Positions 1 through 64,000 of a DNA stretch of 64,000 bases are shown in pieces. Location of the stretch: contig NC_026655.2 in the NCBI RefSeq assembly GCF_000004075.3, positions 5,828,001-5,892,000 on the forward strand, given 5' to 3'. The translations under genes were made by a program, and so were the position numbers. Origin of the DNA: Cucumis sativus. Taxonomy: Eukaryota; Streptophyta; Magnoliopsida; Cucurbitales; Cucurbitaceae. The notes beneath the pieces were generated by a model. It was not told where the DNA came from. It saw nothing but the letters and a program-made list of their open reading frames with translations, and searched no databases. Position 1 is the stretch's first letter. Each line of letters starts with the position of its first letter.

Positions 1-378
1 GTATAAAAGAGAGAAAAAAACAAAAGCCATCTCTTTAATAAATTTTAATATATTAATCTCTAATATATAAAAGATGCAACAAAATAAATATTAAACAGAA
101 AACAAAATATATTTATACTAAGAAATAATTTTCAAAGAGTACAAAATTAATAACGCGAAAAAGAAAAAACGAATTAAGGGAAAATAAAAATAGAAATAAA
201 GAATATATATATCTTATCGATCTAATAATCACTTCTAAATCAGAGAAAAACTACGACGACCATTAATATTTATGTACTCATAATTAGCTACCGGAAGTGG
301 CCTCCGACGACCGGCGTCAAGAGAACAACAGCTAATCCCTCCTCCATAAATCTCGAATGACGGCTCCGTGGCTAAAAA

Positions 379-594
379 TTAAGAGGCAAAAGCAATGCAA
401 GCAAGCAAAAGCATGGCGGAAGAGGCGCCATCTTCTTCAACATTGGAGCTACTTCTCTTGAACTTGGGATATTTGGCTTTATTGCATTGGATTTGCTTTG
501 CCGTTGCCGCTGCTGCCACTGCTGCCACCGCCGTCTGCGGCGGATGAACTTGCTGGTACTTCCTTCTCAGTGTTTCTTCCACTTTAGACACCAT
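379..594 (-). CDS. Small conserved-looking plant protein, 71 aa, unknown function
   Basis: Intronless reading frame starting at the ATG at 594. The N-terminal half is polar and basic (MVSKVEETLRRKYQ), the middle is an Ala-rich stretch, and the end is KFKRSSSNVEEDGASSA followed by a hydrophobic tail MLLLACIAFAS. I recall short plant proteins sharing a 'PKFKR-SS...DGASSA-LLLACIA' ending, so this is probably a real lineage-conserved microprotein; that family memory is not a search result. The tail could be a short membrane anchor. A TATA-like box on the same strand lies about 110 bases upstream, a suitable spacing. No neighbour suggests a role. Confidence 0.6.
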   Translation of the reverse strand: MVSKVEETLRRKYQQVHPPQTAVAAVAAAATAKQIQCNKAKYPKFKRSSSNVEEDGASSAMLLLACIAFAS

Positions 595-702
595 TTTTTT
601 AAAAAAAATGAATTAGGAAGCTAAGCAAAAATGTTTTTAAGGAAAGGATGGAAAGATGCGAATTTGATTTGTGTTGTGGGAACATCCCTACATAAGCACC
701 TT

Positions 703-710
703 CTTTTATA
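703..710 (-). promoter_or_regulatory. TATA box of the 71-aa gene
   Basis: TATAAAAG read on the minus strand, about 110 bases upstream of the start codon at 594. That is compatible with a leader of about 80 bases. It lies in a slightly more GC-rich patch than the DNA further upstream. Confidence 0.5.
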
Positions 711-3700
711 GTAATGTAGGATGACGAAAATGCCCCTCCCACTTGGGATTAATTTCTGTTTCGTTCTCATCCCATTGAATTAATTGTTTTTAAGAAAATG
801 GTTTTTAAACATATTAAGTATTATAAATATTAGATAATATATAGATGTCCATGCATCAACCCATGTATTTTATTACTGTAAACGTCCAAATAAGACTACT
901 TCTTTAATTCAAGTGTCAAGTAAACATAGACTTTTAGGACGAGTTTGAGGTGTGAAGTGAGTTATAATAGTTTGTAGGTTATTTATAGTCTGTGTTTGTG
1001 GTACATATTATTATAGTTTGAGTTATTATAATTTATATTTGGAAAAGTAAGAAATAAGAAAAAACATAGAGTGAGCTAAAATAGTTCACTTCACTATTTC
1101 ATAATCTGATGGTCAAACGGTCTCTTAATATCTATATAACTCACCTCATGCTTATCACTTTTTGTGTATTCACTAACATTGAACAGAAATCTAAATAATT
1201 TGAAGAAAGGAGAGACACTGACATTCGAGAGAAATCCAAATAATTGGGAGAAAATAGGAAAATTTGAGATTTTCAATTACTTAATTATTTTCAATTAATT
1301 TTTTCTTTTAAGGTTCTAAAATAGTTTTAGGGAATAGGTACATTTGTTCCACTGAAGTTTGCAGTCTATGGGCCCTTAAAACTTCCTGCCTTCTAATTCC
1401 TCATCTCAACAAACAGTACCAAAATTGAAGCCTATCTTAAAATACTCATCTCTATCCTGATAATAATTTTGTATTTTCTGAATTATTGCTTCAATTCCCA
1501 ACTCAAATTTCAACCCTTTTTTAAATTACTTCTTCTTACTTTAAAACTTTATTTGGTTTTCGAAATATTGATAGAAAATATATTGAAGAAAGACGGTGTA
1601 AAAGTGGTATTTATAGTTGAATTGTAATAGACACATATTAGTCCGTGTAGATCTACGATAATCTATTGTAATTTATTTTGTTATATTTAAAAATAACTCA
1701 TTTCTTTATTTATTTACTTTATCCAACCTAATCTTTAATGAATTTTGGGTGCATGCATCTCCCTCAAACAAATATATATATTTATTCTTTAAAGTAATTC
1801 AACATATATATATATAATATTTTTTTAAATCTAAATTTATATATACATAGAGAGATTTATTTTTGCACTAAACGGGCAAAGAAATATTTAATTTGTTTGT
1901 TGATATTATTAAGATGATCAGTAGTGATAGAGATGGGATTGGGATATATGATATATTAAACTATATATGTATATTAAAGTTGTAGAATAATGTTATGATA
2001 TAAAGCTCCAAATTTCCAACGGCCGTATCTTTGAGCCATAGATTGAACTTGTTTTAAAAACTATATTATAAACATTATTTTTAATTAAAACTATACAATA
2101 TTTGTGAAGTAAATAATTAAAAACTAAACCACCACTTCCCATTCCATATTTGATATGTGTTCCATGAAATGATTGTGTATATATAAATATCTTAAATAGA
2201 AGCATTGGATTCTCTTTTTGAGTGGATTGGGTAGCTAATTAGCCATACATATATATAAATATTCCATGTCATGAGCTGGGTTTTCTTTCTTAAATCTATT
2301 GTAGTTACATTATTTGTTTCTGTTTTTAAATTTACATACAATTTTATACATTTTATTATAATAATGTGTTCCTCTTAAAAAATGTCTATGCCAAAATTTG
2401 GATATGGTTTTGAATTGCTGAGCATTTTAGTTTATTAAATCAATTATGACCGGTTTAGTAAATGTTCAGACTAACTTCGACTATGAAAGAATATAAATCA
2501 ACTATTGGTTGGCCGATCAATTGATTTAAGTGTTTAGTTTTTTTAAATGTTGTCAGTTTCGATTCTTCATAAACTGGCATCAACTGAATTCCTCCTTATC
2601 TCCAACCGATTGTCTTTGGCTTGGTCAGTTTCATGCTCATCCATGCATGCATGTAATGTTCATATTAAATTTGTGATTTGAATAAGAGATACCTTACAAA
2701 AGTAATGAAAAAAGAGTTTTTTTGCCCGTAAAGTACTATAGAAGAAGAGTAAGGATTTTAATTTAAGTTCGAGTTCAAATTTCATTCGTATGGAATTAGG
2801 ATAATGTATTTATAGAGGGAGTCATCTAAAGTCGGATTATATATCTTTTCTTCTCTCCTACCCAAGTAATTAGGATTGAACCAAAAAATAATTATTGATC
2901 CTCGAGACTTTTTAGTGTAAATAATTTAACGTTATTTTGGCCATATATACTTGTATAATAGATAGGTAGTTAAACAAACCCGACACAAATTGGAGTTTAA
3001 TGTAAGATTATAGGATAGAAATAAAGAATTGAAAGTTATTAGGGTTTGAATATAATGAGGAGATTATGATGGAAATTTTGTCATGTTATATCGAAGAGAG
3101 AGGTGTGTCATGTGCAACACCCATGTGATCATGTGTTCTTGTTCCTCTTGTCTTCTTCCTTTTTCTCTACCATTGTTGTCTCATTGGGTCTCTTTCTCTC
3201 TTTTTAATTTTAAGTCAAGATGCATGCATCCATTATTGAAGTGAAGAGAAGCTTAGAATCAAGAATTTTGGGAACATTTAGAATATGTTTTGTATCATTT
3301 CTTATGTATATATAGATTAAATTATTGACTAATAGTACAAGTAGCTAGTGGTTAGAAAGATTCAAATCCGATATGAACATAGTTTCCCAAAGTTTTATCT
3401 ATTTGAGTCATCACTTTAGTTAATTTGTCCAATGTGTGCATAAAGTAATTAAAAATACTTGATATAAAGTGTACTGTTCTCGAAGAAAATGAATATATAG
3501 TTGTGTATATACATATATACATTAAATTATTGAACTATATTTTAAAGAGTCGTTCTATATAATGTCATATTTTTTTAATAAGAAAATTATAGGGTTCTTT
3601 GTACAAAAATATAGAAGTAAGAGATTGAACATGAAAGCTGGAGAAAATTAGTGTAAGTTTTTATTTACTTGTAAAACCCTGTTACTTGTATCCAACCCTA

Positions 3701-6700
3701 GAAAAACACAAATTTACTATTTATAATTCTAAATATATAAAAAAAATTGAAATTATTTACATATTTTATAAATAATTTTAATTTTTTTCTATCAATAAAA
3801 AATTCTCTATTAGTATTCTCTCTTTAATTAATTTTGATTTTCATGCTAGAAGTGGTAAATACTCTAATAATACATTGTTTCTATGCTTTCTAAAGACGAT
3901 AGATTAAAGTAAACAATGACATTAGCCAATAATGGTTTGCATTATTCTTAATTATTTAACTAATAATGAACTAAGTATATGCTTTTATATACTAATAATT
4001 CAAAGAATAAGAGCCTTTTGTTTTCTTTAATTTCTTCTTCACATTCGTCATTTCCTTTCAAATCAAATCAAATCGTAACCATTAAACCCATTTTCTGTTA
4101 AATAATAAAGAAAAACAAATTGATTATGTACATATCGACTCGTGAAAAGAGCCCTTGGAGGTATGAAAGATTAAATGGCCAAGAAGCTTTAACTATTTAT
4201 TAATGATATAATTAGGTCACATATTATAAGGTTAAATTATATCATTTAGGGTTTGTTTTTACTCCAAATGGGTTTACATTCATGTAATTAAATAGCCCTA
4301 GTTATCTATAATATCTATACTACAAAATTTGTAATTGTTTAGTCCCTAATTGGGACAAATTCAACTTTGGATTTCAATTTTATTATGTAAGGACTTTATG
4401 TTGTTAGGTTATAAAAATAGGGTTTTGGGTTTAGGAAAATTATTTGATTTTGTTAATATGACAAATTATTTAATTTCTCGAACCACATTTCACCTTCACA
4501 GAACATACTCATCTTAAGTCGTTTCTCTCACTCTGATCATATTCCAATTTCTAAGTTGCACGTGTAACCAAGGGATCAATACATGCGTTTGTTCTACCGT
4601 CGACCAATGATCACTAGTTGTCGTTGTCCGTAAGTTTAATTTCCTCTTCATGTTTATATATATATCTCTCCTCTCTCCCACCTCTATCGATCTTCTCGTG
4701 CAACAACCTCTCCATTCTCAACTTAATTAAAGTGGTATATTAAGGAACCTTAATTGAATGAAGTTTCATTTGATTACAAAAAGTGTTTTAAAGCCTTCAT
4801 TTACTTGGATGCTCTTAAATTTAAAACACACGTAAGTAACTAGTAATTTTCAACCATACATGTATCAAAATATATGAAGCATATATCGATAGTGTATTAA
4901 GAATATTAAGTGTATGAAAGATACATCAGGAGGAGGAAATTGAAACATGGGATGAGTTTGTTTCTTTCATATTCTCACAAAAATAATAAGCACGATTTAT
5001 GTGCTTAGTATTTTAAACTTATTTTATCAAATCTATAAGAAGTCTAGTAAAAAATAATTGATCATCAATTGAAAAATGTAAATAATTTCAATAGCTACAT
5101 AAATTTGAAAAATATAACATTAATCAATAAATTAAAATAACTTTATTTTCCATAACAACGTTGGACCACCATTAGATATTATTTGCGTAGTTACAATGAT
5201 CTTCACAAATAATTTTTTCATAAATTATTGTATCGTAACAACATCGACAATAATAAGTGACATTTCCAACATTTCGTCAAAGTTTGTATAGTATATCGAA
5301 AAGGATATATCTCTTTAAATTTCAATTAATGTCTCCAAATCTTTCAATCTAAGAAAATATCGAAAAAACGTGTGGATAGAATCATTCCGTGAAATAAAGC
5401 TTAAAGATTTAGAACATACGAAAATGAATGTAATATATAATTGTATTAGAGAATGGAGTTTAAGGTGAGTACATGAACCCATAATTCTGAACACCAAGGG
5501 GCCATTGTTTTAGAAAATGGGATGTCTCCTATTTTCACTACATCCATTTTCTGCTTGCTTTTCAATGTCTTTTTCTTCTTCTTCTCAATACATCTATTTC
5601 AATGTCTTCTTTCATTTTTTGGGTTTAATTCATTTTTGCTCCTTTTCATGGGGTGTATATATATATATGTGTTTGTTTTTCTTTTTACATATGCTCCGTT
5701 CGTGTACGTTTATTTTAATTTTAATTATATTTGGTTCATAGGTTTAAAATTATTGTATTGAGTTTTGAGTTTTGCGTTTCTCAGGTTGATAATTATACTA
5801 TTAATCCTTTAAAATTTACATACTGATTTTTTATTAAATATTAATTTTTACGCGAGAAACAAATCGTTCATGAGAGATGTCAAAACTTGAGTCACAGAGG
5901 CTACGACATAGAAAACTCTATTAACCATCAAGCTCTCAACGTACTAACTTCTTGTCTTAACGTGTCTTACTATTAATTTAAACGGATTGATGAAAATTTT
6001 TACATAGTGATTATTTAAAAACAGTAAATGGAAAGTTGACATTAGTAAAAATTTGACAGTAAAAACATAAGATATTGAAATGTTGGTATCAAGTTAAAAT
6101 TAAATTAAAAATGTTTTGAACCCTATAAACTAAATAAGAACGATAATTTATTTTCATTAATAATAATAATATGGTGAAATTGAATTTTGCTTTCTTTTTG
6201 TTTTTATTATACAGTCTGGATCTTTGTCTTTGGAATCTACGTATAGTATCATTGGTTGAGTTCCATTATTAACTTAATTAATCATGAGGACACTTATAAA
6301 CTTTCCTAAAAGATTCTTTGAATTTATTCTAAATACAGCTTGCATTTTTCTTTTTATATATAATCATTAATTTTTAGCTCATGATTGCTTATCGCTTCCC
6401 ATTCCTTTTTTTTTCTTTCCATTTACAAAAACTTGTAATTTTCATTTTTACTTCAATTTCAAAAAATACTTTTTTTTTCTTTTAATACGTGGCTAAGGGT
6501 TTTTCTTCTATTTAAACACAAAATGTAAGGAAAAAAGAAAAGAAAATTGCAAAAAACACAGCATTTGAGAACCTATTAGTGGTTTTTTTTATTGAAGTCT
6601 AGATAATTAGTTAATTTTTCTATTTTTGAAAAAACCTCAACAAAAATTATTGTTAAATAAGAATATTTGTTATAATAGAGAATAATATTTTAGGAATAAT

Positions 6701-6830
6701 AATGAAGCATATATAACAATATTTTTAAAAAATTGTAAATATATTAAAGTCTATAATGTATTTTTAAAATGTTTGCTATATATTTTGAATCTATTAGTTA
6801 CATTTTGTAAAATGATTGGGGTTACAACTC

Positions 6831-6973
6831 TGGGCCTTCACGGAACTTTCCGAAAGGCTTCAGCCCAAAATTCGTCACCGGATCCAAAATGTCAATTATG
6901 GGCCACAAAAATTCATTGACCTGTTATACTTATGGGCCTATACCAAACAATGTTAACCGGCCCATACAGCCCA
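6831..6973. promoter_or_regulatory. Cluster of site II (TGGGCC/GGCCCA) elements without an evident gene
   Basis: TGGGCC occurs at 6831-6836, 6899-6904 and 6933-6938, GGCCCA at 6959-6964, and AGCCCA at 6862-6867 and 6968-6973. Such clusters are typical of plant housekeeping promoters bound by TCP factors. Neither side shows a convincing reading frame, so this may be a relic promoter or the promoter of a non-coding transcript. Confidence 0.4.
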
Positions 6974-9900
6974 TTTACTTGTGACCTTTGGTTCAAGAAT
7001 TCTTTCGAAACAGTCAGGTTGGACCAATTTTAAAGGTGAATGAATTTGGAATGGTTGATTCCATCCAAAATTTCCCACATATCAAAGGTATTTGGTATTT
7101 TGTAATCATCGAAAACTGGATTTTCTTATTTTATTTTTGTGTCAAATCCTTTCTTATTGTTACCACCGATCATTCCAATTTTCTATTCAACACATTTGTA
7201 ATACGTTGGGAATTTCAATGCATTTGTTGATTTAGAATTTGTTCATAACTATCTGTAGGACCTTGGTTTTTTTTGTGTCAAATCTTGCAATGCACTCAGA
7301 TCTCTTCGTGTTATCATCTTATCTATCTCCTTTAGTAAAAGTCAAAGATATATAAATTTCTAAGTAATCAACCAACATTTATGGATGAAAACTACTTATT
7401 GGGAAAAATAATCAATGACCTCTTCCTTGTATTTCAAATGTCACACGTACATAACTATAAGATTTATATTAAAAATCAATCACCCATCGCTTTTAAATCA
7501 ATGTTTAATAAATGATGGACTAAAGATCATATGCTTGGAATTTGATGGGATTAAATAACTAATGTAAAGAAAAGGTAAGGGACCAAAAAATAATGTTCCA
7601 TTTAATTTTCAGCCTATGAATTGGTTGGCTTTTGGTTAGTGATTGAAATCATTCATTCTATAAGAAACTTTGTAGAAGGCTATGGGTTAGTCAATGGAGA
7701 ATTGTGAACTTTCTTCCATTCTTTTGTTGTGTAAACATTTGCAGCCTCATATCCTCACCTCACATAAAATCAATTTCAAGAGTTTTGGTTTCTTTGGAAT
7801 CGGTATTAAAAGAGATACCTGATTTGTTAATTATGATTAGTTTGTGAATGTGATGATAAATTAAAATTAATATGATTAGCCATATTGGCCTAAAATAACT
7901 CTTTTCTTTTCAACTTTTACATTTATTATGTTATTAGACTTTTTAAGTATATATGTTAGTTGGTTTTTCTTAATTAATTTGCTATTCTACGACTTTGAGA
8001 ACGAGACTATGAATTCAAGTTAAATAGATTGAAGATGAATATAAGATAAATTGAATTTTATGTCAAACGTAACATAGCAATGACCGAAATAATCATTTAT
8101 TAAAAGTGTAGGATGACTTTTTCTATACCCTAAAGTGTACTATTGAAACAAAGCAGTTTAAGAGATTAGAAAAATTGGATGGAACAATTTTGAAAACTAA
8201 TGGATTATAAAGGAGATTTACCTTTTTTTTTTCCTTTTCGTATTAATTATGATGATGTTGAAAGAGGACATGATAGTTACGTGTATATGTGAATGTTTGG
8301 TTTAATACATGTTATAAAACATATTAAATTACTAAAACTTTAGAACCAATTCGAAGTGATTTTGTTAAATTAATTTATTCTATGAACTTTTTATATTAGA
8401 AATCTACTAATAATTGAAAATCACAATCAATGTAGAGTAAGATAAAAAACCAAAGAAATAAACAAAATTTGGGCCAAAGTCAATAGCACCCTATGCCCAA
8501 TTTGAACTTAGGGGAGAGAGTGACCTAAATCAACATGCTTAACTTCAATCAAGATATGTCTAACACACACGTCTCGATTAAAACATTCCCTTAATCAAAA
8601 CAGGCCCAATAAAAGATGCTTAGCTTGTCGAGGCACACACCTCCACCTAGTAAGTCGTTAAAGAACTATACCCTAAAAGCTAAAACAACTCCAATATAAT
8701 CCACAAACAAGAGTCTATCTTAATTGGTATTCAAGTGTACTTGTAACCAAAAGGTCTACGGTTTAAATATATCCTATCCTCAATTGTTGTACTTGGAAGA
8801 GATAAAACAAAACTTCAAATCCTAATTACCTTACTCTCTAACTTTCACATTTTTAAATCTCTACCTTAAGCATAAAAGCACGTGCACCAAACATCATACC
8901 AATATACCAAATTTACCTTAAATAGCTAAAAATGTAAATTTAATTTAAAAATAGAAAAGAGAAAAAGAAAGCTTTATACATAAAGTAACTCGCATCAAAA
9001 AGTATTTTAAAGACTATTTTAAGATAAAAGTATTAGAAAGAGGAATATATTTCACAATATTTATTAGAATAACAATAACAATACTAATAAAAGAACAATT
9101 TGATTTAATTAATAAAAGTAGGTTATTATACAAAACTCAATTTGGGCTCTTCTGCCTTTAATAGTCTAAATCGCACAAACTATATGCTCTAAATAATTAT
9201 ATTATTATACATTTTGATTAAATATATTGTTTTCTTTCTTCTTGGAGGAATAACAACCATTTGGTGTGGCTTAATACGTACTCAAACCATATACTCAAAT
9301 TATACCTTTCAAATTTTAAATACTTTTTTCATTTATTTCTTTTTAAAAAAGGAAAAGCAACTTGTTTAGTTCTATATGCTAATTGATCGATTTAGTTAGG
9401 TCGAGCCTCCCAACTTTATGTTTTTCATACAATATAAAAAAAAAAAAATAATAACAATTTCAATAGCTAATTTAATGGTAAAACTGTATTCTAACCTCTT
9501 TTAAATTCAAGTTTAAATCCCTCCATTTACATATAATATGATTAAATTTTCGTTTAAAGATTATATCCTTTCTTTTTAAAGTTTAGTATAATTCATTATA
9601 TATATATATATTTCAGTATTTATATTTTCAAATCTAAATTTTGGCTCATGCTCTCTTTTGTCTTTGATATTGACTTTTAACTAACTTCTAATGGTTTTAA
9701 AGTCAAAAACTTTTAGTCAATTATGATGAAGATAGTTTAAATTAATTTATTGACATTAGCAATTAAAAGCCAATTTGTTTGCACAAGATTTCCAGAGAAA
9801 TTTACTTCGTAGAGTTGAACTTGAGTTAATGTTGTATTTGTGTTAATTTGATGCAATGTGATTCAATCTTTAGGATTTGATCTTCTGGTTTTTTTTTCTC

Positions 9901-11219
9901 AATTGGATACTTACACTTGATTTGACGAAGCGGAGTACGTGGTGTTTTTGAAATTAAAGTCTTAAAAGAAAGCTTGTATTTTCAAATGAACTTCAATCAT
10001 CGAGGTTTCAATCTTCGATGGTGGTTGTAAATTTTGTATGTGGTATTTATGCTCAGACAAAAATGAAAAATAAACTTATTTTTAAGGGGAAAAATCAAAA
10101 TAAGCATTAAATTCAAATTTTAAAAATACAAATGCAAATTTTAAAATCTACCCACCAAATAAAAATGAGATACTAATACTTTCAATAGAAAAGTTTTTTT
10201 CTAACAAAAACGACAAATAATAATATTTTGATAAATTTATAAAGAATTTGATAAATTTTGATATATATTTTATAAATAATATTAATATTTGGTTATTTTT
10301 GAAAATATGGTTACAAAATAAAAAGAAAAGTCAAAGTCAAAGTTAAAGTTAGTAAGTAATAGAGGGTTGCATGTCCATTGCATATATGTAAACATTTCAA
10401 CTCTCTTTGAAATAGACATCTGGCTTTGGCTACCCATTTGTTCATCTTAATTACACTTTAATTTAGTTTCAACATGTACCCACCTCATCCCTGACATCCT
10501 CAACCTTTTTTCTTTCTTTCTTTTTTATGGATTTTTGTTTTTTTCTAATTTATTTCTTTTTTTTATTTACGTCAAATCTTCAATTTATTATAATAATGTT
10601 ATATATATATATATATAGATATATATATTTGGTATTGAGGACTTAGGAGTGCTATGTGATGTCAACAATTAAAAATATTACAATTTCTCTTATTATTATT
10701 ATCTTTTTAATGTGTATATTTTGTTTAATATATATATATATATATATGATGAAGTCAGAGTTCTCACTAAGAGAAATATTTTAATTGTTAATTTCAATAT
10801 TAACTTTGATTTAATCGCACTTTTAAAATAAACTAATTATAGTAACTAAATATTTGTTTTAAAACTCAATTCCTTCTCTAAATTATCCTAAATTGTATAA
10901 TCATATTATAGAATTAAAAAAAAACTTAAACTAAATTAATGTAGTCAATACTTGAATAACACAATAACACGGTAGTTACAAATATAGCAATTTGATTCAA
11001 AATATTAATATGTAGTAAAATTTATTAAAATCTATCAATGATAAAGTTATATCCAATAGATTATACTTTATTTGCTTAGTTATTATTCGTAAAATTGATC
11101 CATTATAATTAGCGAAAAAATATTTCAAATTATTGTTCTAAAAATTATGAAATTTTCACATCCATAAAAACAAACTCCCTACCATAATCTCGAGATTTCG
11201 TCTTTGAGTATAGTCCATG

Positions 11220-11670
11220 GTAATTAATTTGTGAGATATAATAATTTGTGTTTGGAGTGAGATTATTTTAATCGGTGTATAAAATAGTAAGCACGGTAAC
11301 AAATAAATAGATAAATAATATGTAGTAACAAAAAGAAAATCTAAATGACACTAATGTAGTAACTAACAAAGACTTGTAACATATGTTGAAAGCATCACTC
11401 TTAGATTTGGAGTTCCAAATACATCTCAGTCGTTTGGGACGATGATTATCTACGACTATTTAAAAGTCTCAAGTTAGCTATAATAAATGTTGTTTCAAAA
11501 CATACAATTTATCTACCGTTATTACTATCTGAAATTGATAATTTTTTATTGTTTGTTATAATGTTAAATATTTTCTTATCAAACTAAAATAGTTTACCTA
11601 CGTAACATATATTATTATAACTCAAACTAGAATAATCTAAAATAATAATAACTCATTTATTGTCGCAAAG
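11220..11670. repeat. MITE-like repeat with inverted ends
   Basis: The left side carries ATAATTTGTGTTTGGAGTG and the right side TATTATAACTCAAACTAGAA, which is an inverted version of the GTTATAATAGTTTG-type motif also found near 960, 42080 and 50940. The inside is AT-rich without a reading frame, as in non-autonomous elements. The ends were placed by eye and are approximate. Confidence 0.4.
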
Positions 11671-12904
11671 AATGGTAATGACTATTAATTAATTATTTAG
11701 TAAGAAATGGAAAGTTGTATATTTGGAATCACTCACATGTGTTGTTGAAATAAAATAGTTTAGTATAAGAAGAGGAAGAACATTATGTTCCCCCAAAAGT
11801 AATTATATATAAAGAATGGTCAACTAACAATTAATGATCATCCCCTATATTTGTATTTCTTTTTTCCGAAGGTAAGAAAACTAAGAGCTGGCGACCCATC
11901 AACATAACATAACACCATTTGTTTAATATATTCTATCTTATTATTATTATTATTATTGAAAAGAAAATCGAATATTCCAATTCTCAAACTCCACTCATCC
12001 ATCTTCAACTTTGTTTTTTAAAAAAGTTTGACAAATAGTTTTTGCTTTTATTTTTATTTTAGTTTTAGAGTTTTTTTTTTTTTAAAATATAACAAAACTT
12101 ACCAAATATGACTAATTTCGAAAATGAAAAAGAATTCATAGGTCCATCATAAAAAAATATCATAAATGTTTCGTGATATATTTGGTAAACGGTAGTTTAG
12201 ATTCGACTATTCATTTTTTCAAACTTTTTGATATTACATTTACTTCACGATTTTAAGGTTTGGCTAAAGGAATTTGTGTTTGTATCATTTAGATTTGGCT
12301 ACTTATTTTTTATATTTAATACACAATCTTTGAACAACCAAATAACTAATTTGAAAAAAAAAAGAAAATTGCATAAAAAGAAGACGGGAAAGAAATGTCA
12401 AACATTAAGAAATAACCAATTTCTTCGCTTTTTTTTTTTAAGTGGTTGGATGTTTTGTTATATTTATAAAAATTGATATTTATTTTTTTTTGTTCTAATT
12501 ATCAAATTATAATAGATTTATTTCTAGAAGTAAAAGAAATAAAAAAACAAAAAGAGAAAATGGTATAGTGAGATTTATAGGAATGTTTCCATCACCATCA
12601 AAATTGCTTATAATCATAACACGTGTCTAAAATCACTGTATCAAATACCAAGTGTGAAAGAAAAAAATCAATATAATTTTTACTAACAATTTTTTAGAAT
12701 TTAAATGGGTACTCTTTTTTTTTCTTCCTTTTTTTGGTAACAAAATCATTTTGAAAGAACCAAATTGGAAATTCCAATACTTTGAAAATAAAAATCAAGA
12801 CTAATCATATCAAAAAGAAAAAAGAAAAAAAAGGACCGAAAAGATTCGAAAAAAGAAATCGAAAAAGAATGTAATCAAAATGAGTGGAAAAAGGGCTTTG
12901 AAAA

Positions 12905-12955
12905 TTGGGCCTAAGAAAAGGGCCTTTCCTTTCAAAACTCTGGGCCAGAGGCCCA
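12905..12955 (+). promoter_or_regulatory. Site II elements in the first GAPC promoter
   Basis: TTGGGCC at 12905-12911, TGGGCC at 12941-12946 and GGCCCA at 12950-12955 lie about 310-350 bases upstream of the GAPC start codon. These TCP-type sites are common in promoters of strongly expressed housekeeping genes, which fits a glycolytic gene. Confidence 0.55.
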
Positions 12956-13260
12956 AAAATAAATTAGGAAAGTGAGTGACGAAGAAGCTCTTTTTTCACA
13001 AACACGGAAAATATCGCTTCCTTTACCTAACATTCTAAGCGCACTTTTCAACAATCACCGATTCAGGAGCACGGACCATAGATTTACATTTACTCACCCT
13101 AATACCACCGGCAGTTCCGGTTTCCTGTCTCCATTTTCGTCAAATTTAAACCCCAAGCTCTCTCCACCCAAAACCCCATATTCGCCCACTTCCTCACATT
13201 TCACTACTCTCTTTCTCTCTCGAACCTTCCAACCGATCTCCTAACTTTCTCATCAACCCA

Positions 13261-15741
<2,481 letters not shown>

Positions 15742-15837
15742 TAAGACTGCTTGATGGTGTGGTCGTAAGGTTCCATGGTTTGTTCTTGTTCGTTCCCAGT
15801 ACTAGAGAGACTCACAGCGATGAGCGAGAATATGTTG

Positions 15838-15843
15838 AATAAA
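15838..15843 (+). terminator. Poly(A) signal of GAPC copy 1
   Basis: AATAAA about 100 bases after the stop codon, followed by a T-rich stretch, as expected for a plant 3' UTR. Confidence 0.5.
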
Positions 15844-16643
15844 ACTGAGTTTTCAAGCCGCAAGTTATTTATAGTTCTTAAGTTGTACTGTCTTGTCTTC
15901 TTTTTTTGTTGAGACGATGTTGTGTGGGATTTCCCACCCCTCTAGTGTGTGTATCTGTAATGTTTTTGATTTGTAGCGAAAACTTCCAACTCGTAATAGA
16001 TTTGGTTTTTCCGACGTTCTATCTCTATTAAATATCTCCAAATACTTGTTCTAGTGAACATCCATGCATCTCCATTCCAACAAAATCATGAAATATTAAG
16101 AACTGAAATGTGCCGGCTTATGTGAATGACAATGGATTTTGAACCGAATATCCATGTCATTTTCCAAATCCTTTATTCTACTAGTACTTACAAATTTGTA
16201 TACATAGAAAATATCATTAAATTGTGGAAAATATAGAGCCACTACATCACTACATCACCATCTCCCCTGTCCCTACCAAAACTTTAGTCTGCAATTCTTC
16301 TGAGTGGAGGAATCAAAACGCCCTTTGCAATTCGAACGACGCTAAACTACAACCATGCATTTGGCAATGGACATCGACCCACCACTTTCAGCTTAATTAT
16401 TTTGCTCACTTTTCAAGGCACCCCATTTCTTTCAGCTACCTCCTACGGACCACTCTACATTCCCCGTTCCGTTTCAGACCAGTTATCCCTTTCATTTGCC
16501 ACCGACCGCCGTTCCCACTTTCTTGTCGCTTTCTTTTTCTCTAGACTTTAAAACCCTTCCTTCTTCCATTCTCAACCAGTACTCATTTTTCTAACTATTC
16601 ACTCCTCGCCTTATCTCTTGAACTCCTTGTGTATCTCTCTCCA

Positions 16644-19840
<3,197 letters not shown>

Positions 19841-19899
19841 GATGAAGATGAGATGGCCTTCCTATATTAGCGCTTTACTTTTCAGCAGTTTGTCTGAGG

Positions 19900-21820
19900 C
19901 TCTATCCACGAGTGAGTTGAGAAAATAAGAAAACGGAGTATTAAAAAAGCTTCTTTTTACTCTTTTGAACCTCTTCCCATTTGGTCAAAAGCTCTGTTGC
20001 TTTGCCAATGTGACTCTTCAATTTTCACTGCATCTTCTGTTTTGTTCTGTTCTTCCTCAATGAAGGAGGTATCTATGCTAAGACATGATGTTTCCCATTG
20101 CCTTATTTTTCATTTTTTTGTTTGGCTGTTGATTATTATTGATGATAGATATTGTTTTCGATTTTTTTCCACTGGACAACGTTCGGTAATCATTTTAGTT
20201 GTTTTATATCTACACCGGTAATAGTCTCATTTTTAGTTTTCTTCTTAATTCAAAAATCAAATTTGTTGTCTTAGAAAATGAATGGGTTATGATGTCAAAA
20301 AATCAAATTTCTTCTTTTTCAGATGTCTAAACTTGTTTTGATTTTGGTCCTTCCTACCCTATTTCATATTCAAATTTGAATTAAGTTTAGGAGTAATGTT
20401 ACTTTTAGGCATCTTTTTGAAAAAGATGATATTCTCTTTTTTCCAAAATCAAATAACAAATTGATTATAATTTAGCCATAATTACATTATTAATTCTGAT
20501 TAGATTTTAAGTTATATTTCCCCCCCTTTTATGTTATTTGATTTGATATTTCATAAGGAAGGAACTTGTACTTTATTATTATTTGGATATTTGAGATGGG
20601 TCAAGTGGATGGATTAAGGGATTAAATCCAATCCCAACTTTTAGCATTAGAAATCATAAGGTAATTGTTTGTCATCGTTTTCATTTGGTAGGTGTTCGAT
20701 TCAACATTACCCATCAAAGTTCAAATGACTATTTGTGATGGGAGCATTTGTGTGGTTTAATTTACTACAAATATTACAATTTGGGACGAAAATCTTCCTA
20801 TCATAAGAACTAATTGAGATAAAGCACTGCATAACTTGGTCATAATTATTTTGTAAGAAACCAAAATCTCGAATTGAAAAAAAAGAGTTTGTGATCTACC
20901 AACTTTAAGTGAAGAAAAATGAAAATTTCAATTCGTCAAATTGCACTTCAACTTCCATAACAAGTGTTGGCCATTAAACTTAAAAACGTACTCTCTAATT
21001 TCATTTAATAATTATGCAAATTAATGAGTTGAAGGAAAAATAAAACTGAACATCAATCATCATTCTCTCCACCTTTGTTAGGTTCCTCCCATGTCGATCT
21101 AAGAATGTTTGGATAGATTGTAATTATAAACGTCATGTGCTGCAGCCTACTCGTAGAGAATGTACATCTTTTTAAAGTTTAGGTTCTCGTGGAAAAGTTG
21201 AAAAACAGTCTCAAACCTTTCGTTAGTTGTTCAATTCGAAAACTATCAACTTCGTTAATTGTGTGAACTCATTTTTTGAACATTTCAAGTTTCATTGAGA
21301 ACATTAATTTTGTTAATGTCTCTTACTTTTCGTAATTGTTTTATTGTAATATTTTCTCTATCATCCTTAACAAAGAAGCAAATTATGATTGTCATTTCTT
21401 TCTCTTCAAGTAGATTTACCTAGAAAATAAGAAGTTTCATAATTGATTTTCTAAAATGATATTAGTAAATATTAAGATAGAGATTTAGTTTGATTTTTTT
21501 TTTCTTGTTTGTAAAAATAATGATTGAATTAGTGAAAATTTGTACTAATTTTGAGTAAATGAGCACAAGTAAAACTAAGAGAAGTGTTTCATAACAAAAA
21601 AAAACCAAAGAAAAGAAAGTTTGAAATTTAAAATTTGGTTTAAAAAAAACAAAAAAATAAATTTAGGGTTAAAAATTAAATTCCATACGTTTCCTTTTAT
21701 TACATTGAGGCGCCACGGTGGACCATAGTACAGCCTACCACATTTAATTCCCAAATTTAAATAATAATAACATTAATAATTCAAATTTCATATAATTTCG
21801 ATCTCTCCGCCAAATCACGT
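19900..21820. other. Intergenic region after GAPC copy 2
   Basis: Contains the 3' UTR of the second GAPC gene and then AT-rich DNA without a supported reading frame. A more structured, promoter-like segment begins near 21700 ahead of the next gene. Nothing else is recognised. Confidence 0.55.
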
Positions 21821-21842
21821 TACATATAAATGTATATATATA
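21821..21842 (+). promoter_or_regulatory. TATA-rich core promoter of the 581-aa gene
   Basis: A CATATATAAATG...TATATATA segment about 130 bases upstream of the start codon, followed by a CT-rich leader (CTTCTCTCTCTCTCC). The arrangement is typical for a plant core promoter and implies that the short ORF at 21878 is transcribed in the 5' UTR. Confidence 0.4.
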
Positions 21843-21877
21843 CCTCTTCTCTCTCTCTCCTTCACCAAAGACCTTCA

Positions 21878-21949
21878 ATGGAATTCTCTTTGACTCCTCA
21901 GAAAATGGCTGAGTTTCAAATTTCAAATTCTTCAACTATGTTCCTTTGA
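21878..21949 (+). CDS. Upstream ORF of 23 codons
   Basis: ATG at 21878, TGA at 21947-21949, sixteen bases before the main start codon at 21966. It begins MEFSLTPQKMAEF and contains further in-frame Met codons. It is not in frame with the main gene. If the transcript starts near the TATA-like box it would lie in the 5' UTR and could reduce translation; this is inference. Confidence 0.4.
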   Translation: MEFSLTPQKMAEFQISNSSTMFL

Positions 21950-21965
21950 TTTTGGTTTACTATCA

Positions 21966-24900
21966 ATGGCCTCCTCTGCTTTCAAATCCACCACCAAGAG
22001 GACCCCGATCGGAGCATCTGTTCCTTCAAATGATGACTCCGCTTCCTCTAATCGTACTTCCTTTCACCGCCGTTCTCGAAGTCTTAGCCGCTTTTCCCAC
22101 CCTCTGCCGTCCTCTCCCATTGACAAGGTCTTCGGTGAGGCTTCACCAGCTCCTCGTGGTAGGTTTGTCAACACTTCCAGAGGCTCGGGGTTCCCTGAGA
22201 TCAGTCTCGATGATTTAGCGGTCGAATTCTTTGGTTCTACTGATCGAGGGCGGTCTGCTGCGAGAAGCTCTGAGTTGAGTGGTGCTATGAATTCTTCTGT
22301 GGCTTCGAATAGGCGAGGGAGGTCGGTTTCGAGACACGGTGGCGGTAAAACTAGTGGCGGTGGTTGTGAGAACAAAGGAAGAGGTGGTTCTAGTGTTTCT
22401 GGGGGGAAAGTGGTTCCTGAAAGTAATTCAAGGAGAAGACGCTCTCTCTCGGTGGTTCGTTACCAGATTAGCGATTCGGAGGTGAATAATATGTTCCATT
22501 TTCTCCGGTTTGGAATACTTTTTCTACTAAGCTATTGCGCGGATATGAATTCGGTTTTGAAGATCGGAAGAAGAATTGAATTTATATTCCTATAAAAGGT
22601 TCATATTGGGGAACTCTTAATTAATTATAAGTGATTTTTAACGGAAAAGGGAAAGAGTTTTCTATGTATACTGTGAATGCTTGAGTTCTAAAAATTATAT
22701 AGAAATGCTAAGCTTTTGAACTACATTGGGATCCCGCTGTATTATTTCTTGTTAGAAGGGTATATTTGTTACCTAAGAATAAATCACTAAAGCAGTTCTA
22801 ATTTTTCTTTGAGGAAAATATTGTATTCATAGAAAAAATGGAGGCCGATATCCAGTGTTTGCTGCGTTTGCTTCTTCTTCATGTTATCAATTTCCTATTT
22901 CCATGTGGATTCGAGTTGGTGCTATTGCAATTAGGTGTTGATAACTTTGTGAGTTGATGGATATGGTGGAAATTTTTTATACTAACCCCATGAAAAATGT
23001 TGATTCCATTCCATCACAGAGTGACGATCGATCTCAGAGTTCTGGAACTCGTGTCAAAGAAAAGAGCTTTGGTATTGGAAATAAACAGAAACCAATATCC
23101 CACAAGACTGATGACTCGAGCCGTAGACCAACATTGCGAAGATCTCTTAGCCAGAATGATTTTAAGTGCCATGATGGCTATTCAGTAAGCTCTTCTTCTT
23201 TTTAATTACCGTCTATTGTATTCATTAGTGGCTGGGGATGGGTAGGAGGGTTTGCATTATGTGGTTTCCACCCTTATATGACCAATTCCTATTACAGAGC
23301 CATTCTTCAGTTCTAACTGATGATGAAGGGAAGGATGCTTCCTTCGGTAATAGTGTAATCGAGAAGACCATGCGATCAATTTATGCAAGAAAGGTCTGTT
23401 GCTCTGTGATATATGAAAGTTGCAAACACCAAATTTGAGACTTTTTTCATCCATTACATATCTGGGTTTACGTCATATTTTTCAGGCAAAGCAGGCCAAT
23501 GGGGGTGTTGTTGACAATGGGTTGTATGAAGCAATGCGGAAAGAACTTAGGCATGCTGTGGAAGAGATAAGGGTGGAACTTGAGCAGGTGTGTGAGATCC
23601 TTCCCATTGTTTCAAGTTCTACTCTCAGTAGTAAATAAAATTTTATTTTGATCAACTTATCCTAAATGTTTATCTAAACTTCATCACAACTCTTTCCTGA
23701 TAATACAGGAAATGGTGAACAGAAATTCGTCGGTTGAAACTTTCAGTGATGACTTGCTTTCAAGTGATTCTGGTGTTCGTCACCATACATCTCCATTTAC
23801 AAGAAATTATTCAGCAAAACAAGAACAGGTAAGGATACATTTGTTTTTCTTGTGATTCATCTGATGTTTTCTATAATTTAAATCAGTATCAGATCTGTCC
23901 TGACATCAGCTGGAAATTTCTATTGCGAGTCGTGGTCTTATGGATGTTCATCTACTTTCGCTTCTCTTCCACACCCACTTATCAGACATTTTCTTCTCCG
24001 GTTTTTCTAGTATAAGATCTGATATCCATTGATTAAATCATTATATGTTCTGATGGTTACAAAAAATCTATGTCTACAATGACAGCCAGAGAAGCGTAGA
24101 GATTCATTGGGTAAGATGGTGATGGAGAAGCAACGTGGTCAAGATCTTGCAAAGATGGTTAAAAATTTGCCTCCTGATCTGAAGAATGTTGTTGCAGATA
24201 ACTCCTCACGGACCAGAAAGGTGATTGATTCTTATTTACTTTGACAAAATACCGAGGCAAGATGTCTTAAATGACTGTTATCACCTAGGAACATGGACAT
24301 TTAGTAATCATTATTAATGCACTTTTTATCTCAATCAATTTTGGACAATGCCAGGGACACAGACTTAGACTCTTACAGCATCGTTTTACAGTTTTAATTA
24401 TAATTTAGATTAATTGGGCTATTCACCTATTTCTTCCTTAACCTGGAAACATTTAACCTCCTGAAATGAGTTGGTTTCTCTTTCTAATGTGTAATGTTGA
24501 TAATGACTTCTGTTTCTATTTTTCAGAGGAGCAAAGATAGAAGTAGGATGTCTAAACGATTGAGCGAGGAGGCTGAAAAATACATTGAGGACTTCATTTC
24601 CAATGTCGAAGACACAGATATTTCATCTCTTGATGGCGATAGGAGCGACACTAGTTCTTCTTTAGGGGGAAAAGTAAAACCAAATTTCAAAATTCCAGCA
24701 GCCAGCAGATATGTGCCTCCTGGAATGGATGGTGTCCTACTTCCATGGTTGCAGTGGGAAACCAGTAATGATGCTACACCTTATCCTCGAAAGAACATGT
24801 TCGAACCACCTACAACTCCGCAAACTTTTCCATGGGATGTAAATCAGGTAACATCTAATTTACACGCCATCTAAAAGCTAAAATGCTTGATATTTTCTGT

Positions 24901-25630
24901 GAGTCAACCTGAGTATCTAAACTGATTAAGACACCTTGACCAAGAGTTCGAGGTTCAAATCTTCACTTCCACTTGTTGTTAGATAGTTTCTGTCAGATCA
25001 TTTCTTATCAATGAGAAGTAAGATGCATGGATACAGATACAAGAGACGGACAGGACAGTGACATTTTAATTAAAATATACATTTTTATACCAGAAGAAAA
25101 TTCAAAGTAAACAAGTGCTTTTTATTCTTATTGTCATATATATATATATATTCTTTTAATCTACTTAACAAGTGCTCCATGCATGTCTAACACATCTTTT
25201 GCACTAACAAGCGTTCGATACATGCCCAACAAGTATCAGAGTGTTCAAGGATTCAACACGCATTGAAAATGAACACACTACTAGTCAATTATTAAGATTG
25301 TTTACGTGTAACCTTAAGAAGTTGGGATTTTTGTCGTAGGATACAAGCAATGCACAAGATCTATGCAATCATTCTGGTAGCAGCCAAGGGAGTTGGAGCC
25401 CTGGAGTTACGATTGGCCTTTCTGGGAAAGTTGTTGAAGATAATGGAAGTAGATTCAAAGGACTTGGTAAGTATCAGAACCAATCCTATTCGGAATCAAG
25501 AGAAACTCGGTTCGATATAGACGAATATTTAAAGCGTCCAAGCAGTGAAGATTTCCTCTTAGAAAGATGGAAGCAACAGCACAAAGTCACCTGCAGTGGT
25601 CTCTTGCTTTGTAATCGTCTATTTCTATAG
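21966..25630 (+). CDS. Basic Ser-rich plant protein of unknown function (581 aa, 8 exons)
   Basis: Exons 21966-22481, 23020-23184, 23298-23393, 23486-23587, 23709-23828, 24086-24220, 24527-24847, 25340-25630. All junctions are phase 0, and the total is 1746 bases with stop TAG. The N-terminal 170 residues are Ser/Arg-rich with repeated basic patches (HRRSRSLSRFS, RRGRSVSRHG, RRRRSLSVVRYQ) plus an acidic-hydrophobic island EISLDDLAVEFFGS. The middle (exons 3-4) has a probable short helical or coiled segment (YEAMRKELRHAVEEIRVELE). The C-terminal part has EEAEKYIEDFISNVED, then a Pro/aromatic block PGMDGVLLPWLQWE and PTTPQTFPWDVNQ. It looks like a conserved plant-specific, probably phosphorylated protein, but I do not recognise a named family. 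No signal peptide or membrane segment was seen. Boundaries are well supported by frame continuity. Confidence 0.85.
24910..25010 (+). mobile_element. SINE-like fragment in intron 7
   Basis: Sequence resembling a tRNA-derived promoter: GATTAAGACACCTTGACC followed by a B-box-like GTTCGAGGTTCAAATCTT, spaced as in plant SINEs. The 3' limit and any target duplication are unclear. Confidence 0.35.
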
Positions 25631-25639
25631 GCCCTTTAA

Positions 25640-26700
25640 TTTCTTCACATAATTTTTTTCTTCTTTTTTTGTCTTCCCACAATGTGTGAGGCGGAGAAAC
25701 GAACCTTTGAGATGGGGAATCAAAATCAATAGTGCAAGTTTTATGCGTTGGCGAGTTGTAAATTAGAATTCTATTTAGTTAAGTTATAAATTTAGGCATT
25801 ATAAGAATTTTCTTCTTGATGTAATTGGCTCTTTTAGATTAGATTGAAGTAGGGGTGATAATTAGTTGTCGATCAAATCGTCATCAAGCCGACTATGGTA
25901 GTCTGACCGACTGTCAAGTAAAAAAGATTGATCGGTTGATTTAACTCTAAAATACTTTCTAAAATTTCTTTATTCAAAACTTTTTCAAACTGCTATTCGA
26001 CTCAGTTTTTTACTTTACCTATCATGCTCACTACTAAACTGAAGTAGAATTTAGTGTATATGTTCTCTCCAATTGTTTCTATATTAGTTATAATTTTATA
26101 TAAAACTAACTCAATCCATTTTACTTGATCTTAATTCAAAGTAATAAAAAAGAAAATTGCCAAGAAAGTTTTAACCTCCGACATCAAAGAAAACAAAAAT
26201 CTAATCACATTATCAAAAGATAACTTACAAGTTGTTGGTCCAACAAAATAAGTCGATCGACATAACTTCAATCAAGTCTATTCACCGTTTTTTCTCATAT
26301 GACAATAGCTGCAGAAAACACTACTCTCACTTTTTTGCACACAACTGAAATGAGCACCCAATCAATCATACAAATAAGGTTAGTCCGAAAACAAATCTTC
26401 ACCAACAAGGAAAGAATAATAACAATAAGGAAAAAAAAATCCGAGTGCCGATAGAATATTCTTTAAGAAACTTCCTTTAAACACTATCTTTTTGTCACGT
26501 CATTCCACCGAGAAGAGAACTGAACAAAACAACATTCGTGAGCCCACAAAACTTCTAATACTATATGTTCTAAAGTGTTATGCATTTATAAACTCTTTAG
26601 TTCTAAGTTTGATTTAAATTTAATCTTCAGGTTCTTAAATGTAACAATATTTTAATTGGAATTTGGACAATATAACATACTACACATTGTAACACATTAC
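25640..26700. other. Intergenic region
   Basis: 3' UTR of the 581-aa gene, then AT-rich DNA. Around 25850-26060 it contains CGGTTGATTTAA/GACCGACTG-type sequence also seen around 2440-2640, probably a degenerate dispersed repeat. No reading frame is supported. Confidence 0.5.
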
Positions 26701-26714
26701 AGAGATGCACGAGC

Positions 26715-26830
26715 TATCAACCTTGAAAACATGATTCCATTTGTGTTGTTGGACTATGAGAAAAAAAAATAGTTTAAGAACATGCATCGTTAAAAAAGAT
26801 ATATGTATCAACAAAACTAACATGTACGGT
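26715..26830 (-). pseudogene. Displaced, truncated copy of the NAC repeat exon with its intron
   Basis: On the minus strand this reads GTACATGTTAGTTTTG, an intron tail ending TTTTCTCATAG, then an exon start encoding PTTQMESCFQG followed by a stop. It closely matches the intron and exon starts at 28320-28210, 28560-28465 and 28815-28705 of the NAC gene. It lies about 1.3 kb beyond that gene's stop codon and abuts the leucine-rich-repeat relic, so it is a non-functional ectopic copy. Confidence 0.75.
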
Positions 26831-26840
26831 GAATTGTTGA

Positions 26841-27170
26841 ATGAAAGATCGAATATTAAAAGAGTTTTAAAGCTAAAGATTTCATCGGGTAAGTTCCCAA
26901 TTAACCCGTTTTCTGATATAAAAAATGGTGAGACGATCACAGTTGGTTAAACTCGGAGGAATTTTGCCACCTCAGTTGTTGTCTTTAACTGTGAATTGAG
27001 ATGGCTCACTTAGATTACCAAATGTTTATGGAATGAAGCTTGAAAGAAAATTTGATTCTAAAGACAATATCTATAAATTCTTGGGGTTTGCTAATGGAAA
27101 AGGAATGTTCCCTGTGAAGGAATTTGTAGGCAAGGATACACAAAGGAAACCAATCAACATTCATTTGCTT
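26841..27170 (-). pseudogene. Leucine-rich-repeat receptor fragment, decayed
   Basis: Minus-strand conceptual reading across stops shows successive plant-type LRR units: NSFTGNIPFPLANPKNL, ILSLESNFLSSFIP, TFGNLSEPSQFTVKDNN, GGKIPPSLTNCDRLT, then after a frameshift ISENGLIGNLPDEIFSF and FDLSFNN. At least three in-frame stop codons and one frameshift interrupt it. There is no signal peptide, transmembrane segment or kinase part, so this is a piece of an LRR receptor-like kinase or receptor-like protein gene. The pattern x-G-x-IP-x-x-L marks extracellular plant LRRs. Confidence 0.75.
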
Positions 27171-27459
27171 TCACAATGTAATGAAAGGATATATTGAAGT
27201 GAATTCGATGTAACAAAAACTAATTATTTATACAAAAATTAATTATTGGTGATAAGAAATCAGTAGGTGCACCCAGACATCCCAATCAGATTGGCACAAT
27301 CCTTAGCACCCTCATCATCTAACTTATCCCAACAAATATATATTGAATATCAAATTGTAACCTACATTGTCATAGTCATTTACATATGTGCTTTATGAAC
27401 TATAATCAACGGACTTCCAGTACATGTCATATACACTAAGATAAAATAGAAAAAGAAGA

Positions 27460-27716
27460 CTAATTGATTTGACATGCTCCACGTTGAAGGCGAGGATGTG
27501 ATGCCAAAAACCAAGCGACCAAATCTGCAGAATTTTGAATTCAATTAGTGAATCCCTAATATCAAATTAAAAAACTCTAAATCATTTTGATAACAACCAA
27601 GCAAGAAAATTAGTTAGATTTGAATATATTACAAAGAGAACTAGTTCCTCACCCCAAGTTCAAATACTCCACAAGCAAGGTGATCAAACTTAGCTGAATG
27701 TTCTTGACATGCCAAC
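27460..27716 (-). other. Possible exon pair of unknown nature
   Basis: Two segments on the minus strand, 27653-27716 and 27460-27524, are flanked by good splice signals (CAG before each; GTGAGG after the first). They read for example LACQEHSAKFDHLACGVFEL in one frame, but the frame across the junction and any upstream exon are unclear. They could be 3' UTR exons of the NAC gene or part of an unrecognised small gene. Confidence 0.2.
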
Positions 27717-28081
27717 CTGAATCAAGAATTGCAAAAAAATGGCAATAAGACTCAATTTCTATATAAAGAAAAGTCTAAAACTACAATTGTCAAAAACTTT
27801 CTTAAACGACCTACAAACTAGGACTTAAATAACCTCTCAATAAAATTCCAATGCATTGGGAAAAGGTTGGAAAAAATATTAAAATTACATCATAGTTATT
27901 GAATTAAAATCTAATTAATAATTTAATGTTTGGTCGGTTTATATCATCATGATTAAATCAAGTAAAAAAATGTTGACGGTGATTAAGAACATACTAAGTG
28001 TAAAATAATAACAACAATTAATTTGAAGGTGTTCAAACTCACATATATATGTGCAATACATATCTACGATGTAGTTGGTGA

Positions 28082-29507
28082 TCATAGTCTGAAATACCAC
28101 TCATTGTCATAATTCAAACCATCTTCAACGTTTGGTAGTTCCCCGTTGTTGCATGGTTCAATTTCATTCTCATTCTCGTTTGCAAATAATAAGTAACCAT
28201 TTGATAAATCTTGAAAACATGATTCTTTTTGTGTGGTTGAACTATGAGAAAACAAAAAAAAAAAAAGTTTAAAAACATGCATCGTTAAAAGAAATGCATA
28301 ATAAAATTAACATGTACTCGTTAGACATGAACAAAATATAAATAAGAATAACTTTAACGATCAAAATTAATTAAAATCGTACTGACCATTCAATAGGAGT
28401 ATTGATGCAACATTCGTTATGTAACTCAACCATGGCTTCATTGGATGCAACATTTGATATAGCTTGAAAACATGATTCCATTTGTGTTGTTGGACTATGA
28501 GAAGAAAAATAGTTTAGGAACATGTATTTTTAAAAAAATGCATCAACAAAATTAACATGTACTTGTTAAACATGATAATTAAAAATAACTTTTAACGATC
28601 AAAATTAATTAAAATTGTACGTACCATTCAGTATGAACATTGATGCAATCTTCATGCTGCAAGTCATCCACAGCTTCATTCGATGCAACATTTGATAAAC
28701 TTTGAAAACATGATGTCATTTGTGTTGTTGGACTATGATAAAAATAAATAAAAAAAAAGTTAATTTAAGAACATGCATTGTGAAAAAAATGCATCAACAA
28801 AATTAACATATACTTGTTAGTTAGACATGAACAAAATATAATAAAAAATAATTTTTAACGATCAAAATTTCTTAAAATTGTACTTACCATCCAATAGTAG
28901 CATCGATGCAATCAACCACAGCTTCCTCTTGTAATTTCATGCGTTTGTGGTTCTGATTATCTACATGCATACTTGTCATTGGCCAATTATTATTTGATGC
29001 TTGTCTTTTGTTTGAGGCCATGACCATTTTTTCTGATTTGACTATCTTTTTCCGAATCATACAAAGCACATAGGAATCATGCACCAACCCTTCTGGTACG
29101 ATAAATGGATTGAGGGTATACTCATACATAATCCATGTACAATCCTCTTTTACTTGAGATTTCTCATATCGAAACCGTTTCATGGTGCCAAGGAGGAGAT
29201 TATCAATAGTTGAAGAAAATACTTGTTGAGGTTTGTTCTCACCGCTCCAAGTGCCACCATTAGAACCAACCTTTCGGATGATACGAGATTTCTTTTTTTG
29301 GAGAGTAGTGAAGAAATAGATATCTTTATTATCAACCCCTCTACATTGTTGCCATATTTGAGAGGGCTCTTGGGTGTAAAGATCGATCACCGGCAACACA
29401 AGTGGAGAAGCTTGTTCTCCCAAAACTTTGCTGTAGAGATAGTAACCCAACAGTTCTTCCTCCGTGGGACAAAAGACGTAACCCACGGGAATCAGGCTCG
29501 GATCCAT
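28082..29507 (-). CDS. Divergent NAC-domain protein with duplicated C-terminal exons (331 aa)
   Basis: Exons (minus): 29507-28888, 28732-28625, 28494-28387, 28241-28082; 996 bases, frame intact. Start chosen at MDPSLIP (29507), just after an acceptor-like TCGAACAGG. The NAC domain spans about residues 7-160: PVGYVFCPTEEELLGYYL (subdomain A, 7-24), DIYFFTTLQKKKSRIIRKVG (62-81), GGTWSG (84-89, cognate of the usual GYWKATG) and WIMYEYTL (125-132). It is therefore a plant transcription factor, but a divergent one. A basic patch NHKRMKLQ may be a nuclear signal. Exons 2 and 3 are each 108 bases and encode near-repeats beginning PTTQM-SCFQ--SNVASNEA; exon 4 starts with a related TTQKESCFQDLSNG and then diverges. 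The C-terminal region thus arose by tandem exon duplication. Expression and DNA binding are not shown. Confidence 0.8.
28387..28888 (-). repeat. Tandem exon-intron array in the NAC gene
   Basis: Units of about 240-260 bases, each an intron plus a 108-base exon, repeat along the minus strand. Exon ends lie at 28888, 28625 and 28387, and each donor is followed by a similar ATTTTGATCGTTAAAA-type intron start. Because the exon length is a multiple of three, adding or losing a unit keeps the reading frame. Confidence 0.85.
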
Positions 29508-30459
29508 CCTGTTCGATAAATGAAACAAAGAAAAAAAGGTTTTAGGGAAATGAATATAAAGAGAGGATCAGTGAAGGGAAAAGAAAAGAAGACAGAAAGA
29601 GAGAGTATACTGAGAAGGAGCTACCCTTTTGAATATTTTAATGAATTATACACAAATAAAAAAGTATATAACAAACAATTATTTTTACTAAACAAACTAA
29701 ATTATTTTTAAAACTAAACTAAAAGATAAGATTTCTACAAAATTCTACTTAATTTACTTTTTAAATTACAAATTTGACTCTCAAACCTTTTTTTTTTGTC
29801 ACATTATAAGTTTTAGTTTCTATTTAGTCATTAAGTTTCAAAATGTTACACATCTTTTGTGTTTATGCTTTTTCCAACAAAATTGATGTGTCTCAAACGT
29901 TCGAGTTCCCAACAAAATTCACTCTTTTATGCTTTTCCTAATTTTTATCTTATTCAAACTATATATTGATTTTTACTTGTTTAGCCTTCTACATATTTGA
30001 AGTCCACACACTGATCAAGTGTTAAATGATATAATATTAAATTTAACTTCATCCTTTAGCTTAAACTTTTGGGTCAAATGTATAACGATGATTTAACACA
30101 TTTGAATAGTTCTCAACTAAAAGATCAAGTATTCATTTGCAAACTATTCTGTTGGTGCCCTTTCTTCCTTTTGGAATGTTGCAGCTTGGCTCTTTGCAAA
30201 TGGTGCGTATTTTTTTTAACTTGGGTGTGTGCCATCAAAAGTTTTCTTATTCCTTTAAATGTTAAGTCTATTGATTGTTTAAAGAGTTCCTCGGGTGTAA
30301 TACTTTGAGAAACAATAATTTGATTCCTCCCCACTTAATTAAATTCTACCAATATTCATCTCATACTCGACTTTCCTGTCCTATTGAATCTCAGGTTACC
30401 GAAAATTTATCAGTGGTTGCTTATATCAAAGACAGATTCAATGACATTAACTTTGTGGA

Positions 30460-30660
30460 GTGCATCAGTTGTCCCTAGGCCCTTTGAGAGCTTGGATGAG
30501 CAAACAAACTTTTACCACTTATATGCTGGAAGCTGAAAATCATGGGGCTATTCATGATATTAAGCCACCAGTATCGACTTTTAATCAGTGTGTTGTTCAA
30601 GATATGCTTACTGTATCTAGAAGAATTAGACCCAAGACTCTTCAATGTGAAAAAGGATAA
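30460..30660 (+). other. Possible coding relic, unrecognised
   Basis: A 66-codon open stretch that, after an acceptor-like CCCTAG, reads LRAWMSKQTFTTYMLEAENH and later VQDMLTVSRRIRPKTLQCEK. Composition looks protein-like, but there is no start, no convincing second exon and no family I recognise. It may be a fragment of a degraded gene or retroelement. Confidence 0.2.
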
Positions 30661-30924
30661 AAGTGATCTTCAAAACACTAATATAAAAGTGATATTGTAT
30701 AAGTTGGGTTGGATTAGTTTAAAATTCAACTCATATTTTAAGGACTTGATTGGAAATATTATTAGGGTTATTTGAGTTGCTAACTCAATCAACTAGAAAA
30801 TATGGGTTGATCTAACTGATTTACAACACTGTATATCATGATCACAGTCATAAAGCTAAACTAAACAAAGACTAATATGTAAGGAATGGATGAAAGGGTG
30901 GGAAAGAAAATAATAAAATAAAAT

Positions 30925-30994
30925 GGCGGGAAAGCAAACAATACCAAATAAAATGGCGGTAAAGAAATTTATTTTTAAAAAATAGCGCGGGAAA
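30925..30994. promoter_or_regulatory. Three E2F-like sites spaced 30-31 bases apart
   Basis: GGCGGGAAA (30925-30933), GGCGGTAAA (30955-30963) and GCGCGGGAAA (30985-30994) match or nearly match the E2F/DP consensus TTTSSCGS on the minus strand. They lie in repeated ATAAAATGGCGG context. They are about 1.4 kb upstream of the NAC start, and inside a possible 5' UTR intron of that gene if the leader exon near 31074-31170 is real. Confidence 0.5.
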
Positions 30995-31073
30995 GAAAAA
31001 TCAAACAAAAAGTTTACAGAAATGGTTCGAAGGTGAAACGGAAAAAATGAAAGTGAGAGGAAAGGTAAGTTAC

Positions 31074-31170
31074 CTATTGAGAAGAAGCGGTGGTGGAGGA
31101 AGGCCGGCGAGAGTGGAGAATCGATGTGGAAGGAAGTGCGCAAAGGAGAGAGATCAACCGCTCTTAGAGA
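31074..31170 (-). other. Candidate 5' UTR exon of the NAC gene
   Basis: A CT-rich, GC-higher minus-strand segment ending TTCTCAATAG before a donor GTAACTTACC at 31073. An acceptor (TCGAACAG) sits directly before the NAC start codon at 29507, so a 1.56-kb leader intron is possible. This is inference from splice signals only. Confidence 0.3.
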
Positions 31171-31540
31171 ACTCAGAGTTATGAATAAAGAGAGTAGTAT
31201 TAATGATTTATTTTATCCTTTTATACCCTTTGGTTTCATTTTATCGTAATGGTTTAAGTTATTTTATTTTTTAAATATATTATTTATAAAGAGAGTAGTA
31301 TTAATATTCTTTCAACCTATGCAAAAATCTTTAGAATACTTAAATTTGTTTAAAGATTAAATATTAAATATTAAAATTGAAGCACGAGGTTAGGCAGCAC
31401 ATGCTCAGGGAGAATTATTAGAAGGGTCGTCTGTAGGTGGTGGTGCCACCAGCAGCAAACTAATGGTGGAGGTTGGCACCGAAATTGTGTACATATGATC
31501 ACCGGCGGCAACAACTCTGATCTCTAATTAAAGAAGACCC

Positions 31541-31720
31541 ATGAATTGGTTTGCCACAGCAGCTGCAACCCCATCAAGACCACACCATTCACCAATTTGC
31601 TACTTCATTATGATCTTTGTTTCTGTTCATTTAATTTCTTTCTTTCCTCACACCTCCCTAGCTTCGACTCCATCACTCTCGTTCTCTCTCATCACTGCTG
31701 CTTCCATTTCGTTGAGGTAA
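31541..31720 (+). CDS. Possible short secreted or membrane peptide, or first exon
   Basis: ATG at 31541 opens MNWFATAAATPSRPHHSPIC, then a hydrophobic stretch YFIMIFVSVHLISFF and a Ser/Thr-rich tail, reaching a donor-like GAGGTAAAAC at about 31719. The hydrophobic part resembles a signal anchor. No second exon could be found and the protein is not recognised. Confidence 0.2.
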   Translation: MNWFATAAATPSRPHHSPICYFIMIFVSVHLISFFPHTSLASTPSLSFSLITAASISLR

Positions 31721-31979
31721 AACCCCAAAATAGGTGTTTGGTTGAAAGAATTTTAATTAGTTTACACATTATTCATGAAGAGTTTGTGGTTCCCAAACTG
31801 GAAAACTCAATTTTAATTACGCTTTTAACTCCTACAATAAGCATTTCAAATCTACTTCTTACTCAAACCCATTTGATTATTGATTCAGATTTGCATTATT
31901 ATTATTGGAGTAGCCTTGATGTTGCAACTTGCATAATCCCCCATGCATTGGTGCAACGAGGAATATCATTATTATTATG

Positions 31980-34380
31980 ACTCAACCCCAAGACTTTCAA
32001 ATTCTTATTAAGGCAGATTCCTTCAACATATGGGGTTCTCTCTCTCTAAATTTGGGTTGTTAGATACATTACACATATTATTACTTCAAATTCTTAATAA
32101 ATTTGGAAAAAGAAATCAAATTCAAATTCAATATTGTATAAATAGTCGAATCTTCTTAATGAATGAAAGAGTTTATAATTTAGATTAAAACACACTACAA
32201 TATTCAATGATTACACCCAAACTCACTATAATTTAATATGTTTAAAACCCCAAAGAGGAATGGAGGCCATCAATTAAATTTAGAAAGAAACGAAAAAGAA
32301 AATGTCCTTTTTTATTCCAATCTTTAATATATATAGATTATTATATGGTGTGTTACAAAACATATGTTTTATTTTATATCTTCACCATCTCAAGCTTCTT
32401 CCCTTTATCATTAAGGATAAATATTATAGGAATTTTGAATGGGTTGAGTTCACCAATCAACAAAAAGTATGTTATATTATTTACTTAATTAAGTTCTCCA
32501 CTAGAGAAAAAAAGCCCGAATCTTGGACCTTAGTCACTCTTTAATTTGTTGATCAAGTTATTTAATGAAAGCTATAAAGTTTGAAACTCATTAATTGTCT
32601 TAATTAAGAAGTGATTACTATATATATGATTGTCTAAAAATATAAACTTATGCCCACTTAATGGATAAGGCTCTAAAGTCTTGCATGTTAGGTAAGAGTG
32701 GAGCATAAGCAGAGATTAAAATGATAACAAATGCAAAAAAAAAAAAAAAAAAAGTTTGTAATTTCATTTTCACCTCTACTCACTTTTAGTTGGATCAATC
32801 TAAATTTGTAATGAGAAAGAAAAAACAAATACCTATGTACAAAGATATCTTCTACCACTTTAAATCAACTTAATCCTAAATCAACTTAATCCTAATTTGG
32901 TTTCTGTTTTAAAATAAAAATTTAAAATATCATAATCTATTATGGAGTAAGATTAGAAAATTGTCAAAAATAGTACATTTGATTAAAATATTAAAATATA
33001 TAAAAAAAATTAGATTAGATAGATATGTTTCTCACCTTGGTAAATAATAATAAAAATATATTAGTTTTTATCATTGTAGAATTCAAAGTAAATAATAATA
33101 AAAATATATTAGCTTTTATTATTGTATAATTCAAAATTTTACTATTACTCGCATATACACTATTCTACTAATATTTGTGGTTATGCGTATATATTATTAC
33201 TATTTGTGGTTATGCGTATATATTATTACTCGCATATACACTATTCTACTAATATTTGTGGTGGTTATGCGTATTTGTGGTGGTTATGCGTATATATTAA
33301 GCTATAGTTAGAAATAGTAATTTACTGTGATCTCGCTTTGAACAGATAGGAATATTTTTATAAATTTTGTCATTTATGGAGTCAACAATAACAAACTCAA
33401 TCATATTTACAATAACAGATAGGAACAGTATTATAAGTGCTCAACGATAATGTATTATTATAACAGAACTTGGTAAACTTGGTGTGATTTACCTTTTCAA
33501 AGTTGGTTTGATTACACCTACCTTTGCCTTTGTCAAATTGACATGAGCTGGTTTTTCTATATAAAAAAAAATTGTCATTAATTCAATACAATTTCTTTAT
33601 TTTGAAAATATATTCTTTTTATTAGAAAATAATTTTTTTTATTAGAACATGAAGTTATAAGAGAAAATGAAATAGACCAATAAATGTAGGGAGAAAAGAA
33701 ATAGAGCAATAAATTTATTTTTATAAGTGAACGATAGAGAGAACGAAACATTGTTGGAGAAAAATATGTTTTGTTTCTCTTTTTTCATTTTTGTAATGAA
33801 ATAATAAATGGAATTTTGATATAAAAATAAACATTTCTTAATTTAATTATTGAAGTGTTAAGTGGCAACAAAATTAAATAGTCGTAAAAGCACTAAATTC
33901 TTTGACTAAATATATTTTTTCTCTCTTAACAGCAAACTTAATTAGTTCAATAGAAATAAGAAATGATTGGATAATCGTTTTATAGAGTTTTTATAAACAC
34001 CCCTTTCTTCTATATATTTTTCACATTAACTTCTTACTCATCTAACAAACCAAATTCTCTTATGTATACTATAATTTTCCATCTATTTCTCTATCCTTTC
34101 TTATTGATTAAGTAAGAATTACCATAACTAAATAAATATCGAACACAATTTGATTGCACTTTTTTTTCCTTCAAAAATCAACATTTAGTTCTGAAATTAT
34201 ATTTTTTTTAAAGAAAAAAGCAAATATTTACAAAGAGAGGGAAGTGAAAAAAAAAGATGATTCTAGAAAATGTAATGAAAAAAAAAAAAGAAATTAAAAT
34301 CTGAACCCTAACGAAACCCTCTCTATTCACAATTCTCTTAATAAAAATACATTAAACTGAGCCGATCGAACCATCGCAAC
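31980..34380. other. AT-rich intergenic region with small tandem repeats
   Basis: No supported gene. Contains an A-run near 32735, a two-copy 48-base tandem repeat (33041-33136) and a complex repeat (about 33137-33300). The last few hundred bases are the presumed 3' flank of the minus-strand gene at 34388. Confidence 0.55.
33041..33300. repeat. Local tandem and complex repeats
   Basis: A 48-base unit starting TAAATAATAATAAAAATATA occurs at 33041 and 33089. It is followed by two copies of a unit containing TACTCGCATATACAC...ATTTGTGG...GGTTATGCGTATATATT, with short internal duplications of GGTTATGCGTAT. This is the signature of replication slippage. Confidence 0.75.
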
Positions 34381-34387
34381 CGACTCA

Positions 34388-35221
34388 TTATCGGCACAAC
34401 CCCAGACTGAGCGCAGCCTTCACATCGAGTCTCCAAGCAAACCCACCTCCGTCCATTCTCCAAGCATCACACGGCGCCGTCAACGAGCTCTTCTCCTTAC
34501 CCCACCGGCTCCGGTACTGAACTTTAACCCTACAAGTGAACGCCGGCCACCACTCCTCCGTTGTCTCCTTCAACTCCAACCAAATCCTCACTGCATCCCC
34601 TGCCGTACCTCCCACCATCTCCCTATACGCTTCGTTCGTCCACGTCACCTTCCCTCCACCGTCGGATATAAACCCAGGACATGTGTCCCTCTCTAGATTC
34701 CTCCTCCTCTCCTCATCCGTACACCCCAACTCCTCCCCTTCTCCCCACGTGATCTCTGCCACGCGCTCCACTATCACCGACGAAGCCACCATCCTCACCG
34801 CCTGCGGCACCGCTACCGCCGACGACACCACCGTCCGATCCTCTTTCACTCCCTCGAAACTCAACCAAACCGGCGCGTTTCTTCCTTCTCTCTTCACACA
34901 ATCAGGCATCTCCGGTAAAAGCGGTAACGTCGTAACCACCGAAGAACCCAAAACGGCATCGTTTCCAACACTACTCTTCTTCCTTCTGTTATTGCACCGC
35001 TTAGTTCCGGTGTCCCTATTACACCTCTTCTTCCCCCTACCAACTCTTCCAGTAACCTCAGATTTCTCCGGAGTGGAATCGGCAGAAGCAGATCCAGAAG
35101 AAACCGCCGGCTTCGGAGCAATGGGGCGGAATCTGAGCATTATACGGTCGACTTTAGACATGTCATGTGAAGGGCCAACATATCGAGCGATGCAGCAACC
35201 ACCTCTTCCGTTAGCGTCCAT
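34388..35221 (-). CDS. Plant-specific single-exon protein with conserved C-terminal domain (277 aa)
   Basis: Starts MDANGRGGCCIARY at 35221. The N-terminal part includes MLRFRPIAPKP, then a basic stretch (GRGKKRCNRD, RCNNRRKKS) that may act as a nuclear signal, then a variable middle with PLLPEMPDCVKREG. The last ~60 residues form a conserved-looking domain (PAFTCRVKVQY, SSLTAPCDAWRM, GGGFAWRLDVKAALSLGLCR). I recall this C-terminus from plant proteins annotated only as domains of unknown function (possibly DUF7950); the biochemical role is unknown. Coding bias is strong and GC content is well above the flanks. The opposite strand also has a long open frame (34536-35300), but its composition and lack of motifs mark it as a shadow. 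Confidence 0.85.
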   Translation of the reverse strand: MDANGRGGCCIARYVGPSHDMSKVDRIMLRFRPIAPKPAVSSGSASADSTPEKSEVTGRVGRGKKRCNRDTGTKRCNNRRKKSSVGNDAVLGSSVVTTLPLLPEMPDCVKREGRNAPVWLSFEGVKEDRTVVSSAVAVPQAVRMVASSVIVERVAEITWGEGEELGCTDEERRRNLERDTCPGFISDGGGKVTWTNEAYREMVGGTAGDAVRIWLELKETTEEWWPAFTCRVKVQYRSRWGKEKSSLTAPCDAWRMDGGGFAWRLDVKAALSLGLCR

Positions 35222-35327
35222 TGATGGGAAAGCAAGGATAAGAAACGGTGGAGATAGAAAGATGAGGGAAATGAGAGATAGAAGAAATGGTGTGAAGTGA
35301 GGAAAAAATGAAGAAGAAAGAGCGGAG

Positions 35328-35334
35328 ATTTATA
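35328..35334 (-). promoter_or_regulatory. TATA box of the 277-aa gene
   Basis: TATAAAT on the minus strand, about 107 bases upstream of the ATG at 35221, leaving a leader of about 75 bases. Confidence 0.5.
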
Positions 35335-35339
35335 ACAAG

Positions 35340-38035
35340 CGGCGATTGGGACACGTAATTGTACAGAACACGTTGAAAGCATAGCTTCGAACAGCGCAGC
35401 TTGGCGATTGGACGAGAAAACGAGAAACGTGGCGTTTTTTAAAAACCAAACATTTTTCTATTTTTCTTTCTTTTCAATTTTGGAAATGAGTGGGGCCATG
35501 GGAAGTTGGATTATAATTGGGCCCTACCTATTGACCAATAAGAAACGGAGGAGTGTAGGGTATAGAAGCCGAAAGCCACCCACGTAACCCCCCCATCTCT
35601 CTCTCTCTCTCTCTCACTCACCTATGTATACTCTTTTCTCAAGTATTCCATATTTTTTCATCTAACTTTTTCTATAGTTTTAATTATGTTAAATATATAG
35701 GTGATATGTTTAATGTGTGTACAAGTTTAGGGTTGTTGTTCTTATTTATTTTTACATGAAAAAAATATTGCTAAAATCATTTACATCATCATCAATGCTA
35801 GTTATGTTTTTCAAATTTTAATTAATGTTGTATCATCTTACACTTCTAATTAACAATCTTTTCATAGTAATTTAAATTAGTATTAACATGTTAGAACTAA
35901 AAGATATAAATAAATAAATAAATGAAAAAGTTAGAAGATTGTTGTTTTTTAAATAGAATGAAATATTTGAGATAATTCTAATAAAAAGTTTTTGTGGAGT
36001 TGTTCATGGAAGATGAAAAATAAAACAAAAAAACTCACTAATTTATTTAGTTATATTAACTTTAGTAGTTGAATTTCAAAATTTTATAATTAAGCTTGAT
36101 TGTTATCCAACTTCTTTTTTTTCCAAGTAAGAATGAGTTTTGAAGTGAAGTGAAATTTTTGTGGTGTATATTTATTATTTTAACTAATCCAACCAATTAT
36201 ACTAATTACCCGAATCATTTTGTGGAATCCAACGGCAGGAACTTTCAAACTCTTCATCTTCAAACTATCTTATTCTACTTTTAAAATTTTAATTTATTCC
36301 ACTTAAAATCATTCAAAGTCATACTTACCATCATTTCTCATTCCATTTAAATTAATACCTAATATATCATAACATTCCCATATTTCTTTGCGCGTTTCCA
36401 TCAACAATAGTTCATAATTAACAAACCGCGTGAACAAACTTTGAAAAAGCTAGAAATATCGTTTCCAAGACGTTTTAACAAAGAAACGTAGAAGTTTGAC
36501 GACCTATTACCGTTTAAGAGATGTCATTCATGCATACACTCTTATTAAAGATAGTTTTAAAAGTCTTACACCGCATCTCTAAACTTTTAAATTTGAAACA
36601 AACTAAAATTGTAAAAAAGTACCCTTAGGGTATGTATGGTAACCGATAATCACAATTATACCCTCAAGCTTTTATGCTAATGTTGAAACGGATAAAAGTT
36701 CTAAAAATTCTCTAACTATACGTGATTGTTTAATTTAAATAAAATTTAAACAATATTGTAAATTTGAAAATGTGTAGTGAACCAAAGAGTATTGGATCTA
36801 ATGCGTATGAATAGTATGAAGCAATTAAAGGCATTAATAATTAATTTAGAAAGAAGGAATTAATTTTAGTTTTAATTAAAGAAGGGTGATCTCAAAAATC
36901 GAGGGGGGATGAGGTGTACATTTTGGGGAAGGGAGATTGAGGTGGTTTAACGCGTGGACCAATAGGAAGCGGATAGAAACGAGGCCCGAGAGATTTGAAA
37001 TTTCCATAAATAACAACTAATCAATATTCGACAACTGGACGGTCAGATCTCACTCCACATCTTTTTTTCACATGTATTGATGTGATGGCTTCAGCTCGAA
37101 TTTGATTGGTTGTTGAAAGCATAAATAAATAATAATTAAAATTCACTCCTAAGTCTTTTGTTTTATGTTTCTCTGTCCCCTTTGATTGGATCAAATTAAA
37201 TGTCAAATTCCCCAAAATACCCCTATATTTCCACTATATATATTATATATAAATATATGTATGTATGTATTTCCAATTTCAATTAATGGCCAAAAATTGA
37301 CTGAAATTGGCAAACTTTCCTAAAATTCAATTAAATTGATTCTATTTTGTGATTTTATTCCATTTATGGGACTATATGTCAAAACAAAATTCTAATTAGA
37401 AATAGAAAGAACTTGTAGAATAGGGAACCATATGTATTATATTATTTGGCTACAAATTGATGTCACATGGTATACCCAAACTACTTCTTATTTCTTAATA
37501 CTTTTTCTACCAACGTTTATACTTTTTATTTTTATGTTAAAATATTATTTTGAGTCGTTCAATTTTAGTTTTTTTTTTTTTTTTGTAGTTTTATTAAATC
37601 TAAAAAAATTGTTGTATGTAGGGTTTTTCTATACCTTATGAATTATCTTTCACATATTATTTTGTTTTTTGTATTATCAAACTTTAAAGTATGAGGCTAC
37701 AAATAATATTTTGTCATTTTATTTATTTATTTATAAGCTTTATCCTTATTAACATATATTACTTAAGGTTTGAATTTTCTATCTCATTTATATGTATGGT
37801 AAATACTTTTATGAAAGAAAAATGGTTAAAAATAGTAAATTTGATAAAATATTTACTATTTAAAAAAATGAAATACGATAAAATTTTGTTTTAGTGATTT
37901 TATGTATAAATAGTTTGTTTTTTTATTAATTTTTGAAAAAAACCCTTTTTCCAATGATGTTTGCTAATTGTCTATTTTTTCACTTTTTTTACTAATGGTT
38001 AGAATTTTGCTATATTTTGTAAATAATTTTTAATT

Positions 38036-38066
<31 letters not shown>

Positions 38067-41000
38067 CTTTTTAAAATTTTGTAGTGAAGTTAACACTACT
38101 TTGATTGAGAAAAATCATACTGTAAATAACAAAGAACATGCAAAAAAGTATTAACAAAAGTTTGGTTAAATATGTGATATAATAATGTGTACAAATGAAT
38201 TGTAAACCTAGAATAAAAATTGAAATTGAATTAAAATAAAAAACATGGGATAAAGTTAGTAAAATTTTGGATGCTCATCATCCTCCAGCTGCAAAGGGAA
38301 GGGAACAAATAATATTGAAACTCAATGATAACAATAATTTATTGAAGAAGGGAATCCAGCTAAGATTGACCTACCCTTTTTAGTCTACAATTTCACTATC
38401 AATATCTATTTATTTATCTACATATTAATTAAAAATTCAAGCCAAGCCAAAAAAAAATAAAAAAAGAAGAAGTAGGAATTAGTTTGGTTAAAGGGATTAT
38501 GTTCTAGAAGCTTAATTTAATTTGCCCTAATTAAAAACAAATTATTATAAGAGCTTCAAATATAAAACTCATTTGTGTTAACAGTTAATCCAATTTGTAT
38601 GGTTAATTAATCACTATCAAATCAAATTTTCTAGTTGGTTTGTGGTTGAAAAATTATAAAAACTCTTACATAGTGTTTTTATCAAAGGAGAGGAGATGTG
38701 ATATCGTAGACGAGACTCATTTGTTAATATGCATTAATTTCTTTTAACCATAGTTCTAAAAGTAACGTGACGAGCGTTCTCCCTATAAAATTAATGTGTT
38801 CAATTTAGACAATAAATCTTTTAATAATCTTTAAATTGTATTTTGAAAAAATAGAATTATTACTGTCCTCTTCAGAGGTTTTTGAATGAATTTGCATTTT
38901 TGGTAGATAATAGGCAGCAATTATTGATCCCTCAAAACACATCAAGCAACCAATGGGATTTTGCCATGCCTAATACATCAGTAATTAAGTAATGAATTAT
39001 TATTGTCTAACATAAATATTTTCCTTTTATCTTTTAGTTCATTGCATAATTAATGGAGTGCATATGTCAAATATTGTTAACTTAAATTAAATTTAACACA
39101 GTTAAAAGCTAGCTAAAAATAATATTGAATTTTTGTTTAGTCAAATAAGTCATCAATTATGAGTATAATTGGAGGTACAATTTTATTTTATTTTTATAAA
39201 TAATTTAAGGTACATATAATTTTTTCTACCAAAAGGTTAAAATTTGAATCTTTACCCCCACAACCAAAAAATTAATGTATAATGCATTCTTTTAATGAAA
39301 ATTATAATATATTTCAAAATTCATGATTCGATCAGTTATATATTATTTCTAGCAATTTGTTTTAGTATTTACAAAGTGAGATATTTAATTTCAGCCTCAA
39401 TTTTGCTTCATTTCAACACTAAACTAAACAATTCAAAATTTATGTATGTGCAAACCAACTTAAGTTGTATAAAGTGGATTTAGAATAACTTTTGGATATA
39501 TAAAATTAATTAAGAGATTAAACAAATAGATATTCGAAGCCGCAAATTGGGTTCTTTGAATAATTTAACATTTTTGATATCTATAATAAAAAAGAACTTA
39601 GTTGAATGGATTCTTTTAAAACCAAACCATTGTTAAAAGTGGGAAAACCACCCAACTTTCTTATTTCACAATCACAACTATAAATTAATCATTCAAAATA
39701 TATAGAAGACGAAGAATGAAGATATGCGTTAGAAAATCCTTGACAGACTAACATATGAGTCGTAGGATTATTCCACACCTATATAGTGAAAGATTTTTAT
39801 ATAATATTGGTCATGCATGAATGCATCATGGAAAGTTCATATCTCTTGACATAGTACACTAACCATCGAGAGTTACAAATATCTTTCGACAATGTCCCTG
39901 TTGGAAATTTGTTTCCAGACGAGTTTTCCTCAATAAATCTATCAATTCCTAACTTAACAATTTACACCTTAACAAACAGATCAACAACCACGGCTATCTC
40001 AAACCATTCCATGGTTGTTGAGATTTAAACATCGAACCCATAGTTGAAAAATATACATTATAATCCATCCAAGATAATAAATAACTTAAAAAATAATAAT
40101 AATTAAACAGAGAGTTAGCTGCTTAATTAATAATTATGATAGCACTAAGGCAGAATAAATAAATTAATATGGGGAGATTTGTCAAATTTTGAAATAAATT
40201 TTTTTAGTGCTTTCTTTTTGTGGAAGGGGTGACATAATTATAAAAAGGTGATAAGATACCCAACTTAATTAGAAAGTGATAAAGGCTTCCCTAACTTTAC
40301 CCTTAAATCAATGTCACACCATCTTTTCATAGTACTTCAAAAGAAATTTTTTAATATTTTTATTACCACAAAGAAATGTTCTTTTGGAACCTCAAATTGT
40401 TGTACGTAAAAAGCATTTTAAAAATAATGGTTTTATACTTCTATTTTGCATATATTAAAATCAACAAAAGTTGGAACTAAAAAAGTTTATTTAATATGTA
40501 ATATATAATCATATAAAAAAAATAGTTCTATTCATATAATAAAATAATAATGCAAGTATTAATCTAAATGATACTCATCCAATACAACCTCTCCAATTAC
40601 ACGAGAAAAAAACGTTTGTTAATAAATCGTGGTTGAACAATTTGAGTAAGTTATGCAATTCGAGACGTACTTAAAAAAGTTTCTAAAGAATTTATCGTCT
40701 TATCTAAGATCTTTTTATTTTAAATTCTAGAAAAAATTTTCTTTTTATTTTAAAATTTGAAGACCCAAGTTTAGAAAAATAAGAATTGTTTTGTTTTGTT
40801 TCTATTTTAAAATAATTATTAACTTGGTTGAAATTAGCTTTAAATTAACTTTAACTTTGGTAAAAGACGTCACATGATTATCACGTCAATGTTTGTACGT
40901 CTAACGAGACTCTATAAAAAGTATATCCCTACTTAATTAAACAACATTATCTCAATTTCAAAATAATTGTTATTTCATTACCCACAACCTCCATCCATAG

Positions 41001-41500
41001 CCATCTAGAAAGTACACATTCTTTGCTCGAACTTAGTCCCAAAAATTGTATATACATTGATTTCAATTAGTTTATTCAATATTATAATATCCATACCGAC
41101 TAAAAATAAAGAAAAATTTAGCATCTTCAATTAAAATATATCGCAAATTCTATTACTTTAATTTTTCTTTACTTGCTACTATTCATACCCTAAACTAAAA
41201 AAAGAAGAAGAAAAAACTAAAGTAACTTTGAGAAACGCCAACCAAATGCTTATAGAATAATCTTTTTCCTATTTATAGGTTTTGAAAGAAGCAGGCATAA
41301 AATGAAATTGTAGTAGTATTGATATGAAACTATCATTATTAAACTATCATTATTAATACATAAGAAGTACTAGGAAAGGAGCACTAAAAAGAAGCTACTT
41401 TAATTTGTTAATATATAAATAATAAAAGAATAATGTTAAAGAGAATGGTTATAAGAGAATAATGCCACATTAGGCCAAAAGTGGCATACCATTATAAGCA
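35340..41500. other. Long intergenic region
   Basis: Promoter DNA of the 277-aa gene up to about 35620 (CCAAT motif at about 35533 and a CT microsatellite at about 35596-35615), then AT-rich DNA. A GC-richer island at 36890-37060 carries another CCAAT-type motif but no gene. A TA microsatellite lies at 38039-38067. All reading frames are short and low-complexity. Confidence 0.55.
36890..37060. promoter_or_regulatory. Promoter-like island with CCAAT motif, no gene found
   Basis: A GC-richer stretch with GACCAATAGGAAGCGGA at 36957-36973, nearly identical to GACCAATAAGAAACGGA at 35533-35549 upstream of the 277-aa gene. No supported reading frame begins on either side. Confidence 0.3.
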
Positions 41501-41689
41501 AAGTGCCCACTAAACCTTATAATTAATAATTAATGTCCAAATTAAAATAGTGTTGATTATGATGATTATGATTATTAGTAGTAGTAGTAGTAGTTTGTTG
41601 TGTAATGTGTAGTATTATTGAGAAAAGGAAATGCAAAGAGAGAGATCGATAGAAGAGAGGATTGAGGGTTGAGGTTTGAGTATGCATTT

Positions 41690-41860
41690 GCATGATGTTG
41701 AAGTGCGGCCTTGTGATAATCGCAACATGGACCAATAAAGGGTAGCCACGTGCAAGAGGAAAATGGAAAGAGAGAGATCCGTTCGTTATTTCATCTCCAA
41801 ACACACACGTAATGGGTATTTGCCACGTGTCCCCCTTAAGGGTACACGTCCCACGTTTTT
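41690..41860. promoter_or_regulatory. G-box/ABRE cluster without an evident gene
   Basis: GCCACGTGCA near 41750, GCCACGTGTC near 41823, TACACGTCC near 41843 and a CCAATA motif near 41731. Such clusters mark abscisic-acid or light responsive promoters. The only nearby frame is a 93-codon minus-strand ORF (41523-41804) of low-complexity composition, which I do not accept as a protein. Confidence 0.4.
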
Positions 41861-41861
41861 A

Positions 41862-42994
41862 AGCCTATTCTCTTTTGTGAGAACTTTTTTCTCTTCAATA
41901 TCTTAAATTTAACTTTACAAAGAATCTAGGGGAAATTATTGTTTTTTATTTGTATTGGAAATAATAGTTGGGAAGGGTAAATTGGTAATGATATTGCACA
42001 AATTTTTTATTAACAATGGACACTGATAGTCTTTTATAACTTATATACCGAAGATGTTTGGGTAAGGAGTTGATTATTATAGTTGAGTTATAATAGTTTG
42101 TGTTTGAAGATTATTTTAATTTAAGTTATAATAGTGTGTTTGGAGTGTGGATTATTTTAGTTTGAGAATAAAATAGTAAACAAATTTAAAAATGGTCAAG
42201 AAGTAAAAAAGATAATAAATGAAGAGTTTTGAAATATTGGTTAGTGTAGCTAATTGGGTATTTTTAAATAGTAAGATTAATAAAAACTTAAAAGAATTAA
42301 AATTTATTACTTATATCAACAAAGTGCATCTTTTTTTCGCTAACTCGATCATAGAGATTCCAAAGTTAAGCGGTACTTAACTCAAAGTAATCCTATGTTA
42401 AGTGACATTTTAAAAATTTTTCTATAACGCATGTGAGTGGGTACAAAACATGTCGAAAGAACTCATGTCTTTGATGGTGGGAAAGACTTTCTCTCTAATA
42501 ATCCTTTGAGACAAGTAAAAATGATGTTAAATTGTAAAGGAAATGTCGAGAATCCAAATTCTAAACTCTGACCTAGAACTTACATTACAATTATTTAGTA
42601 ACTAAATAGAAACAAAATGGTATAAACTAGTGATAAAATATTCTTATTATTAATAAAATATAAAAAAGAAAAGAAAGGCAGAAAAATTGAATGCAATGAA
42701 TGGGGTTTTGGTGTAAATTAGGTTTAAGTCATAAAAGAGAGAGACCATTGGAATAATTTCATACATTCACTTACTTTAAATATATTATTTTAAAAATGAC
42801 AAAATTAATAAAAGTATGTATAAATATAAGAATTGAAGTATCATTTGCGTATCCGTACTCGACAACGACACATTCTTCTTAGACGATTCTAATAAACTAT
42901 TATCAATGTTTGTTAGTTATGTAAAAAGCTAAGCATATATAGGAAGTCTTTTCTTTAATTAATTTTGCAATTTGGGATAAGTGAAGGAGAGATG

Positions 42995-43039
<45 letters not shown>

Positions 43040-45150
43040 TATATATAGAATTGATATTGAAATATGATGATGGATAAACTCAATATATAAAAGTGATGAA
43101 ATGTCGATATACTAATGATGAAAGCTACTTTATATTATAAGGGTAGGTGTCTTAGTAAGCATGTGCTGTCTAAAGAATCAATAAAGAAGATGCTATAGTT
43201 TTATTCTTTCTTCCTTTTTTAATTTTTTTTTTGGCTACATACAATGTTTTAATTCCTAATATTGTCATATATTCTTTTCAATTTAATTCTCTCATATGTG
43301 GATAAATTAGAATTAGAATAATCTTATAGTTTTTTAACGATTGTCGTTAGTTTAGAAAAGAGATATTGGAGTACAAAAGTGGTCACTAGAGTTGATTGGT
43401 AGAGTTAGTCGTCAGAATTGGATGTCATTGTTGGTTGTTATTGAAGTTGATTATTGGAGGGGGTAAAAAAATTTGGTAATCACCGATGATGATGGTTGTC
43501 ACCTAAAATGATTGTTGATAGTTTGGTCGAAGTTGGTTGCCTGAGGATGGTGGTAATCATTGATAACCGTGATGAAAGAAGTGACGCATATAATTAATGA
43601 CATTGTTTGATAATAATTTTTATGCATCATACACATTAAAGAGATTTTCATAGTTCTATTCTCCACTCTATCATGTTAGAGAATTGCATATCTCAATATC
43701 GAACTCTCTTTACCTTTTCTTTTGTATTTCTTTCTTGTTGACTTCGTAAACATTTATACATGAATTTTAATCCATCAAATCAAAATTTATATCTTAATAA
43801 TAAATTTGAAATTAAATATATATGGTCTATGTAATGAAAAAAATATTTTTCTCTTAACATGGACAATTTAAACCTTTAATCACTCCAAAACATACATCAA
43901 ACCCATCATTCATTCTAAAGAAAATCATAGAAATAATAATCCCACATTAATGTAATCTAATAGGTAAAAAATATTAAAATTTGTAAAGTCATGTTAGACT
44001 CAAAACTAAACTACAAAAAATAAAATAAAATAAAATAAAATGTTACTTTTTATTACTTAGTGTTTTAATTATTGTTTGTATATTATCTTATTGGGTAAGA
44101 AAATTTAGGTCTACATTTGGAAAAGCAATCCAATGTGTGCATATAATGAGGGTGAAAACCAACCCCTACTCTAAGAAATACTTACTCACTACTCTTCATT
44201 CTTAATTTTATTTAAACCAAACATTATCAATAACATCTTTCCCATTAATAAACCTTAGTTTCTCTCAAGGCTTTATCCTTAATTTGGCCTAATACTCTTT
44301 CACGTTCTACTTCGTGCATCTTGTCAAGCTAACCAATCATATTTGACACATTGAAAATTCATTTTTTTTTTCCTTTTTGCGATGTGATAAGAATGAAATG
44401 TATAGATGGATACATCCAAATATTCTTTCTATTCTTCTTATTGAATTTTCAATTTTACCTTTACAATGCTTATATTGTAGTTTTAAAATAAAAATTAATG
44501 TGAGAGCTAAAATCAACGTAGCCTAACAATACTTGATCGATACTGAAAAGATAGGATAATAGCTGTTAGCATAACTCTTAGAGGTAGAAAGTTCAAATAT
44601 TTTCTACCTCAAATATTTCGTATTTCATTTATTGTGCTGAACAAAGTTAATATATTAGTTTATGATTTTTCAACTTTGTTTTTTTTTAAGTTATTTTACT
44701 TTCTAAGGTATAATAATTTGCAAAAGAAATATAAGATAAAATAAAATAAAACAAAAGTGGGCATTAAAGAAATCAACCTTAAGTTGTGACAAACATTTAT
44801 GGGCTCCTTGGGCTCATAAAGAAATTGATATTGTGATGTAACTCTCTATAGTTTTCAATCCAATTCTCTTTTTCATCCATTTTAAGATCCGCTATATTCC
44901 ATTTCTGTCCTCCAAACAACTCTTTAGTCTCATGCTTCACTAAAAACACTTGCAATCTTGTGGAAGGAGAGAAATTAGAGATTAGCTACACTGAGGACTT
45001 ATGGTATAATACTAAGATTAAAATATCAGTCCCAACTTTATTCTATACTTACAAATTGTAACCAATAATGAATCTCTAAATCAATCTTCAAATGTAAGAA
45101 TGTAAGGACTAAAATAAAACCAACATAGCTGGTTCAATAAAGAGGGTGAA
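41862..45150. other. AT-rich intergenic region
   Basis: Contains a dispersed repeat copy at about 42050-42190, a TA microsatellite at about 42994-43036 and an AAAAT repeat at about 44013-44040. No gene is supported. Confidence 0.55.
42050..42190 (+). repeat. Copy of the GTTATAATAGTTTGTGTTTG dispersed repeat
   Basis: Begins near TTTGGGTAAGGAGTTGATTA and contains GAGTTATAATAGTTTGTGTT, then related AT-rich modules. It matches sequence near 960-1040 and 50940-51000. Confidence 0.45.
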
Positions 45151-45176
45151 ATAAGCTAACATTGAAGAGAATAAAA

Positions 45177-45290
45177 GCCAGGGAGAGAGGTAAAGGCTTT
45201 TGGTGGTCGGAGGTTATGGAAAATCTTCGTTTGAGGACAGAAATGGGGCGGCGTAGAAGTTCCAACTTTGATCCTCCATGGAAGTGGACT
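45177..45290 (-). pseudogene. 5' fragment of a fourth acyl-activating gene
   Basis: On the minus strand, [14 protein letters not shown] is readable and matches residues about 21-35 of the intact gene at 45530-50317. Flanking bases also resemble that gene's start (CCATGGAAGTGGA against CCATGGAAGTGGAGTCG). The reading frame is broken on both sides, and no further exon is present downstream. It is a truncated tandem relic next to the 3' end of the first intact gene. Confidence 0.7.
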
Positions 45291-45529
45291 CGAAGAAAAT
45301 AAAAGGTATGTCTATTCAAAATCAATATTCATAATATACCATACACAACAAATTCTTGACATACTTTCATTTTCATAGGAGTGTTTCATGTACAGTCAAA
45401 CAAACTTCTTTAAATTAAAATCAGAACTGTTCACCCATGTTTACTCGATTCGTAACCATTTCATTTTTAGTGATTAATGGATCTAAGTTGCTTAAACTAT
45501 ACGTACATTTTCATGGAAACATTTATTTC

Positions 45530-48500
45530 TTACAACTTACTAGAACCATGTGATAAAGCATGCTTGGCAAGCTCTCTCCTCAGAATCTTACCTGCAGGCG
45601 ATTTAGGGATTGCGTCGATAAAAGAGACTCGTCGAATTTTCTTGTACGGCGCAACCTACAAGATGAAAATGGTACAGTTTTAGAATGTAAGTAAAGACTT
45701 GAAAGAAATAGGAGACTATTTGGAAGTTTCTTGAGAGATGAAGCATTGCCTGTTTTGCAATGAAATCAATAACTTGAGCCTCAGACATGTTACTCCCAGG
45801 CTTTCTAACAACATAAGCCATAGGAATCTCTCCAGCTTCTTCATCAGGATATCTGCTCAACAACAGAAATAAAAACATCATCTAGAAAGTTTGGTCTAAC
45901 AAATTTCATTCCTCACAAGTTTCAACGATTTACTAAACAGCAGAAGACAGAAAGATGTATACGGTATCACGGCAGCATCAATAATTTCGGGGTTTGATTG
46001 AAGCAAATGTTCCAATTCTGCTGGTGGGACCTGAACTTTGTTCCAAACAGAATAGAATTTATGGTCACTAAAGAGGGACGAACTAAGAAACTGTTTGGAT
46101 TGACTTTTAAGTGTTTAAAATAGAGATAATAATGAAAGACAACGCTCGTAATCATATTTTTGAGACTTCTGTCACCTGATAAGCCTTGTACTTGATCAAT
46201 TCTTTTAATCTATCAACAATGTAGAGGAATCCATCTGAATCAAAATAGCAAAGATCACCAGTTTTTAGCCATCCATCTGGATCCAAGGTTTCAGTAGTTG
46301 CCTTGTCATCTCCGACATAACCTGCATCAAACAACATTCGATGATCTGTTTATCGAACCCCTGACCTGTTTGGTCGATAATGCAGTGCATTAATTACTTG
46401 AATTATACTCAAGTTAACAAATAGAACGAGAATTAAATCCAAGATGATAGTTACAAATCTAGTATGCATATATAACAAACATATAACACGCTTCCTTCAT
46501 CACTTCATTAGCCATTCAGTAGTCACAAGTTCAAATGGACATAATGGTCTTTTCTACGCTAAGGTTTCATGAATCATATTAGATAAATATGGAGTTTTAT
46601 TTCAAAACAAGTTAACAATGAGAAGAGAATTATGAGATTTTTATATCTTTTCAATGAAGAATCTTCAACAAGTGTGAACCGGAGTCCAAATATATTGAGT
46701 GTTTCAAAGCATTGAATATGATGAGTAGAACAGAGCATTGCTCACCTTTCATGATCGTTGGACCTCGCAGCCAAAGCTCTCCTTTGTGGTTAGGAAGTAA
46801 GGCATCTCCAGACGCAGGATCCACTATCTTGGCTTCCATATTTCCAGATAAGCGACCTACTGATTTCGTGTTGCTAATTTCCTCGGGATCCATAGTTCTC
46901 GATGCCCCTGCTGTACTCTCTGTCAAGCCATATCCCTACTCAAGAAAACACAACAATGTCAAGCCATATTCCTATCCTAGTTCTTCTTTAAATGCCTCAG
47001 AATTCAGAAATTTGAACTAATGTGTATTTGGGACTCCTTTAACCAAGAGAAGAAAGTTAAAATTTCTCATGATAGAATTAATGGAATAACTTTCCATCAA
47101 TATCTAAAAATAAATACAAGTGATCAAAGTTACTAAACATCTTTCAAATGTCATTTTTTAGAGTATGATTGAGTGACATATTTGAACTATAGACATTTTA
47201 ATCGCTAATACATATGGTTAGTTGAGCTAATACTCCTATAGTTAAACTAACAATAAATTTGTTTGATATTTGCAAAATTGTTATATAGTTTAATTATATG
47301 GACTAGTTTTAAGTTTTATTGAAATTATGAAAACTAAATTCAAACATATGAGAGTAGAATTAAAATAGAATGAGTTTCAAACCACATGAACCAAACTAAA
47401 CTGGTGATTTGATCTATTAGTATTTCAGATTTTTTTTGGTTAATACTATTTTGATTTTGGATTTTGAGTTTGGTTCTATATACTTCTAATACTTCCAAAT
47501 TAGTTCCATATTTTTAGTAATCTTAAAACTATTCCTCAATCATTAACTATAATTTTATTAAAAAAAACAATTCTCATCTATTTCACTTTTAGGAATTAAA
47601 ATGTATGCCTATATATAGTATTGTCTTGAATAAAAATGGTTATAATGCTTTTGCCACCGTCAAATAACAATTAATTACAAACTCAAAATGAAAAAGTTTA
47701 AGATTTAGAACTAAAAGTTTGGGCCCTTCTAAAGATAAACATAGAGGATAAAAATGGAATCTAACCCAAGGTAAGAATAAAAGTGTTAGCTCTTAAGTTG
47801 TACTATGTCATAATGAATCTTTAAAACTTGTCAATTCTTCTTAAACTCATACCAACCTTCCTTTCATAAAAACCTAATACTAAATTAAAATATATTTTAA
47901 ACATACGTGAAGTTTATCAATTTTTTAACCTTAGTGTTTAGACTTCATTAAATATTAGTATATTACCATCTTAACCCTATATTTTAACAAAGATTTTTTA
48001 ATATAATTAAAATAAAAAGAACTTCGTGATTACTAACACATCATACCAAATTTAATCATATACTCAAAATTAAAATGTAATTACATAACTTTTTTTTTTT
48101 ATTGTTTTGTTAACACACTATGAGAAAAGTGATTGACAATAACATGTTAAGTGAGGAAGATTAGGTTTAAACCTTTCTAACATTTGGGAGGTGATTTCTC
48201 TCTTTTACAAAAAGAGTTGAATTTGGATAGTAAAGAATTGTTCTAAATTCACACCATTGGAGGAAGAAATAAGGCCTATAATTAATAGAGGTATTAAAAA
48301 TATTCCATCAACTCTCTCTACTATTTATGTTCGATCATGAATTCATTTAGTATAGGTTTAGAGGTTTGAGTCTCTCAACTTTATTGTGTTTATATATATT
48401 ATACATATAAAAAGAAGCTATTTAATGAGTTCCATTTCAACCACGTTAAAATCTCACAAATTATATACATTCGTTTTAATATTTAATTTTTTTTATTAGT

Positions 48501-50317
48501 TTTTAAAATTTCTTCTTTACTTCTCCCAAATTTCTTATTCAACTTTACTCCTAATTTATGAGTTATGTTTTGTAATTCATTTTCTACTCTTTTTGTTATT
48601 TTATTTTTATTCATTTTTGTTATTTTATCTTTATACATTTTGTTTTTCTATTTCAAATCATTTTTATATTTTTTTGTATTAATTAATTAATTTTATTAAT
48701 TCTTAAAACAATCTATAGATCTTAAATAAACCTGTCGAGTGGTTTAAGTTATAATATTATTATTATTATATGTTAATATCTTTTTTATTTATTATCGTTA
48801 CAATATTATGTTGTTGTATCTTTAATTTGAAATCTAAATCAATAAATATTTTAAAAGGTCACTATCTCCTCAGAAGAAACGTAATAAAAAGTTACATCAT
48901 GTACTTTTCATATATATATATACATGTGTTTACTAAACTATAAAGTCTTCTATCAATAAATTTTCTAGATTCGTCCTTATTTGAGTTATTGAGTTCAAAT
49001 AAATAAAAATTTTACCGGTTTGGTTGGCTTATTTGTGTATAGGTTTAAAGTTTAATTAAGTATGATAAATAAAAAAAATAGGTGACCGATAAAAGATAGA
49101 AGGGTTGGATTTGAAAAAAATTCAAAAGAAGATTTGTTTTTGAACTTCAAATGGTTTACCAAAAGATGGACTGTCCATCAATAATTAGTTAGAATCTAAA
49201 CAATTGAGGTTAAAGTTGAAAAAGTGAGTAACACCCTACAAATTAAATATTGAGGAAAAGTATTTGTACTAACCTGGACAATTTCAACGCCGGGTAATTT
49301 CTGATGGAATTTATCGATCACTTCTTTCCCAAGCGGAGCGCCGCCGCATCCCAACATTTGAAGAGAACTCAGATCATATTTCCCCACCAGTTCCGATTTC
49401 GCCATCGCCACCACTAGCGGCGGCGAAACTGGAATGTACTTAACCCTGTACTTCTCCACTGCTCTTAGCATCCCTTCGAATTCGAATCTCTCCATCAAAA
49501 CCAACGTATCTCCTCGTGAAACCGCTCGAACCAACATTACGAATCCGAAAATATGAAACAAAGGCAAAGGACACAGAACAACCGGATGCGGTTCCATTTC
49601 TCCTTCCTGGATCTCCAATTGAAGAGAATTAGGCCCTGCGTTCACCGCAATAAGGTTCCGATGACTCAGTAGCACGCCTTTCACTCGTCCGGTAGTACCT
49701 GATGAGTAAAGAATCGCCGCGGAGTCGGATTGATCAATTTTAATGTTGGGGATACCATCGGATCCGTTTGTTTCGGTCAACATAGAGTGGAAATGAGGCG
49801 AATCGATGAGAACGGTGCCGAATCGAAGCTTAGGGAGCTTGGAGGCGGTTGAGGATGTAGCGAAGGCAATGACCGGTTTACTGAGTTGAATCTGATGAGA
49901 AATTTCTGAAACGGAGCTGGTTGGATTAGCCGGAGAGAGAACGACGCCGAGAGATAACAGAGCGAAATACAACACAGGGATTTGGAGAGAAGTCGGCGCG
50001 AGGATAAACGCGACTTGGCCATTGCATAGGGAGGTTAGAGATTTAAGATTCGAGGCGAGGTTTCGAATTTGACGAAGGAAAACGGTGTAGGACAAATGGA
50101 GGCCAGAGTTGAAGTCGATGAGAAGGGTGGAGTTTGGAGGGGGAGGAGATGATTGAAGGAGAGAAAAGGCGTGTTGGATGACGGAGAGAGGGTGAGATAA
50201 TGGTGGAAGTGAGAGCGGTGGACGAAGGCTGTGGAAAATCTTCGTCTGAGGACAGAAACCACTTCGAAGATCAATGGAATGGGGGGAGGTGGTGAAGTTT
50301 GAGTTCCGATCTGCCAT
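45530..50317 (-). CDS. 4-coumarate:CoA ligase-like acyl-activating enzyme, copy A (558 aa)
   Basis: Exons (minus): 50317-49274, 46935-46746, 46321-46176, 46030-45963, 45852-45750, 45655-45530; 1677 bases in frame. ANL-superfamily adenylating enzyme: ATP plus a carboxylic acid gives an acyl-adenylate, then an acyl-CoA. Motifs: [12 protein letters not shown] near residue 205 (phosphate loop), GYGLTES at the exon 1/2 junction, [39 protein letters not shown] (hinge) and [11 protein letters not shown] with the catalytic Lys near the end. The C-terminus ...GSSKL is a type 1 peroxisomal signal. The N-terminus ([20 protein letters not shown]) resembles the 4CL-like 9 branch acting on fatty or jasmonate-precursor acids; that assignment is from memory. 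Intron 1 is 2.3 kb. Intron 5 begins with GC rather than GT. Confidence 0.9.
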
Positions 50318-50358
50318 GGAAGTGGAGTCGAAGAAAGTGATGCTGACTGAGACGGATT

Positions 50359-50366
50359 ATTTTATA
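50359..50366 (-). promoter_or_regulatory. TATA box of acyl-activating gene A
   Basis: TATAAAAT on the minus strand, about 42 bases upstream of the ATG. The leader would be very short unless the transcript starts elsewhere. Confidence 0.35.
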
Positions 50367-50399
50367 ATTTAATAGAAAAATGTTTGAATGAAACCTTTT

Positions 50400-51940
50400 C
50401 TTTATATATATTTATATATTAAGTAACGGGTTTAGTTAAAAGAAAAAATAATAATTTGATTATTGGAAGAGATGGATAGACACCTAATTACTTTTTGTGA
50501 GTGCTTATTAATTAATTTAAAAGATTTAAAATTAATTAATTAAGGCATTGTTGGATAAACTGATTTTTTTTAAAAAAAAATTAAGTTCATTAGTACTTCT
50601 CCACATTTTAATTTTCTCTTTTATTTTCTAAATTAAAAATGATTATTTGGATGCGATCATACGAGCATAGAATAGTACTAAGCTGGACGAAGTGTTTATG
50701 TTGCACCCTTAAAAAAAATTAAAAATGATTATTTTACACCTTCATTACACAATAATAATTCACTAAACAATAAAGTAAAAGAAAATTACAAAACACTTTC
50801 CAAACTATTTTTAAAAACTTACTAAGTTTGAAAGTTACCTTATTTAGTTTTTGGAAAATATCCAAAAAAAAAAAAAAAAAAAATTCTATCAAATTGTTTT
50901 AGTCTTAATTGGTTCTTATAGTATAAGTTAATGTACTCGATTTATAATAGTTTGTGTTTGAATGATAAACTGTTTTAGTTTTGATTATAATATTATATAC
51001 TTGTAATTGTGGTATTATAGTAAGGAAAAATAGTAAATATTGTCGTAAAACAAAAATTATAAATGTTAAATAATAAGAATGGTAGCAAATAGAAAGTACT
51101 CAACCAAATGATGATTTTTAAAAAATATTTACGATACCTAAAGATGATTATTACTGTATTGCATAACTCTCGTCCTAAATGACCCCATAATTTTTTGACT
51201 TAAATTTAAACTTTGTGACGTTATTTAAAAATAATATAAACATTTTACTCAATTTACAACTTACAAGCATGGTGGAAAAAACATGAAAAAGTTGTGGTCA
51301 TTTATCGACCAATTCGTGATTAGAATGCATAACTCATGGTTAAACGGTGTTTGTTTTGATTTTATGTTAGTTATTTTTAACTTCAAAGACTTTTTCATAT
51401 AAGTATTTCCTTCCAATCAATTTATTTTTTTAATTGGGAAGCTTGAACACAAAACTATAACCATATTTGAGTAACAAGTTTAGAATTAAACTTTGTTTAG
51501 TCTCAAAGTACTTCAATGTTTGTATTAAAAACAAAGCATTCAGCCAACAAAATTTGACTTAATAACTTTTTTTAAGCTTTTAACTCATGAAAACACTGAC
51601 CCACTGACCTCTATTATTAAACTACTTTTCCAAATAATCACATAATCAAATTTGGCATCTTCTAAACAATAATGAGAAGTCCATTTTTGACATCTGAGTT
51701 ATTGAAATATAAAAAGAGAAGTCGGTATGCCCAACTTGAATTATCTATCACGTGCTTAGTTCATCCAACACATTCCACACAAATATACATTTTCATAGAT
51801 TCATTTGTATGAAATTAGTAACATGACCTGACTTTGACTACTTAATTTCATATGATTTATGAAAAATTAATTATTGTAAAAAGGAAAAAAATAGTAAGAA
51901 TGAGGGGTTGAAATTAAGAATGTACAACTTCATTTCCATT
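50400..51940. other. Intergenic region between acyl-activating genes A and B
   Basis: AT-rich DNA with an A-run near 50865 and a dispersed-repeat copy (about 50925-51020). The end nearest 51940 is the 3' flank of gene B. No gene is seen. Confidence 0.55.
50925..51020 (+). repeat. Copy of the GTTATAATAGTTTGTGTTTG-type repeat
   Basis: TTTATAATAGTTTGTGTTTG followed by an AT-rich module as in the copy at about 42080. Ends are not defined. Confidence 0.4.
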
Positions 51941-51948
51941 TCTCTTCG

Positions 51949-54783
51949 TTATAGCTTGTTTGAACCTTGGGAGAGAGCATGTTTAACAAGCTCCTTCCTA
52001 AGAATCTTCCCGAGAGACGATTTAGGGATAACATTCACAAAAGAAACTTTTCGAATTTTCTTGTATGGTGCAACCTGTAATCATATTAGAATAGTTCAGA
52101 ATTAGTTTGAAACGACTTTCTAAGTACTTGAAAAGTTAAAATTAATTTTGAGTTGAAACGTACCTGTTTCGCAATGAGATCCATAACTTGAGCTTCGTTG
52201 ATATTGCTTCCTGGTTGTCTTACCACATAAGCTAATGGAATTTGTCCGGCGTCTTCATCAGGATAGCTGCTCGAGAGGAGTGAAAATAATATCATAAAAG
52301 TTTGAGTAAAAAGTATGTTTGGGAGTTGTTACAAAGTAGTTAAAATCACACTCAAGCATTTCTTTATTCATTCAAAATCAATTTAATGTTTGATACTACA
52401 CTATTGTAAAGAGAGCAACGAATGCATACGGTATCACAGCAGCGTCAAGTATTTCGGGGTGGGATTGAAGCAAATGTTCCAATTCAGCAGGTGGGACCTG
52501 GAATTTGTTTAGAACAAACAAAAGGACTTCCAATTACTAAAGATACACTAAGACAACAATAGTAACTTATGGCATTTTATGGTCATATTCTTATCTTGTC
52601 AAAAACTGGGAGTAAATTAGTCACCTGGTAAGCCTTGTACTTGATCAATTCTTTTAATCTATCAACGATGTAGAGTAATCCATCAGAATCAAAGTAACAA
52701 AGGTCACCAGTCTTTAGCCATCCCTCAGGATGCAAGGTTTCAGCAGTTGCCCTTTCATCTCCAACATAACCTGCATCAAACACCATTTCATATGTTCATC
52801 ACACAATAAACAACATCATGATTAATGCCTTGTAGCAAAACATCCTATTCTCAAACAGAGCTCTCTAATGAAGAGAGGAATGGGGACAAATTCAGTATTA
52901 TACAATTAATAATTTATAATACTTCACTTGCTAGATTTCATCCTCATACTGAAGTATAGAAGAAAACACATATAGAAGAGAATATTGCAAACCTTTCATG
53001 ATTCCTGGACCTCGTATCCAAAGCTCTCCTTTGTGGCCAGGAGGTAAAGCTTCTCCAGATGAAGGATCGACTATTTTGGCTTCCATATTTTCCGATAGGC
53101 GACCGACGGAACCTGCTGTACTGCATTCTTCAGGCCCCACAGTTTTTGCTGCTCCTCCTGAACTCTCTGTCAATCCATATCCCTATTCAACAAAACCACG
53201 CATCATTCTTTGTTATCATTTTACTTCTTTTTAACTTCAAATAGATTTTAAGTCCTTCCTTAACTATCTTATAACCATCCTAGGATATTGGATTGATTAG
53301 AATTGTGTTAAATAATATAATATTAAATTTGTTTTTAACAATGAACTTCATCCTTTGGGTTGGTGACTTAAAGAAAGTATTAAAACACATGGTCGATCAT
53401 GAGTTCAAGCACCATTGAATCAAGTTTTTAGGCCAATCAGTCATTTAAGAAATTGCATACTTGAACTTTGAACTTTGGTGTGAAGTTACAAATTTTGGTT
53501 AAAATTTTTGCCTATCTGAACTTAATTGTGAGAATTTCACAAGCTTTAGAAGTATGCTCATAGCAACAAAACTCATGGAATCAGAACACTTAAGTGGAAA
53601 AGTTTGAATTGATAATTTGGTATGAACTTACAAAATAGAGAACTGATTACAAACTAGGAATTGACAGAATGTTATGTTCATCGCATTTATATGATATGAG
53701 AAAGCAAAGAACATTGTAACGAGTAACTAAGAAGGGAAAGTGTCTGTTACTAACCTGAATAATTTCTACGTTGGGGAACTTTACATGGAATTTATCGATG
53801 ACTTCTTTACCAAGAGGAGCACCGCCGCATGCCAAAATTTGAAGAGAACTGAGATCATACTTCGCTGCCAGCTCCGATTTGGCCATGGCCACAATCAGTG
53901 GCGGAGAGACCGGAATGTATGTAATCCTATACTTCTCCACTGCTCTTAACATCTTCTCGAAATCGAACTTACGCATCAAAACCAACGTATGGTTCTCTGA
54001 AATCGATCGAAATAACATAAAGAACCCGAAAACATGAAACAGAGGTAACAGAGAAAGAGCAACGGGATGTGTCTCAATCTCTCCATCGACGGGCGTTTTA
54101 TCTAATACTCGAACCCCATTGATCGCCGATATGAGGTTCCGGTGAGAGATTAAAACGCCTTTCACTCGCCCGGTAGTCCCTGAAGAGAATAGAATCGCCG
54201 CAGAGTCGTTTTGATTGATTTTTAGATCGAAAATTCCATCGTTTACTCCATCCGATGGTTTACTTTCATTCATCAAAGAAAGAAACTCCGGTGAATCTAT
54301 CAATACAGTGCCAAGTGGAAGCCTCGGGATCTTAGACGCCGTTGAGGAAGTAGCGAAGGCAATGGCTGGTTTACAGAGACTAACCTGGTGAACAATCTCC
54401 GACTCGGAACTGATAGGATTAGCCGGAGAGACAACAACACCGAGAGATAATAAAACGAAATACAACACAGGGATTTGCAGAGAAGTGGGTGAAAGAATAA
54501 ACGCCACTTGACCATTAGAGAAGGAATAAAGAGCTTTAAGGTTAGAGGTGAGGTTTCGAATTTGATGGAGGAAAAGAGCGTAAGAGACACTGAGGCCAGA
54601 GTCGGAGTCGATGAGAACAGCACTGTTGGGCGGAGGAGAAGATGATCGGAGAACAGAAAGGACATGCTCAGCAATGGTAAGTGGCTGAGATAACGGGGGA
54701 AGCGATAACGGTGGTCGGAGACTGTTGTAAATCTTGGTTTGAGAACAGAAACCGCTCCGAGGATCAACAGAATGGGTAGCCAT
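51949..54783 (-). CDS. 4-coumarate:CoA ligase-like acyl-activating enzyme, copy B (553 aa)
   Basis: Exons (minus): 54783-53755, 53182-52993, 52770-52625, 52497-52430, 52266-52164, 52074-51949; 1662 bases in frame, starting [17 protein letters not shown]. It has the same motif order as copy [53 protein letters not shown]. Two differences stand out. The usual SPAGKIL near the end is SSLGKIL (Gly-Lys kept), and the C-terminus is GSNKL instead of SSKL, so peroxisomal import may be weaker or lost. The exon 2-3 region is almost identical to gene C. Likely active, but possibly redistributed in the cell. Confidence 0.88.
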
Positions 54784-54849
54784 TTAAGCGAAATGTTTGA
54801 TAATGAGTTACAATATGTATCATTTAAAGAAAAAGTATAAACCATGCAC

Positions 54850-56162
54850 ATTAATCCTTCCAGTTATTTGATGAAGAGTTTATTTAAGAAAAAATGTTCG
54901 ATTCCAAAGTGAAAGTGAAAAGTGGAAAAGATTAAAAGTTATTTTATAATATTTCAAAGTATTCTATAAGATATAATGTATTAAAAAATAATTTTACAAT
55001 CAACCTTAAATTCTTGAATCATACCAAAACTTTGTTTTTAAGCAAGATGCTACTTTCATTTTAAAAATATAACTTTTTTTATTAGGAAGAATTGTATTCG
55101 TTAAAGAAAACGTGAAACTTCTATTGGAGGGAAGATTTTAATATATGCACATGAGATAAATTTTTCTAAATCAAATTAAAAATTATTTTTTAAAATATAA
55201 CCCACATATTATTTGTTAAAGGGATATTTTTAAAAATAGCAAAATAAATTAAAATATTTAGAAGCTATAGAAAAATTTTGGATTCTAGCATTTATAGTCT
55301 TCTATCATTGTAGCATGTCATTGACTATAGGGATAAAATTTACTATAATTTCTAAATATTTTGTAAAGTCTACTATTTTTAAAAATTCTCTTTTATTAAA
55401 ACACTTACTTTATAATTTATTCTAGGAAGGAAAAAAGAAAAAGAAAAACTTAGTCCACTTATCTATACCCACAAGAATAAATTCTTTGTCAGGAATAAAA
55501 AGTAAACAAACTTTTCATAGAAAAATGTGATTATCTATTATGCTCTAGTGATACATCACATGGCAAATTTTGGAAAAATGGTTGAGTTTGAAAAAAAAAA
55601 CAAATACAAATACAAAGTTTTATAGAAAAATGTATGTAGAAGTGATATTTATTTAATTTCAAGAGTTTAGGAGTCTGGTTAAATTATTGAAATTTTCAAA
55701 CTCTTTAAATTCTAAACTTTATTATAATTTATTGTAAAATCATAATTTTGTTATTGATAAAACTATTGAAAGTTTTAAAACTTTTAAAATTTTAAATAAA
55801 ATAAATTTAAAGTTTTTATTATTTTTAATTTTTTTTTTCAGACAAAAAAAAGAAGAAGCTACTTTCATATTTCTACCTTTACAGGTTGTATTACCTTTAA
55901 TTTGAATAATTAGATTCCAGTAAAAGTTATGTAATTCAAACACAATAAATGTGTATTAACCACACTTTACCAAATTATTAATAAAACAATTCTAATGAAA
56001 AAAAATATGAGCAAATAATGTATTTTTTCTTGTAATGTCTAAGATTCCTCATTGTTACATTCTTAAAGAAAAAAAAAATGATTTTCATGATTTCATGGTT
56101 CAAACATATCTCACAAAAGAAATACATACAAATATATTTAGATCACAGATTTACATTCTAAC

Positions 56163-56242
<80 letters not shown>

Positions 56243-56530
56243 CATAATTTAAACATCCATGAAAGAATACAAGGAGACATATTTATATATAGAAGTAAAT
56301 AAATTCAACAAAAATGAAAAATTAAAAGAGAAGCTAAGAATGATCATTTGGTTTTTTTCTTTACATCTTAGTTTTTGTTATGACTTATCACTTTGAATGG
56401 AAGAAAAAAATAAAATATTTATACTACAAACTTTTAAAGAGTAGGAAATTGAAAGGTTGGGAGACAGAGAAGAGTTAATATTGTTTCCTATGTTACTTAA
56501 GGAAATAAAAAAAAAAAAAAGTAATTAAAA
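54850..56530. other. AT-rich spacer between genes B and C
   Basis: No gene supported. Contains an A-run at 56163-56190 joined to a TA run at 56191-56238. The CACTA-like fragment follows at about 56540. Confidence 0.55.
56163..56238. repeat. A-run plus TA microsatellite
   Basis: 28 adenines followed by a TA dinucleotide run of about 48 bases. The low-complexity peptide it would encode is not a gene. Confidence 0.95.
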
Positions 56531-56539
56531 AGTTGTTAC

Positions 56540-56994
56540 CTTTCAGCGAGGTTCAAGGACAACCACGTCGTCGAAAGTGGAAAACAAATTTTTTATAAAA
56601 TTAATACGATTTTTCGCAACGTGCGTTAGTCAGCAGTGCGTCGCGTAACGTCGAATCGTTTCGTTGAAGGTTGATAATTTCAAATGATCATTTCTCTTTC
56701 CTCGACGTCTTGCAGAAGTGCGTCGCCGAAAGGTTATCATACTAAATTAAGGTTTGATGTACCACGACATTGAAGCGACGTGCGTTGCAGAAAATCTTGA
56801 CCAAAACGAATCGTTCGTGGTAAAGCAAAACAATATCTTAATTAGTACACTTGCGCAACGTTTGTTTTCCATACGTCGCGGAAAGTGGTATTTAGCAACG
56901 TACTAACACGAACATTGCGAAAAGTTCAGCAACGCTGACGTTACTTTCAGCGACGTCGTTTCTGGCATCACGAAAGCTTCATTTTCTTGTAGTG
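56540..56994. mobile_element. CACTA (En/Spm) transposon end or short non-autonomous element
   Basis: The right edge is TTTTCTTGTAGTG at 56982-56994, the reverse complement of CACTACAAGAAAA, the canonical plant CACTA terminal inverted repeat. The adjoining 450 bases are rich in CpG-containing direct and inverted short repeats (GTGCGTCG, CGACGTC, GCAACG, GCGACG), which is the usual CACTA subterminal structure and contrasts sharply with the AT-rich surroundings. A matching left end was not found; the edge near 56540 is approximate. No transposase frame is present. Confidence 0.7.
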
Positions 56995-56999
56995 TATAT

Positions 57000-57676
57000 G
57001 CATAGCTAAGTTAGGGATGTAAGAATTAACTGCATCTTTACATGTTTACCCTATATTTATATGCACTTTCGATCTTCCTCAAGTGAATTTTCATCTTCAC
57101 ATGCTAAATATTGAACTTTTGGAGACAAAATTTAGAGAAAAAGAATAACAAACTAATAGAAGAAAATACTCAATTATATTGGTAGAAAGAAATCAAAGAA
57201 GCCCTTTATATATATAGTAATGAAAATTGAAAAAATGTTACAAAAACTTTTGAACTTTCAAGTCTTTAAATTTGGATTGTTAATTAAAATTTTAGATGTA
57301 AGATATTTAATTTTTAATTAATTTCTAAAATGTAAATGAAAAACATTAGTCTTCCATAATTAATTATATTAAAAAGATATAATTAAAAATGAATTTACCA
57401 AAAAACCAAGAAGTGAATTAAAACACAAAACTCAATAGTATAACTAGAACAAAAAAGTTTCTCCATTCAGACTTTTATATACTATATTTATACCTATATT
57501 ATATACATAAGATACACAAATAAAATTTATAAACATTAACTTAGATAATAATTAATTTCCTTAAACTATTTTTGATCTTGATTTACGAATTTAATAACAA
57601 ATACAACAATGAATTTAATTATAACTCTTGAACATATGAACACATAAGAGCTCCTTTTATACCGGTTGGAGGCTTC

Positions 57677-57729
<53 letters not shown>

Positions 57730-57880
57730 AGAAATTGAGTTATACTCAAAGTTGAAAATGTCAATGAGGTTTTAATTTTACAAAAAATTCCATAGAGATA
57801 CGAAGGATATTTCTAAAAAATTTATAAAAACAAACAAAATAAAGGATTAAAATTAAGAATGTACAATTCCAATTCCAATT
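57000..57880. other. Spacer downstream of gene C
   Basis: AT-rich, without a supported gene. Includes an A-run of 47 at 57681-57727 inside a segment (about 57640-57800) that is duplicated near 61210-61345. Confidence 0.55.
57640..57800 (+). repeat. Left copy of the repeat flanking gene C
   Basis: Contains GGAGGCTTCTTGTA, a 47-base A-run, then GAGTTATACTCAAAGTTGAA and AATTTTACAAAAAATTCCAT. It aligns in order with the segment at about 61210-61345 (GAGGCTTCTTATAGAAAAA, GAGTTATACTCAAAGTTTAA). The A-run is an expansion of a short A tract in the other copy. Confidence 0.65.
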
Positions 57881-57893
57881 CCATTTCCCTTTA

Positions 57894-60651
57894 TTATAGC
57901 TTGCTTGAACCTTGGGAGAGAGCATGTTTAACAAGTTCCCTCCTAAGAATCTTTCCTGCAGGCGATTTAGGGATAGCATTCACAAAAGAAACTCTTCGGA
58001 TTTTCTTGTATGGTGCAACCTACAACCATATTAGAATAGTTCGGGATAAGTTTGAAATGACTTTCTAAGTGAAAGTTAAAGTTGATTTCGAGTTGAAAGG
58101 TACCTTTTTTGCAATGAAATCCATGACTTGAGCTTCGTTGATATTGCTTCCAAGTTGTCTTACCACGTAAGCTAATGGAATTTGTCCCGCGTCTTCATCA
58201 GGATAGCTGCTCAAGAGGAGTGAAAATAATATCAGAAAATTTGAGTAAAACTTATGTTTCGAAGTTGTTATAAAGTAGTTAAAATCACAATCAAACAAGT
58301 TTGTTTATTAATTCAAAATCAAATATAGAAGAGAGCAAAGAATACACACGGTATCACAGCAGCATCAAGGATTTCGGGGTGGGATTGAAGCAAATGTTCC
58401 AATTCGGCAGGTGGGACCTGGAATTTGTTTAAAACAAACAAAAGGACTTCCGATTACTAAAGATACACTAAGGCAACAATAATAACTTATGGCATTTTAT
58501 GGTCATATTCTTATCTTGTCAAGAACTGGGAGTGAATAAATCACCTGATAAGCCTTGTACTTGATCAATTCTTTTAATCTATCAACGATGTAGAGTAATC
58601 CATCAGAATCAAAGTAACAAAGGTCACCAGTCTTTAGCCATCCCTCAGGATGCAAGGTTTCAGCAGTTGCCCTTTCATCTCCAACATAACCTGCATCAAA
58701 CACCATTTCATATGTTCATCACACAATAAACAACATCATGATTAATGCCTTGTAGCAAAACATCCTATTCTCAAACAGAGCTCTCTAATGAAGAGAGGAA
58801 TGGGGACAAATTCAGTATTATACAATTAATAATTTATAATACTTCACTTGCTAGATTTCATTCTCATACTGAAGTATAGAAGAAAACACATATAGAAGAG
58901 AATATTGCAAACCTTTCATGATTCCTGGACCTCGTATCCAAAGTTCTCCTTTGTGACCAGGAGGTAAAGCTTCTCCAGATGAAGGATCGACTATTTTGGC
59001 TTCCATATTTTCGGATAGGCGACCGACGGAACCTGCTGTACTGCATTCTTCAGGCCCCACAGTTCTTGCTGCTGCTCCTGAACTCTCTGTCAATCCATAT
59101 CCCTATTCAACAAAACCATGCATCATTCTTTGTTATCATTTTACTTGTTTTTAACTTCAAATAGATTTAAGTGCTTCCTTAACTATCTTATAACCATCCT
59201 AGGATATTGGATGGATTAGAATTGTGTTAAATAATATAATATTAAATTTGTCTTTTAACAATCAACTTCATCCTTTGGGTTGGTGACTTAAAAGAGAGTA
59301 TTAAAACACATGGTCAACCATTGAAACTGCATATTTGAACTTTGGTGTGAAGTTACAAATTTTGGTTAAAAACTTTGCCTATCTGAACTTAATTGTGAGA
59401 ATTCCACAAGCTTTAAAAGTATACTCATAGCAAAAAAAACTCATGGAATCAGAACACTTAAGTGGAAAAGTTTGAATTGATAATTTGGAATGGACTTACA
59501 AAATTGAGAACAGATTACAAACTAGGAATTGACAGAATGTTATGTTCATCGCATTTATATGATATGAGAAAGCAAAGAACATTGTAACGAGTAACTAAGA
59601 AGGGAAAGTGTCTGTTACTAACCTGAATAATTTCTACGTTGGGGAACTTTACATGGAATTTATCGATGACTTCTTTACCAAGAGGAGCGCCGCCGCATCC
59701 CAAAATTTGAAGAGAACTGAGATCATACTTCGCTGCCAGCTCCGATTTGGCCATGGCCACAATCAGTGGCGGAGAAACCGGAATGTATGTAACCCTATAC
59801 TTCTCCACTGCTCTTAACATCTTCTCGAAATCGAACTTACGCATCAAAACCAATGTATTGCCCTCTGAAATCGATCGAAATAACATAAAGAACCCGAAAA
59901 CATGAAACAGAGGTAACAGACAAAGAGCAACGGGATGTGGCTCAATCTCTCCATCAACGAGCGTTTTATCTAAGACTTGAAGCCCAGTGATCGCCGTTAT
60001 GAGGTTCCGGTGAGAGATTAAAACGCCTTTCACTCGCCCGGTAGTCCCTGAAGAGTACAGAATCGCCGCAGAGTCGTTTTGATTGATTTTGAGATCGAAA
60101 ATTCCATCGTTTACTCCATCCGATGGATTACTTTCATTCATCAAAGAAAGAAACTCCGGTGCATCTATCAATACAGTGCCAAGTGGAGGCCTGGGGATCT
60201 TAGACGCCGTTGAGGAAGTAGCGAAGGCAATGGCCGGTTTACAGAGACTAACCTGGTGAGCAATCTCCGATTCGGAACCGATAGGATTAGCCGGAGAAAC
60301 AACAACACCAAGTGATAATAAAGCGAAATACAGCACAGGGATTTGCAGAGAAGTGGGTGAAAGAATGAACGCCACTTGACCATTGGAGAAGGAATAAAGA
60401 GCTTTAAGGTTAGAGGTGAGGTTTCGAATTTGACGGAGGAAAAGAGCGTAAGAGACACTGACACTGGAGTCGGAGTCGATGAGAGCAGGAGTGTTGGGCG
60501 GAGGAGGAGATGATCGGAGAACAGAGAGGGCATGCCCAACAACGGTAAGTGGTTGAGATAACGGGGGAAGCGATAACGGTGGTCGGAGACTGTTGTAAAT
60601 CTTGGTTTGAGAACAGAAACCGCTCCGAGAATCAACAGAATGGGTAGCCAT
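57894..60651 (-). CDS. 4-coumarate:CoA ligase-like acyl-activating enzyme, copy C (553 aa)
   Basis: Exons (minus): 60651-59623, 59102-58913, 58690-58545, 58417-58350, 58206-58104, 58019-57894; 1662 bases, identical exon lengths to copy B. Start chosen at [17 protein letters not shown], aligned with copy B; an upstream in-frame ATG at 60723 adds 24 residues but overlaps a TATA-like sequence. [46 protein letters not shown] and [10 protein letters not shown] are all present, and the C-terminus is GSSKL (type 1 peroxisomal signal). It is the most canonical of the three. Introns are nearly identical to those of B, showing a recent tandem duplication or gene conversion. Confidence 0.9.
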
Positions 60652-60723
60652 TGATGTGAAATTCAGATTTGTGAAGGAAAAATATGAATGAAATTCGTGG
60701 CTGAAGATGATCCAAGTACGCAA

Positions 60724-60731
60724 ATTTTATA
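60724..60731 (-). promoter_or_regulatory. TATA box of acyl-activating gene C
   Basis: TATAAAAT on the minus strand, 73 bases upstream of the chosen ATG at 60651. This supports that ATG rather than the one at 60723, which would lie at the promoter itself. Confidence 0.5.
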
Positions 60732-60734
60732 GCC

Positions 60735-61560
60735 ACGACGGTGTGGAAATCCGTGCAATAGAATGATTATGCATATACGTAAATAATCTTAATTAATAAT
60801 TAATTTTCTTCAACATAATTATGATATATGAATTGAATAAAAAATACAACAATTAAAGAAACATACTTTTTATTGTCTTTGATGCCTCCACGTCTCGAAC
60901 TTTTCCGTTTCTAATGAAACATACTTTTAATCTCTTCACTGGATCCTTCCTTCTTGGGATTAAAAGTTCAACTTTCTATCCTCATAGTTTTTAGTTTTCT
61001 ACTCTACAAAAATCTATACTCACAAATTTCAACTATTAACAAGTCCAATATCTAACCCTCAAACACAATTGAAGGTTGTGTTTAATCAATTAAGTTCTAC
61101 AGGTATCCCTCACTAGTTGCTTTCTATCATTTTTTTCTAATATTTGTAATATAATTGACATACATTCGTTTTTTACAGGATTAAAAATGTGTAGAAGATC
61201 TGGAACGTACGAATAGAGTTCATTTTATATCCGTTAGAGGCTTCTTATAGAAAAATGAAGAGAAGAGAGTTATACTCAAAGTTTAAAACGTCGATGTCGA
61301 TGGAAATATCGAGATCTTAATGTTACAAAACTTTGGATAGAAATATAAATTAATATTATCGATAAATATTTTTCACGAAATTGTGAAAACAAAAAGTTAA
61401 TAATAAATTTAAATTTTATGATTTTTAAACAAGGTAGGACTCCGATTAAAAATAACTATAAGAAAATCGGACTGACCAAACCGAACCCGTTGGTTCAGTT
61501 GTTAACCGTTTCGGTCCGATTTAATAAAAGACCGGGAAGATCGTTTCCTTTCGATTGAAA
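60735..61560. other. Divergent intergenic region between gene C and the WD40 gene
   Basis: Head-to-head promoters. Contains the right copy of the flanking repeat (about 61210-61345) and, near 61470-61532, an inverted repeat with AAATCGGAC/GTCCGATTT arms around ACCGAACC/GGTTCAG. No gene is seen. Confidence 0.5.
61210..61345 (+). repeat. Right copy of the repeat flanking gene C
   Basis: GAGGCTTCTTATAGAAAAA followed by GAGTTATACTCAAAGTTTAA and an ATGTTACAAAACTTTGGATAG-like tail, in the same orientation as the copy at 57640-57800. Confidence 0.65.
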
Positions 61561-61568
61561 CCCTGAAG

Positions 61569-61577
61569 TAGGGTTTA
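61569..61577 (+). promoter_or_regulatory. Telo-box in the WD40 gene promoter
   Basis: TAGGGTTTA (complement of AAACCCTA), about 75 bases upstream of the ATG. Telo-boxes are enriched in plant ribosomal-protein and ribosome-biogenesis promoters, consistent with the identity of the downstream gene. Confidence 0.6.
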
Positions 61578-61651
61578 TCGGTTTCAGTTCGTGGAAAGCT
61601 GTGTGTGTGGAGTTTCTCTTAATCTCCTAAGCTCAACTGTTCTTGCAAAGT

Positions 61652-64000
61652 ATGCCTCGTACGACGACGCTTGATTGCCCTGGATGTCCTCCGCTTCGTG
61701 CCCTAACTTTCGATGTTCTTGGTCTCGTTAAAGGTAATAATGGCAATCTAAACTTTCCAATTTACTCCGTGTCACGATTTTGTCTGAATTTTCTTCTCAA
61801 TTTGGTTGTTCCGTCACTGGCAGTCATTGAAGCTCGGGGCAAGGAAGGAGAGATCCCCAAAGTTGTTGAGAGATGGGGTGAACCTGATTTCTCCAAATCC
61901 GTGCTTGCAGCTTCTCTTGTTGATCGTAAATTCGACCCTGTACGTTTCTTTATTTATTGATTCTTTTCAAATCTTTCATTAACTAGCATACCCTCTCGTG
62001 AAGAATTTTTTGTCGTTGTTTGTTGCCATCTAAATTGTTAAAAAATTTGAGTTGTTGTGGATTCATAGTCATTGGGAGTTCTTCGTTCACAATATTTTCT
62101 TTTACTGGCCTTACAATTTCTTCTTTTTTGCTATATCTCTACTGGGTTGATGTTTTCCTGTTGGGAGTTTATGTATTTTACTTCTCATTTAAGGTCAACT
62201 TAAACCCTACATCACTTTAAGTGCACTAAATCACTTCCTTTCCTTTTTTTTTCATAATTGCAGTTATTAGCTGTTGCCCGAAAAAATGGCCTGGTAAGTT
62301 GTACAGATTTATAGTAGTATGAATCAGATGCGCATTTCATTAGTTTTAAATATATTTGTGCACTCTTTGGTTGATCATGTTTCTGCTGTATGCTGCAGAT
62401 TGAAGTTCTTAATCCTTTGAATGGCAATCTTCATATTGCTATTTCGGACAATACCGATACTTCCCCTCCACCAAAAGATGAAGCTATTGTTGGAATGCAT
62501 TTATTTTCAAAAGAGGAATTGGAGGTGGAATCTAGGTTATGTATCAGTTTATGATTTATGAGCTTGTTATATTATAATTTGATGGAGCTTTTGTTAACAA
62601 TGAAATTTCAATCTCTCTTAAACCATCCATGCTGAAATTCCTCATAGTTTGGTTATTTATTTTCAGGAGGTGCACCTTGCTTTCATGTACAACAAAAGGA
62701 AATGCAAGCATGAGGTCGATTGGATTTTCTAGTTCATTGTCAAAAGATGCCTCTACCGATCTTGTAAAAACGTGGAAAGTATGTGGTTCTGGTGATGTTA
62801 CATGTACTAAAGTTGATGGAAGTGAAACCCATGCATTGTTTGGAGGGTGAGTTGAGATCATTTTTGAATTTTTACTGTGATCTTTGCACTGGCATTAACT
62901 TTCTTTACCTTTTGTATGCACAGGAAGGGTGTTGAAGTTAATATGTGGAATCTAGAACAGTGTACAAAGATTTGGACAGCAAAAGCAGTATGCTTTTTAG
63001 TTCTCATTTGCACATTTGTACAAAGCAGCCAACATAAATGTTTTTTGATATTCTTTTGTAACACTTCGTTTTTATTCAGCCGAAGAAGAACAACCTTGGA
63101 ATTTTCACACCGACTTGGTTCACTTCAGCAACATTCCTTAGTAAAGATGATCACCGTAAGTTTGCAGCTGGTACAAACAGCCATCAGGTAATTCATATCA
63201 GTTTCTCGTGTTAATCAAGTTACAGAATCGGAAATATATATGGAGAATGCAGAATTGCAGGGAGTTACAGAGACAAATTCAAGGGGAAAAGTTTCAAATT
63301 AATTGAATAAATAGGGTCTTGATTTCTGTTTCAAATATGATTCACACTTAATTTAGAGCCTTTAAGAGAGGAGAGTGGTCTTCTTTTCACTTTATAACTG
63401 GAATTTGTGATTAACTAATTCAGGTTCGATTGTATGACATTTCTGCTCAAAAGAGACCTGTCATCTCATTTGATTTTCGAGAAACTCCTATTAAATCCTT
63501 GGCCGAAGATGTTGATGGTAACACAATATTTGTGGGGAATGCGTCTGGTGATCTTGCATCTTTTGATATTCGCAATGGTAAAATTTGTTATTTGCTAGAG
63601 ATATTGGTTTTTCTGATTTAAGAGTCTGGGTCTTTTATATCTTTCACTTAGTACCCTTGTTTCATAAAGTCCCTTTGGGGACATCCGATAAAATTGGAAC
63701 GATACTCTTGTTTCATAAAGTTTAATTATTGACTTATATGGGTTCCTCTTATGTTTTATTTATAGAAAATCGGTTGTTTTACAATTGAAGATTGCTACCA
63801 CATGGTTTATTTAAAGATCCTCATTTCTCTGTATATTATATAGCATATTTGACACGTAGGTGTCATGGTGTCTTAATGTTTGGTCCTTGTTCTGATTTGA
63901 GCATCTCTATGCTGGGATTCAGTGGAGTCTATGATCTTTTACCATATCACTGTTGCATGGTCACTTCACTTGATTACCCTTGCAAATTTCTCCCTCATTT
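61652..64000 (+). CDS. NSA1: WD40 ribosome-biogenesis protein, NSA1/WDR74 family (5' part, first ~290 aa)
   Basis: Exons 61652-61733, 61824-61939, 62264-62293, 62399-62535, 62667-62846, 62924-62987, 63080-63187, 63424-63577; the frame is continuous and the last intron (phase 1) runs out of the window. Start MPRTTTLDCPGCPPLRALTF. WD40-type blades are visible: LLAVARKNGLIEVLNP, HALFGGKGVEVNMWNLEQC, FAAGTNSHQVRLYDISAQKR and IFVGNASGDLASFDIRNG. The last two closely parallel the family's 'HQVR-YD...RRPV' and 'VGN--G-L---D-R-G' region. In yeast and animals this family acts in 60S pre-ribosome maturation in the nucleolus with an AAA-ATPase (Rea/NVL). The gene is oriented away from gene C. The 3' part is missing only because the window ends. 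Confidence 0.88.

Follow-up and report, generated by a model that had tools for sequence, protein, structure and literature searches.

The closest described systems to the gene analyzed here are genes with tandem exon duplications (PMC9013439, PMC9741552), with which it shares adjacent homologous exons, homologous introns, and matching phase. The abstracts of both papers stress exons that are mutually exclusive, whereas the modules of the present gene would be additive and lie in a divergent tail, and the genome contains, at another place, an array of 21 copies of the repeated unit. A second precedent is a plant gene in which a tandem duplication across an intron-exon boundary brought splice signals along, as each unit does here; that event, as described, gave one new intron, but in our case whole exon-plus-intron units are repeated, and this state is common to paralogs.

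For cucumber itself, a survey of the NAC family (PMC5981648) covers 91 genes and describes their exon numbers. Passages of that survey mention no exon duplication, and its main text has "tandem" 0 times and "duplicat" once, for a segmental duplication in rice. Among the listed matches in an open-licence library, judged by title and the first part of the abstract, no report of repeated tail exons in a NAC gene was found. Measured against these sources, exon-unit duplication is a known process, and its setting in a NAC tail and the escaped array are new.

Exon units of the window gene

The window, that is, the whole stretch of 64,000 nucleotides that was analyzed, is C1:5828001-5892000 of Cucumis sativus (NC_026655.2), and it was compared with a genome of 226.6 Mb in 88 contigs. 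On its minus strand lies a NAC gene with predicted exons of 620, 108, 108, and 160 nt, the last including the stop codon:

28888..29507, minus strand: exon 1, with the complete NAC (NAM) domain and the linker in one exon; its end is a partial module
28733..28887, minus strand: intron 1, 155 nt, phase 2, 82% AT; homologous to introns 2 and 3
28625..28732, minus strand: exon 2, 108 nt, a 36-residue module that begins CPTTQMTSCFQ
28495..28624, minus strand: intron 2, 130 nt, phase 2, 79% AT
28387..28494, minus strand: exon 3, 108 nt, a 36-residue module that begins CPTTQMESCFQ
28242..28386, minus strand: intron 3, 145 nt, phase 2, 78% AT
28082..28241, minus strand: exon 4 (terminal), with the module start STTQKESCFQ followed by an acidic end; stop codon at 28084-28082

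The three introns have GT-AG borders, with the donors GTAAGT, GTACGT, and GTCAGT and with acceptors that all end in CATAG. All junctions are in phase 2, and at each of them the window copy reads TG|T (Cys). If the transcript is spliced as drawn, the joined frame is open and would give a protein of 331 aa. Two consecutive 108-base exons encoding 36-residue modules had been predicted at 28625-28732 and 28387-28494, and both coordinates and splice sites were borne out, as was the proposal that the unit is a multiple of three (108 + 108 nt) with matching phases.

The modules had also been called near-identical, which was too strong: exons 2 and 3 agree in 88 of 108 bases, i.e., 81% in DNA. Their homology is nevertheless clear, with a local score of 136, whereas 500 dinucleotide shuffles reached at most 41. 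The intervening introns are homologous as well, as expected from the original prediction; intron pairs 1-2, 2-3, and 1-3 scored 168, 157, and 184, and the highest scores among 300 shuffles per pair were 66, 66, and 69. Since no shuffle score came near these values, chance similarity of the exons and introns is ruled out. The partial module matches that had been proposed at either end of the tail were found, too: within the last 60 bases of exon 1 lies a partial match that is 67% identical to exon 2 and 72% identical to exon 3 (means over three paralogs), and the start of exon 4 matches the module over about 44 bases. Near the end of exon 1, 15 in-frame bases that are present in two paralogs (L010 and L011, see below) are missing from the window copy. 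Because exons 2 and 3 and the three introns are both homologous, the repeated unit is exon plus intron and has about 240 bp. Adjacent exons that are homologous beyond chance, homologous introns, and a frame-neutral unit are, at the level of the sequence, tandem exon duplication.

NAC identity and paralogs

Exon 1 matches the Pfam profile PF02365 (NAM) over positions 1-122 of 122 with an E value of 6.6e-25 and 88.4 bits (gathering cut-off, 27), and among solved NAC chains in the PDB it matched NAC92 (E value, 4.7e-10; query residues 6-151) and NAC19 (E value, 3.6e-9; query residues 6-157). In the complete 331-aa product, Pfam gave the NAM domain and no other domain at E values up to 10. The gene thus has the full-length NAM match, the N-terminal position of the domain, and the variable C-terminal tail of the family, but it differs from it in the split of the tail into repeated exon units and in one motif. 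NAC proteins usually contact DNA with WKATG; the window protein has WSGEN instead (TWSGENK), a difference that is visible in the alignment with the PDB chains.

A search of the genome with the exon 1 protein gave 23 matches, six of which, the window gene included, cover at least 202 of the 206 residues. Two are close paralogs, L010 (C1:18.9 Mb; 94% identity over the exon 1 protein) and L011 (C3:29.3 Mb; 95%). The other three are distant relatives with 53 to 55% identity: L059 (C1:14.89 Mb), whose match is free of stops, and L060 (C7:0.92 Mb) and L061 (C3:5.6 Mb), which have one TAG and one TGA, respectively, inside the NAC domain match and are probably pseudogenes. The next three matches, L019 among them, are only 40 to 42% identical over about 107 residues, and the tail of L019, read by eye, is unsplit. 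The WSGEN type of motif recurs as TWSGESK in L059 and, read by eye, as TWSGENS in L019, and therefore it is probably a trait of the subfamily. This motif makes canonical DNA contacts less certain; NAC membership rests on the profile match. In the window gene one exon encodes the NAC domain; in the outgroup L019 the match falls into two pieces separated by a gap. As a side observation, a single-exon NAC domain with WSGEN or WSGES is seen in the window gene, L010, L011, and L059, and the gap in L019 is an intron inside the domain.

The layout of the window gene recurs in both close paralogs, with exons of 635, 108, 108, and 160 nt and the same phases, and the four-exon frame is open in all three copies when the exons are joined at the aligned borders. 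Eight of the nine donors after exons 1 to 3 are GT. The exception is the third donor of L010, which is broken (ATGTGT) and leads to an in-frame TGA; skipping of exon 3 would keep the frame. Downstream of their NAC domains, L059, L060, and L061 can each be aligned with the part of the L011 tail that starts at the end of intron 2, and every one of these DNA alignments outscores all 200 shuffles. With borders set by eye, L059 can be drawn with exons of 731, 54, and 103 nt; both introns are then in phase 2, the 54-nt middle exon is frame-neutral, and the second junction reads C|PTMETEAPEQ, with C|PT as in the window gene. Since the split phase-2 layout can be drawn in L059, a split tail with phase-2 junctions is probably older than the close clade. 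The two 108-nt exons arose by a doubling that took place before the three close copies parted, because the units group by position across the copies (support of 1.00, 0.995, and 0.957). The predicted in-frame tandem exon duplication in a divergent NAC gene is upheld by the sequence, by the layout of the two close paralogs, and by the matching phases with which L059 can be drawn. That copy number can change is supported between loci, with one middle exon in L059, two in the close copies, and 21 units in the array. The proposed length polymorphism within the species and the proposed regulatory role of the tail are hypotheses.

Constraint on the tail and further copies of the unit

In a three-way alignment of the close copies, the 376 nt of tail exon contain 0 gaps, compared to 16 gap runs in the 430 nt of intron; exon 1 has 3 gap runs, all multiples of three. 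At the intron rate, finding no tail gap has a Poisson chance of 8e-7; this becomes 9e-4 if the count is limited to the 8 intron runs that, by visual judgment, are not in homopolymer tracts. The introns are richer in T-tracts than the exons, so this contrast in indels is inflated. We also compared substitution rates in the three pairs of close copies, which are non-independent and in which the L010 pairs were counted as if exons 3 and 4 were still joined. The NAC domain (codons 1 to 160) has omega values of 0.29, 0.26, and 0.30 (p = 0.015, 0.003, and 0.037) and is under purifying selection. For the tail (exons 2 to 4), the values were 0.63, 0.71, and 1.56, which are not different from 1 (p = 0.28, 0.34, and 0.48), and therefore the tail residues may be near neutral. 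Among the tail exons, exon 4 has nominally the lowest omega (0.43 to 0.51). The values of exons 2 and 3 spread between 0.36 and more than 1, and the L010-L011 pair has zero synonymous changes in exon 3. In each of the three pairs, the nonsynonymous divergence of the tail exceeds that of the NAC domain (p = 1e-4, 6e-3, and 8e-5). The tail is strongly acidic, with 22 D+E versus 2 K+R among the 125 residues of the window copy, 32 of which are F, W, Y, L, I, V, or M; the respective acidic and basic counts are 21 and 4 in L010 and 21 and 1 in L011. Acidity and the omega pattern together fit a tail that needs an open frame and acidic character rather than exact letters, but early decay fits, too.

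A search of the genome with a single unit found the three genes and a dense cluster at C1:23.44-23.45 Mb, which a profile search resolved into 21 units in about 4.8 kb:

C1:23444408-23449200 (L009:2908-7700), 18 units forward and 3 inverted: decayed array of the unit

None of the 23 matches of the exon 1 protein search is a NAC exon at this array. Eleven of the 21 units contain a stop or have a length that is no multiple of three; the aligned donor is GT in 13, and 5 units are both open and equipped with a GT donor. The exon parts are less alike than the intron parts (79% versus 84%), and therefore nothing visibly protects them now. The NAC units group apart from the array units with a support of 0.95 in a FastTree phylogeny whose array part is poorly resolved. 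A higher-order structure, with units 05-07 resembling the inverted units 21r-19r and unit 09 resembling unit 17, is suggestive only: units 07 and 19r are reciprocal best matches, whereas the pairs 06-20r, 05-21r, and 09-17 are only second- or third-best. A 50-base match at C6:13.17 Mb was dropped, as the unit profile finds nothing in the surrounding 8 kb at an E value of 1e-3.

The flanks of the array are part of a dispersed repeat; partial copies of it lie on several contigs, including C2, C3, and C7, and the C7 copy has about 0.9 kb of other sequence where the array stands. The left edge of the repeat, CACTACAACAAA at L009:2369, coincides with the left edge of the match to the C2 copy. The match to the C7 copy starts one base in, where that copy reads TACTACAACAAA with CAC before it. 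We take this left end to be CACTA-like. An inverted copy of the 32-base left end was not found within 9 substitutions in 28 kb, nor was the right end found.

One more unit lies downstream of the window gene:

26716..26827, minus strand: decayed extra unit, consisting of 74 nt of intron 3' end, a CATAG acceptor, and 38 nt from the start of a module exon, outside any NAC context

The extent of the units had been predicted correctly inside the interval 28082..28888, but this unit falls outside it. Outside its own locus, the genome sequence most similar to it is part of the 21-copy array (91%), followed by L010 (89%), and the unit starts right after 27157-26832, a stretch that is 91.8% identical to C3:29322176-29322503. 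Relative to the rest of the shared block, this counterpart is shifted by some 2 kb in the downstream direction from the C3 paralog. Window positions 26400-26558 are a piece of a dispersed repeat, which was matched on C1, C2, C4, C5, and C7.

Explanations for the repeated tail

At a probability of roughly 0.6, we read the window gene as a protein-coding, divergent NAC-type transcription factor gene of a small subfamily, with an acidic, length-tolerant, and probably activating tail that grows by duplication of exon units. Unequal crossing-over between units of about 240 bp would add or remove 36 residues per step, and the frame would be undisturbed by such gains and losses because every junction is in phase 2. 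Since the modules are acidic, a transcription-activating region is the most likely function of the tail. Additional modules would then add to activation, and the general character of the region rather than its exact sequence would be kept. Against this reading stand the near-neutral omega of the tail, the lost donor of L010, the inflation of the indel contrast by T-tracts, and the stops in the NAC domain of two of the three distant relatives. A bolder extension, which we consider improbable, would make each 240-bp unit a self-terminating, countable cassette, in which an acceptor precedes 36 acidic residues and these are followed by a donor and, soon after it, an in-frame stop, so that a usable tail would result after gain, loss, or skipping of any unit or an end on it. 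The number of modules, set by unequal crossing-over and splicing, might then tune activation strength like a heritable dial, and the cassette would also have spread as a transposon-borne 21-copy array.

Three further explanations have to be weighed. The NAC exon alone might be the working gene, with transcripts that stop soon after exon 1 and tail units that are drifting, decaying repeats. This is unlikely but deserves to be taken seriously, given a tail omega that is not different from 1, the broken donor after exon 3 of L010, and the read-through of window intron 1, which gives ...ATIGW and a stop at once. Against it stand the 376 nt of tail exon free of gaps in three copies, the GT at eight of nine donors after exons 1 to 3, and the frame-neutral phase-2 middle exon that can be drawn in the distant, intact L059 as well. 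It is more doubtful still that each unit serves as an optional ending and that splicing or retention yields tails of varied length with a similar C terminus. Retention of intron 2 does end the protein in EWYVQF in all three copies (TEWYVQF in the window), close to the EWYFRL in which exon 4 ends in all three, and read-through of intron 1 ends in GWYVQF in two of them. However, the donor consensus GGTAYGT underlies the shared ending and explains part of it without selection, intron 1 of the window gene yields GW only, read-through of intron 3 gives three different endings (EWSVRF, EWYV, and E), and retention in the distant relative L059 gives others.

The unit could also have been a satellite or a transposon-borne repeat that was taken into a NAC gene rather than a part of a gene that escaped. 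An array of 21 units that has no match to the NAC exon and lies within a dispersed repeat whose left edge is CACTA-like speaks for such an origin, but we regard this origin as very unlikely: the distant NAC relatives already have related tail sequence, 11 of the 21 array copies are broken, their exon part is kept no better than their intron part, and the C7 copy of the host repeat holds other sequence at the position of the array. A satellite that merely overlies the NAC gene was set aside because the distant relatives share the related tail sequence.

Transcription factor tails change quickly in evolution, and it is rarely possible to count the steps. In this family the steps would be whole, frame-neutral units whose number varies between loci of one genome, and therefore the link between tail length and activation strength may be directly measurable. 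Moreover, the decayed 21-copy array indicates that, after leaving its gene, a unit of exon plus intron can take on the behavior of a satellite.
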